Positions 1 through 48,427 of a DNA stretch of 48,427 nucleotides are shown piece after piece. The translations under genes were made by a program, and so were the position numbers. Every line of letters begins with the position of its first letter. Positions within the stretch are counted from its first letter, which is position 1. This DNA comes from Bacteroidota bacterium (GTDB taxonomy: Bacteria > Bacteroidota > Bacteroidia > CAIKAF01): positions 1 to 48,427 of the forward strand of contig VGMT01000016.1 of the NCBI GenBank assembly GCA_016866335.1. The letters run 5' to 3'. Below the pieces are notes generated by a model. That model was not told where the DNA came from. It did not search any database and was given only the letters and a program-made list of their open reading frames with translations.

Positions 1-106
1 AAGTTCGTCGTGTTTCCATGTCAGAGGAAAGAGGGGTTATTTTTAGCTTCTCTTTCTCTGATAAAAACATCTTAACATTTAGCTCCCTAAAAGTTGCATT
101 TGTAAC

Positions 107-391
107 TTGAATTTAAGTGGCTTAAAATCATACTTACCTAAATTTTCACTTTGGTATTGGCCCATTTACGACCTTCAGCAAAGAGAATTGATTATGACCT
201 ACTACATGCGGAATGTTTACATCCCGCAAATGCAGGCCCTGGCTCAGCTATTCCCAGAAGTGCCTTTGTTCGCTAAAACCGCCAAACGCTGGAAAAGACA
301 GAACAACCCCTTTAATCGGCTTCTTGTTCAATGTATGTATCGAGTTCAACCGCGGTTGCATAAATGGATTAAGAATCCAAAGCCGATCTAA
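107..391 (+). CDS. Uncharacterised small basic protein, doubtful
   Basis: This 94-residue frame opens with a TTG codon; an in-frame ATG lies at 194 and would leave 65 residues. The protein is aromatic and basic (KRWKRQ near residue 60) with no signal peptide or membrane segment that I recognise, and I cannot assign a family. A weak TAACTTGA box at 103-110 overlaps the TTG codon, so it does not support that start. A truncated copy of the palindromic repeat follows at 432. It may be a real small gene, the remnant of a larger one, or a chance frame. Confidence 0.3.
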   Translation: MNLSGLKSYLPKFSLWYWPIYDLQQRELIMTYYMRNVYIPQMQALAQLFPEVPLFAKTAKRWKRQNNPFNRLLVQCMYRVQPRLHKWIKNPKPI

Positions 392-431
392 AAACCCCAT
401 TTAGGCGCTGAACGGTTTTGAGCCACGAGCC

Positions 432-497
432 GCGGCAGGGATTGAACAGGCTAGCCCGCAAGGACAGTCCATTCTGCGCTATTTCATGGGCTTGCGC
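432..497 (+). repeat. Truncated copy of the 141-bp palindromic repeat
   Basis: It begins with the diagnostic end GCGGCAGGGATTGAAC, preceded by the flank GCCACGAGCC seen at several full copies, and continues with GGCTAGCCCGCAAGG. The centre is missing and the distal side is reduced to GGGCTTGCGC. It fills most of the 391-547 gap. Confidence 0.65.
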
Positions 498-546
498 TTT
501 TTCTGTTCTTTATTGCCCAACAAGCAATGAGGCCTATGGATGAAGC

Positions 547-1026
547 CTAAACCTCAATCAGGCTCCATTGTATATCCCGGTCAACATTTCCTGAACTTAC
601 CATCAATATGCGTCCCGCAGAAACCATAGGAAAATCCAACCAGGCTTTCGCCTTTTCCAACACCTCATTGTGGCGCCCTTGCGAACTGGAATGAAATACA
701 AACAAGCGCACCTGCGCCCGCTGAACAGCAAGTTGAAGCAGCCGTTTTCTCAAAATTTCATCGGGGGTTTCCCACACCAGTTGACATGCCAAAGCCTGCC
801 CATCAAAATCGCTCAAGTCTGCCTGACGGCAGCGCAGCCAGCTCAAATCTGAAAGCCAGGCTCCGCCATGAAGTTCGCTTGCAACCCTGTATCCCATTTG
901 CACTCCCAAATCTCCTAGCCCATTCAAAAAGGCTTGAACCCAGGTTTCTCGGCTTTTATTGTATTGCTTATGCACCTCGCGCGCACGCTGAAGCACACCA
1001 TTTTCCTCAAATCGAATGGAAATCAT
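547..1026 (-). CDS. Uncharacterised 159-aa protein
   Basis: I do not recognise the family. The protein is soluble with no signal peptide: an acidic/basic helical N-terminus (residues 1-40) and a mixed alpha/beta remainder with a hydrophobic strand near residue 105 (VRLFVFHSSS) and another near 140 (GRILMVSS). The start is well supported because a TACATTTA promoter box (1031-1038) lies four bases upstream of the ATG, the same leaderless arrangement as other genes here. It is divergent from the ligase-associated exonuclease, with a degraded repeat between them. The fold hints (a strand followed by His-Ser-Ser-Ser) are not enough to name a function. Confidence 0.65.
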   Translation of the reverse strand: MISIRFEENGVLQRAREVHKQYNKSRETWVQAFLNGLGDLGVQMGYRVASELHGGAWLSDLSWLRCRQADLSDFDGQALACQLVWETPDEILRKRLLQLAVQRAQVRLFVFHSSSQGRHNEVLEKAKAWLDFPMVSAGRILMVSSGNVDRDIQWSLIEV

Positions 1027-1030
1027 AGGC

Positions 1031-1038
1031 TAAATGTA
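1031..1038 (-). promoter_or_regulatory. -7 promoter box TACATTTA
   Basis: Read on the minus strand, TACATTTA matches the Bacteroidota -7 consensus TAnnTTTG at seven of eight positions. It is four bases (GCCT) from the ATG at 1026, so transcription would start at or next to the start codon. No clear -33 TTG is seen. Confidence 0.5.
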
Positions 1039-1089
1039 TCGATTTTCATCGTTTTGGGTTGCTTCATTTTTTATTTTTTGGGGCCCTTT

Positions 1090-1226
1090 CCGGCTTTCCG
1101 CTGTAGTCAAGGGCGCAGCAGCGGGGACTGGCTAGGGCCTGCGGGGGCTCCCGGTGGTCGCCTCCGCTGCCCTGCCAGTCCTGCCGCTGCTGCACCCTTG
1201 CCTGCCGCTGCAATCCGGGGGCCGGG
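1090..1226 (-). repeat. Degraded copy of the palindromic repeat
   Basis: It follows the order of the full repeat in reverse orientation (CGGCTTTCCGC, then TGCGGGGGCTCCC, GGTCGCCTCCGC and CCTGCCGCTG) but with many substitutions and small indels. It is very GC-rich compared with its flanks and occupies the space between two divergent genes. Confidence 0.55.
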
Positions 1227-1264
1227 CCTCTTCGTTCTTTGCAGTCTTCTGCTCAAATTTAGGT

Positions 1265-1272
1265 TACCTTTA
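1265..1272 (+). promoter_or_regulatory. -7 promoter box TACCTTTA
   Basis: TACCTTTA lies four bases before the ATG at 1277. A TTG at 1239-1241 is 23 bases upstream, slightly longer than the usual -33 spacing. The layout implies a leaderless mRNA and fixes the exonuclease start. Confidence 0.6.
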
Positions 1273-1276
1273 AGCT

Positions 1277-2263
1277 ATGCTCAGTTTACGTCCCGAAGGA
1301 TTGTATTGCGAACGGGGAGATTTTTACATTGACCCCTGGAGGCCGGTGGCAAGGGCTGTTATTACCCATGCCCATGCCGACCATGCCCGCCGAGGAATGG
1401 GAAGTTATTTGGCTCCCTTCTTCTCAAAAAACGTTCTTAAACTAAGGCTAGGTAAAAACATACACCTTGACACCTTGGCCTTTAATCAAAAACACTACAT
1501 CCGTGGAATGGCTTTGTCCTTTCACCCTGCAGGGCATATTCCCGGATCGGCCCAGGTTCGTTTGGAGTTTCAAGGAGAAGTTTGGGTGGTGAGTGGCGAT
1601 TACAAGGTACGGCCTGACGGGCTTAGCCATGCATTCGAACCCTTGGCTTGCCATACCTTTATTACCGAAAGCACCTTTGGCCTGCCCCTTTTTCAGTTTC
1701 CAGAGCAAAACACGGTTTTTGACCAAATGGAAGCCTGGTATCAGCGTTGCACCTTGGCAGGTGATTTACCTGTGGTTTTGGCTTATTCCCTGGGAAAAGC
1801 CCAGAGGGTATTTTTGGGTCTGCATAAAAAAGGCATACCGGTTGTGCTTCATTCCTCCGTTTGGGAAACCCACGAAGCTCTGCGTAAAAATGGATTTGGT
1901 CTGCCTGAAGCTAAACGATGGTATGCCCGAACCCATTCGAATGAATTACCGGTGCTGATTGCCCCGCCAGGAGCAGCGCGCGGTGGTGCTTTCCTGCCTA
2001 AACGACCTCACCAATTGGCCGCTGCTTCGGGCTGGATGCATTTACGGGGTATGCGGCGCAGAGCAGGGTACGAAATGGGCTTTGTGCTTTCAGACCATGC
2101 CGATTGGAATGGTCTTTTGTACGCGATTCATGAATCAAAGGCCGAGCAGGTTTGGATTACCCACGGCTATTCCGATGCATTGAGCCGGCATTTGCGCGAA
2201 AATGGACTTAAGGCCCAAACCCTGGAAACCCATTTTGGACAACTTGATGACGAAAACGAATGA
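1277..2263 (+). CDS. Ligase-associated DNA exonuclease (metallo-beta-lactamase fold)
   Basis: A 328-residue MBL-fold nuclease of the family that accompanies bacterial ATP-dependent DNA ligases (related to SNM1/Artemis and CPSF73-type nucleases). The metal-binding motif HAHADH is at residues 31-36. Further ligand-type motifs follow: the HPAGH segment near residue 82, SGDYK near 113, and LSDHADW near the C-terminus. It overlaps the ligase gene by four bases (ATGA), so the two are translationally coupled. By family knowledge the pair acts in DNA end processing and repair together with an Lhr-type helicase and a phosphoesterase, neither of which is next to it here. The start is supported by the TACCTTTA box four bases upstream. 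Confidence 0.9.
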   Translation: MLSLRPEGLYCERGDFYIDPWRPVARAVITHAHADHARRGMGSYLAPFFSKNVLKLRLGKNIHLDTLAFNQKHYIRGMALSFHPAGHIPGSAQVRLEFQGEVWVVSGDYKVRPDGLSHAFEPLACHTFITESTFGLPLFQFPEQNTVFDQMEAWYQRCTLAGDLPVVLAYSLGKAQRVFLGLHKKGIPVVLHSSVWETHEALRKNGFGLPEAKRWYARTHSNELPVLIAPPGAARGGAFLPKRPHQLAAASGWMHLRGMRRRAGYEMGFVLSDHADWNGLLYAIHESKAEQVWITHGYSDALSRHLRENGLKAQTLETHFGQLDDENE

Positions 2264-3849
2264 AGGATTTTGTTGATTTGTACCATAGGTTAGATGCGAC
2301 TTCGGGACAGAAGGCAAAGGTTGATTTGCTGGCTTCCTTTTTTGAAAAAAATGCAAATTCCGATGGCTTGTGGGCCTTGGCTCTGCTTAGTGGTCAACTT
2401 GGCGGACGAAGGCTTAACAGCTCTGTTTTAAAGCAGCTTTCTATGCAACAGGCGGGGTTAAGCGAGTGGATGTTTGCTGAATGCTATAGCGTGGCGGGCG
2501 ATTTGGCTGAAACCCTAACCCATTTGTTTCCTGAACACGAGCTAAAGCCACTATGGGGAAGTTTGACCGAATGGATGAAGGCCATTGATGAACAGCGGGG
2601 TACAAAGCCCGATCAACAGCAAGCCTTTGTGCTTGAAGCTTGGAAAAGCATGCCCCATGCCACCCGATTCGTGTTTAACAAACTCATTACCGGCGGATTC
2701 AGGGTTGGGGTGGCAAAGGGACTTTTGGTTCAAGCATTATCTAGGGTTGCCGGTCAAGATTCAGAGCAGATTCAGTACCGACTTACGGGCCAATGGAATC
2801 CCAATACCACATCATGGCAGGAATTGCTTTTAGACAACAACAACCTGGCCGACATCAGCAAGCCTTACCCCTTCTTTTTAGCGCATCCTTATTCCCCGGA
2901 TGTTCCAGAGGAAAATCCAACAGATTGGCAAGTAGAATGGAAATGGGACGGGATTCGATGCCAATGGGTGTGCAGAAATGGGCATTCGTTTTTGTGGAGC
3001 CGGGGCGAAGAACTTATTACCGATGCTTTTCCCGAACTCGCCGATGGGGCCTTGCCCATAGATGGAGACTGGGTTTTGGACGGGGAATTGTTGCCCGGAA
3101 TGCCAGGAGCATGGAAACCATTTTCAGAATTGCAACGCAGGCTAAACAGAAAAAGGCTTAGTGCAAGGGTGTTGAAAGAGGTTCCCGTGGGCTTTATGGC
3201 CTACGATATTTTGGAATGGCAAAGGCAAGACATTCGCATGTGGCCCTTAAGGGAACGAAGGGCCTTGCTTGAAGAAAAATTGACAGAATGGCCACGAATT
3301 GGCTTGTCGCCAGCTTGGATTGGCGATGTAAACCTTTGGGTTCAAAAGCGACAGGAAGCCCTTCAACAAGGGGCAGAAGGAATCATGATTAAGCGGTTGG
3401 ATTCTACCTACGGAGTGGGTAGAAAACGCGGCGATTGGTGGAAATGGAAGGTAGAACCCCGAAGCTTTGATGCCGTTTTAACCTACGCACAACGAGGCCA
3501 TGGAAACAGGGCAAATTTGTTCACCGATTTTACCTTTGGGGTTTGGGATAACGGAGAACTGCTTACCGTAGCAAAGGCCTACAGTGGCCTAAACGCATCT
3601 GAATTGGCTGAGTTGAGTCGTTTTGTTAGCAAGCATTCCCTGGATTCCTTTGGACCGGTGCGCCGGGTCGAGCCCTTGTTGGTGTTTGAAATTGGCTTTG
3701 ATGGGATTCAGAAGAGCAAGCGGCACAAAAGTGGAATTGCCTTGCGTTTTCCACGTATTTTTAGGTGGAGACGCGACAAAAGGCCGGAACAAGCAGACAG
3801 CCTTAATGCCTTACGCTCGATGATTGAGGACGCCCGCGCCCCCGATTGA
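2260..3849 (+). CDS. ATP-dependent DNA ligase
   Basis: A 529-residue ATP-dependent ligase of the bacterial LigB/LigC-like type with an N-terminal DNA-binding domain, a central nucleotidyltransferase domain and a C-terminal OB fold. The motif I lysine is K228 in KWDGIR. Motif III-like sequence appears as LDGELLPG, motif IV as EGIMIK and motif V as WWKWK. It seals nicks by adenylyl transfer, probably in repair, as a second ligase beside the NAD-dependent LigA expected elsewhere. The ATG overlaps the exonuclease stop. The C-terminus is followed immediately by a degraded palindromic repeat. Confidence 0.93.
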   Translation: MKDFVDLYHRLDATSGQKAKVDLLASFFEKNANSDGLWALALLSGQLGGRRLNSSVLKQLSMQQAGLSEWMFAECYSVAGDLAETLTHLFPEHELKPLWGSLTEWMKAIDEQRGTKPDQQQAFVLEAWKSMPHATRFVFNKLITGGFRVGVAKGLLVQALSRVAGQDSEQIQYRLTGQWNPNTTSWQELLLDNNNLADISKPYPFFLAHPYSPDVPEENPTDWQVEWKWDGIRCQWVCRNGHSFLWSRGEELITDAFPELADGALPIDGDWVLDGELLPGMPGAWKPFSELQRRLNRKRLSARVLKEVPVGFMAYDILEWQRQDIRMWPLRERRALLEEKLTEWPRIGLSPAWIGDVNLWVQKRQEALQQGAEGIMIKRLDSTYGVGRKRGDWWKWKVEPRSFDAVLTYAQRGHGNRANLFTDFTFGVWDNGELLTVAKAYSGLNASELAELSRFVSKHSLDSFGPVRRVEPLLVFEIGFDGIQKSKRHKSGIALRFPRIFRWRRDKRPEQADSLNALRSMIEDARAPD

Positions 3850-3974
3850 ACCGGCAGGCGACGAAGCCAAACCGGCATTGGCAGCGCGCCGAGGAGGCGA
3901 AGGTGTGAGCCACCGCAGGCGCAGCTGACAACCGGTTTGGCAAGCCGACTACAGGTGAAAGCGGGAATAGGCGC
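3848..3974 (+). repeat. Degraded copy of the palindromic repeat
   Basis: It reads in plus orientation from TTGAACCGGCAGGCG to GTGAAAGCGGG and aligns best with the copy at 45558 (shared GGAGGCGA, GAGCCACCGCA, GACTACAGGTGAAAGC). It fills the gap between two convergent genes and begins at the ligase stop codon. Confidence 0.6.
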
Positions 3975-3985
3975 CCCCAAAAAAA

Positions 3986-4750
3986 TCATTCAACCCCATT
4001 TAAAAAATCCAAGACAAGCGTATAAAAGGCCTCGGGCTGATCGGCATGAAGCCAGTGCCCCGCAGCCCTCAAAGTTTGAAGTTTAGCCTGTGGAAAGTGT
4101 GCCTGTATCAATGGTTCAGAATCCATCGGAATGTAGCTGCTCAGCTCTCCGCGCACAAAGAGAGCCGGGCCCTTGAACTGAGCTTCAGAAGGCAATGGCT
4201 TACCTACTTGTTCGATGTTCTTGGCCAAGGTATCAAGGTTTAACCTCCATGCCAGGGTGCTGCCCTCCCAATACAGATTTTTTAGTAAAAAAAGCCGAGT
4301 CCCTGCATCCAATCCACTACTTGCGAACGCCGCTTCTGCGTCTTTGCGTTGCGAAAACTGCGCAGGATTCAGCTGCTGCATAGCCAATAAAATGGAAGCA
4401 TGGTGCATGGGATAGGCCCAAGGGCCTATATCGGCAACCAGCAAAGAGCGAACCGAGTTGGGAGCCATACAAGCCAAGGTCATTGCAGCCTTGCCTCCCA
4501 TAGAATGCCCCAAAATATGGGCCGAAGATAGGGCATGCTGGCCCATGTAATCAAGCAAATCCTGAGCCATTTCTGAGTAGGAATGCGTTAAAAAATGGGG
4601 GGAGCGGCCGTGGTTACGCAAATCGATAAGGTGCACTTGAAACTCGGTTGCCCAGCGTTTGCCAAGGCTTGACCAGTTGTCGGCCGAGCCAAATAAACCA
4701 TGCAAAACAAAAAGGGCCGGGCCCTGGCCATGAACCGTTGAGTGCAGCAT
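3986..4750 (-). CDS. Alpha/beta hydrolase, YbfF-like esterase
   Basis: A 254-residue alpha/beta hydrolase. The oxyanion-region HGLFGS is near residue 17, the nucleophile elbow GHSMGG has S83, and the catalytic histidine is in AGHWLH near the C-terminus. The acid position after strand 6 reads GELSSY rather than an Asp-containing motif, as in YbfF-type esterases, where an Asp earlier in the chain (here probably in VADIGP) is used instead. It is a cytoplasmic protein with no signal peptide. It starts one base after the pdxJ stop, so the two are translationally coupled. The substrate cannot be told from sequence; a short-chain acyl ester or acyl-CoA is likely for this family. Confidence 0.85.
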   Translation of the reverse strand: MLHSTVHGQGPALFVLHGLFGSADNWSSLGKRWATEFQVHLIDLRNHGRSPHFLTHSYSEMAQDLLDYMGQHALSSAHILGHSMGGKAAMTLACMAPNSVRSLLVADIGPWAYPMHHASILLAMQQLNPAQFSQRKDAEAAFASSGLDAGTRLFLLKNLYWEGSTLAWRLNLDTLAKNIEQVGKPLPSEAQFKGPALFVRGELSSYIPMDSEPLIQAHFPQAKLQTLRAAGHWLHADQPEAFYTLVLDFLNGVE

Positions 4751-4751
4751 A

Positions 4752-5477
4752 TCAATAGGTCAAAGGTTGGCAAAGTCGGCGGTACATACCTATGGTATTT
4801 TTTAAACCAAAGTCCAAGCAATCGGCCACAAGGGCATGACCAATAGATACCTCTTGAAGGCCTGCCAAGTGCTGAACCAAATATCCCAGATTTTGAAGGC
4901 TCAGGTCGTGGCCGGCGTTGATGCCCAGCCCAGCTGCCTGGGCGGCCTTCGAAGCCTCAATGTACGGTTTGATGGCCTGGGCCGGATTTGTTGGATACTG
5001 TGCCGCGAAGGCCTCCGTGTAAAGTTCAATTCGGTCGGCGCCTGTTCGGGCAACCGCTTCCATAGCCTTAGGGTTTGGATCCATGAAAATGGAAACGCGG
5101 CAACCGAATGATTTTAATTCAGAAACCACATCAGAAAGAAGCTGTTGATGCTCCACCACGTTCCATCCTGCATTGCTGGTAAGTACGTTCGGGAGATCTG
5201 GCACCAGGGTTGCCTGCGCCGGCCGAACCCGCCTAAGCAAATCCAAGTAATCGGCCGAAGGATATCCTTCAATATTAAATTCGGTGCGAATGGCCGACGC
5301 AAGTTCCAGAACGTCGGAATTTCGGATGTGCCGTTGGTCGGGGCGAGGATGCACGGTAATGCCATTGGCGCCAAATTGTTCTGCTTTCAATGCGAATTCA
5401 ACCACATTCGGAACCTGGCCTCCCCTTGCGTTGCGCAGGGTAGCCACTTTATTCACATTAACACTGAGTTGAACCAT
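4752..5477 (-). CDS. pdxJ: Pyridoxine 5'-phosphate synthase
   Basis: A 241-residue TIM-barrel enzyme that condenses 3-amino-1-hydroxyacetone phosphate with deoxyxylulose 5-phosphate to make pyridoxine 5'-phosphate, the last ring-forming step of DXP-dependent vitamin B6 synthesis. Family signatures include VNVNKVATLRNARGG at the N-terminus, GITVHPRPDQRHI near residue 38, ELYTEAFA near 150 and INAGHDL near 192. Length is typical for the family. The ATG is at 5477, about 210 bases from the divergent CBS-domain gene. The downstream alpha/beta hydrolase is coupled by a one-base gap. Confidence 0.96.
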   Translation of the reverse strand: MVQLSVNVNKVATLRNARGGQVPNVVEFALKAEQFGANGITVHPRPDQRHIRNSDVLELASAIRTEFNIEGYPSADYLDLLRRVRPAQATLVPDLPNVLTSNAGWNVVEHQQLLSDVVSELKSFGCRVSIFMDPNPKAMEAVARTGADRIELYTEAFAAQYPTNPAQAIKPYIEASKAAQAAGLGINAGHDLSLQNLGYLVQHLAGLQEVSIGHALVADCLDFGLKNTIGMYRRLCQPLTY

Positions 5478-5686
5478 AGGTTTGGATTTGTACCCGATTT
5501 GACTGCGGTCAAAAATACGCTTCTTTCCTAAACAAGTTCAGGGTTTAATGGGTTCAAAGTAGGTAATGCACACCAAAAAGAACGAAGAAATCGTAAAATT
5601 GCACAGGAAACCACCGGTGGGTATCTTGGATTTTGCATCTTTGCCAAGCTAGCATACGTATTGTTTTATTTTATCGTTTATAAAAT

Positions 5687-6352
5687 ATGATGATGGCCCG
5701 CGATTTAGTGCTTGACGACATCCCTCCGCTAAAAACCAGCGATACGGGGCTGAAGGCCCTTGCCTGGATGGAAGAGTTTAAGGTAAGCCATCTGCCAATC
5801 ATCAACCATGAGGATTACCTTGGGCTGATTACCGAGGAAGACATTTACCAAAACAACAAGCCAGAGGAGCCATTGGGATCTCATGGATTGTCTTTGCAGA
5901 AGCCATTTGTGAGCGCAGAAGACCATTTTCTGGAGGTCATTCGCTGGTTTCAGGAATGGGAACTTACGGTATTGCCTGTGCTTGACAATCAAGGGAAATA
6001 CATGGGCTGCATTACCTTGTCGAACTTAATGCAAGGCATGGCACAGCTGAAAGGCGTGAATGAACCGGGAGCGGTTTTGGTGCTTCAGGTGTTGGACCGC
6101 GATTACTCGATGGGGCAAATGGCTCAGTTGGTAGAAAGCAACGACGCTAAAATCATCAGCGTAAGCATAATGGGTATTCCAAACAGCTCGGAGTTAGAGG
6201 TGCATTTAAAAATAAACAGAACCGATTTAAGTGCCATAATCGCCACTTTTGTACGGTACAATTACACCATAGCCGGCACCTTTCATGCCCAACGCGACAA
6301 CAACATGGATGACCGTTTTGGCTTGCTGATGCGTTATTTGGATATGGATTGA
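5687..6352 (+). CDS. CBS-domain protein with C-terminal ACT-like region
   Basis: A 221-residue soluble protein with two CBS motifs (about residues 5-60 and 75-130), followed by a predicted ACT-like region (about 140-215, from LVLQVLDRDYSMGQ). This is the AcuB-like arrangement. CBS pairs usually bind adenosyl nucleotides and ACT domains small ligands, so a ligand-sensing role is likely, but no effector enzyme is attached. In many Bacteroidota a gene of this kind sits between pdxJ and the nadK/uppS/bamA block. Here the pdxJ side is present and the other side is replaced by repeats. ATG codons at 5687 and 5690 are both possible starts. Confidence 0.85.
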   Translation: MMMARDLVLDDIPPLKTSDTGLKALAWMEEFKVSHLPIINHEDYLGLITEEDIYQNNKPEEPLGSHGLSLQKPFVSAEDHFLEVIRWFQEWELTVLPVLDNQGKYMGCITLSNLMQGMAQLKGVNEPGAVLVLQVLDRDYSMGQMAQLVESNDAKIISVSIMGIPNSSELEVHLKINRTDLSAIIATFVRYNYTIAGTFHAQRDNNMDDRFGLLMRYLDMD

Positions 6353-6525
6353 GGGCCTAGGAAATGACCCGAATCCAAATTCGCGCTTTTTATTCCTCGA
6401 GCTTGACCCTCGATATGTATTGCGGTGCAGGTATGGCTATCGGCGCTTTTTGATTCCACTCTGTTTCCTTTTGAATCGTAAAAGTGAGTTGTGGCCGGGC
6501 GGTTCGATGCATAACCCGGACCGTT

Positions 6526-6609
6526 TAGCCAGGAATGCACGAAAAAAAGGCAGTCGTAACTTCAGCGGCGCAAATCAATTGAGAAGAATCATTCGTGCAT
6601 TCGTGGCTA
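6526..6609. repeat. Inverted repeat of the ATGCACGAA-core family
   Basis: TAGCCAGGAATGCACGA at 6526-6542 is matched by its reverse complement at 6593-6609 with one mismatch. The arms are 17 bp with a 50-base loop. The same core recurs in the array at 19 kb and at 48.2 kb. Confidence 0.8.
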
Positions 6610-6694
6610 GCCTGTCCCGATGCGGGTTTTGTGTCTAGGTTGCCTCGCCGAACTGAACCACGTTTGGCTGTTGATGCCTTCCCAAGGCCAGTAG

Positions 6695-6868
6695 GAAAAT
6701 ATGGGGTTAGGCTTGGGGTATATGGGGTTTTAGCTAGGTATGCACGAATGGTTGGGGTTGTGGCTGAAGCCACCCATGTAAGAAAATATGGGGCTAGGCT
6801 TTGGGGGTATGGGGTTTTAGCCAGGAATGCACGAATGGTTGGGGTTGTGGCTGAAGCCACCCAAGAAA
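6695..6868 (+). repeat. 87-bp tandem duplication
   Basis: Two adjacent copies (6695-6781 and 6782-6868) each run from GAAAATATGGGG through ATGCACGAATGGTTGGGG to GTGGCTGAAGCCACCC, with a handful of differences. Each copy contains the hairpin GTGGCT GA AGCCAC. Confidence 0.85.
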
Positions 6869-6904
6869 TAAGGTAGAATAGGCTTGCTCGGCCTAAGCCC
6901 CAAA

Positions 6905-6938
6905 AGAAATCCGTAAAGAATAATCCTTTAACGGATTA
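6905..6938 (-). terminator. Candidate terminator at the end of the CotH-like gene
   Basis: On the minus strand AATCCGTTAAAG pairs with CTTTACGGATT around a short loop and is followed by TTCTTTT. The stem overlaps the stop codon of the 925-residue gene. It is a plausible intrinsic terminator, although the stem is AT-rich. Confidence 0.45.
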
Positions 6939-9705
6939 AATTCACATTGGCCACCCTGGTTTTCCAGCGTTTTTCCTTAGCATCAAAGTAGCGCACAGCC
7001 AAAGTATAAACGCCTTCCATGCAAGGTTCGTTCATGTAATTGCCGTCCCACCACTGATTAAAGTTCTTGGCGGTAAAGAGCAATTCTCCCCATCGATCAT
7101 AAATGGAGAAGGTTCCTTCGGTTATGGTGCTGTTGTGGTAAACCTTAAACACCTCGTTGAGTCCGTCGCCGTTCACGGTAAAGGCATTGGGAATCCAAAG
7201 TGCTTCGTCGTCTAGGTTAGATGGAGGGGGCGGCGGGTCGATTGGGTCGTCGGGTTTGCGCACAAAATGAGCAACAACCGTATCTGTTTCGCCAAAGGTA
7301 AGGAAGGCTTGGTCGGCCGAAGAATCAGGGACCATACTGTGGTGGAAAATTTCCCAATAATCAAACAGATATCCTGCCACGGGCAAACCTTCTAAATTTA
7401 AAACATTACCTGCAATTTGGGTTTGAGTGATTGGATACACGGGCAAAATCGAACCATTGCTGCGGATGCTTCCACTTAAGGGTGGGCTAACATCGTAGGT
7501 TATGGTTAATGAATCGGTGCGGACAAAAATGGCCACAATGCTATCGGCTTGCATCAAGGTAAACGAAGCTGGATTTACCGTAGAATCTGGAAGCAAGGTA
7601 TGGTTAAAGAGTTCCCAATGTGAAAAGTTCCAGCCCACTTTGGCGGTTGCAGTCATGTTGGCCTGTAGGTTGCCGAACCAGCTTTGAGACCAAGGATAAT
7701 TTGCCTGTTGAACCCCATTAAAATTTACATCGCCAGAGTTTGGAGGCCACACATTAATAACCACAGGGTGGGGACCATCGACATCATAGCAATCTTCCAG
7801 TCCTTGCTCAATCACTTGGCAGCGTCCGGTAATTTGATTCCGCAGAAACAGCAAGTTGTTTTGCCAGTCGCTGACGCTTCCACCCCAGCGAGCAACATGC
7901 TTAGGCATTTCAACCGCTAAGATGTTGACGATGGAATCCAAGTGGGTTAAGACATTTGGGCAGGACAGGCCGCCGGCAGAGAGCTGTTGGTAGCGGTTCA
8001 AATAAGCGGCCTTGAAGCCTGGATTTTGCATGAGTTTACTAAAAATCACCATATGGCCTATGTCTGGGCCAGAATTTTGGAACATGTTGTCGTATTCGCA
8101 GGGATCGGCATTGTAACCTGTGGTGGGTAGGCCGGTATAGTTGTGGCCTAAGTTAAAAATGTTGTCTTGGTCCCACAACGCATAGCGCCAGGGCACCCCG
8201 TTGCCTCCATTTCCTTTCCACCACATGGTATTCCAATTGAGCCAATCGGAATTGACAGACCAAGTATTGATTATCATGTAATCAATAACATTGCTCAAGT
8301 CCATTTGGGCGGCCACATTTTGGTAGTTGGCAGGCACCACCATTGAATTGGCGGTTACGTAATTGTAAAGGTTGTTCCAATCGGCGGGCGATCCGTATCG
8401 AACGTTTAATCCACCCCAAAAACTTAAGAAATCCAGGTCCTTTTTTTCTTGGCCATGGTAAAATTTAGTGTAATCGGGGTCGTTTACTTTTTCCCGGCAT
8501 TCATAAATACCCCAGTAGGCTCCGTTTATAAATACAATGCAATGTTCAAGGCGGCGAAGGTCAACATTCATTCCGATTTTTTCAGCCAAGCTTTGAACAA
8601 AGGCATCGCGCAAATGGCAACCACCATTGCCCCAGGTAAAAGGATAGTTGTCGGAGGCTCCAGCCTTGAACATAATTCTTTGATAATCGGGTCGAGGGCT
8701 AGTATGGAAAATGGGATAATTCATTTCTTGGTCGTACCCACACTCGTCTTTGGTTATAAAATCAATTCCTTTTTGAGGGAAGGCCCAGGAGTCGTTTCCG
8801 TGCTTGTTTACTTCGCCGTACGATTCAAACAAAAACTGCTGATTGGCTCCGAAGTATTCCAAATGAGAAAAAATTCGGAGGCTTCCGTTTGCAAAAATTG
8901 CACTGAAATCGGACGAAGAAAGGCTTACAACAGGCAGGCTGAAGTTTTCATTGATAAAATACGTGTTGGTGCTGACCCAGCTGGGCAAAAAACCTGGTTG
9001 GGTGGAAAAGGCCCTGGCCCGGATAACGGTGGTGGCGGCAACCGAAATAGGACCTGCATACAAAGTAGAGGCAGGGGTAGGTTCTGAGCCGTTTGTGGTG
9101 TACCGTATTTCGGCGGTCGGGTCAATGCATGCCAAGGCAATGGATTGAGTGCTGGTATAAAATCCATGCGGCACATTGACGGTAATGGGCGGCATGTAGT
9201 TTGTAAAGGCCCCAGTATTGGTTGCGTTTGGGCTAGGATTGGAAAAAAAGCCCCAGGTTGCGGCCCCATCGGTACTGCGTCCGGCCGAGTGATTTCGGGC
9301 GGCCTTTTGAATAGCTACCTGATCAATGGGCGTGCCCATTATATCGCTAAGCACCACAAATTCAGGATTTTCGCTCTGCCTTAACTTAAAACTAGTATGG
9401 TATGGGGGGGTATTGGTGATGTTGAGGTCTGAGGCAAAAACCAAAAAGTAGCCACCTGCAGGAACAGTTGCCGCAGGAATTTGCCATTTTAAAGGATTGG
9501 CGGGGTTATCGCTTAAAAACAATCCTGTTGTACCCACAGGAGCTCCGGTGGGATTGTAGAGTTCAATCCAGTCCTCATAATCTCCAAATTGGTCGGCATA
9601 GTCGTTGTAGTTAGAGCAAGAATACTCGTTGATAACCAATTGCGCCGAAATAGGCCCGCCCCCAAATCCAAACAAAATAAAAAACAGGTATAGAAGGTGT
9701 TTCAT
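6928..9705 (-). CDS. Surface protein with lamin-tail, CotH kinase-like and gliding-associated C-terminal domains
   Basis: A 925-residue exported protein. After a signal peptide (residues 1-21) come a lamin-tail domain (about 22-140), a chitobiase-type C-terminal beta domain (about 175-255, with EIRYTTNGSEPT) and a CotH-kinase-like domain (about 275-600). Two beta repeats that share a hydrophobic motif ending in IVAIFVR/VVAHFVR follow, then a gliding motility-associated C-terminal domain starting at WIPNAFTVNGDG. CotH-family proteins are atypical kinases known from spore coats; their role in Bacteroidota surface proteins is unknown. The start at 9705 is chosen because its ATG overlaps the upstream stop as ATGA and directly precedes the signal peptide; an upstream in-frame start at 9732 is less likely. 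It is predicted to be a T9SS cargo. Confidence 0.87.
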   Translation of the reverse strand: MKHLLYLFFILFGFGGGPISAQLVINEYSCSNYNDYADQFGDYEDWIELYNPTGAPVGTTGLFLSDNPANPLKWQIPAATVPAGGYFLVFASDLNITNTPPYHTSFKLRQSENPEFVVLSDIMGTPIDQVAIQKAARNHSAGRSTDGAATWGFFSNPSPNATNTGAFTNYMPPITVNVPHGFYTSTQSIALACIDPTAEIRYTTNGSEPTPASTLYAGPISVAATTVIRARAFSTQPGFLPSWVSTNTYFINENFSLPVVSLSSSDFSAIFANGSLRIFSHLEYFGANQQFLFESYGEVNKHGNDSWAFPQKGIDFITKDECGYDQEMNYPIFHTSPRPDYQRIMFKAGASDNYPFTWGNGGCHLRDAFVQSLAEKIGMNVDLRRLEHCIVFINGAYWGIYECREKVNDPDYTKFYHGQEKKDLDFLSFWGGLNVRYGSPADWNNLYNYVTANSMVVPANYQNVAAQMDLSNVIDYMIINTWSVNSDWLNWNTMWWKGNGGNGVPWRYALWDQDNIFNLGHNYTGLPTTGYNADPCEYDNMFQNSGPDIGHMVIFSKLMQNPGFKAAYLNRYQQLSAGGLSCPNVLTHLDSIVNILAVEMPKHVARWGGSVSDWQNNLLFLRNQITGRCQVIEQGLEDCYDVDGPHPVVINVWPPNSGDVNFNGVQQANYPWSQSWFGNLQANMTATAKVGWNFSHWELFNHTLLPDSTVNPASFTLMQADSIVAIFVRTDSLTITYDVSPPLSGSIRSNGSILPVYPITQTQIAGNVLNLEGLPVAGYLFDYWEIFHHSMVPDSSADQAFLTFGETDTVVAHFVRKPDDPIDPPPPPSNLDDEALWIPNAFTVNGDGLNEVFKVYHNSTITEGTFSIYDRWGELLFTAKNFNQWWDGNYMNEPCMEGVYTLAVRYFDAKEKRWKTRVANVNLIR

Positions 9706-11000
9706 CGGGGCAGATGCATTAATCGTTGGCATGAAATTTTTCCTGAGACCGACAGCAATTTTATAAGGTAAGGACCTGGAGCTAAAAATTCTAGGTTTAA
9801 TTTAAGACCTTCGCTCGTCTCAAAATGCTGCATGCAAACGCGGCCTTCGGTGTCCAATACCTCAACAAGAGTAAATGGGCGTGGAAGAACAACATATCGG
9901 CTTGAAGGATTGGGGAAAATTTGCGCGGGTTCGGCTTCTGATTCCGAGAATCCCATCAAGCAATTCTCGGGCACCAGGTAGCCTGGCGAGCCCCCAAGGC
10001 AGCCATATCCCCAATAAGCTGCACTGTTCACGTCCCAGTGGGGCAATGGATTTCTTGGCGCTTCCAGGGTATATCCGTTTCCATCGGGTTCGTTGGGCCA
10101 AGGCGCATAATCCAAATAATGCATGGAATAAATCAGCTTATCGGCGGCATTATAGACTCGAATGGCATCGCCAGTTCCCGAGAAGCTGAAGGGCAAGGGG
10201 CCAATTTTGTTGGCAATTCCAGGGTTCTCTTGGTTGAACAAAGTAAGGTCCGCGTACAAAACCAAAAAACCATCTGGGGAAATAATGGTGCCAGGAGGGA
10301 TTTTATACAGGTTGGTGTTTTTTTCGTCACGAACATAAAACCCACTTACGTCCCTGGGGCTGCTGCTTAAATTACGTAGCTCGAACCAATCTCCGGCATC
10401 GTTCCCGAGGGGGCTTTTGTAATTCACCTCGCTAACAATTAAGGTTTCGTTTGTACAGGGTTGATAAGCTTGGCCTGGGGAGCCCAAAACGCAGCCAATC
10501 CGCCAACTGTTTGGGTTGTTGGGGTCGGCGGAAGTACTTAGAAGTTCCAAGGTTCTTCCCAGTCCGTCTGCCCCCATATTCCATGGGGTAGAGTCGCTGT
10601 ATGTTACCTGAATAAGCAGCTGATTTGTAGGGCTAAAAATCTGAATTTGGTCGGTGTTGTTGTTTAACCCAAAGCCCATGGGCCCCACTTTATTGGGAAT
10701 AGAATAATGATTGTTAAATCTTTGCGTGTCGGCCACAAAAACCAAATAGCCCCCAGCCGCTATAGAAGTTCCGGGGGGGACAATATATAAATTCAGGGGG
10801 TCTGAATCTTTGATTTTATATCCACTAAGGTCAATTGGACTGCCCCCCGGGTTAAACACCTCGAACCAATCCCCGGTACTAAGGGTTGAATCGCTGTTGT
10901 AATTTATTTCAGTGATGTGCAGTGCTTGACCTTGAAGGGTTCCTTTGTTTAAAAGGAAGAACAAAAAAGGCAAAAAGAAAAAAGATCGGAATTTCAACAT
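9702..11000 (-). CDS. Lamin-tail-domain T9SS cargo protein
   Basis: A 432-residue secreted protein: signal peptide (1-25), two lamin-tail domains (about 26-150 and 185-320, each with the DWFEV/DWFEL signature and a GLGRTLE/GNGYTLE turn), and a C-terminal T9SS sorting region from about residue 355 (FPNPSSRYVVL to the end). Lamin-tail domains are beta-sandwiches found in bacterial extracellular proteins and nucleases; no nuclease or protease domain is attached here. Its stop overlaps the start of the CotH-like gene as ATGA, so the two surface proteins are probably made in fixed ratio and may work together. Confidence 0.87.
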   Translation of the reverse strand: MLKFRSFFFLPFLFFLLNKGTLQGQALHITEINYNSDSTLSTGDWFEVFNPGGSPIDLSGYKIKDSDPLNLYIVPPGTSIAAGGYLVFVADTQRFNNHYSIPNKVGPMGFGLNNNTDQIQIFSPTNQLLIQVTYSDSTPWNMGADGLGRTLELLSTSADPNNPNSWRIGCVLGSPGQAYQPCTNETLIVSEVNYKSPLGNDAGDWFELRNLSSSPRDVSGFYVRDEKNTNLYKIPPGTIISPDGFLVLYADLTLFNQENPGIANKIGPLPFSFSGTGDAIRVYNAADKLIYSMHYLDYAPWPNEPDGNGYTLEAPRNPLPHWDVNSAAYWGYGCLGGSPGYLVPENCLMGFSESEAEPAQIFPNPSSRYVVLPRPFTLVEVLDTEGRVCMQHFETSEGLKLNLEFLAPGPYLIKLLSVSGKISCQRLMHLPR

Positions 11001-11138
11001 AGGTGGACCTGAAACAGAGTTCTAAGTTAATATTTTCTTAACGTTGGGCAGTTGATTTGAAAAGAAAGGGAATAAATAATTAACTGGATTTAAGAAAAAT
11101 TGAAGATGTGGGTTCTTTTCTGCCCGAATGAAAAGTCC

Positions 11139-11146
11139 TACCTTGC
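11139..11146 (+). promoter_or_regulatory. -7-like box TACCTTGC
   Basis: A TAnnTTTG-like box 18 bases before the M16 start. The match is imperfect (C in place of the final G, and only two T's). Confidence 0.35.
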
Positions 11147-11164
11147 AGGCTTAAAATAAAAGCT

Positions 11165-12493
11165 ATGTCGTTTTTCCGAAAAACAGTGTTCGGTTTACTC
11201 GCCTGCATGACATTAGGTTCTGTCGCCTTTTCACAATCCAAAATTTCGTTTGTAGAATACGATTTGCCTAATGGGCTTCACGTTATTTTGCACAAAGACA
11301 ACAGCACCCCAATTGTAGCTGTTTCTGTTCTTTACCATGTGGGTTCAAAAAACGAAGACACTTCTAGAACAGGATTTGCCCACTTTTTCGAACACCTTTT
11401 GTTTGAGGGTTCAGAAAATATAGGCCGGGGTGAATTTGATAAGTACATTCAAAAGGCGGGCGGGGCAAACAACGCGAACACCTCGCAAGACCGCACCTTT
11501 TATTACGAAGTGCTATCTTCGAATCAATTGGAATTGGGTTTGTGGCTGGAAAGCGAGCGCATGCTTCATGCCAAAATCGAAAACATTGGCGTTGAAACGC
11601 AACGCGAGGTTGTAAAGGAAGAAAAGCGGCAGCGGGTTGACAACCAGCCTTATGGTTCTTTATTGGAAGAGGTATTTAAGCGGGCTTACAAGAAGCACCC
11701 TTACCGCTGGGTTCCGATTGGCTCAATGGAGCACCTGAACGCCGCCAAGTTAGACGAGTTCATGGAGTTTTACCGCACCTTTTATGTGCCTCAAAACGCC
11801 ACATTGTCGATTGCTGGCGATTTAGACATTGAAAAAACCAAGGTTTTAATTGAAAAGTACTTTGGTTCTATTCCCAAAGGGAAACGCGAAATTCCTCGGC
11901 CCAAGGTTGTTGAGCCACCCTTAGGCAAAGAGATTCGCGATACCGTTTTCGACAAAATACAGCTTCCGGCAGTGGTTCAAGCGTACCGCATTCCAGCCCA
12001 AGGAACACCCGATTATTATGCTCTTCAGGTTTTAACCACCTTGTTGTCGAGCGGCGGCAGTTCTCGGTACAACCGTTCTATTGTTTATGAACAGCAAAAA
12101 GCCGTAGCCACCTTTGCTTTTCCTTTCCCTTTGGAAGATCCAGGGGTATTTATTGCTTTGGGCATTTGCAATCAAGAAACGGGGCCAGCCGAACTTGAAA
12201 AGGCCATGGATGCAGAGGCAGAGCGGGTTAAAAAGGAGCCCATCACAGAAGCAGAAAAAACCAAAGTGATTAACCAAATCGAGACCTCGTTTATTGAACA
12301 AAACCAGCAGGTGGCTGGCATTGCCGAAAATCTGGCCAACTACCATGTGTACTATGGAGATGCCAACCTGATCAATACCGAGATGGAGCGATATAGGGCC
12401 GTTACTTCGGCTGATATTTTGCGTGTAGCCAACCAATACCTGGTTAAAGAAAACCGGGTTGTTTTGTATTACTTACCTCAAGCTTCGAATTAA
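11165..12493 (+). CDS. M16B zinc metallopeptidase, catalytic subunit
   Basis: A 442-residue M16 family peptidase with a signal peptide (about 1-22), so it is periplasmic or envelope-bound. The inverted zinc motif HFFEH covers residues 73-77 (H73, E76, H77), and E153 in VVKEE is the expected third ligand 76 residues later. The second half is the usual non-catalytic M16 repeat. It is followed after ten bases by a second M16 gene that lacks the zinc motif. Such active/inactive pairs form heterodimers in known M16B systems that degrade peptides in a closed chamber. Its substrates are unknown. Confidence 0.92.
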   Translation: MSFFRKTVFGLLACMTLGSVAFSQSKISFVEYDLPNGLHVILHKDNSTPIVAVSVLYHVGSKNEDTSRTGFAHFFEHLLFEGSENIGRGEFDKYIQKAGGANNANTSQDRTFYYEVLSSNQLELGLWLESERMLHAKIENIGVETQREVVKEEKRQRVDNQPYGSLLEEVFKRAYKKHPYRWVPIGSMEHLNAAKLDEFMEFYRTFYVPQNATLSIAGDLDIEKTKVLIEKYFGSIPKGKREIPRPKVVEPPLGKEIRDTVFDKIQLPAVVQAYRIPAQGTPDYYALQVLTTLLSSGGSSRYNRSIVYEQQKAVATFAFPFPLEDPGVFIALGICNQETGPAELEKAMDAEAERVKKEPITEAEKTKVINQIETSFIEQNQQVAGIAENLANYHVYYGDANLINTEMERYRAVTSADILRVANQYLVKENRVVLYYLPQASN

Positions 12494-12503
12494 GATTAGT
12501 CCC

Positions 12504-14561
12504 ATGAAAAAAGCCACGCTTTTCCTTATAGCCTTTTCAGTTCTGGCCTTTGCATTGCCAGCCACGGCGCAGCTTGACCGCAGTAAGGCTCCAGCAGCCG
12601 GACCTGCACCTAAAATTCAATTAGGAAGCTATCAATCTTTCAAATTAAAAAATGGGCTGCGCGTTTTTGTTGTTGAAAACCACAAATTGCCCGTGCTTAC
12701 CTTTTCATTGCAGGTTGAAATGGACCCTATTCTAGAAGGAGACAAATCGGGCACCTCCGATTTGTTCAATTCTATGATTATGTCGGGTACCACCAAAAGA
12801 ACCAAGGTTGAATTGGACGAAAAGATTGACATGTTGGGCGCCAGCATTCAGGCTGGAGCCGGATTCGCCTTTGCTTCTGGACTTTCGCGCAATAAAAAAG
12901 AAATGCTCGACCTGATGGCCGAGGTGGTAACTATGCCTTCTTTTCCAGAATCAGAATTGGATCGCATAAAAAAGGAGGCCTTGTCAGGTCTTGCCTCCCA
13001 GCAAGACGATCCCGGCCAAATTGCCAGCAACATTGCCGGTGTTGCCAATTTTGGCGACAAGCACCCCTACGGTGAAGTTACCGACAAAAAAACCATTGAG
13101 GCCGTTACGCTGCAAGACATTCGCAATATGTACACTCAAGTGTTTAGCCCAAAATCTTCGTATTTGGCCATTGTGGGTGACATTACCTTGGAAGAGGCAA
13201 AAGCGTTAACGGAGGAAGCCTTTGGAAAATGGGCAGGAGAAAAATTGCCCAGCCGGAAGTTTCCTGATTCCCAAGCTCCGCAATCCTCACAGGTATTCAT
13301 GTACGACCGGGGCAACAGTGTGCAAAGTTCCATTCGTTTGACCTATCCCATTGATTTAAAACCCGGCGCTCCAGATGCCATTGCTGTTCGTGTTATGGCA
13401 AATATTTTAGGTGGGGGCATGAGTGGACGCTTGTTTAAAAACCTGCGCGAAACCCATGGATATACCTATGGTTCTTACGCTTCCATATCGCCTGACCCAC
13501 TTAAAGGAACCTTTACCATTACCGCCGAAGTGCGGAATTCTGTCACCGATTCTGCCGTATATCAAATGGTGGCCGAAATGAATCGAATAGTAAGCGAGCC
13601 TATTTCAATGGAAGAAATTGACCGCACCAAAGCCGAAATTACGGGTGCTTTTGCGCGCTCACTAGAAGACCCCGGCACCATTGCCCGTTTTGCCATCAAC
13701 ATAGAACGCTACAAACTGCCTGCAACTTATTATCAGGACTACCTAACCACCCTAGCCAATTTAACCCAAGAAGACATTCAGAATGCGGCCCAAAACTATG
13801 TTAAGCCCTTTGGCTATAACCTGGTTGTAGTTGGTCGCCGCGATAGCACTGAAGCCGGTTTATTGCCTTACGATGCCGATGGTAAAATTTCATTTTTCGA
13901 TGCCTTTGGTCGCAAAGCAGGAAGTTTAGCTCCAGCTCCCGAAGGAGTAACCGCTCAAACGGTGATTGACCGCTTTGTTCAAGTGAGTGGTGGAAAAGAA
14001 AACATCAACAACATCAAATCGTTTTCCCAAAAAGGAGAAGCCTCCATACAAGGGTTTACCCTAGAGATGGAAACCGACTTTAAAGGCCCCGACAAAGGGA
14101 GAATGGTACTAAAACAAATGGGGCAGGTGGCCCAAAAAGTAGTAGTGAACGGCAAAAAGGGCAGCACGGTTGACCCCAGTGGAGAAAAGCCCATGGACGA
14201 AAACGACATCAAAGAAACCCTAGCTCAATTGAATCCGGTTTTAGAAGCGGTGTATGCCAATTACGGATATACCGTGGAACTGCAGGGCTTGCTTTTAATT
14301 GATGGGGAGCGTTGCTATCAAATGAAGTTTGTTGGACCATCGGGAAGTGTAGATACCCGTTGGTACAGCGAAGAAAACGGCGTATTGATTAAATCGAACG
14401 GAGCTATGGGTTCAACCGTATATTCGCGGTATCAGCCCGTTAATGGTGTTATGCTGCCTCATCAGCTTGATGTAACCGAGCAAGGAATGTCGTTGACCTT
14501 TATTTTAAAGGAAATCAAGGTTAACCACAACCTAGAGAACAGCCTTTTCGATTCGAAATAA
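12504..14561 (+). CDS. M16 peptidase-like partner lacking the zinc motif, with C-terminal lipoprotein-sorting-like domain
   Basis: A 685-residue exported protein with a signal peptide (1-23). Residues about 35-470 form two M16 halves, but the HxxEH position reads DLFNSM, so it cannot bind catalytic zinc. The second half keeps the RETHGYTYG motif that contributes substrate-binding Arg/Tyr in M16B heterodimers. Residues about 480-685 look like a LolA/outer-membrane-lipoprotein-sorting type beta domain, an addition seen in Bacteroidota members. The ATG at 12504 is preferred because it opens a signal peptide ten bases after the previous stop. The longer frame from 12459 would overlap the upstream gene. 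Confidence 0.88.
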   Translation: MKKATLFLIAFSVLAFALPATAQLDRSKAPAAGPAPKIQLGSYQSFKLKNGLRVFVVENHKLPVLTFSLQVEMDPILEGDKSGTSDLFNSMIMSGTTKRTKVELDEKIDMLGASIQAGAGFAFASGLSRNKKEMLDLMAEVVTMPSFPESELDRIKKEALSGLASQQDDPGQIASNIAGVANFGDKHPYGEVTDKKTIEAVTLQDIRNMYTQVFSPKSSYLAIVGDITLEEAKALTEEAFGKWAGEKLPSRKFPDSQAPQSSQVFMYDRGNSVQSSIRLTYPIDLKPGAPDAIAVRVMANILGGGMSGRLFKNLRETHGYTYGSYASISPDPLKGTFTITAEVRNSVTDSAVYQMVAEMNRIVSEPISMEEIDRTKAEITGAFARSLEDPGTIARFAINIERYKLPATYYQDYLTTLANLTQEDIQNAAQNYVKPFGYNLVVVGRRDSTEAGLLPYDADGKISFFDAFGRKAGSLAPAPEGVTAQTVIDRFVQVSGGKENINNIKSFSQKGEASIQGFTLEMETDFKGPDKGRMVLKQMGQVAQKVVVNGKKGSTVDPSGEKPMDENDIKETLAQLNPVLEAVYANYGYTVELQGLLLIDGERCYQMKFVGPSGSVDTRWYSEENGVLIKSNGAMGSTVYSRYQPVNGVMLPHQLDVTEQGMSLTFILKEIKVNHNLENSLFDSK

Positions 14562-14602
14562 GTTGCCGTCTCTTTTAGCCGTAAACCGCCCCGAGGCGTT
14601 CT

Positions 14603-14743
14603 GCGGCAGGGATTGACGAGGCTACCCCGCAAGGGTGCCGAAGCCTGGCCCGCTAGGTGCGGAGGCGACTTCAGGAGCCCCCGCAAACCAGCTGGGCCAG
14701 GCTTTCGGTAACCGCGGAGTAGCCCGGAAAGCCCGGCTGCCGC
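14603..14743 (+). repeat. 141-bp palindromic intergenic repeat, copy A (plus)
   Basis: It begins GCGGCAGGGATTGACG and ends GCCCGGCTGCCGC. The two halves pair over nearly the whole length into one imperfect hairpin. It lies between two plus-strand genes. Confidence 0.9.
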
Positions 14744-14799
14744 CCCCAAAAAAAACAACCTGTCCATGAACAAGTTCGGGCTTTTTGCATTCTAAGATA

Positions 14800-16110
14800 A
14801 TGGAGAACGTTCAGCGACTGTTTTGGTTTCGCCGCGACCTGCGTCTGCACGACAACCGAGGCCTTTTTGAAGCACTTAGCCGCGGCGGAACGCTGCCTGT
14901 GTTTGTTTTCGACGTTCAGATTCTGCAGAAACTGCAAGACAAAACAGACCGAAGGGTGCAGTACCTACACCAACGGCTTTTAAGCCTTAGCCAAGAAATT
15001 GAAGCGCAGGGCGGGCGGTTGCAGGTGTTTTACGGTGAGCCCTTGCAGGTTTGGGCAAAATTGGCCGAGACCTACACGCCCGCTGAAGTCATTGCGAACG
15101 AAGATTATGAGCCCTATGCTCGGACCCGCGACGCGGCGGTAGCCGCGATGTTGAACGAAAAAGGCATTGCATTTCATACCTTCAAAGACCATGTTCTGTG
15201 CGCACCCGAGGAAATTCGGTCGGGTTCCGGTGGGTCTTACTCGGTTTATACCCCCTACAGCCGGGTGTGGTTGGAGCGGGCGGCGCGGGAATCGGAACAC
15301 CGCAGTTTCCCTTCAGAAAAGCTGCCAACGGGCTGGGCTAAAGAGCAAACGGCCGCGGAAATGCCTTCGTTGAACCACATGGGATTTGAGCAGAGTTCCT
15401 TTGTATATCCAAAAACACAGGTGCCAGACCAAACTTTAAAAGCCTATGCCGAAACCCGCAACCTGCCATCTTTAGATTCCACCAGCAAATTGGGCCTGCA
15501 TTTGCGGTTTGGCAGCATTTCGGTGCGCGAATTGTACCGGCAGGCAGTGCAGCACAGCGAAACCTTTGTCAAGGAATTGGCTTGGAGGGAGTTTTTTATG
15601 CATGTTATGTGGCACCACCCCCGAGTGGTCGATAGGGCCTACAAACCGGCCTACGATGCCATTCCCTGGTTAAACCGAGAGGAAGACATAGAACGTTGGT
15701 GCGCTGGGCAAACGGGCTATCCCATTGTAGATGCTGGAATGCGGGAACTGCTGGCCACCGGTTTTATGCACAACCGGGTGCGTATGGTGGTGGCGGGATT
15801 TTTGGTGAAGCATTTGCTGGTAGATTGGAGGATTGGCGAGGCTTGGTTTGCTCGGCATTTATTGGATTTTGAGTTGGCGAGCAACAACGGGAACTGGCAG
15901 TGGGCAGCGGGAACGGGCTGCGATGCGGCTCCGTACTTCAGGGTATTTAATCCGAGCACCCAGGCCGAGAAATTTGATGCGAAGGGCGAGTACATTCGAC
16001 GTTGGGTTCCTGAAATTGACGGTTTTGGGTATCCGCAACCGATGGTTGAGCATGCGATGGCGCGCAACCGGGCGATTGAAACCTATAAAAAAGCCTTGGC
16101 GGGAGCATAG
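14800..16110 (+). CDS. phrB: Deoxyribodipyrimidine photolyase / cryptochrome family
   Basis: A 436-residue flavoprotein that uses light to split cyclobutane pyrimidine dimers. It has an N-terminal antenna-binding alpha/beta domain (RLFWFRRDLRLHDN at the start) and a C-terminal FAD-binding helical domain with LAWREFFMHVMWHHP and ASNNGNWQWAAGTGCDAAPYF-type signatures. The tryptophans of the electron-transfer path appear conserved. Length and motifs fit class I CPD photolyases, but a cryptochrome-like or (6-4) specificity cannot be excluded by eye. The ATG at 14800 is chosen; an in-frame ATG at 14785 is possible. It is flanked on both sides by palindromic repeats. Confidence 0.92.
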   Translation: MENVQRLFWFRRDLRLHDNRGLFEALSRGGTLPVFVFDVQILQKLQDKTDRRVQYLHQRLLSLSQEIEAQGGRLQVFYGEPLQVWAKLAETYTPAEVIANEDYEPYARTRDAAVAAMLNEKGIAFHTFKDHVLCAPEEIRSGSGGSYSVYTPYSRVWLERAARESEHRSFPSEKLPTGWAKEQTAAEMPSLNHMGFEQSSFVYPKTQVPDQTLKAYAETRNLPSLDSTSKLGLHLRFGSISVRELYRQAVQHSETFVKELAWREFFMHVMWHHPRVVDRAYKPAYDAIPWLNREEDIERWCAGQTGYPIVDAGMRELLATGFMHNRVRMVVAGFLVKHLLVDWRIGEAWFARHLLDFELASNNGNWQWAAGTGCDAAPYFRVFNPSTQAEKFDAKGEYIRRWVPEIDGFGYPQPMVEHAMARNRAIETYKKALAGA

Positions 16111-16152
16111 GGCAGACCCTTCAAAAACGGTTTTTAATTTGCAGGATTTGGG

Positions 16153-16294
16153 GCGGCAGCCGGGCTTTCCGCACTACTCCGCAGACCGAAAACGGGCCAG
16201 CCCTTGCTCGGCAGTAGCTCCCAAGGTCGCTCTGCCACCCAAGGGTTGGCAGCCGTTTCGTCCTTTGCGGGGTAGTTGCGTCAATCCCTGCCGC
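16153..16294 (-). repeat. 142-bp palindromic intergenic repeat, copy B (minus)
   Basis: It starts GCGGCAGCCGGGCTTTCC and ends CAATCCCTGCCGC, then GGCTCATGGC. The central third is more diverged than in other copies. It lies between convergent genes. Confidence 0.85.
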
Positions 16295-16348
16295 GGCTCA
16301 TGGCGTTTGCGTGGTTGTGGCAGGCCTGAGCGCCTACTATATGGAAGA

Positions 16349-16825
16349 TCAATATAGAACCGCTGTTTTACGGGTTCCGTACTGAATTTTAAGGGCATCA
16401 ACGTCGCGAAGGGCTTCCTTAATGTCGGTAATAATACCGGTAGAGATTTCTTCGTCGGCCTTAATTGAAACGAAAGCCTTTTTTCTATCGGCTTCGGGCA
16501 AGCGATTCATTTCTTCTAAAACAAAAGGGCCCACGTCTTTAACATCGGCAATAACGTCGTTCAGCTGCATGCGTGGTGCAGAGCCATACAGGTTTGCCTT
16601 GGTTGGCTGCCCTACGTACACCGAAATGATTTTATTGCGGTCTTCAGAAGCAATTTTAACCGATTGGGTTGCGCCAGGTTTGGTTACCTTCACTTGAAGG
16701 GTAACCTCGCGCATACGGGTTGCCACCATAAAAAAGAACAAAAGCATAAATACGATATCGGGAAGGGAAGCGGTATTAATACCGGGGGCATCGCCTGAAC
16801 CACCTTTTTTCCTAAACTTAGACAT
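16349..16825 (-). CDS. exbD: ExbD/TolR-family biopolymer transport protein
   Basis: A 158-residue inner-membrane protein with one N-terminal membrane helix (about residues 21-38). The helix carries the proton-pathway aspartate D23 in LPDIVFMLLFFFM and is followed by a periplasmic domain. It pairs with the ExbB/TolQ homologue three genes upstream to convert proton motive force into mechanical work, powering TonB-dependent uptake or envelope maintenance. It is separated from the preceding ExbD gene by two bases and is the last gene of the four-gene unit. Confidence 0.92.
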   Translation of the reverse strand: MSKFRKKGGSGDAPGINTASLPDIVFMLLFFFMVATRMREVTLQVKVTKPGATQSVKIASEDRNKIISVYVGQPTKANLYGSAPRMQLNDVIADVKDVGPFVLEEMNRLPEADRKKAFVSIKADEEISTGIITDIKEALRDVDALKIQYGTRKTAVLY

Positions 16826-16827
16826 GC

Positions 16828-17460
16828 TTATTTCGATTTAATAGGTTCAGCCTCAGAAATGGCCATGGGAATGGCTTTTTGAATGGCTTGCATTTTGGTG
16901 TTGGCCTCCTCTTGAATATCGTCGGTTTGTCCTTTGGCCGCCAATTCTGAAAGTTCATCGTACGACTTCCCAAATTTTTCTTTTGCCAACTCGTTCCGCA
17001 ATTCATTAAAAGCTTGAGTAAGTACATCCTGAACCTCAATGTAGGTTTTGTACGTGGTCAAGCGGTCATTTTGCAGAGCAACAATCCCTTTGGATTTTTG
17101 AAACACAAAAGTAAACCCGTCTTCACCGTACTCTTCTGGGGCTTCTTTTTCGGGCCAATCGGATCGGTTGGTTCGGTTTGGAATAAAGGTTTTTACTCTC
17201 TCTTTTAAGGTTTTAACATCGCCGTACTCGTTGTTCACCAGCAACTCGTTGTTGCGGTTAACGTAAACCAGCAATACATTTCGCTCTTTAACTGGTGGCG
17301 GTGGTATTTGTTCTTCGACCTTTCTGGGTAGCTCTCTTGGCAATCCATACTCTTGGTCCATGGTTGTGGTTACCAAGAAAAAAATCAGGAGCAGAAAGGC
17401 GATGTCGGCCATAGAACCGGAATTGATTTCCGGCAAGGGTTTTCTGCTGCGTCGTCCCAT
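16828..17460 (-). CDS. exbD: ExbD/TolR-family protein, long form
   Basis: A 210-residue ExbD homologue, longer than classical ExbD (about 140). The membrane helix at residues 17-35 contains D19 in SMADIAFLLLIFF. A proline-rich stretch (PPPPVK near 53) leads into the periplasmic domain, and the C-terminal third has an extra charged helical region (about 165-205). Two non-identical ExbD genes behind one ExbB is common in Bacteroidota and suggests a mixed ExbD dimer inside the ExbB pentamer. It is spaced two bases from the next exbD and six from the preceding membrane-protein gene. Confidence 0.9.
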   Translation of the reverse strand: MGRRSRKPLPEINSGSMADIAFLLLIFFLVTTTMDQEYGLPRELPRKVEEQIPPPPVKERNVLLVYVNRNNELLVNNEYGDVKTLKERVKTFIPNRTNRSDWPEKEAPEEYGEDGFTFVFQKSKGIVALQNDRLTTYKTYIEVQDVLTQAFNELRNELAKEKFGKSYDELSELAAKGQTDDIQEEANTKMQAIQKAIPMAISEAEPIKSK

Positions 17461-17466
17461 TGCAGT

Positions 17467-17982
17467 TTATTTAAGCATTTTGGACACCTCGGTATACACC
17501 ACGGCAGCAATGGCCAATCCAATTACAATCATCATGGTGAGCAGGGCTGCATCAGCAAAGTAAAAGGCCGCATCGGGCACACTACGAATAAATTCTACGG
17601 TTTCGATCGACTTATTGGTTAAGTCGTACGATTCGCGGCCTGATGCGAAGATGCGGCTAAAGGCAAAAATCGCCAGAATTCCCCCCGTAAAGATCGCGGG
17701 TTTAATTAACCGGCGAATGTCTTGAATGGCGGTTTTGACAAGAAAAACCAAAATCAGGGCACCCGCAAGAAGTACGGACATAATGGTCAAGGTCATGTAA
17801 AAATCTACAGCTCCATTAAATCGGCCAACGGCATCGGAAGCCGATGAGCCGGCATTCAGAGCGGCCATCGAAATGTCTTCGTTGCTAACGCCCGTGGCCA
17901 TAACCACGATGTAAGCGATAACTCCAAGCAATCCGATGCCATAACTAAGGCCTGGGCCTAAATATTTAAGGTAAGGCTTCAT
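17467..17982 (-). CDS. Uncharacterised membrane protein of the ExbB/ExbD operon
   Basis: A 171-residue protein with about four predicted membrane helices (near residues 10-30, 60-82, 95-112 and 145-167). It has no motif that I can name. It sits between exbB and the first exbD with gaps of ten and six bases, so it is almost certainly co-expressed with them. The position is typical of Bacteroidota clusters and suggests an accessory subunit of the proton-driven motor; that is inference from neighbourhood only. No TonB gene is present in the window. Confidence 0.8.
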   Translation of the reverse strand: MKPYLKYLGPGLSYGIGLLGVIAYIVVMATGVSNEDISMAALNAGSSASDAVGRFNGAVDFYMTLTIMSVLLAGALILVFLVKTAIQDIRRLIKPAIFTGGILAIFAFSRIFASGRESYDLTNKSIETVEFIRSVPDAAFYFADAALLTMMIVIGLAIAAVVYTEVSKMLK

Positions 17983-17992
17983 GCTTGTTTAA

Positions 17993-18823
17993 TTATGAAT
18001 TGGAATTTCCACTTTTAGCCACTCCTGACTTTACCAACATATCAACGAAGTTGACAGAAGCCTCTTCCATTTCGTTCACCAAGCCTTCAATTTTAGACAT
18101 AATGTAATTGTAGAAAATTTGAAGAATCATGGCCACGATAAGACCGCCAACGGTGGTCAAAAGGGCTACTTTGATACCCCCTGCAACAACGGTAGGCGAA
18201 ATATCACCGGCGGCTTCAATTTTATCGAAGGCGAAAATCATACCAATTACCGTTCCTAAGAAACCGAGCATCGGAGCCAGTGCAATGAAAAGAGACAACC
18301 AAGGAAGGGCCTTTTCCATTTTTCCCATTTCAACGCCACCGTACGAAACAACGGCTTTTTCAACCACATCGATGCCTTCGTCGGCACGGTTTAATCCTTC
18401 AGCAAAAATGCCAGCTACGGGACCTGGGGTATTTTGGCAAACGGTTAAGGCAGCTTGGGCCCCTCCGCTTTTAAGTGCCGACTCCAATTCATTCAAAAAC
18501 TTCTTGGTGTTGATGGTAGCCATGTTCAGATAAATAATCCGCTCAATAGCAACAGCCAAGCCAATAATCAAACAAATTAAGATGGGCGACATCCAAATGT
18601 AATCCCCTTCAATGAACTTGTCTTTTAAAATTTCACGGAAACCCTTTTCAGTTTCGGTAACTGTTGTTCCGTCCGCGGCCGAATCAGCAGGAGCTTCGGG
18701 TGCAGCTTCGGCGGCCATTTCGGTGGCAGCGGGGGCTGCAGAAGAATCTACATCTCCAGCCAGCATCACAGCTGGGCTCAAAAACAGAGAGAAAAGCAGT
18801 AAAAAAGCGGTTAACTTCTTCAT
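17993..18823 (-). CDS. exbB: MotA/TolQ/ExbB proton channel family protein
   Basis: A 276-residue ExbB homologue. It has a signal-like N-terminus (1-22), an Ala/Glu/Asp-rich periplasmic linker (about 23-55), a first membrane helix (about 68-90) and two further helices (about 178-200 and 215-240) with the family signature PMLGFLGTVIGMIFAF. ExbB pentamers surround an ExbD pair and form the proton path. The N-terminal extension before the first membrane helix is a common feature of Bacteroidota members. The start at 18823 is chosen over the ATG six bases upstream because the signal peptide begins with MKK; both are possible. It is the first gene of the operon. Confidence 0.92.
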   Translation of the reverse strand: MKKLTAFLLLFSLFLSPAVMLAGDVDSSAAPAATEMAAEAAPEAPADSAADGTTVTETEKGFREILKDKFIEGDYIWMSPILICLIIGLAVAIERIIYLNMATINTKKFLNELESALKSGGAQAALTVCQNTPGPVAGIFAEGLNRADEGIDVVEKAVVSYGGVEMGKMEKALPWLSLFIALAPMLGFLGTVIGMIFAFDKIEAAGDISPTVVAGGIKVALLTTVGGLIVAMILQIFYNYIMSKIEGLVNEMEEASVNFVDMLVKSGVAKSGNSNS

Positions 18824-19011
18824 AATCATTTAAGTTAGCGATGGTTCGCGATGCGTAAAGATGGTTTAATTGCTCAGCAAAATTAGAAGAATTTTAGAAC
18901 CTCATACCAAGGTTTACAAGTTTTATCCATTTAAACAAAAATTTAATGGGGATTTGGAGGCCAATACCCCTCCCCTTAAGCAATCATGAATAGACCCAAA
19001 CAAAAAGGGCC

Positions 19012-19199
19012 GCCACGAATGCACGAATGTTTTTGGGTTCGGGGCTAAATTGGCCAGGCCCCCATAACCAACGATCAATGAAAATACGTTTTAAGGGTAG
19101 CCACGAATGCACGAATGTTTTTGGGTTCGGGGCTAAATTGGCCAGGCCCCCATAATCAACGATCAATGAAAATACGTTTTAAGGGTAGCCACGAATGCA
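19012..19199 (+). repeat. 88-bp tandem array, two copies plus a start of a third
   Basis: GCCACGAATGCACGAATG opens copies at 19012 and 19100, and a truncated third copy begins at 19188. The two full copies differ at one visible base (CATAACC versus CATAATC). The period is exactly 88 bases. Confidence 0.92.
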
Positions 19200-19240
19200 T
19201 GCGTTCATAGTCAAACTGTCCGGATTATCTATTGAGCCGC

Positions 19241-19287
19241 CTAGCCCTGAAGGGGCGAAATACACTAGCACAGGGTGCAGCCCTGTG
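19241..19287 (+). repeat. REP-like double hairpin
   Basis: CCC TGAA GGG (19245-19254) is followed by CACAGGG TGCAG CCCTGTG (19269-19287), a perfect 7-bp stem. Short paired GC-rich hairpins of this type are widespread as repeated sequences in Bacteroidota and resemble REP elements mobilised by RAYT transposases. No such transposase is in the window. Confidence 0.65.
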
Positions 19288-19430
19288 TATTCGTTCGTTC
19301 GCGCATTCATACGTTTGTGCATTCGTTGGTTGGTTCGTGCATCCGTTGGTTCGTTCATTCATTCATTCGTTTGTTCGTGCATTGATTCATTCGTTCGTGC
19401 ATCCGTTCGTTCGTGTATTCGTGCATTCCT
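19288..19430 (+). repeat. TTCG/CATTCG-rich low-complexity tract
   Basis: About 140 bases composed almost entirely of variants of TTCG, TTCA and GTGCA units (for example repeated TTCGTTCG and CATTCATTCATTCG). It looks like a degenerate tetranucleotide satellite seeded by the GTGCATTCGT core of the neighbouring repeats. Confidence 0.85.
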
Positions 19431-19588
19431 GGCTAATTTTTCCGCACCCAGGTTGGTAATGGCTTAATTTACACGACCAGGTTGGTAGCCCCGCATGCGC
19501 AAACATTCCTGCATTCGTGGCTAATTTTTCCGCACCCAGGTTGGTAATGGCTTAATTTACACGACCAGGTTGGTAGCCCCGCATGCGC
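19431..19588 (+). repeat. 70-bp direct duplication with 88-bp period
   Basis: GGCTAATTTTTCCGCACC opens identical copies at 19431-19500 and 19519-19588, separated by 18 bases (AAACATTCCTGCATTCGT). The second copy ends 12 bases before the tyrS promoter box, so the duplication reaches the promoter region. Confidence 0.92.
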
Positions 19589-19599
19589 CCCAAAATTTT

Positions 19600-19607
19600 T
19601 ACCTTTG
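19600..19607 (+). promoter_or_regulatory. -7 promoter box TACCTTTG of tyrS
   Basis: An exact TAnnTTTG box five bases (AACCC) before the ATG at 19613, implying a leaderless tyrS transcript. No TTG at the usual -33 spacing; the nearest is 27 bases upstream at 19570. Confidence 0.6.
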
Positions 19608-19612
19608 AACCC

Positions 19613-20884
19613 ATGAATAATTTCTTGAACGAGCTGAAATGGAGAGGGATGCTGGCCGATGTTATGCCCGGCACCGAAGAATGGCTAAGCAAAGGACCAA
19701 CGGCAGGCTATGTGGGATTTGACCCCACTGCCGACTCTCTGCATGTGGGCCACCTGGTTCAAATTATGCTCTTGGTTCACCTGCAACACGCCGGACATAC
19801 TCCCATTGCCTTAATTGGCGGGGCGACCGGCATGGTGGGCGACCCCTCTGGAAAATCCCAAGAACGAAATCTGCTGTCGGCCGAGGCCATTGCTCACAAT
19901 ACCGCCTCCATTCAAAAGCAAATGGAGTCTTTCCTAGACTTTTCATCCGCCAAATTGCTAAACAACCTGGATTGGTTTGGAAGCATGGGCTTCATTGATT
20001 TTATTCGCGACGTAGGCAAACACATTCCCGTTACCTATATGATGGCGAAAGAATCGGTTAAAAAACGCTTGGAAACCGGCATGTCTTTTACCGAATTCAC
20101 CTACCAGTTGCTGCAAGGCTACGATTACTACCATTTGTACACTCAACACCATTGCCGGCTTCAAATGGGCGGAACAGACCAGTGGGGAAACATGACCACC
20201 GGCACCGAATTGATTCGCCGAAAGGCCGGCGGAGAAGCCTATGCCTTTACCACCCCGCTTATTACCAAAGCCGATGGCAGCAAATTCGGCAAAACCGAAT
20301 CGGGAAATGTTTGGCTAAGCCCTGAAAAAACCTCGGTGTACGATTTCTATCAATTCTGGCTGCGCAGCTCCGACTCGGACGCCGCCAAGTACATCCGCAT
20401 TTTCACCCTGAAATCAAAAGAAGAAATTGAAGCCTTGGAAGCCCAGCATGCGTTGGCTCCGCATGAATTAAAACTGCAACGCGCTTTGGCCGAAGACATT
20501 ACAGTTCGGGTGCATGGCGCCTCTGGATTGAAAATGGCCGAAAAAACCAGCGATATGCTTTTCGGAAAGGCCACCACCGACGAACTTCAAGCCCTCTCTG
20601 AATCGGAAATCCTTCAAATTTTTAGTGGAGTCCCCATGTTTTATGTTGCCGCCGCTGAATTCCAGTCCTGCACCGAGCTGGCCGAACTGCTGTCGGTGAA
20701 AGCGGCCGTCTTTTCGTCAAAAGGAGAAGCACGCCGCATGATTCAGGCCGGCGGGGTCTCCATCAACCAATCTAAGGTGGGATTAAACGACCTTCCCACA
20801 AACAGCAGCCTGATTCAAGGTAAATACCTGCTGGTTCAAAAAGGAAAGAAAAACCACCATTTGCTCATTGTTCAAAATTCCTAA
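19613..20884 (+). CDS. tyrS: Tyrosyl-tRNA synthetase
   Basis: A 423-residue class I aminoacyl-tRNA synthetase that charges tRNA-Tyr. The HIGH-type motif is HVGH at residues 44-47 (after DPTADSL), the KMSKS-type loop is KFGKT at 224-228, and MGGTDQWGN near 185-193 is the tyrosine/ATP-binding signature. A C-terminal S4 RNA-binding domain is present (EARRMIQAGGVSIN). The start at 19613 is chosen because a TACCTTTG box lies five bases upstream, which excludes the in-frame ATG at 19583. The next gene begins four bases after the stop. Confidence 0.97.
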   Translation: MNNFLNELKWRGMLADVMPGTEEWLSKGPTAGYVGFDPTADSLHVGHLVQIMLLVHLQHAGHTPIALIGGATGMVGDPSGKSQERNLLSAEAIAHNTASIQKQMESFLDFSSAKLLNNLDWFGSMGFIDFIRDVGKHIPVTYMMAKESVKKRLETGMSFTEFTYQLLQGYDYYHLYTQHHCRLQMGGTDQWGNMTTGTELIRRKAGGEAYAFTTPLITKADGSKFGKTESGNVWLSPEKTSVYDFYQFWLRSSDSDAAKYIRIFTLKSKEEIEALEAQHALAPHELKLQRALAEDITVRVHGASGLKMAEKTSDMLFGKATTDELQALSESEILQIFSGVPMFYVAAAEFQSCTELAELLSVKAAVFSSKGEARRMIQAGGVSINQSKVGLNDLPTNSSLIQGKYLLVQKGKKNHHLLIVQNS

Positions 20885-20888
20885 TGCC

Positions 20889-22529
20889 ATGAAAATGCAC
20901 TTCCATGCAGCCTTGGCCTTTGGCCTGTTTTTGTTCGCCTGCAAAGGCCCCGAAACCGAAGCCCCGATTGTACTTCAAGCAAGCCCCGAAGAGGTAAAAC
21001 AGGCCGAGGAACGCCTGAAAACCTACGCTGAGATTACCCTAAGCAGCGATTTAGAAGCAGGCCTTGCCAAAGAGTACAAGGAAATGCTCCCTTTGCTGAA
21101 AGAAGCCGCCAAATTGATGGATGAATTGTTTTGGATTCAAGCCTATGGAGAAAAAGAACCCTTTCTGGCTCAGTTAACCAACCCCGCTGTACGCCGCTTT
21201 GCCGAAATCAACTATGGCCCTTGGGACCGATTGAACGACAACGCACCTTTTATTGGCATGGCCGGGGAAAAACCCGCCGGAGCAAATTTGTATCCGCCCA
21301 ACATGTCGAAGGCCGAATTTGACTCATTACCCGACCCCAAGAAAACCGATTTGTACACCTTAATACGCCGAAATTCCGAAGGCCGCTTGCAGGCAGTTCC
21401 GTACAGCCTGGCCTTTGAGCCTCAACTTAAAAAAGCCGCCGATTTGCTGAACCGGGCCGCCGGCATGTGCCCCGACCCTTCGTTGGCCGATTACTTAAGA
21501 AAGCGGGCGGCAGCCTTTTTAAGCAACAACTACTACGAAAGCGATTTGGCCTGGATGCGCATGAAATCGAATCCGGTTGATTTGGTGATTGGCCCCATTG
21601 AAACCTACGAAGACAAACTGTATGGCTACAAAGCCGGCTTTGAGGCCTATGTGTTGATCAAAGACATGGAATGGAGCCGCAAATTGGAACGCTTTACCAA
21701 ACTGCTGCCTGGCTTGCAGGCGGGGTTGCCGGTTCCCGCCGAATTTAAGCCGACCATTAGCGGCGAAGCCTCTGAAATCAATGCTTACGACGTGGTGTAC
21801 TATGCGGGCGAATGCAACAGCGGCTCAAAAACCATTGCCATTAACCTGCCCAACGACGAACGCATTCAGCAGGAATTGGGTACCCGTCGCCTGCAATTGA
21901 AAAACGTGATTCGAGCCAAGTTCGATAAAATCATGACGCCCATTGCCCAAGAACTGATCGATTCCACGCAGTGGAAGCACATTACCTTCGATGCATTTTT
22001 TAGCACCATAATGTTTCACGAGGTGGCCCATGGGCTGGGAGTGAAAGAGGTGGTGGGCAAACCCGGTTTGTTGGTGCGCAATGCCTTGAAAGAGCATGCC
22101 TCGGCGTTGGAAGAAGGCAAGGCCGACATTTTGGGCTTGTACATGATTCATCAGCTTCACACCATGGGCGAAATCGAAGGCAATTTGCAGGACTACTACG
22201 TAACCTTTATGGCGGGAATTTTCCGCTCGGTGCGCTTCGGTGCGGCCAGTGCGCATGGGCAGGCCAACATGATGCGCTTCAACTATTTCTTGCAGCAGGG
22301 CGCGTTTCAGCGCAGCAGTACGGGCAAGTACACCATCAACATGGCCAAAATGGAGGCGGCCATGAAGGGCTTGTCGGCCCTGATTTTGACCTTGCAGGGA
22401 CAGGGCGATTACGAGGGAGTTCAGCGGGCCTTCGCCGAGCAGGGGGGAATCGGCAGCGAGCTTCAATCGGACTTGGACCGCCTGTCAAAACTGGGGGTTC
22501 CGGTCGATTTGGTGTTTAAGCAAGACTAA
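20889..22529 (+). CDS. M49-like (dipeptidyl peptidase III-related) zinc peptidase lipoprotein
   Basis: A 546-residue lipoprotein: signal sequence with lipobox LFAC near residues 14-18. The zinc site is HEVAHG (H377, E378, H381) with the downstream motif EEGKAD (E408-D413), whose second Glu (E409) is the predicted third ligand. This HExxHG...EExKAD pattern matches the short DPP III-related branch, which replaces the HExxGH of classical M49 enzymes. It is about 150 residues shorter than classical DPP III and has no Nudix domain. Cell-envelope removal of dipeptides is the family expectation; the actual substrate is unknown. It is co-transcribed with tyrS (four-base gap). Confidence 0.78.
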   Translation: MKMHFHAALAFGLFLFACKGPETEAPIVLQASPEEVKQAEERLKTYAEITLSSDLEAGLAKEYKEMLPLLKEAAKLMDELFWIQAYGEKEPFLAQLTNPAVRRFAEINYGPWDRLNDNAPFIGMAGEKPAGANLYPPNMSKAEFDSLPDPKKTDLYTLIRRNSEGRLQAVPYSLAFEPQLKKAADLLNRAAGMCPDPSLADYLRKRAAAFLSNNYYESDLAWMRMKSNPVDLVIGPIETYEDKLYGYKAGFEAYVLIKDMEWSRKLERFTKLLPGLQAGLPVPAEFKPTISGEASEINAYDVVYYAGECNSGSKTIAINLPNDERIQQELGTRRLQLKNVIRAKFDKIMTPIAQELIDSTQWKHITFDAFFSTIMFHEVAHGLGVKEVVGKPGLLVRNALKEHASALEEGKADILGLYMIHQLHTMGEIEGNLQDYYVTFMAGIFRSVRFGAASAHGQANMMRFNYFLQQGAFQRSSTGKYTINMAKMEAAMKGLSALILTLQGQGDYEGVQRAFAEQGGIGSELQSDLDRLSKLGVPVDLVFKQD

Positions 22530-22543
22530 GGGTTTTTTGTGGG

Positions 22544-22684
22544 GCGGCAGCCGGGCTTTCCGCACTACTCCGCAGGTACCGAAAGGCTGGCCCAGCTGGT
22601 TTGCGGGGGCTCCTAAGGTCGCCTCCGCACCTAGCGGGCCAGGCTTCGGCACCTTTGCGGGGTAGTTGCGTCAATCCCTGCCGC
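22544..22684 (-). repeat. 141-bp palindromic intergenic repeat, copy C (minus)
   Basis: It begins GCGGCAGCCGGGCTTTCC and ends ATCCCTGCCGC, then GGCTCGTGGC. It is nearly identical to the copy at 29522 (one visible difference, CGGCACC versus CGGTACC). It fills a convergent intergenic gap. Confidence 0.92.
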
Positions 22685-22729
22685 GGCTCGTGGCTTTTAT
22701 GTGGTGGGCAAGCACAAGGCCTGCCCTAA

Positions 22730-24658
22730 CTATTTATCTAGAACAACCCAAGTAGATTGGCGCTGTTGTAAATTGCCAGTAAGAACAAGCAAATAGGTTC
22801 CAGGCTTAATTCCTAAAAATGGAATAGAATACTCGGCGTTTGGGTTCAAAATCCATTCATCTGCAATTACGCGGCCTTGAAGGTCTATTATTCTAAATCT
22901 TAAAGGGCGTTCCGTCCAATCTCCCAAGTCAATGCGACTGAAATCTGTACAAGGATTTGGCGAAACCTTAAGAATTGACTTAGCGTTGAACTTAAACAAG
23001 TCGTTTCCAGGTATTGAATACTCATGGGCACCGATGTCGTACAAGCCACCAAAGGGCAAGGTGTTTCCAAAAAAGTCAAAACCTCCGTTGGATGCTCCTA
23101 AAAAAGGTTGTACGTCGGCACCGGCATCAATAGCTGCTGAGCCTGCAGGCAATTTGTATGCAGTTAAACTGTTTAAAGGAGCTGGGTAAATGGTTGGAGC
23201 AGGAGACGAAACTTGGGTCAGCTGGGGGTCGGCTTCCAAGCCTGAGGGGGTTCCATTCCAATATTCGCAGTTCGACCCTAAAGAGCGAAATGAGGCCAAG
23301 CCAGAAACACTTGAACCATAAAAAAAGCTGCCCGTATTACCGGAAGCCCAATATAGATTGTTCGCAAAATATGGCTGGCTGCTTGTAAAGGTGGCGGGGA
23401 CATGAATAAAGGGCAAACCGCCAAAGGTTTGAAATATATTGTTGAAGCAATTCACGCCATTCATTTGGTTCCCATAATCGGTCATTTGAAAAGCACTAAA
23501 AGACGGATACGTATTGGCAGGAGACGGGGAAACAACCACAGTGTTGTTGTAAAAATCCAATCCATTCCATTGGGTATTCGGGGCGGTAAATAGAGTAACA
23601 GGACTGTTGTTGGTTTTGGCATCGCCAACACTTAGGTTGTACCGCACAACATTGTTGCCCCAAGGGCGAGCTCCCCAGTAATTTCCGAGTAGAATGCCCG
23701 CCCCGTCGTTGTCGTGCGAGTAGCAATACTGAATAGTAGAGTTGGTAACTCCACCATCTAAATCAAATCCAAGGCCATCGCAACCAGAGCCCGCAGAATT
23801 GTGGTGGCTTTCGCAATATTGAATGGTAACCCTATTGGCTGAGAACACCCAAATACCTCCTGGCCCCCCACAAGCGGTATTTAAACTGCCTGTTTCATAG
23901 GCCTCGCACCGTTCAATCAGGGCCGAATCGATTTGAGAAAGGACAATTCCACTACCCTTATGGTTGTTGGCCGGATACCCTGTGATGTGATGAACGATGG
24001 TATTGGTTATTTTAAAATTAAAATGCGGATAGGTTGTTGTTTGCTGCTCGTCGTACGCCAAGGAAACTATCCCGTTTTCTCGGCAATTTTTCACCTCGCA
24101 GGAGTCAATCCAAACGTCTTTAAACCCTGCTTGTACACCTTGTACGTAGTTGGAATAGAATCGGATTCCACAAAAACCAAAACCACTTACCGTTAAATTA
24201 CGCAAACGAACGTTCTCATGGTAACCCGAGGGTAAGTTGGTATAAAACAAAATTCCATCGGAGGGACTTGCATTTCCGTTGCCGGGTCCAGTAAAATTTA
24301 AATTCTCAAGGTAGATACCCGCTGTATTTGTGGCTTTAAATCCACAGGTACTTGTTAAGGTAGTATTAATGGTAGCCCGACCCGATCCAAAACTAGTTAA
24401 TACCATGGGGATTCCCGGGTTGTTGGCATCGGCTGCATCAAACTCCAAATTGCCCTGAAAAGTATGCCCGCCTTCAAAGAAAAGGGTGTCACCAGGCAAA
24501 AATGTCCTGGAGTTGACTTGAGACAGCTGGGTCCAACCGTCAGAAGGACTTAAACCCGTGGTGTTGTTGCCAAAGCTACAAATGTAGTATCGAGTTGCCC
24601 GAACTGAATTCAACAGCAAACCACAGGCAACGAAAGAAAAGATAAAAAACAGCCTCAT
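22730..24658 (-). CDS. Secreted right-handed beta-helix protein with T9SS sorting region
   Basis: A 642-residue exported protein with a signal peptide (1-21). Residues about 60-480 show repeated beta-helix rungs (alternating hydrophobic and Asn/Asp/Gly turns such as NCRENGIVSLAY and DNDGAGILLGNYWG), the architecture of polysaccharide lyases and adhesin-like surface proteins. The IDAGA...GAHEY ending near residue 545 is typical of such Bacteroidota proteins. Residues about 560-642 form a T9SS type A sorting region (VSPNPCTDF). No lyase catalytic residues can be assigned by eye. It starts 12 bases after the SGNH hydrolase gene, with which it probably forms an operon. Confidence 0.85.
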   Translation of the reverse strand: MRLFFIFSFVACGLLLNSVRATRYYICSFGNNTTGLSPSDGWTQLSQVNSRTFLPGDTLFFEGGHTFQGNLEFDAADANNPGIPMVLTSFGSGRATINTTLTSTCGFKATNTAGIYLENLNFTGPGNGNASPSDGILFYTNLPSGYHENVRLRNLTVSGFGFCGIRFYSNYVQGVQAGFKDVWIDSCEVKNCRENGIVSLAYDEQQTTTYPHFNFKITNTIVHHITGYPANNHKGSGIVLSQIDSALIERCEAYETGSLNTACGGPGGIWVFSANRVTIQYCESHHNSAGSGCDGLGFDLDGGVTNSTIQYCYSHDNDGAGILLGNYWGARPWGNNVVRYNLSVGDAKTNNSPVTLFTAPNTQWNGLDFYNNTVVVSPSPANTYPSFSAFQMTDYGNQMNGVNCFNNIFQTFGGLPFIHVPATFTSSQPYFANNLYWASGNTGSFFYGSSVSGLASFRSLGSNCEYWNGTPSGLEADPQLTQVSSPAPTIYPAPLNSLTAYKLPAGSAAIDAGADVQPFLGASNGGFDFFGNTLPFGGLYDIGAHEYSIPGNDLFKFNAKSILKVSPNPCTDFSRIDLGDWTERPLRFRIIDLQGRVIADEWILNPNAEYSIPFLGIKPGTYLLVLTGNLQQRQSTWVVLDK

Positions 24659-24670
24659 GATTCTATGAGA

Positions 24671-26233
24671 TTACCTAGAAATAGATTGCTTGTGGGCTGC
24701 ACGCAAATTACCCTGTTCAACAAAAACAAATACCACCCCTTCGTTGAATAGGTTAGAATTAAGCTGGGCCTTGGCACCCTGATGATATGCTTGATAAAGC
24801 AATCGCCCATGCATATCCAAACATCGAATCTGAACCGGTTGCGATTTTAAAAAACCTTCCCATTCAATCCATACAGGACCAGAAGATGGATTTGGACGCA
24901 TATTTACGGTAACCGATGGACCAGGCAACGTGTTGGTAACCGACGTGTTGGGCTGAGGGCGAATCAACTCAAATAATCCTTGAGCATACCAACGGGCCAA
25001 GTAATCGTTCGGGTGCAAAGAATTGGCTGTACAATGCTTAGCTCCCTTGCGTTGATAAATACTGTCGCTCAGTTGGGTCATATTGAAGCAAACCACCCCT
25101 TGAGATTCAAGGCCAAGCAATTCACTTTCGAATCCCTTCATTAATAGATTTCCGTTGGCTGGGGCGCCCATTCCAGCTACATCTGGCAACATGTTGGCAA
25201 TCAGAATAAACTCAACGTTTGGATTGCCTTGCCGCATTTTGCTCATCATAGATTGCATATAGGTTCGAAACTGAGCATTGCTGGTGTTCCCCCAAATGTC
25301 ATTCATTCCAAAATCGATCAACACCAAGTCGGGTTGGTTTGGATTGACTAGTGGGATGCAATAATCATCGCCCCATTTGGCAGTCTTTCCTCCGCAAGAA
25401 CTATTAAATAGTGTTACCCCAACCCCATATTCGCGTCGAATTTGTTCTGCGAACATTTCAATATAGCTCTTCATATAGGGAGTATTGGGAGTGAAATTGT
25501 TGGGGTCGCCCGCAAAACCACTTACGTTGAGGCCTGCTGTGATGCTCATTCCCAAAGCCTGAACGGTAATGTTTTGTTGAGCATTTAGTTTGCTTAGGGT
25601 ATTTGAAAGTTGCCCACCTCTAAAACGTGTCAGGCTATCTGCGCCCCAATTGGCTTGATTTGGGATGTAGGTAACATTAATCCAAGAACTGTGTTGTACA
25701 TTTTCAAGCCCTGAACCAAAGGTGGTTGAATAGCCTGCAGAAAGGCCGGGTGAAATTTGGGTAATGGTTCTGCCATTCAAACTGTAGTCTACATTGAGGT
25801 TAAACTGGGTTTGATAATTGTAGTTGCTAACCCCTAAAATTTGCTGAGGTTCAAACATTAGGTTTGCAGAACTTCCAGCCCCCGTTAGCAGTATTAACTC
25901 ATTGAAAATGGTATCGGACTTCCAAAAAGGCTGCGTGTATTTTCTCAGGTCAACCTGAGGTGCTGTATTGGTATAATTTGGAAATTCGTAATACCCCCCT
26001 GCTACTGGGTTTACCAATACCCATTTGGCTTTGGCCGGCGAACAAGACCAAATGGCCTCGGCTGCCGGAATGGTAGTTAAGACATTGCACAAAGAATCAT
26101 AAAAAGTACAGCTGCCCCCCGCGTAATAAATGACGTTTGCATTGCAACTTGCTGAGCCTGTTGGAGGCGTACATTGGGCTGAAATATACCCAACACTAAA
26201 CCCCAAAAAAATCAAGATGTTACTTAAATTCAT
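24671..26233 (-). CDS. Secreted SGNH/GDSL-family hydrolase with T9SS sorting region
   Basis: A 520-residue secreted protein with a signal peptide (1-20) and a Cys-rich N-terminal domain (about 20-220). The SGNH hydrolase domain runs about 221-420, and a T9SS sorting region closes the protein (about 440-520, RPNPSSGPVWIEW). Block I reads ALGMSIT, so the usual Asp before the Ser nucleophile (S230) is Met. Block III is GMND and block V is SLHPND, supplying the Asn and the Asp/His pair. It is probably an esterase or deacetylase acting on extracellular polysaccharide, given the beta-helix partner downstream; that is inference. The ATG at 26233 is chosen because it opens the signal peptide. Confidence 0.82.
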   Translation of the reverse strand: MNLSNILIFLGFSVGYISAQCTPPTGSASCNANVIYYAGGSCTFYDSLCNVLTTIPAAEAIWSCSPAKAKWVLVNPVAGGYYEFPNYTNTAPQVDLRKYTQPFWKSDTIFNELILLTGAGSSANLMFEPQQILGVSNYNYQTQFNLNVDYSLNGRTITQISPGLSAGYSTTFGSGLENVQHSSWINVTYIPNQANWGADSLTRFRGGQLSNTLSKLNAQQNITVQALGMSITAGLNVSGFAGDPNNFTPNTPYMKSYIEMFAEQIRREYGVGVTLFNSSCGGKTAKWGDDYCIPLVNPNQPDLVLIDFGMNDIWGNTSNAQFRTYMQSMMSKMRQGNPNVEFILIANMLPDVAGMGAPANGNLLMKGFESELLGLESQGVVCFNMTQLSDSIYQRKGAKHCTANSLHPNDYLARWYAQGLFELIRPQPNTSVTNTLPGPSVTVNMRPNPSSGPVWIEWEGFLKSQPVQIRCLDMHGRLLYQAYHQGAKAQLNSNLFNEGVVFVFVEQGNLRAAHKQSISR

Positions 26234-26556
26234 GGCATGGATTATTAAAGTTGGAACCAAGTTAAAATAACTTTTTCAAAGAAAATCCGTTTGGCTTCCT
26301 TGCAACTAAATTTTTAACAAACAGGCGCTTAGCCTAAAAAAGGGGAAAGCACCGTGTTTACTGGTTGTTCAAAAAAGCCAATAGATTAACGCCGCCAGCG
26401 GCAGGGATTGACGAGGCTACCCCGCAAAGGTGCCGAAGCCTGGCCCGCTAGGTGCGGAGGCGACCTTAGGAGCCCCCGCAAACCAGCTGGGCCAGCCTTT
26501 CGGCAACTGCGGAGTAGCCCGGAAAGCCCGGCTGCCGCCCAAATCAACCCCTACCC
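26234..26556. other. Gap of about 320 bp carrying a palindromic repeat
   Basis: AT-rich upstream region of the SGNH hydrolase gene (26234-26390), then repeat copy D. There is no plausible coding frame. Confidence 0.7.
26398..26538 (+). repeat. 141-bp palindromic intergenic repeat, copy D (plus)
   Basis: It runs from GCGGCAGGGATTGACG to GCCCGGCTGCCGC and is very close to copy A in the same orientation. It lies downstream of the membrane glycosyltransferase-like gene and upstream of the SGNH hydrolase gene, both on the minus strand. Confidence 0.92.
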
Positions 26557-28041
26557 CTACCCTGTCTTTGACCAAAATCGACTCCATGGAATTTTGTACC
26601 AGCCGTACAGCAAAACCGGAGCCAGCAGTGGGAAGGTGTAACGCTCTTCGATGCCGCGCTGAACAAAAATCAAGTAGCACAGGTACAGGCAAATGCCTGC
26701 AAAAAGCCAGCGCTGCGGCCCGCCCCGCCAAAGCCAATAGCCCAGCAGAATCCAGGCCATGGCATGCACGAAAACACTCAGAATTCGAAGCAACTCTACC
26801 CCCCATTTCCCCCGACCTGTATGCTGAAAATAATAGGCATTTAGGTTGCTGTGCATCAGCAATTCGCCTGCCACTTTGGCCGGAGTTATCAGATAATACC
26901 GCAGGGGTTGCTGCCGGCGAAAGTTGCTTGCCAGGGAATCGAACAGCGCTACGCTTTGGGCCTCGGCCTGCAACAATTCGCTGGGCATAAGCCGCCCGCT
27001 CAAGGCAAAGGGCCGCTGCGCCTGAACCGCACGCACATACTGTGCATAGGCCCGCCTCAAGGCCTTGGTTCCCAAACTGCTGTGCACAAACTCTGGCGTT
27101 TGCCGCAAGCAACGCCCAACAATGCCCGTGTCGGGTTCGGCAGCCATGGCCGCTCGGTAAGTACCATCCATGGTTTCATGAAAGCGCCAACCCAAATGCT
27201 CCCAGCCTTTAAACAGGCGCCAAGCCGCGGCATGTGGCTCCCGGTACTGGCCCGGAAGTTCGTTCTGGTAAATGGGATGCAGGTTCAAGCCCAGCCCAAA
27301 CAACAGGTGGTTGCGCAGCAACCAGCTCGACAGGGGCAGCAAAGCCAAGGCCAGCAGAAGCAGCCCTTGCTTCCAGCGCCGAATACAAACGGGTACAAAG
27401 GCCAAAACCAAGGGAAGCAAAGCGGGTCGTACCAACCATAAGTACCCAAAAGCAAACGCGGCCAGCAGACCAAAGAACCAGCCAGCGGTTGGCTGTTGCC
27501 CAGCCTCGGCCTTTTGCCGATGCTTCCGCAAGAAAAACAAACCAAGCCCCAGCAAAAAGGGGCTGATTCCTTCGCTCAGGGTATAGGCCGAGAATCCGTA
27601 TAAAAAAGGCAAAATCAACAGCGGGACAGCCAAGACAACCCTCCACTTAGGCTGGGAATCCATGGCCCAAAGCAGCAGCAAAAACAAACCTAAGCCCTGC
27701 AGCAGTGCCTGACTAATCCGCAGCGACAGCAAGGCCTGCTCTGATTTAGGAAAAAGCGCCAAATGCAGTCCATACCAAAGCCCATACCCGGGAGGCCGAA
27801 CTGTTGCCAACCGCCCCTGCATGCCCGAATTTGGGAAAAACCCCTGTTGCTTCCATTGATCTATGGGCCGTAAATACGAAGGGTCGTCGGCGGTGCGCAG
27901 CGTTTGGTCCTGCCGCAGCAGCGTCTTAGGGGTTGTGGCCAGCTGAAAATTCTGCCAGCCTAAGGCGCAAGTCAAACAGAGCAGCAACATCAACAGGAGT
28001 CTTGCCCGAACCAAAAGCCCTAAAAAAGCCTTACCTTGCAT
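26557..28041 (-). CDS. Polytopic membrane protein, possible GT-C glycosyltransferase
   Basis: A 494-residue protein with about ten predicted membrane helices. It begins with one helix, then an extracytoplasmic loop (about residues 35-85) containing RTADDPSYLRPID and RPPGYGLWYGLHLAL. The RPPGY motif in a first large loop and the overall layout resemble the GT-C fold of dolichyl-phosphomannose and ArnT-type transferases, which use lipid-linked sugars. The usual DD/DE acidic motif is not clearly placed, although ADD in the loop is a candidate. It is divergent from the next gene, with only five bases between the two start codons. The glycosyltransferase assignment is tentative. Confidence 0.65.
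   Translation of the reverse strand: MQGKAFLGLLVRARLLLMLLLCLTCALGWQNFQLATTPKTLLRQDQTLRTADDPSYLRPIDQWKQQGFFPNSGMQGRLATVRPPGYGLWYGLHLALFPKSEQALLSLRISQALLQGLGLFLLLLWAMDSQPKWRVVLAVPLLILPFLYGFSAYTLSEGISPFLLGLGLFFLRKHRQKAEAGQQPTAGWFFGLLAAFAFGYLWLVRPALLPLVLAFVPVCIRRWKQGLLLLALALLPLSSWLLRNHLLFGLGLNLHPIYQNELPGQYREPHAAAWRLFKGWEHLGWRFHETMDGTYRAAMAAEPDTGIVGRCLRQTPEFVHSSLGTKALRRAYAQYVRAVQAQRPFALSGRLMPSELLQAEAQSVALFDSLASNFRRQQPLRYYLITPAKVAGELLMHSNLNAYYFQHTGRGKWGVELLRILSVFVHAMAWILLGYWLWRGGPQRWLFAGICLYLCYLIFVQRGIEERYTFPLLAPVLLYGWYKIPWSRFWSKTG
28032..28039 (+). promoter_or_regulatory. -7-like box TACCTTGC of the 28047 gene
   Basis: A TAnnTTTG-like box seven bases before the ATG at 28047. It overlaps the start codon of the divergent membrane-protein gene, so the promoter lies inside the neighbouring coding sequence. 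Confidence 0.4.
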
Positions 28042-28046
28042 ACGCT

Positions 28047-29465
28047 ATGTTTCGATTCTTGGGTAAACTTACGCAAATCCTGTGGTTGCTGATTAGCGGT
28101 TCTGCCGCACCCTGCATTTGGGGGCAAACCTGCCTAGCCCCCACGCAGCAAACGTATTTTTTGGTGCCCGATTCCATTCGAACCGATAGCGCCTTGATAA
28201 CCTGGATGCCCGGAAACGGAGACGGAAGGGTGTTGTTCATTTCTCAGCAAAATTCCTTCGCGGCCCCCGCTGCCGGTTGGATTCCCAGCCCTTCGACCAA
28301 CTACCAGGGCGGGCAACAATGTGTGTACGATGGCAATGGATCTGGCCCGCTGTGGATTAGCGGTTTGCAGCCAAGTACAGTGTACTTTGTTGCGGGTTAT
28401 GAATATTGCTTGCCCGACAGGGTTTATTTGGATACGGTAGCCCTTCTCAATCCCTCTTCGTTCATGACGGCAGCGTTGCCTTGCAGCATCCCCTCCATTC
28501 AGGCCTCGAACATTGGATTGTCGCAGCTGGGTTTTTACAGCGTGCAGTTTTATTTTTCTCAAGGGAACGGCAGCGGCAGGGCGGTATTTCTGAGCGATGG
28601 GACTGCAGCCCAGGTTCCCCAGAACGGAACGCAGTTTCAGGGCGATACGGCGTATCAAGGAGGTGTGCAATGCGTTTACTTTGGTCCTGGGAATCCAACG
28701 CTTACCCTAAGCGGATTGCAGGACGGAACGAACTACTCAATCCGCATTTTTGAATACTGCGGAAGTTCGCCCCTGTATTTGGCCGATACGGGCCTAGGGA
28801 ATCCTTTTTTGTTTTACACCCCGATCGACAGCATTCAGGCTCCCTGCGAGGCCCCAACCACGGGTGTTCCAGGGCTTAGCGCCGTTTGGTTGGGTGCCGA
28901 CAGCATTCAGGTGGATTGGCAAATGGGCAGCGGCGACGGTCAGGTTATTTTGCTTGGAAGCACTGCGCCTATTTTTCCGCCGGTGAACGGTCAGGCCCCT
29001 TCACCGGGCTCAACCCAATATCAAGGCAATCCAACTGCGGTGTATTCCGGGCCACTTTCGGGTCCGGCCAGGGTTCAGGGTTTGGCTCCGGGGACGTATT
29101 TTGTGTCGGGTTATGGTTACTGTTTGCCTGATTACAACTACGATTTGATGGGCTTGCAAACAGCACCCATTCAAGTGGTTGTTGGCTCACAGGGATTGAA
29201 CGAAGCCCAAATGCAACCCCAGCTTTTGTCGAACCCGGTTCGTGGAAATGCCTGGGAAATGAAGCTGGGAACCTTGGACTTTAGGGATTTTGAAATCCGG
29301 CTGTACAGCATGCATGGGCAAGAAATACCGGTTGCTTTTGAGGCCAGCCCTGGGGGTCTGCGCTGGGTTGGCCAGGTTCTGAACGCGGGGGTGTATGTGT
29401 TAAGCTGGAGGACCACCGATGGAACATTTGGACGCTTGCCCTTGGTGGTGGCAGGGCAATTGTAG
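28047..29465 (+). CDS. T9SS cargo with three repeated beta domains
   Basis: A 472-residue secreted protein: signal peptide (1-26), three homologous beta-sandwich repeats (about 27-145, 150-265 and 270-385) and a T9SS sorting region (about 392-472). Each repeat shows a GNGDGRV/GNGSGRA/GSGDGQV turn, then a Tyr-Gln-Gly-containing strand, then a GL.PGT.Y-type strand ending in EYC or GYC, the fibronectin-III-like pattern common in Bacteroidota surface proteins. Cys at the end of each repeat probably forms disulphides. No enzymatic motif is visible. The ATG at 28047 is chosen because it opens the signal peptide. A binding or adhesive role is likely but not shown. Confidence 0.78.
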   Translation: MFRFLGKLTQILWLLISGSAAPCIWGQTCLAPTQQTYFLVPDSIRTDSALITWMPGNGDGRVLFISQQNSFAAPAAGWIPSPSTNYQGGQQCVYDGNGSGPLWISGLQPSTVYFVAGYEYCLPDRVYLDTVALLNPSSFMTAALPCSIPSIQASNIGLSQLGFYSVQFYFSQGNGSGRAVFLSDGTAAQVPQNGTQFQGDTAYQGGVQCVYFGPGNPTLTLSGLQDGTNYSIRIFEYCGSSPLYLADTGLGNPFLFYTPIDSIQAPCEAPTTGVPGLSAVWLGADSIQVDWQMGSGDGQVILLGSTAPIFPPVNGQAPSPGSTQYQGNPTAVYSGPLSGPARVQGLAPGTYFVSGYGYCLPDYNYDLMGLQTAPIQVVVGSQGLNEAQMQPQLLSNPVRGNAWEMKLGTLDFRDFEIRLYSMHGQEIPVAFEASPGGLRWVGQVLNAGVYVLSWRTTDGTFGRLPLVVAGQL

Positions 29466-29521
29466 GGGCGGGCCCTGGTGTCTGGCCTTGCACAGCCATT
29501 TTTAATGGAGATTGATTTTGG

Positions 29522-29662
29522 GCGGCAGCCGGGCTTTCCGCACTACTCCGCAGGTACCGAAAGGCTGGCCCAGCTGGTTTGCGGGGGCTCCTAAGGTCGC
29601 CTCCGCACCTAGCGGGCCAGGCTTCGGTACCTTTGCGGGGTAGTTGCGTCAATCCCTGCCGC
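29522..29662 (-). repeat. 141-bp palindromic intergenic repeat, copy E (minus)
   Basis: Same boundaries and almost the same sequence as copy C. It lacks the GGCTCATGGC outer flank and continues as GGGCGCAC. Confidence 0.92.
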
Positions 29663-29822
29663 GGGCGCACATAAACCTTTTGAGTCCCTATTGTTTTGAT
29701 TGCTCCAGCCCAACCGCCCATAGGTTTTCGATTTTCTCGCGCGCGTCATTTTAGTTACTGCCACAATTCTCTGGGCGGCTAGCCCCCCACCCCCTAAAAC
29801 AAAGTTAAACCGAAACAGAAAA

Positions 29823-29866
29823 TTATCCGTTTGGTAAACGTTTAATAAACGTTTAAAAACGGATAA
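29823..29866. promoter_or_regulatory. Nested palindromic operator-like site
   Basis: Outer arms TTATCCGTTT (29823-29832) and AAACGGATAA (29857-29866) are perfect inverted repeats. Between them are two copies of the perfect palindrome TAAACGTTTA (29835-29844 and 29846-29855), 11 bases apart, which places them on the same DNA face. The centre is about 90 bases upstream of the predicted transcription start of the M43 protease gene, consistent with an activator site or cooperative repressor site. The central CG within an AT-rich palindrome is typical of LacI-family operators; the factor itself is unknown. Confidence 0.65.
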
Positions 29867-29924
29867 ATCCCTGATTGTGCTTTCTGTAAAGGGTTCCAAA
29901 GGATTAATTATTGGGTATTATTAC

Positions 29925-29932
29925 TACCTTTA
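29925..29932 (+). promoter_or_regulatory. -7 promoter box TACCTTTA of the M43 protease gene
   Basis: TACCTTTA predicts a start of transcription near 29938 and a 5' leader of about 125 bases. No TTG stands at the usual -33 spacing, fitting a promoter that needs an activator. Confidence 0.45.
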
Positions 29933-30065
29933 ATCGTTTCCAAAGATGAATTTTATCTTTTTGGGTTGAATGACCGAATTCCTGAGGTAGAAAACCCATG
30001 GGTTCAAACGTGGGATTTCGTTTGGCTTTTTTTATGTCAAGTTGGTCAATTCTAACATTTTGAAA

Positions 30066-31430
30066 ATGAAAAAGAAACTCTTTATTGTATTTATTTTATC
30101 GCTTTTTGCCTCGAATACTCAAGCACAATTGGCAGGTTCATTCTGCGGAACTCACTCTTTTTCAGAGGTATGGGAAAATGAAATTCAAAGGTTGATTTTA
30201 GAAACCAAGAACCTTCAAAAAAACAAAAATCAAACAGAAAACAACTATGTTATTCCTGTTGTTTTTCATGTGATACATGGTGGAGAATCGGTGGGCACCT
30301 TTCCTAATATCTTAGAAGGTCAAATCCAATCTCAAATGACTATTTTGAATCAGGATTTTTCGGGGAATGCCTACAATGCATCGAATTACCCCCCAAATGC
30401 ATTCGTGAACTGGGCTGTAAATCAGAATATTGCTGGTTTAAACCTGGACCAAAACGGACGGATTAAAATAGCGGATTTTAATATTCAATTTTGTTTGGCA
30501 ACCAAAGATACGAGTGGTCAGTTATTGCCTGAGCCTGGTATACATCGGGTAAATTACCTGTCGTTGGGAATACCCAATCCCAGTACCTATACAACCCAAT
30601 CGACCATGAAAGCGTACCTTGATAATACACTTAAGCCCCAAACCATTTGGGACGTAAGAAAATACCTAAACGTTTGGATTACCGATAAAAACACCGCGCT
30701 AACCTATTCTGGGGTTTCTTCAGGCCCACCCTTCAGCGGTTTAATGGACCTACCCAACAATGCCACCGAATTTACAGATGGAATTTGGTGTTACACCAAA
30801 GTGGTTGGGTCCAACTCCTTATTTCCTTCCGGAAGCTATTTGTCGCCCATGATTGATGGGCGTATTTTAACCCACGAAGCCGGGCATTATGTTGGATTAA
30901 GGCACATTTGGGGCGATCAGGATTGCGGGAATGACTTTTGCAATGACACTCCACCAGCTGCGGGTCAAAACTCAGGAGCGCCAACTTACCCCCATGAAGC
31001 GGGATCTTGTGCCTCGCCCTCCAATAATCCCGATGGAGAAATGTTTATGAATTTCATGGATTATACTCGAGGTCCAAGCGTATATATGTTCACTACCGAC
31101 CAAAGAACCAGAGCCCAAACCGCTATGCTGAACAGTCCATTCCGAAATCAATTGGGAACCCATGGTTTGTGTTCTGAAACCACTGGTTTAATAAAGGAAA
31201 CCATAAAAAATACCCTTTCAGTGTACCCCAATCCTGCCAAGAATCATTTGAATTTGGATGTTTCTGAAACCGAACCAAAGGAAATTTTAATAATCGACCT
31301 TTTTGGCCAAGTTTTGATTGCCACAAAAAACACCCATGTTGTTGACATTTCGTGCTTGGCGCAGGGTATTTACTTTGTTTCCGTTTCAACGGGTCAACAA
31401 ACCTACGCTCAAACATTCATTAAGGAATGA
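30066..31430 (+). CDS. M43 (pappalysin-like) secreted zinc metalloprotease with T9SS sorting region
   Basis: A 454-residue secreted protease: signal peptide (1-21), propeptide region, and a metzincin-type catalytic domain with HEAGHYVGLRH at residues 270-280 (H270, H274, H280 as ligands, E271 as base). FMNFMDYT downstream is the Met-turn. C-rich loops (DCGNDFCNDTPP) are typical of cytophagalysin-like M43B enzymes. Residues about 375-454 are a T9SS type A sorting region (VYPNPAKNHL). It probably degrades extracellular protein. The ATG at 30066 opens the signal peptide; a TTG at 30042 in the same frame is unlikely. The upstream nested palindrome suggests specific regulation. Confidence 0.9.
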   Translation: MKKKLFIVFILSLFASNTQAQLAGSFCGTHSFSEVWENEIQRLILETKNLQKNKNQTENNYVIPVVFHVIHGGESVGTFPNILEGQIQSQMTILNQDFSGNAYNASNYPPNAFVNWAVNQNIAGLNLDQNGRIKIADFNIQFCLATKDTSGQLLPEPGIHRVNYLSLGIPNPSTYTTQSTMKAYLDNTLKPQTIWDVRKYLNVWITDKNTALTYSGVSSGPPFSGLMDLPNNATEFTDGIWCYTKVVGSNSLFPSGSYLSPMIDGRILTHEAGHYVGLRHIWGDQDCGNDFCNDTPPAAGQNSGAPTYPHEAGSCASPSNNPDGEMFMNFMDYTRGPSVYMFTTDQRTRAQTAMLNSPFRNQLGTHGLCSETTGLIKETIKNTLSVYPNPAKNHLNLDVSETEPKEILIIDLFGQVLIATKNTHVVDISCLAQGIYFVSVSTGQQTYAQTFIKE

Positions 31431-31518
31431 CTTTTTAACTTGGGAAAGCGCCTTTTTTTAGAGGATTCTCGTGCGACCAAGGGTTGGTTCCTGAATGCAG
31501 CCTAAGCCCTAATGGAGT

Positions 31519-32640
31519 TTATTCTTTCTGCGAAATTTCTGTTTTGCGTAGTGATTCCAATGCTTTTGCCTGAACTTCAAGCCCGCGCTGGTGCATGTCC
31601 ATCCACATAGTCTTAATAAAATCGGCATCCAAGCCCAATTCATCGGCTCTGCGGGTTCGTGATTCAAGTATTTCGTTCCAGCGTTCCAGTTGAAACAAAG
31701 TGATGTTATGCTCGGCTTTGTGTTGCCCAATTTCGCGGGTGTATTCCATGCGCCTTGCCAATACATTTAAAAGGTCTTCGTCAAGGCTGTCGATTAATTT
31801 GCGCAGGGCCCAAAGTCGGTCGTTAAATTCAGGTGAGGGGCCGGAACTTGTTGAATATTCAAGGCGGGCCCAAAAATCGGGTAGGTCTTGAATGGATAAT
31901 TGCTGTGCTGCGTCGCTCCATGCCGAATCGGGGTTTGGATGTGATTCAACCATTAGCCCTTGCATGCCAAAATCCAGTGCTTTTTGGGCCACTTCGGGAA
32001 CCAAATCGCGTCGTCCTGCAATGTGGCTGGGGTCGCAAATAACAGGAAGTTCGGGTATCATTCCTTTCAGTTGCAAAGGGATTTCCCAGCGTGCGGCATT
32101 TCGGTAGGGATGAGCGTCGTACGAGGTGAAGCCCCTATGAACCGCCACAATTTTCCGGATTCCAGAGGCATGAACCCGCTCGAGCGCGCCCAGCCAAAGG
32201 GGCAAATCTGGACTGATAGGGTTTTTTACAAAAACGGGCACATCAACCCCCCGCAATGCATCGGCAATGTTTTGGACGCTAAAGGGATTTACGGTGGTTC
32301 GGGCACCAATCCAAAGGGCTTCGATGCCGGCTTCAAGGGCCGCTTCTACGTGCTGAGCATCAGCCACCTCAATCATTTGCTTTAAACCTGTTTCCTTGGC
32401 AGCATTGCGCAACCAAGCTAGGGCAGCTTTTCCATTTCCTTCAAATGAATTGGGCCGTGTTCTTGGTTTCCAAACTCCAAACCGAACATAATGCAATCCA
32501 GGCAGGCTAGCCAGATTTTCCATGACTGAATTCACCTGTTCCGGGGTTTCGGCAGAACAAGGGCCAGTAATTTTCAGAAAATCGGAATGGTCTGTCAACC
32601 ACTGTTTTAAAGGAAGTATATCGTTAAGCAGAGGTTTCAC
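31519..32640 (-). CDS. Bifunctional DAHP synthase / chorismate mutase
   Basis: A 373-residue fusion. Residues about 15-265 are a class I-beta (KdsA-like) 3-deoxy-7-phosphoheptulonate synthase (ITGPCSAET at the N-terminus; later AVHRGF and VICDPSHIAGRRD). Residues about 280-373 are a type II (AroQ) chorismate mutase helical domain (LRKLIDSLDEDLLNVLARRM). It catalyses the first step of the shikimate pathway and the branch step toward phenylalanine and tyrosine. The reversed order of domains compared with some Bacillus enzymes (mutase first) is normal for Bacteroidota. It starts with GTG, supported by a TATCTTTG box four bases upstream. Confidence 0.95.
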   Translation of the reverse strand: MKPLLNDILPLKQWLTDHSDFLKITGPCSAETPEQVNSVMENLASLPGLHYVRFGVWKPRTRPNSFEGNGKAALAWLRNAAKETGLKQMIEVADAQHVEAALEAGIEALWIGARTTVNPFSVQNIADALRGVDVPVFVKNPISPDLPLWLGALERVHASGIRKIVAVHRGFTSYDAHPYRNAARWEIPLQLKGMIPELPVICDPSHIAGRRDLVPEVAQKALDFGMQGLMVESHPNPDSAWSDAAQQLSIQDLPDFWARLEYSTSSGPSPEFNDRLWALRKLIDSLDEDLLNVLARRMEYTREIGQHKAEHNITLFQLERWNEILESRTRRADELGLDADFIKTMWMDMHQRGLEVQAKALESLRKTEISQKE

Positions 32641-32644
32641 TAAG

Positions 32645-32652
32645 CAAAGATA
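32645..32652 (-). promoter_or_regulatory. -7 promoter box TATCTTTG of the DAHP synthase gene
   Basis: On the minus strand TATCTTTG is followed by CTTA and then the GTG start codon at 32640. An exact consensus box four bases from a GTG start implies a leaderless mRNA beginning with GUG. Confidence 0.6.
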
Positions 32653-32742
32653 CGGCAGAACAACGAATCTCGACGGTTTTTTCTACTAGCCTTAGCCCTT
32701 TTAAATAGCCATTTCAATGCTGGGCTTGATTTGCACTGGCCA

Positions 32743-35649
32743 TTACCTTAAAACAATACGGGCACGGCCGTACCCTTCAATTTCTAAACAATACAATCCT
32801 GCTGGCCATTGACCCAAGTTTAAAGACCCCGATTCATTAAGTTCGCCTTCAATTAAACTGCGTCCCTGGGCATTGTATAAGGTCCAATTTGCCTTTTGGC
32901 CGCTCCAAGCCAAAATTCGTACCATACCTTGGCTGGGATTGGGAACAACAGCAAACGTTACTGACATAGGAGTTTGCATAGAAAGGTCTAACCACAAGGC
33001 TTCAGAAAACCCTTTGCAACCATATTCGTTTTGAACCTCTACCTGATAGGTTCCATTGGATACAACCTGAAGGGTTGGAAGGGTATCGGCAGGTAAAATC
33101 TGCCCGTTTTCATACCACTGATAGTGGGTATAGCTGCCATTGACCGATAAAACACCGGTTTGATATACCAAAGCCGGCTGAGGTTTTGGCCAAACCGAGA
33201 CCGAACTTTGCCAGGTTCCACTACCATAAGCATTGCTAGCCACAAGTTGAATTGAAAATACCCCCGAATTCAGGTACTGGACGGTGGGATTTTGCAGGCT
33301 GGAGGTTGCAGGCAAGCCCCCGGAAAATGTCCAGGACCAAGAAGTGGGATTAAACAAGGAGTTGTCGGTTAAAGCAAGGCTGTCTTTGGCGCAAAATGCC
33401 GTATCGCTTTGGGTTGCCTGGGCCAAAGGGGCTATCTGCGGCGGACCGCTGCACATTCCTGTTATACGAATGTTGTCTAACCAAATATTGTTGCCCCCAT
33501 TGTTTTGAACCACAAATGCCAATCTTAGGTCGGGGTATCCATCAAAGGCAGATAAATCAAGGTTTAAACATCCATTGCCTATGGTTGAGGCTGCGCACCA
33601 TTCGGCGCTGCTTTGGGGCAAAAATTGAGTGGTAAGAAGGCTCCCCGTGGCAAAAACTCCTTGCCCGTTTTCTGCAATGCGTAAAATAGAATGCGGATAG
33701 CTTATCCCCCCATCGGTGCTTAAGGATATCCAAAGGGAATCTCGAACAGAAGATACCCTGCGTCGGTGCGCATGATCAAACTGCAATTGCAAATTGGTAT
33801 GTTGAGAGGCATTTATGGGGAATGAAAGAAGGCTGTCCAATTGCCCAACCAAATTCTGATTTTGGAAAATGGGCATGTAAACGGCAGTATTTCCCGGACT
33901 TGTGCCGTTTGAAGGCCCTTGCAGCCATGTGCTCTGTTGGTCTGGATTACCAATGTTCCAACCCAACTGGCTTAAGGTACCCCCTTCAAAGGTTTCAAAT
34001 AACAGGTTTTCTTGTGAAGTATTAACAACCTGAGCAAAACCGGTTTGAACCAAAGAATCGCTGCCATAGGGGTTGTGCGCTACCAGAATAACATCATAAT
34101 TTCCAAAGCTTTGGTAGCTAACGGTTGGATTGTTCAAGGTTGAACTGCTTGGAATTCCACCAGGGAAGTACCAGCGTACGCTATCAACAGGTCCCAAACT
34201 GTTGTTGGTAAAGGTAATGGTGCCGCTGGGACAAATCCCGTTGTTTTGAGCATTAAAGGCAGCCACAGGGGGTAGATTTGGAATGCAGTTGTAGGTTTGA
34301 ACCTGTTGTATTCCCTTGAATAAGTTGAGTCGCCCTTGGCTGCTTGTAATGCCGGCCATAGAAGCAATGGAATCTACCCCTAAGAGTACATATTGCCGCA
34401 TTTGTAGGGCCAAAGCCCCTGGATTGGCTTTGTAGTTTTGAATAAACAATGGGCAGGCTGCGGCGTAGTACAAAGCGATGGCGCCAGCAACATGGGGTGT
34501 TGCCATTGATGTGCCCGTTAAATTGCTGTAATTGTTTGTGGGTACGGTGTTGTAAATGCTGGTTCCGGGCGCCCCTAAATCCATGTGAATGGGGCCATAT
34601 CCGGCTCCCGAATTTTTGGTGTCGGTACGGGTAGTGTTTGTAACGGCCACCATATATGAACTGGGGCAGGTGGTAGGGATATCGCCCACCACATCTACAT
34701 TTACGCCTTGGTTTGGGCCTGCTCCGGCATTTAAGATACCAAGGGTTCCCAAGGTGTCGTAAAATGCACACCAAATCGGATAATTCGCGGAATTACCATT
34801 GTCCACCCCAAACGATGCGTTGGTAGAAACCACAAATGCACCTTGCTGCCCACCCGTTTGGTCATAGCGTTCGCGCATGCTTGCTGCATAAGCATAGGCA
34901 GCCACAACGGTAGCCTCGTTTCCTGAACTGCCTTGAATGGGCATCCAGCGGGCATCCCAGTTAACACCGGAAACGCCTATTCCATTGTTTCCTTTGGCTG
35001 CAGCAATACCCGCAACATGTGTTCCGTGTTGGCCGCTGCTAATGGTTCCATTGTTGTTGAAGGCGTTCCAGCCATTTACATCATCTATATAACCATTTCC
35101 GTCATCATCGATTCCGTTACCTGGAATTTCAAAGCGGTTAATAAATAAAGTTGGAGACAAATCGGGGTGTGAAATTTGAAAACTGCCGTCCACGATGGCT
35201 ATCACGATGGTATCTCCGGTTTGAGTAAGCCCGCCTGTGGTGATGTTCCAGGCCAATTCTGCATCAACATCGGCTCCAGGCGTGCCGCCCCCCTGTCCAG
35301 TGTTGTTTAATGACCATTGTTGAGCAACATAGTTTGGGTCATTAGGGGCGGCCCTCAAGCTTAAGATGTGGTTAAATTGTGCAATAGCAACGGCGGGATG
35401 CTGTTTAAACTCCTGTAGTGCTTCTTCAGGTTGAATTGAATTCGGATAGCTGAAAACATAAATTCCGTACCGTTCACTTGCGGTATAAATGACTTGAGTT
35501 TCAAAAGGAAAATCCAGAATTACGCTATTGGGGTTTTGTCCAGGTTGAAGTAAGGTTAATATTTCTCCTGGTCTAACGTTTGTTTCTGCCGTATTCTGTG
35601 CCGAGGCAAATCCAAGGGTCAACAGCCATAAAAGCAAACCGTATCTCAT
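32743..35649 (-). CDS. S8 subtilisin-like serine protease with PKD-type domains and T9SS sorting region
   Basis: A 968-residue secreted protease: signal peptide (1-17), N-terminal propeptide-like region (about 20-105) and a subtilase domain (about 125-450). The catalytic triad is D154 in IVDGSF, H208 in HGTHVAG and S381 in GTSMATPH. Calcium-site-like NGIDDDGNGYIDDVNG is present. Then follow two PKD-like domains (about 465-545 and 755-825) around a jelly-roll-like domain (about 550-735), an Ig-like segment and a T9SS sorting region (about 895-968). It is expected to be an extracellular or cell-surface protease. Codon use and context resemble the neighbouring cargo genes. Confidence 0.92.
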   Translation of the reverse strand: MRYGLLLWLLTLGFASAQNTAETNVRPGEILTLLQPGQNPNSVILDFPFETQVIYTASERYGIYVFSYPNSIQPEEALQEFKQHPAVAIAQFNHILSLRAAPNDPNYVAQQWSLNNTGQGGGTPGADVDAELAWNITTGGLTQTGDTIVIAIVDGSFQISHPDLSPTLFINRFEIPGNGIDDDGNGYIDDVNGWNAFNNNGTISSGQHGTHVAGIAAAKGNNGIGVSGVNWDARWMPIQGSSGNEATVVAAYAYAASMRERYDQTGGQQGAFVVSTNASFGVDNGNSANYPIWCAFYDTLGTLGILNAGAGPNQGVNVDVVGDIPTTCPSSYMVAVTNTTRTDTKNSGAGYGPIHMDLGAPGTSIYNTVPTNNYSNLTGTSMATPHVAGAIALYYAAACPLFIQNYKANPGALALQMRQYVLLGVDSIASMAGITSSQGRLNLFKGIQQVQTYNCIPNLPPVAAFNAQNNGICPSGTITFTNNSLGPVDSVRWYFPGGIPSSSTLNNPTVSYQSFGNYDVILVAHNPYGSDSLVQTGFAQVVNTSQENLLFETFEGGTLSQLGWNIGNPDQQSTWLQGPSNGTSPGNTAVYMPIFQNQNLVGQLDSLLSFPINASQHTNLQLQFDHAHRRRVSSVRDSLWISLSTDGGISYPHSILRIAENGQGVFATGSLLTTQFLPQSSAEWCAASTIGNGCLNLDLSAFDGYPDLRLAFVVQNNGGNNIWLDNIRITGMCSGPPQIAPLAQATQSDTAFCAKDSLALTDNSLFNPTSWSWTFSGGLPATSSLQNPTVQYLNSGVFSIQLVASNAYGSGTWQSSVSVWPKPQPALVYQTGVLSVNGSYTHYQWYENGQILPADTLPTLQVVSNGTYQVEVQNEYGCKGFSEALWLDLSMQTPMSVTFAVVPNPSQGMVRILAWSGQKANWTLYNAQGRSLIEGELNESGSLNLGQWPAGLYCLEIEGYGRARIVLR

Positions 35650-35809
35650 AGCGCTTATTTTTTCGGGATAAGGTACAAGAAATTAGCTTAAATTTCCGGT
35701 AAGCCCATGACATTTAACCTTAGTTATTATAAGTAAGGTTGATTTAAAATGATAGGGAAGGGAGTTGCCGATAGGCTTGGTTCAAATCTAAGCCTGGTTC
35801 AGGATTGAA

Positions 35810-36832
35810 TTAGGACTCCTCCGAAAAATAGAGTTTGTAATAGTATTTGCCTTTTTCTTCGTCAAATCCCCTTTCAATAAAATCTTTATTTCCGTGGACA
35901 TATACGTGGAAGTTTTTATCTAATTTTATGACAGAACGCATGAATTTTCCATGCTGTTTCACCACGGTATCTTGTTCAATAGCTACTTTGTTGGGCAGTT
36001 CGGTTTCTCTTTCTTCATCAAAAGCCACCTTGTAATCCATAAATGCCTCTTGCATTTGCGGGTTATGAATGACTTCGCGACCAAATTCTTCAACGTCAAA
36101 AACAGGGGTTGAGCTTAGGTATCGGGCAGTTTGGTCTAAAAAGGCCATTTGTTCGGCGCGTTCCACCTTGTTTTCAGTGGAAAGTACGTCCTCTGAAAAT
36201 CCTTTTATTAGATCCATGACCTGTCGGGTGGCCAGTTGAGCGTTGGAATGGGGATTTAAACTTAGAAATCCTTGGAGCCAGTATTTAATTTCAGCATTTT
36301 TATCGGCCACAATCGCTTTAAATTTTCCCTGGTCTGCGGGAATAAAAAGGGCTCCTTTGTCGGGGCGCTTGCCTGAGAGTCCTTTCATCCATTGCAGTTG
36401 CCAGTCTTCATCTTTGTCGTTCAGGGCTAAAATAGATTCTTCGGTTTCGGCTTTAAACAATCCGATGCCCGGTTGCCCTTCGGTTGCATTGTCAAAAAAG
36501 GCCAAAATAAAAACGCCCTTTCGGGTTGTGTAGCCGGGTGCGGTATCGGCCAAGCGTTGAGCCAGTTTTTTCCCATATTCATGCAGGGCATCGGGCTCTT
36601 CTAAGATGGCTTGCAAAAGGTCGTTAAGAAATGTTGCACTTTCGCTATCGTCGGGGTGGTACCAAGTTGCTTGAGGAAGGTCTCCAAGCAGGTATTTTAG
36701 AAACTCGGGCGTTTCAATGTCTCGCTGGGGATACGTCAGGTTGGGTGCCGAAACCGTTGGGGCTTGAATGTCGCCTTGGGGAATACGATGAATAGAAAGG
36801 GCTCGAAGCTGTGCCAATTGATACCAACTCAT
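35810..36832 (-). CDS. ndpA: Nucleoid-associated protein, NdpA/YejK family
   Basis: A 340-residue soluble protein of the 37-kDa nucleoid-associated (NdpA) family, in the form usual for Bacteroidota. Recognisable segments include GVFILAFFDNATEGQPGIGLFK (about 125-145), KGALFIPADQG (about 180), FLSLNPHSNAQLATRQ (about 212) and the C-terminal SVIKLDKNFHVYVHGNKDFIERGFDEEKGKYYYK stretch. The E. coli homologue binds the nucleoid; a defence or chromosome role has been proposed for some, but the biochemical role is not settled. The start at 36832 is chosen since MSWYQLAQLRALSIHRI matches the family N-terminus; a TACCTTTA box lies 15 bases upstream at 36848-36855. Confidence 0.85.
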   Translation of the reverse strand: MSWYQLAQLRALSIHRIPQGDIQAPTVSAPNLTYPQRDIETPEFLKYLLGDLPQATWYHPDDSESATFLNDLLQAILEEPDALHEYGKKLAQRLADTAPGYTTRKGVFILAFFDNATEGQPGIGLFKAETEESILALNDKDEDWQLQWMKGLSGKRPDKGALFIPADQGKFKAIVADKNAEIKYWLQGFLSLNPHSNAQLATRQVMDLIKGFSEDVLSTENKVERAEQMAFLDQTARYLSSTPVFDVEEFGREVIHNPQMQEAFMDYKVAFDEERETELPNKVAIEQDTVVKQHGKFMRSVIKLDKNFHVYVHGNKDFIERGFDEEKGKYYYKLYFSEES

Positions 36833-36847
36833 GACAAAATTTTTTTC

Positions 36848-36855
36848 TAAAGGTA
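36848..36855 (-). promoter_or_regulatory. -7 promoter box TACCTTTA of the ndpA-like gene
   Basis: On the minus strand TACCTTTA has a TTG 22 bases upstream and lies 15 bases from the ATG at 36832, giving a short leader. It excludes the longer in-frame start at 36880. Confidence 0.5.
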
Positions 36856-36934
36856 GCGTATGCTTGCAAATTTGCTGCAAACAGGGGCAACCGATTATCC
36901 AATTTGAACCAAATTTTCTTTGGTGGAGTTCAAA

Positions 36935-39900
36935 TCAACGAATCAAATTGATGTTGCCGTGGTAGGTAAAGAATTTGTTTTCCAGGGACCGAACAACAAT
37001 TTTATAAACATAAACACCAACTGGAACCGGAGTTCCATTTAAGCGTCCGTCCCATCCGTCATTGATTTTACCGTAAGAAGACCAGATTAGATTTCCCCAA
37101 CGATCAAAAATGTCGTAGTCTATTTCAACTATTCCGTCTCCCGCCAACCTAAATAGTTCATTTAGCCCATTTTCATTTGGGGTGAACGTGTTGGGAATGT
37201 AAACAGAGAATGGAGGACGGATTTTAACTTGACCTAGGGCTACATCGGTACATCCTTTGTCGGAAATGGCTGTAATTTGAATCGTATATAGGCCTGTATC
37301 GCGGTATTGATAGACGAATTCTTCAGATGAAGATCCACTTCCGTCGCCCAAATCCCAAACCACGGCAACATGTCCGCTGCTGGCATCGGTAAAGGTTACA
37401 AGGGGTTTGTCTAGCGAAGTAACGGCTGGGTTAATCAACATACCTGCCACTGGGAGTGGCCAAACTCGGATGTATCCTTGCAAAGAGGCCGAGTCAACAC
37501 AGCCTTGGTCTGAGGTTGCTACTAGGCCAACGGAATACGTTCCTGGATTTGGGTAGGTGTGCGAAAAGCTCGCCGAGCTACTGCTGTTTCCATCGCCTAA
37601 TGACCACTGGAAGTTATTAACTGATCCGCTTACAATGGTACTGGTACTTTGAAATTGAACAGTAAGAGGTTGGCAGCCTTCGTTAGGGCTTCCTGAAAAC
37701 GAAACAACCGGCAGAGGGTGAACAACAATCGTAACGGAATCGGATACACTTGGAACAGTGCAGCCATCTGAGGCAGTAACCAGGTAGGTTGTAGTTTGGT
37801 TGGGAGTAACGGTATGCGGACCAGGACCTGATGGCAATCCATTGTTCCAGGTTAAAATACCATTGCCGTTGCCGCCTTGAAATTGTGCGCCAACCGTTGA
37901 GGAATACCCAAAACAAACAGCGTCGTCGGGGCTTGCAACAACCTGCAAAGGAGGGCTTACCGTTACGCTGGCATTGGCCGGCAATGCCACGCAACCATTG
38001 GCGTCTACTACTTGAACGGTTAAACTTAAATTGCCTGTGGCAGTTAAAGGAATGGAAATGGTGGTTGCTCCGGTATGCCATACCTGGTTGTAGGGCGCGG
38101 TGCCGCCATTAATTTGAACGGTAGCCGTTGAGGTTTGCCCAAAACAAAGGTTGGTTGGGGCTTGAATGGTTGCTATGGGTACAGGGTGAATGGTAAGGGT
38201 ATCAAAAACGGTGTCTTTGCATCCATAAATGTTGGTTACAAGCAATTCTATGGGAAAGTCGCCCGGCTGTGCATAGGTATGGGTTGGATTCTGCTGATTC
38301 CCCGTTCCGCCATCTCCAAAATCCCAGTTCCATTGTGCCGGGAAAAAGGTTGATGACCCTGAAAATTGCGCTGGCTGCGCATTCAAACAAACGGGATTAA
38401 GCGCCATACTGCCAACGGGTTTTGGCCGAATTACAATTTCGATGGAGTCGTAGTTGGTTACATTGTTGCACGTAGCTTGCAAACGAATAATAAATCGTCC
38501 ATGCTGGTTGAAATAATACACCAGACTGTCGGTGCCTGGAAGGGAGTCAACCACCACTCCGTTGCTGTCGCTAATCGACCAATCTTGGCTGCAAACAAGC
38601 CCCACCGATGTGTTGTTCCATAACATGATGGAATCGCCCTGGCAAATCAACGTATCGGAAACAGAGAATTGAGGTACGTTGTTGCAATTAAAACAAATGA
38701 TATCGCTATTGGGAACAATCGCAATGGGAGCAGGGTTGGGCGAAGCGGTTAAAATGGAAATTGCGTTGTATGAGGGTTGTTGGCTGCCGCTTGATAAGTT
38801 TGGGGTTGTCATGGTTGGGGTGGGCGTGTTGCTGTAGGGGCAATTAGCTAAGCCCCCCAAACTATCAACCTTAATGAATAAAGGGTCGAAATACAGGGCT
38901 CCAAAACCTTGGGTTGAGGCCGAAACCAAAAAGCCTCCATCTTGGGTTTCTTGAATTCCCCAGCCTTTGTCTAAGCTTGGGCTGCCGTAGGTTTTGCTCC
39001 ACAATCGGTTGCCAAGGGTGTCGTACACATTGAAGAGCACATCGGCGCCCCCATTGCCCCAGGTTGAGGTATAGCCGCTTTGAAGAATTAAGTTGTTGCT
39101 GGTATAATTTACGAAATGAGACCGGTCTTCTCCGGCGCCCTGAAGGCCTCTGGTCCACTGAATGGTCCCATTGCTGCCATTTAGGCTTAAAAGCATAAGG
39201 TCATATCCTTGACCAAGGCTGGTAGTGGAAGCGGAGATCAACAGGTTGCCCGAGGGAGTTACCTTTCCTGCCAAATCCCAATCGGCCCCATCGTTTCCCG
39301 ACAAGCCGTAGCTGCGGGTCCAAATTGGATTTCCTAAGGAGTTAAGTCGAGCGGCAAAAATATCTTGCCCGCCATATGGCCCCATATATTGACCAGCAAT
39401 AAAGATGTCGCCACCGGGCAGTGCCTCTACATAATTTACCCAAGCGTCTGAAAGTCCAACATTTCGCTGCCATACTGGAGTTCCAAGGGCGTCGGTTTTA
39501 AGGATAAAACCGGTTCTTGGGCTGCCCCAAAAGCCACCCATCAAAAATCCTCCATCTGGGGTTTGGTCGGTTGCAAGTCCAAAATCGTCGTTGCCAGTAC
39601 CAAAAGTTCGCGACCAAACGAGTTGCCCCTGCGGATTCAGCCTTACCAACCATGCATCGTAGTTCCCAGCACCCCAAGATCGAGCCAATCCCGCGATAAT
39701 GTAGCCGCCATTGCTGGTTTGCCGAACAAACTTTCCTCCCTCTTCATCGGGTCCGCCATACCGGTAATACCATTGAGTAGCTCCACATTCATCTACTTTC
39801 ATTACATACAAATCGCACATGCCATGGCCCCCTGTTCCGTCGTCTTGTCCTGTACCGATAAAGCCTTTGTCGTTGGTTTCAGAAAAAGCCAAGCCAAAAT

Positions 39901-40018
39901 TTAGTCCAGGAATTTTCTCGACCCTTAAAAAAGTGGTAATGTTGTTTGGTTGCCCATTAACCGTTAGGCTGAATCCCAGCAGAACCCAAGCAAACCAACT
40001 TAGGAATTGGTTTTTCAT
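36935..40018 (-). CDS. Very large PKD-repeat surface protein with gliding-associated C-terminal domain
   Basis: A 1027-residue exported protein: signal peptide (1-23), then about seven repeats of 50-55 residues (about 40-400, pattern TNDKGFIGTGQ...LYVMKVDECG...WYYRYGG) resembling the delta-60/beta-propeller-like repeats of Bacteroidota surface proteins. Several Ig/PKD-like domains follow with WDFGDG or SLGDGN or WDLGDG signatures (about 555-640, 800-885 and 890-965). The protein ends in a gliding motility-associated C-terminal domain (VYIPNTFTPNENG to the end). It is a predicted T9SS cargo (type B sorting). The ATG at 40018 overlaps the upstream stop as ATGA. Confidence 0.87.
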   Translation of the reverse strand: MKNQFLSWFAWVLLGFSLTVNGQPNNITTFLRVEKIPGLNFGLAFSETNDKGFIGTGQDDGTGGHGMCDLYVMKVDECGATQWYYRYGGPDEEGGKFVRQTSNGGYIIAGLARSWGAGNYDAWLVRLNPQGQLVWSRTFGTGNDDFGLATDQTPDGGFLMGGFWGSPRTGFILKTDALGTPVWQRNVGLSDAWVNYVEALPGGDIFIAGQYMGPYGGQDIFAARLNSLGNPIWTRSYGLSGNDGADWDLAGKVTPSGNLLISASTTSLGQGYDLMLLSLNGSNGTIQWTRGLQGAGEDRSHFVNYTSNNLILQSGYTSTWGNGGADVLFNVYDTLGNRLWSKTYGSPSLDKGWGIQETQDGGFLVSASTQGFGALYFDPLFIKVDSLGGLANCPYSNTPTPTMTTPNLSSGSQQPSYNAISILTASPNPAPIAIVPNSDIICFNCNNVPQFSVSDTLICQGDSIMLWNNTSVGLVCSQDWSISDSNGVVVDSLPGTDSLVYYFNQHGRFIIRLQATCNNVTNYDSIEIVIRPKPVGSMALNPVCLNAQPAQFSGSSTFFPAQWNWDFGDGGTGNQQNPTHTYAQPGDFPIELLVTNIYGCKDTVFDTLTIHPVPIATIQAPTNLCFGQTSTATVQINGGTAPYNQVWHTGATTISIPLTATGNLSLTVQVVDANGCVALPANASVTVSPPLQVVASPDDAVCFGYSSTVGAQFQGGNGNGILTWNNGLPSGPGPHTVTPNQTTTYLVTASDGCTVPSVSDSVTIVVHPLPVVSFSGSPNEGCQPLTVQFQSTSTIVSGSVNNFQWSLGDGNSSSSASFSHTYPNPGTYSVGLVATSDQGCVDSASLQGYIRVWPLPVAGMLINPAVTSLDKPLVTFTDASSGHVAVVWDLGDGSGSSSEEFVYQYRDTGLYTIQITAISDKGCTDVALGQVKIRPPFSVYIPNTFTPNENGLNELFRLAGDGIVEIDYDIFDRWGNLIWSSYGKINDGWDGRLNGTPVPVGVYVYKIVVRSLENKFFTYHGNINLIR

Positions 40019-40332
40019 GGATTGGAAATTGCGATGGTTTTTATTTCTGCGGCTGGATATCCCACTTTTTGAACAATGGCAAACCTTAAAAAGGATTCTT
40101 GAGTCCAACGGCTTTCAATGGCATCGAATTTAGCCGTGCTATTTATTCGGTCTATGACCAAGTTTTTAACGGTATCGTTGCTAAAATATTCTTTGAACTT
40201 TAAACCCAAAAACGGGCAGTGCAATGCACCATGATCAATTTCGATAAATACTTTTTTGACGCTGCTTTGTTGGGCAAACAAAGGCAATGAACATACAAGG
40301 GAAAAAAGAAAAACCGGTAGACGTTGACCCAT
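40015..40332 (-). CDS. Small secreted protein coupled to the large PKD protein
   Basis: A 105-residue protein with a clear signal peptide (1-20, cleaved after LFAQ). The mature part is about 85 residues with IEIDHGALHCPFLG near residue 31 and a single Cys. I do not recognise the family. Its stop codon overlaps the start of the 1027-residue gene as ATGA, which argues strongly that it is a real gene and part of the same unit. A TACCTTTG box at 40361-40368 lies 28 bases upstream of the ATG. A helper, chaperone or binding partner of the large surface protein is possible but not shown. Confidence 0.7.
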   Translation of the reverse strand: MGQRLPVFLFSLVCSLPLFAQQSSVKKVFIEIDHGALHCPFLGLKFKEYFSNDTVKNLVIDRINSTAKFDAIESRWTQESFLRFAIVQKVGYPAAEIKTIAISNP

Positions 40333-40360
40333 AACAGTAAATTTTAAAACTAAATGCTTT

Positions 40361-40368
40361 CAAAGGTA
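40361..40368 (-). promoter_or_regulatory. -7 promoter box TACCTTTG of the two-gene surface-protein unit
   Basis: Exact consensus on the minus strand, 28 bases from the ATG at 40332. It probably drives both the small secreted protein and the large PKD protein. Confidence 0.5.
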
Positions 40369-40501
40369 CAACCAAAACCTGAAATTTTGGTGTTGAAAAT
40401 GAATTAATTCAGTATTAAATCTTACTCTTTTTTGCTGAAAATCAGGAAAGACGGATTGGTTCCCAAAGGGGTAGAATTAGAATAACATACCCAAGAATGA
40501 A

Positions 40502-41797
40502 TTATTTGCCTTGAAGCATGATGTCTTGCAATTCTTCCGCTTCAATGGGGATGTTGGCCATCAAATCGTCTATGCCCGTTGATGTAATTAGAACATCGTT
40601 TTCAAGCCGAATGCCAATTCCTTCTTCGGGGATGTAAATGCCAGGCTCAACTGTAAATACCATGCCGGCTTGCATGGGTTCATGAAAATAGCCAACATCG
40701 TGAACATCAATGCCTAAAAAGTGGCTGGTGCCATGCATAAAATATTTTTTATAGGCTGGATTTTCTGGAGTTTGTGCCTTGACCTCGGCAGCGGAAATTA
40801 AGCCCAATTGAAGCAACTCCTCTTGCATTGCTATGCCCACTTCGGCATTGTATTTTGCAAAGGTCATGCCCGGTTTTAAAAGCCCCATGGCACAACGCTG
40901 AACCCTCAATACGGCATCGTACACCTGCCGTTGTCTAGGGCTAAATCTACCCGAAACCGGAATTACTCGGGTTAAATCCGAGGCATAATTGGCATAATCG
41001 GCCCCTATGTCGAGCAACAAGGCGTCGCCTTCCATGCATTGCCTGTTGTTTTCGGTGTAATGGAGCACACAGGCAGAGGCCCCAGATGCAATTATTGGAG
41101 AATACGCGAATCCATTGGAACGAAGTCGAATGAATTCATGGCAGAGTTCGGCCTCAATTTCGTATTCCCAAATTCCAGGACGAACCGTATTTAGCAGCCG
41201 TCTAAATCCCGATTCAGTGATGGCGCAAGCCTGCCTCATCAACTCAATTTCAATGGGATGTTTTAGGCTACGCTGTCTGTAAAGCAAAGGAGCCAGTCTG
41301 CGGTATTCATGCAAGGGGTACTCTTCTTTGCATTTTAGCATGAACCGGTCTTCACGGGTTTGCACTTCGGCAGCGGCTCGAATATGTTCGTTCCGGTTTA
41401 AATACACTGTTTCTGCTTCGGCCATGAGCGCCCTAAACAGGTTTTTAAAGTCTTGATTCCATTTGACGGTGGAAACACCAGTGCGTTGAAAGGCTTCTTC
41501 TTTGCTTAATTTGGCGCCTTCCCAAACAGCAATGTGTTCATTGGTTTCGCGCAAGAACAGAATTTCCCGGTGGGCCGGATTTGAAGCGGAAGGGAATAAA
41601 ATCAGGGTGGTTTCTTCTTGGTCAACACCCGTCAGGTAGAACAAATCAGAGTTTTGTTTAAAGCCCATGCTGCCATCGGCGTTGCTTGGCATTATGTCGT
41701 TTGAAACCAGAACCGCCATGCTTCCATCGGGTAATGATGCAGCCAGTTTTTTCCGGTTTTCTAAAAAAAGGGTTGGTTCAATCGCGGTGTATTTCAT
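40502..41797 (-). CDS. pepP: Xaa-Pro aminopeptidase (M24B)
   Basis: A 431-residue aminopeptidase P family enzyme that removes an N-terminal residue next to proline. An N-terminal creatinase-like domain (about 1-165) precedes the pita-bread catalytic domain. Dimetal ligands appear as DIGADY and YASDLTR (two Asp), HGTSHFLGIDVHD (His), VFTVEPGIY (Glu) and GIRLENDV (Glu). It is cytoplasmic with no signal peptide. The ATG at 41797 is supported by a TATCTTTA box five bases upstream, with a TTG 21 bases further on. Confidence 0.93.
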   Translation of the reverse strand: MKYTAIEPTLFLENRKKLAASLPDGSMAVLVSNDIMPSNADGSMGFKQNSDLFYLTGVDQEETTLILFPSASNPAHREILFLRETNEHIAVWEGAKLSKEEAFQRTGVSTVKWNQDFKNLFRALMAEAETVYLNRNEHIRAAAEVQTREDRFMLKCKEEYPLHEYRRLAPLLYRQRSLKHPIEIELMRQACAITESGFRRLLNTVRPGIWEYEIEAELCHEFIRLRSNGFAYSPIIASGASACVLHYTENNRQCMEGDALLLDIGADYANYASDLTRVIPVSGRFSPRQRQVYDAVLRVQRCAMGLLKPGMTFAKYNAEVGIAMQEELLQLGLISAAEVKAQTPENPAYKKYFMHGTSHFLGIDVHDVGYFHEPMQAGMVFTVEPGIYIPEEGIGIRLENDVLITSTGIDDLMANIPIEAEELQDIMLQGK

Positions 41798-41802
41798 AGA
41801 GG

Positions 41803-41810
41803 TAAAGATA
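41803..41810 (-). promoter_or_regulatory. -7 promoter box TATCTTTA of pepP, with -33 TTG
   Basis: On the minus strand TTG, 21 bases, TATCTTTA, then five bases (CCTCT) to the ATG. This is the most complete Bacteroidota-type promoter in the window and predicts a leaderless mRNA. Confidence 0.6.
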
Positions 41811-41840
41811 ACCCTTTGCCCTGAAATTCGCCAATTCCGA

Positions 41841-42593
41841 TTAGGCCTTGAGCCCAGCCAAAATAGAGTCCCAAAGAGCCAACCTAGCTTCTAGGGCATT
41901 TTCGGCTGCCCCTAAGGCTTGCTCCCATTTTTCGGGCTTGTTCTCGCAAAGAAGCTGTACCATTTTGTGGGATAAATGGCTGTGGTGATCGCCGTCTATC
42001 TCGATGTGTCGTTCTAAATAATACAAATACAGGGAGAACGTTCCTGCGCTGGCCTCGTTCATTTCGTGAACCATTGAACTGAACATGGTAGGAATCAGGT
42101 CTTCGCGGCCCCAAGTGAAAACGGCCGCGACTTCATGAGGGCGGTCTGCCCTTATGGTATTGAAGGTGAAGTTCAAGAATTGGGCTACCCCATTGGGAAG
42201 AACACGGCTGTCTTCGGGCGTTTTTCCTTGCCTCACTTCGCTTAAAAACAGGTCTAAGTTTTGTGTGTTCGCCCCCGCTTGCTCCATGGCCTTTAAGTAC
42301 AATTCAAAATGGCTTATGTACCCTCCGCCAGGCATCTCGTCGCTTTCTTCTCCTTTTACAATTTCATTGATTAAATGACGCACCTCTGGGTCTCCGACAG
42401 GCATCCACGGAATTTGAGTGCAGGTTAAACGGGTTTGCAAATAGGTGAGCAGCGACATGAAATCCCAAACCGCATACACATGGCTTTCCATAAAATGCCT
42501 TAAGGATTCTGGTCGATTCAACTCGGCATACAAGGGATGGTTTTTGAGCGCATTTTTTAAGGAGTGCATTTTTGGGCTAGAGGAAGTGTCCAT
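41841..42593 (-). CDS. DUF3050 protein, heme-oxygenase-like fold
   Basis: A 250-residue soluble helical protein of the DUF3050 family. Family-type segments include the N-terminal ALKNHPLYAEL and HFMESHVYAVWDFMSLL, GGGYISHFELYLKAM near residue 95, FTWGREDLIPTMF near 165 and LERHIEIDGDHHSHLS near 205. The His/Glu-rich positions are arranged as in heme-oxygenase-like di-iron or heme proteins, so an oxidative role is possible, but no activity is established. The start may be at 42593 or at the ATG at 42569; the second gives the usual family N-terminus. It ends 44 bases before pepP begins and may share a transcript with it. Confidence 0.82.
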   Translation of the reverse strand: MDTSSSPKMHSLKNALKNHPLYAELNRPESLRHFMESHVYAVWDFMSLLTYLQTRLTCTQIPWMPVGDPEVRHLINEIVKGEESDEMPGGGYISHFELYLKAMEQAGANTQNLDLFLSEVRQGKTPEDSRVLPNGVAQFLNFTFNTIRADRPHEVAAVFTWGREDLIPTMFSSMVHEMNEASAGTFSLYLYYLERHIEIDGDHHSHLSHKMVQLLCENKPEKWEQALGAAENALEARLALWDSILAGLKA

Positions 42594-42746
42594 ATGAAGG
42601 GGTCTAGGTTCTGGAATTAAGAAGCGGGTATTTTAAGAGGTTAAAACAAAACAGATTCAAAGGGGATTGCCATTCCTTACCAGGTAAACCTCATTTAGAA
42701 CAGAAAAGTTCAGCATCTTTGATTTAACAAAATTAAACCTTGCTGC

Positions 42747-43394
42747 ATGGCATTGAAAGAAGCGCCCTATGAAGATTTCCAGATTGAAGGCTGGGACCGT
42801 GCCGAAATATTTCGTTTTTTCAGGCCCTATGAGGATCCTTTTTTTCAGGTAACGGCCCCCTTACGCATAACGGGCGCCAAGAAACGGTGCGCAGAGCGCG
42901 GCGATTCGTTTTTTTTGCATTACCTCTACCACAGTTTGCAAGTGATAAAGCAAGAAACAGCTTTTTGCTTGCGCTTTGACCCGACCCGCACCGATCAACT
43001 TCGACGCTATCATTATGTGCATGCCGGCTGTACCATTGCCTTGGAGGACGGAAATTTTCGTTTTGGGGTTTTTGGATTTGACGCCGACGAACAAACCTTT
43101 TTGGAGCAAGGAAAAGCCCAATTGGCCGCCCCGGCAGGCCAAGGCCTTTCTCCAAACGACGCGCGCAGCGACATGGTTTTTTACAGTGTTTTGCCTTGGC
43201 TTTCGTTTACCGGTTTTAAAAATGCCCACAACCATATTTCTATGGACCATTTCCCTCGCTTGGTAACAGGAAAACCATTTCAACAAGGAGCCGACTGGTT
43301 CATGCCTTTGTCGGTCGAGGTTCACCATGCCCTTGCCGATGGCAGGCATGTTGCTGCATTGTTCTCGGGCTTGGAAGCGCGTTTGGGCGATTAA
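42747..43394 (+). CDS. Chloramphenicol acetyltransferase-like acyltransferase
   Basis: A 215-residue protein of the CAT (type A) fold, typical in length. The catalytic motif HHALADGRHVA lies at residues 193-203, with H194 as the expected base and D198 as the structural Asp. The N-terminal REDPFF-like segment of true CATs appears as YEDPFFQVTAPLRIT. CAT-like genes in environmental Bacteroidota often act on other acceptors, so antibiotic resistance should not be assumed. It converges with the O-methyltransferase gene, the two stop codons being separated by one base. Confidence 0.87.
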   Translation: MALKEAPYEDFQIEGWDRAEIFRFFRPYEDPFFQVTAPLRITGAKKRCAERGDSFFLHYLYHSLQVIKQETAFCLRFDPTRTDQLRRYHYVHAGCTIALEDGNFRFGVFGFDADEQTFLEQGKAQLAAPAGQGLSPNDARSDMVFYSVLPWLSFTGFKNAHNHISMDHFPRLVTGKPFQQGADWFMPLSVEVHHALADGRHVAALFSGLEARLGD

Positions 43395-43395
43395 A

Positions 43396-44046
43396 TTACC
43401 TTTTGGGTTGGTATTGAATGACCAACAACCCATCGCGGATCGGAAACAGTACCGGCAACAGGTCCTGATGGTTTTTGGCCGCTTGCGTAAATTGAATTAA
43501 CCCCTGTGTTTCTATGTCGGTATGGATTTCGGGTTGAACCACCTTGCCACTCCAAAGCACATTGTCGGCCACAATCCACCCTCCCGGTTTCATTCTTGGC
43601 AAAACCATGTTTAAGTAATTCAAGTAGTTTTCTTTGTCGGCATCAATGAACACCAAATCCCAGGTTTCGTTGATTTCTGGGATTACCTGTAAGGCGTGTC
43701 CCCAATGAAGGTGAACCCGCAGGCTCAAGTTGGCTTCGTTCACGTAGCCTTCTACGCGTTTTTTTAATTCGTCGTTGATGTCAATGCTGTGCAGGTGTGC
43801 GTCTTCAGGCATGGCCATGCCCATGCATAGTGCAGAGTAACCCGTGTAGGTTCCTATTTCAAGAATGCGTTGGGGCTTTATCATGCGCACCCAGGTCTGC
43901 AAAACGCTGCCTTGCTGATGCCCGCTGCACATTCTTGGCATGAGTACCTGCTGCCAGGTTTCACGGGCAATGCGCTGCAATAAGGGGTGTTCGTTGTATC
44001 CGGCGGCTTCAGAGTACCGAGAAATGTCTTCAGGTAAAAAGTCCAT
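43396..44046 (-). CDS. Class I SAM-dependent O-methyltransferase
   Basis: A 216-residue enzyme of the catechol/caffeoyl-CoA O-methyltransferase family. Motif I is LEIGTYTGYSAL near residue 62. Later segments LVFIDADKENYLNYL near 132 and GGWIVADNVLWSGKV near 158 contain the metal-binding Asp and Asn residues. It transfers a methyl group to a catechol-like hydroxyl with a divalent cation; the physiological acceptor is unknown. It follows the M16 gene by three bases on the same strand and is probably co-transcribed. Confidence 0.92.
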   Translation of the reverse strand: MDFLPEDISRYSEAAGYNEHPLLQRIARETWQQVLMPRMCSGHQQGSVLQTWVRMIKPQRILEIGTYTGYSALCMGMAMPEDAHLHSIDINDELKKRVEGYVNEANLSLRVHLHWGHALQVIPEINETWDLVFIDADKENYLNYLNMVLPRMKPGGWIVADNVLWSGKVVQPEIHTDIETQGLIQFTQAAKNHQDLLPVLFPIRDGLLVIQYQPKR

Positions 44047-44049
44047 GTT

Positions 44050-45309
44050 TTAAGCGTTTTCAGGATAATAATAGCACTCGCTGATTTTTGAAGGTTCAAA
44101 TAAAGCGCTGGCTGCTGCTGTAATGTCGCTGGGTTTTAAAGAATGGAGTCGGTCAAAAACGGCGGCCAAGGTTTCAACCTCATCGTGCAATAAAATGGAA
44201 CGAGCCACAATTTGAAGCATGTTCCCCGCATTTTCATTGGATAAGGCAAGTTGCCCCATAATTTGCTGTGTGGCCTTGTGCCATTGCATGCTGCCTAAAG
44301 GTTGGCTGCTCAGCTTTTTAAGTTCTTTTAAAATCAAGGTTCGTGTCCGCTCCATTTTTGCCGGTTCGGTGGCCCAAATAACCGACCAGTTTCCGCTCAT
44401 TCGATAAGGAGTATAACCCGATTCAAGCACATAGGTGATTCCATATTTTTCGCGTATTCCCATGTTTAGCCTTGAAGACATGGCAGGTCCGCCCAAAATG
44501 GTATTTAAAACAGATACAGGCAGGCGGCCGTCCGAAAATACGTCAGGCCCAATTCCGCCCAAGATTCCATACGCAGAATGGTTGCTGCGCACATCTCGTT
44601 TCGAAAAAGTGGGCACAGCTGTTGGAGCCGTGGGCCTAGCTATGCCAGCCGTTGAGCCCGCAGGCAGCGCCTCGAACAGAGAACGCACCCACCGTTCTAA
44701 GATTTTACGTTGAAAACGCCCCACCAATACCAAAACCATGTTGTTGGCAGTATAGGTTTGCTGGTGCCAGCGGATTAAATCGCTACGGTTCAATCGAGCT
44801 AAAGCCTCTGGGTCGCCAAGTATTGGCGTTGACAGGGGGTGATTGGCAAACAGTTCAGCATCAAACCACTCGCCCAATTCATCCAGAGCGTCGTCTTTGC
44901 TGGATTGAATTTCGTCCAGAACTACGGCCTTTTCTTTGGGAATTTCCCGCTCAGGAAAACAAGGTTGCCGTACCATATCGGCAAGCAATTCAAGGGCTCG
45001 ATAGGTGTGCGGCTGTAAAAAGGTTGCATAATAAAAGGTCTGCTCTTTTGTAGTGTAGGCATTCAGGTCTCCACCCACATCGTCCATTCGGGTAAGAATG
45101 TGATGGGCCTTGCGTTTTTGGGTTCCTTTAAACAACATGTGTTCTGTGAAATGCGCAATTCCAGCAGAAAAATCAGGAGCTTCGTTCAAGGTGCCTGCAT
45201 CGACCATAACTCCGGCCGAAGCAACGGGGCTGCGCGTTTCGACCCATGCCACACGCAGTCCGTTGGGAAGTGAAAACCGATGAATGGGCCAATCTTGAAC
45301 GCTACGCAT
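44050..45309 (-). CDS. M16 zinc metallopeptidase (processing-peptidase-like)
   Basis: A 419-residue M16B enzyme. HFTEH at residues 53-57 supplies the zinc histidines and the base; VVLDEIQ about 76 residues later supplies the third ligand. It has no signal peptide, unlike the M16 pair at 11-14 kb, so it is probably cytoplasmic. This compact single-gene type resembles bacterial relatives of the mitochondrial processing peptidase beta subunit and forms homodimers in known cases. The start is placed at the ATG at 45309. The GTG six bases upstream lies inside the promoter box. Confidence 0.93.
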   Translation of the reverse strand: MRSVQDWPIHRFSLPNGLRVAWVETRSPVASAGVMVDAGTLNEAPDFSAGIAHFTEHMLFKGTQKRKAHHILTRMDDVGGDLNAYTTKEQTFYYATFLQPHTYRALELLADMVRQPCFPEREIPKEKAVVLDEIQSSKDDALDELGEWFDAELFANHPLSTPILGDPEALARLNRSDLIRWHQQTYTANNMVLVLVGRFQRKILERWVRSLFEALPAGSTAGIARPTAPTAVPTFSKRDVRSNHSAYGILGGIGPDVFSDGRLPVSVLNTILGGPAMSSRLNMGIREKYGITYVLESGYTPYRMSGNWSVIWATEPAKMERTRTLILKELKKLSSQPLGSMQWHKATQQIMGQLALSNENAGNMLQIVARSILLHDEVETLAAVFDRLHSLKPSDITAAASALFEPSKISECYYYPENA

Positions 45310-45314
45310 AACCA

Positions 45315-45322
45315 CGAAGGTA
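45315..45322 (-). promoter_or_regulatory. -7-like promoter box TACCTTCG of the M16/O-methyltransferase unit
   Basis: On the minus strand TACCTTCG is followed by TGGTT and the ATG at 45309, giving five bases of spacing. It departs from the consensus at one position and includes the GTG that would otherwise extend the gene. Confidence 0.5.
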
Positions 45323-45369
45323 CAGTCCTTGGTTGGATTTAAGCATTTTTTAGGGATTATTGATGTTGG

Positions 45370-45510
45370 GCGGCAGCCGGGCTTTCCGCGCTACTCCGCA
45401 GTTGCCAAAAGGCTGGCCCAGCTGGTTTGCGGGGGCTCCCAAGGTCGCCTCCGCACCTAGCGGGCCAGGCTTCGGCACCTTTGCGGGGTAGCAGCGTCAA
45501 TCCCTGCCGC
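45370..45510 (-). repeat. 141-bp palindromic intergenic repeat, copy F (minus)
   Basis: Full-length copy, with GGCTCATGGC following the CTGCCGC end as in copy B. It begins about 50 bases upstream of the M16 promoter box. Confidence 0.92.
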
Positions 45511-45557
45511 GGCTCATGGCCGTTTATCATTCAAGGCGCCGATTTTCTGGTTGGACT

Positions 45558-45696
45558 GCGGCAGGGATTGAACCAGGTAGCCCACAGGCTGCCGGTGCCT
45601 GGCCCGCGTGGTGCGGAGGCGACCTTGGGAGCCACCGCAAACCAGCTGGGCCAGCTACCGGCAACCGAGGACTACCGGTGAAAGCCCGTTTGCCGC
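45558..45696 (+). repeat. 139-bp palindromic intergenic repeat, copy G (plus)
   Basis: A more diverged copy in opposite orientation to copy F (GATTGAACCAGG, GAGCCACCGC and TACCGGTGAAAGC variants). It shares these variants with the degraded copy at 3848, suggesting a subfamily. Confidence 0.88.
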
Positions 45697-45762
45697 TCAA
45701 AAAACGAACAAAAGAACCCGGCTTAAAATTCCAAAAGTCAAACGCGTTCCGCGCTAATGTCG

Positions 45763-45770
45763 TACCTTTA
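45763..45770 (+). promoter_or_regulatory. -7 promoter box TACCTTTA of kmo
   Basis: TACCTTTA, four bases (TGGC), then the ATG at 45775. No -33 TTG is seen. Confidence 0.6.
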
Positions 45771-45774
45771 TGGC

Positions 45775-47127
45775 ATGTCTGAAATTACCATAATTGGCGC
45801 AGGATTGGTTGGTTCTTTGCAAGCCCTGTACGCTGCGCAAGCGGGATTGACCGTGGATGTTTACGAACGGCGCCCCGATATTCGTTCGGCCACTTTGTAC
45901 CAAGGCCGCTCCATAAATTTGGCTTTGTCTGACCGCGGTTGGAAGGCCCTAGAAGAGGTCGGGCAGGCCGATAAAGTTCGGGAAATCGCCATTCCTATGT
46001 ACAAGCGCACCATGCACGATGTTTCGGGCCCCCTTCGCTATCAGCCCTACGGAGCCGATGGGCAGGCAATTTATTCGGTTAGCCGAGGCGCATTGAACCG
46101 GCTTTTGCTGGAAGCTGCTGACCGGACCGGCAACGTGCGTTTTAACTTTGAATGGAAGTGCAGCTCCCTTGATTTGAAACAAAAAGAATTGCATTTTGAC
46201 GCTGCAAACAGCGGACAACGAAGGGTAAAATACAGCCGACTCATTGGCACCGATGGCGCCTTTTCCGCCATTCGGCAAGCACTGATGATGAACGACCGCT
46301 TTGATTACCATCAATTTTATATTGAACACGGCTACAAAGAATTAAGTATTTATCCCGATGAAAAGGGAGGGTTTAAAATGGAAAAAGAAACCCTGCACAT
46401 TTGGCCCAGAAAGGATTTTATGCTGATTGCCCTGCCCAATCCCGATGGCTCTTTCACCTGTACCTTGTTTTTTCAAATGGAAGGACCTCTTTCGTTTGCC
46501 TCCCTTGATACAGACAAGAAGGTAATGGATTTTTTCAAAACTACCTTTCCCGATATCCTGCCATTGATTCCTGATTTAACTCAACAATGGAACACCAATC
46601 CCGCATCTTCATTGGTAACTGTTCGATGCAATCCCTGGAATTACGCCGACGAGGTTTTGATTTTGGGCGATGCTGCCCATGCCGTTGTTCCTTTTTATGG
46701 GCAAGGAATGAACGCCGGATTTGAGGATTGTTCCTTGCTGAACACGGCGTTTAAGGCGAATGGAGGAAGCTTTAGCGGGTTGTTTTCTCGTTACGCCGCA
46801 GAACGACAGCCCGACGGAGTAGCCATTTCGGAGTTGGCCCTGCGGAATTTCATAGAAATGCGCGACAAGACCGCCGATCCGGTGTTTTTGCTTCAAAAGA
46901 AAATTGAGGCTCGCTTTTCGGCAGCCCATCCCGAAAAATGGCAACCCTTGTATTCTATGGTTACCTTTTCGCACCGCCCCTACTGTGAGGCCTTACGGCG
47001 AGGTGAAGTGCAAGACGGAATAATGAAACAAGTTATGGATCGCGCAGATATTGAACAGGTTTGGGATTCGCCCGAAATTGAATCGGCCATTCTGGCGGCC
47101 TGGGAAAACACCCCCGAATTGCATTGA
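45775..47127 (+). CDS. kmo: Kynurenine 3-monooxygenase
   Basis: A 450-residue FAD-dependent aromatic hydroxylase. The dinucleotide-binding motif GAGLVG is at residues 8-13 and the second FAD motif is LGDAAHAVVPFYGQGMNAG near 300. The GRSINLALSDRG segment near residue 45 is characteristic of kynurenine 3-monooxygenases. It converts kynurenine to 3-hydroxykynurenine with NADPH and oxygen, feeding quinolinate/NAD synthesis or tryptophan breakdown. No other kynurenine-pathway gene is in the window. The start is fixed by the promoter box four bases upstream and excludes the in-frame ATG at 45757. The stop overlaps the sirtuin start. Confidence 0.94.
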   Translation: MSEITIIGAGLVGSLQALYAAQAGLTVDVYERRPDIRSATLYQGRSINLALSDRGWKALEEVGQADKVREIAIPMYKRTMHDVSGPLRYQPYGADGQAIYSVSRGALNRLLLEAADRTGNVRFNFEWKCSSLDLKQKELHFDAANSGQRRVKYSRLIGTDGAFSAIRQALMMNDRFDYHQFYIEHGYKELSIYPDEKGGFKMEKETLHIWPRKDFMLIALPNPDGSFTCTLFFQMEGPLSFASLDTDKKVMDFFKTTFPDILPLIPDLTQQWNTNPASSLVTVRCNPWNYADEVLILGDAAHAVVPFYGQGMNAGFEDCSLLNTAFKANGGSFSGLFSRYAAERQPDGVAISELALRNFIEMRDKTADPVFLLQKKIEARFSAAHPEKWQPLYSMVTFSHRPYCEALRRGEVQDGIMKQVMDRADIEQVWDSPEIESAILAAWENTPELH

Positions 47128-47834
47128 GAACAAAACGAAATTTGGTTGTATTTACCGGAGCCGGGATGTCGGCCGAGAGCGGTATTCCTACATTTCGTGG
47201 CAGCGACGGCCTGTGGGAAGGACATAGGGTAGAAGATGTGGCCACCCCCGAGGCGTTCGAGCGGAATCCGGATTTGGTGCATGCCTTTTACAATGAACGC
47301 CGCAGGAACATTGCTCAAGCCCAGCCCAACGCCGGACACCTAGCATTGGTGGCCGCAGAAGCGGATTGGGATTTGCAGGTGATAACCCAGAATGTTGACA
47401 ACCTGCACGAACGTGCGGGCAGTAAAAAGGTGCTGCATTTGCACGGGCGCATTGATCAGGCAAGAAGCATAGAATCGCCCGAGGTGATTGTAGATGTAGA
47501 AGGCGACCTGAATATCGATAGCCGGCTTGCAGATGGTAGGCGGTTGCGTCCGCATATTGTGTGGTTTGGAGAAATGGTGCCGGCGATAGGGGAGGCGCAA
47601 GGGATTGTTCAAGAGGCTGATGCACTGCTGGTGGTAGGGAGCAGCCTTCAGGTGTATCCGGCGGCGGGGTTGTTGTATGACTTGCCCATGGGTAGGCCCT
47701 TGGTGCTGGTTGACCCAGGGAAAGTCGGGTTAAATCGTGTGGGGTTGCATCATATACAAAAAGGAGGAAGCGACGGAATCCCAGAAGGCTTGGCCTATCT
47801 GAACGCCTATTTTGAGCAGTCAGACAAGCAATAG
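47124..47834 (+). CDS. cobB: Sirtuin-family NAD-dependent protein deacylase without zinc cysteines
   Basis: A 236-residue class III-like sirtuin. NAD-binding GAGMSAESGIPTFR is at residues 12-25, QNVDNLHERAG near 89 and the catalytic His is H107 in HLHG. VWFGE and GSSLQVYPAAGL follow. The four zinc-binding Cys expected between HG and VWFGE are absent, as in other Bacteroidota members. Y56 and R59 form the YxxR motif linked to removal of succinyl and malonyl groups in SIRT5/CobB. The start codon is TTG, overlapping the kmo stop (TTGA). Coupling an NAD-consuming enzyme to a gene of the NAD precursor pathway is suggestive. Confidence 0.88.
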   Translation: MRTKRNLVVFTGAGMSAESGIPTFRGSDGLWEGHRVEDVATPEAFERNPDLVHAFYNERRRNIAQAQPNAGHLALVAAEADWDLQVITQNVDNLHERAGSKKVLHLHGRIDQARSIESPEVIVDVEGDLNIDSRLADGRRLRPHIVWFGEMVPAIGEAQGIVQEADALLVVGSSLQVYPAAGLLYDLPMGRPLVLVDPGKVGLNRVGLHHIQKGGSDGIPEGLAYLNAYFEQSDKQ

Positions 47835-48014
47835 AACCGCATCCTCACCAAAATAGGCAGGATGTACTTTTACGTATCCGTTTGCACTGTTGCCACTAAA
47901 ACTAGGACATTTTAAAAAGTATTTGGACTGGTCCTTTCCTTCAAGTCCTTTCCAAATATCTTTTTTCAAATCCCTATTTGAAAAAGGGTGATCCGCCACT
48001 TCACCCAGTCTCAT
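47820..48014 (-). CDS. Doubtful small reading frame
   Basis: A 64-residue frame (MRLGEVADHPFSN to the end), possibly extended to 102 residues from 48128. It overlaps the sirtuin 3' end by 15 bases in convergent orientation. The C-terminal part, GNSANGYVKVHPAYFGEDAV, looks protein-like, with a faint resemblance to small AbrB/transposase-associated antidote-like proteins, but I cannot place it. It may be a gene fragment left by the neighbouring insertion. Confidence 0.25.
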   Translation of the reverse strand: MRLGEVADHPFSNRDLKKDIWKGLEGKDQSKYFLKCPSFSGNSANGYVKVHPAYFGEDAVLLLV

Positions 48015-48261
48015 TCCCGAAACTCCCGCCTCCCGTTTCAGCAAAGTTACCTTTGTTTGAAATGGAAAGCATTTCTGAGACCCCCTGTGAACCATTGGAT
48101 TGCTTTTCAGCTTTCCTCCGACCCACAATCACACTTCACGCCTAAAAGAACCCTAAGTGTTCTTCGCCACCCCAATACGTGGCGAAGCCAAAAAATTTTC
48201 ATCGATGAACCACGAATGTACGAACGGCTTTTGCTTTTGTCAAGTAAAAAACGTGCTGAAT
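47835..48261. other. Mostly non-coding junction between the sirtuin and the IS30 fragment
   Basis: It contains the doubtful frame above and a plus-strand TACCTTTG box (48048-48055) six bases before an ATG that opens only a 27-codon frame (48062-48145). It also has a 9-bp hairpin (48162-48187) and one ATGCACGAA-family core variant near 48207. It looks like a site where a gene has been broken or lost. Confidence 0.5.
48162..48187. terminator. Perfect 9-bp hairpin
   Basis: CTTCGCCAC, an 8-base loop, then GTGGCGAAG. It is followed on the plus strand by CCAAAAAATTTT, so a terminator in either direction is only possible, not certain. It could also belong to the end of the insertion sequence. Confidence 0.4.
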
Positions 48262-48427
48262 TCAAGCCACAAATGCAACTTTTGGATTAAACAATAATTC
48301 TTTCATTACAAATATAGGTGTTTCGAATTTGAATCGTTTTCTTGGGCGTGAATTTATTTTGAGTTCAACTTCTTTTACTTGTTCTTCTGTTATAGATTTA
48401 AAGTCCATTTTCTTAGGAAAATACTGT
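48262..48427 (-). CDS. IS30-family transposase, C-terminal part cut by the window edge
   Basis: On the minus strand the last 54 codons before a TGA at 48262-48264 read QYFPKKMDFKSITEEQ, then INSRPRKRFKFETP, then KELLFNPKVAFVA. The YFPKxxDF...NxRPRK..F.TP pattern is the C-terminal signature of IS30-family DDE transposases, and the VAF.VA tail is common in Bacteroidota members. The gene enters from beyond position 48427, so the catalytic DDE residues mostly lie outside. The terminal inverted repeat of the element should be just below 48262 but cannot be identified without the other end. Confidence 0.8.
   Translation of the reverse strand, partial: QYFPKKMDFKSITEEQVKEVELKINSRPRKRFKFETPIFVMKELLFNPKVAFVA

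Follow-up and report, generated by a model that had tools for sequence, protein, structure and literature searches.

The window, i.e., the whole stretch of 48,427 nucleotides analysed here (contig VGMT01000016.1 of the Bacteroidota genome GCA_016866335.1, below G000), contains in the intergenic region preceding a gene for an M43 peptidase a 44-bp site of the structure TTATCCGTTT-GG-TAAACGTTTA-A-TAAACGTTTA-A-AAACGGATAA. Two perfect TAAACGTTTA boxes (29835-29844 and 29846-29855) are flanked in it by the arms TTATCCGTTT and AAACGGATAA; its sequence and coordinates, 29823-29866, had been given correctly in the first-pass annotation. The combination of two perfect 10-bp palindromes lying 10-12 bp apart within perfect 10-bp arms has a single occurrence in the window and did not arise in 1500 windows simulated with a Markov-1 model, in agreement with the earlier statement that the order of the site is far beyond chance. 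The site had also been described as nearly symmetrical; the arms and boxes are indeed perfect, but the centre of the arms is offset by half a base from that of the inner pair, only 28 of the 44 bases match symmetrically if no gap is allowed, and the ungapped symmetry of the whole site is not unusual. The regularity that counts lies in CG-centred boxes recurring every 10/11 bp, with CG-to-CG steps of 11, 11, and 10 bp in the window array, and not in one 44-bp palindrome. The features of the locus are collected in Table 1.

Table 1. Features at and around the 44-bp site, in positions of the window.
Feature	Position	Strand	Basis or remark
GC-rich hairpin repeat of about 150 bp	29512..29670		independent repeat close to the operator, with 40 or more genomic copies
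G-rich start of predicted non-coding leader (AGGGGGTGGGGGGCTAGCC)	29770..29795	-	common to C26 and C36; other copies have a different G-rich leader
-7 promoter box TAACTTTG	29800..29807	-	22 bp from the proximal CG; 21-23 bp common to the ssbB, MGN, comEA, and comM promoters
Putative operator, tandem array of four CG-centred boxes	29823..29866		exact copy 5' of ssbB at C13; family conserved in the genus and the class
CGs of the array	29828-29829, 29839-29840, 29850-29851, 29860-29861		
Flank distal to the promoter (TTTCTGNAANCC...AAAGG type)	29867..29895		loosely conserved; visual comparison of 30 copies
TACCTTTA box, probable promoter box of the M43 protease	29926..29933	+	sequence; off the operator spacing
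Secreted M43 peptidase with T9SS sorting domain	30069..31430	+	Pfam; no relative beside other copies; probably not the operator target

About 10 copies of the site are present in G000. The exact 44-mer is found again at G000:C13:54583-54626, in front of ssbB, the second ssb paralog; near-identical 44-mers (1-3 differences) lie at C26, C36, and C6, variants with one (C30), two (C15 and C49), or three (C47) inner units were also found, as were partial copies at C39, C37, and C32, and the backwards control pattern gave 0 matches. The window site itself belongs to a 359-bp segment that is duplicated at C36 with 91% identity. G009, the Lake Erken Flavobacteriales MAG CAILUT01, which is the closest named relative, contains at least 15 matches. 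The first-pass annotation had made its proposal dependent on conservation in close relatives and on further occurrences in the genome, and both were found. The genome search it had suggested did yield further copies, but they are associated with ssbB and other genes and not with secreted enzymes in general.

The unit common to these copies is a tandem array of 2-6 CG-centred boxes (TANNCGNNTA) with a 10/11-bp period. The gap between boxes is 11 bp in 53 cases and 10 bp in 30 cases, the smallest form, that of the comEA promoter, still has two boxes, and the outer half-sites are CGGATAA or CGACTA. All parts of a copy follow one another in one direction: the loosely conserved flank, the array, 16-18 bp, and a Bacteroidota -7 box of the TAnnTTTG type. 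Measured with a script, the proximal CG and the -7 box are 23 bp apart in 18 of 31 promoters, 22 bp in five, and 21 bp in one; the other seven values are mis-picks, in which the script took a surplus CG or a preceding TTTG-like match, and by eye the spacing is about 23 bp there as well. In the window the minus-strand box TAACTTTG is the only one located at the conserved distance from the array. An earlier idea that the spaced copies represent an integron or recombination sites was dropped because the distance between the array and the promoter box is fixed.

The genes located directly downstream of arrays in G000 are ssbB (C13), a gene for a 149-aa protein designated MGN (C15), a gene for a protein with Amidase_2 and CUB domains (C6), and a gene for a ComEA-like helix-hairpin-helix (HHH) protein (C5), the last preceded by a minimal two-box array. 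Each of these four promoters has retained the array in six of six genomes belonging to the genus. When G000 is compared with G009, the ssbB operator is identical at 42 of 45 positions, as against 23 of 45 in the 45 nt upstream and 9 of 16 in the spacer; for MGN the corresponding values are 45 of 45, 26 of 45, and 5 of 16. To judge from this comparison, an operator conserved amid diverged flanks is the footprint of a selected site, and conservation under selection in orthologous promoters, a feature of a competence operator, is thus apparent between G000 and G009. In some other genera of the family a second ssb is accompanied by phased CG arrays with related half-sites (compared by eye, unscored). 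The MGN protein (L101:1501-1947 and its orthologs behind the conserved operator) is specific to the genus; it is predicted to fold into a four-helix bundle with a disordered tail, has no match in Pfam, NCBIfam, or PADLOC, and its four-helix model gave no significant match in the PDB.

The distribution of the arrays in the class Bacteroidia was surveyed with a sequence-only model built from 11 operators, which matched 90 of 395 genomes at E ≤ 0.02 per genome, about 8 being expected (the E-values are rough). Among 64 fetched sites outside the family the adjacent genes, as assigned with Pfam, are ssb in eight cases, comEC in four, comEA-like genes in three, and comM in two, while by our own unsimulated estimate about 0.2 would be expected by chance for these four gene classes among some 3000 genes. 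Xer-like recombinases, DUF2851 proteins, UvrD-like helicases, and GIY-YIG nucleases are encoded next to further sites of this set. Independent matches to the exact pattern in other lineages involve comM, ssb, recombinase, and DUF2851 genes; some other exact-pattern matches, in Chishuiella and in the MAG Jr-11may16, have no sensible gene context and are probably due to chance. Many sites, that of the window included, have no adjoining competence gene, and behind the arrays of the sites examined there was no dprA, comF, or recA, three genes on which transformation in Riemerella depends. A common cis element before several core DNA-uptake genes, as expected of a competence operator, is present in six genomes of the genus and in other families.

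Among Bacteroidota, the components that carry out natural transformation are known in one member, Riemerella; the open-access PMC papers searched yielded no description of a competence regulator or operator in the phylum. In R. anatipestifer, transposon insertions in the genes for ComEC, an HHH protein, YifB (ComM), and N-acetylmuramoyl-L-alanine amidase abolish or lower transformation (PMC8459023), and it is mainly because the set of array-associated genes overlaps the genes of this screen that the regulon is called here a competence regulon. The window site can be considered, with a probability of about 0.82, one of the operator copies through which a regulon for natural competence (DNA uptake) would be controlled in the class Bacteroidia, and the array family looks like a so far undescribed control site for the uptake of foreign DNA in Bacteroidota. 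The arrays, their phase, the fixed spacing to the -7 box, the conservation, and the position before genes of DNA uptake and processing are directly visible in the DNA; from these features we infer that a protein binds, that it does so cooperatively, that it activates, and that the genes are expressed during competence.

The mechanism that can be proposed is as follows. A DNA-binding protein would occupy 2-6 neighbouring CG-centred boxes in a cooperative manner, along the same face of the helix and with a one-turn spacing; the box nearest to the promoter, at 21-23 bp from the -7 box on its 5' side, would take the place of the -33 element, and the bound protein would probably recruit RNA polymerase as an activator. 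Activation appears clearly likelier than repression because the proximal box sits at the -33 position at a constant distance, which is an argument from position. The window copy would drive leftward, minus-strand transcription of one small multi-copy unit without a conserved ORF. The copies, the conservation, and the fixed promoter spacing bear out the first impression that the site looks like an operator. Two further suggestions made at that stage, an activator-type promoter devoid of a -33 element and cooperative binding, also seem likely, given the proximal box in the -33 place and the tandem boxes one turn apart. The signature of such a regulon would allow prediction of transformable Bacteroidota; the array points to new competence genes, i.e., those for DUF2851, for a Zn-ribbon protein divergent from ssb, and for Xer-like recombinases, and it could serve as a direct bait for isolating the regulator.

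Competence operators known elsewhere are the ComK boxes of Bacillus, the CRP-S/Sxy sites of Haemophilus and Vibrio, and the SigX cin-box of Streptococcus. As here, a common cis element before com genes and ssb defines the competence regulon in each of them, but their sequence and layout are different from the CG-centred boxes repeated every 10/11 bp and set 21-23 bp from the -7 box. The operators of MetJ and Arc are arrays bound by ribbon-helix-helix proteins, the MetJ boxes being CG-centred and the Arc sites spaced by about one turn. Two or more short tandem palindromic boxes with a constant short period are present in our arrays as well, in variable number and with presumed cooperativity; the resemblance is one of layout only, as the gene set is unrelated and the boxes here are 10 bp long with a 10/11-bp period. 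The arrays were not classed with the MetJ/Arc type because no ribbon-helix-helix protein is tied to them. LacI/GalR operators are single CG-centred dyads of 16-20 bp, with which the arrays have the CG-centred AAACGTTT core in common; instead of a single dyad, boxes follow one another at one-turn intervals with CGGATAA or CGACTA outer half-sites, and the LacI-type regulator put forward in the first-pass annotation would not fit this layout.

The site of the window belongs to a second class, that of small units present in multiple copies, whose operator and promoter are the same but are directed into a G-rich leader lacking any conserved ORF; the correctly spaced -7 box of the window copy faces such a non-coding unit and not the protease. 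Two types of leader are present in G000, that of the window being found in C26 and C36, and G005 and G007 have a further type combined with the same operator. A hairpin is predicted in the leader, but the covariation term is unfavourable, with a two-sided change at only one pair, and no claim of a structured RNA is made; a scan of the region with Rfam gave nothing above chance. The small units look like repeats that captured the operator; they may act by titrating the regulator, or may be expressed when the cells are competent. It is a tentative extension of the competence reading, and a rather doubtful one, that an undescribed competence regulator of Bacteroidia assembles along the tandem one-turn boxes and that small non-coding elements captured its operator and promoter, to be transcribed, and perhaps spread, exactly during DNA uptake while titrating the regulator.

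The multiplicity of the units, the flanks common to several copies, the tandem clusters at the ends of G009 contigs, the array followed by a RAYT-like gene in G005 and G007, and the membership of the window copy in a multi-copy unit are all consistent with a purely selfish dispersed repeat, a REP- or MITE-like palindrome found near genes by chance. This explanation is nevertheless improbable, as the array is retained in orthologous promoters across the genus while the flanks diverge, its distance to the -7 box is fixed, and the bias towards competence genes is strong across families. The high-copy dispersed intergenic palindrome typical of REP/RAYT systems was found in the small-unit class only, and the copies before the genes for ssbB, MGN, the amidase, and comEA belong to promoters, in which their position is conserved.

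Very improbable, too, is an SOS operator, with the arrays serving LexA-like repressors of Bacteroidetes to keep DNA-repair genes silent until DNA is damaged. Genes for ssb, UvrD-like helicases, and recombinases are related to DNA repair, and one array lies near uvrC, but at this locus (C49) the -7 box of the array points away from uvrC; no array was seen in front of recA, dinB, or umuDC, and the fixed placement over -33 suggests activation. The non-canonical LexA motifs characterised in Bacteroidetes are single dyads, CTAA-N5-TTAG or GGA-N5-TTC, bound by S24-family repressors (PMC8565304). They resemble the arrays in being palindromic, and the LexA regulon also comprises ssb; comEC is absent from PMC8565304, though, and the motifs differ from the CG-centred arrays in both sequence and layout. 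Neither dyad is present in the array sequence, and the LexA identity was rejected on account of this difference.

Least probable of all is a local operator of the M43 protease, the target assumed in the first-pass annotation, from which a bound factor would switch on the promoter at 29926: the array does lie inside the upstream region of the protease gene and the TACCTTTA box does exist, but it is about 66 bp away from the last CG of the array instead of 22-23 bp, the segment was copied as a block elsewhere, an identical site precedes ssbB, relatives of the site precede competence genes, and a tblastn search of all fetched loci revealed no M43 gene beside the other copies, only weak matches to unrelated loci. 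The window site is real, not a product of chance, and not specific to the M43 protease.

Some observations on the neighbourhood of the arrays can be added. DUF2851 genes lie directly behind the operator in two Bacteroidota groups (L230, L236, L243, and L100), a placement that suggests involvement of their products in the uptake or processing of DNA. L275:1510-1866 and L283:1418-1783, as well as L287, L250, L251, L274, and L277, encode a protein of about 120 aa that begins with a Zn-ribbon (CxxCG..GR.DKKFC...C) and belongs to no Pfam family; in most of these loci the gene is divergent from ssb with the operator in between, and it is also located near ssbB in G005 and G007. Its predicted structure (pLDDT 91) has no match in the PDB, and it is a candidate competence protein or regulator.

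In three contigs of G009, C1, C60, and C62 (L065, L066, and L068), operator units are arranged head to tail, 200-380 bp apart, at the contig ends, pointing to longer tandem arrays at which the assembly broke off; the genomes analysed are in part fragmented MAGs. At L160 (G007:C2:1-10000) the operator is present five times, at intervals of about 1.5-2 kb, beside repeated ORFs of 360-380 aa. A RAYT-like gene (REP-associated tyrosine transposase) has the operator upstream at L168:2162-2803 in G007 and at L178 in G005, and may thus be a mobile-element gene under competence control. The RAYT-like ORF of G007 escapes Pfam and has a weak match to NF047646, below the cut-off; PF01797, the Y1 transposase family, has no match in G000. 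It is also worth adding that the GC-rich hairpin repeat near the operator (MFE -103 kcal/mol, z -6.2, for the folded segment 29500-29690) recurs near 14603, 22542, 26393, 45344, and 45558 of the window, in both orientations and often near operator units.
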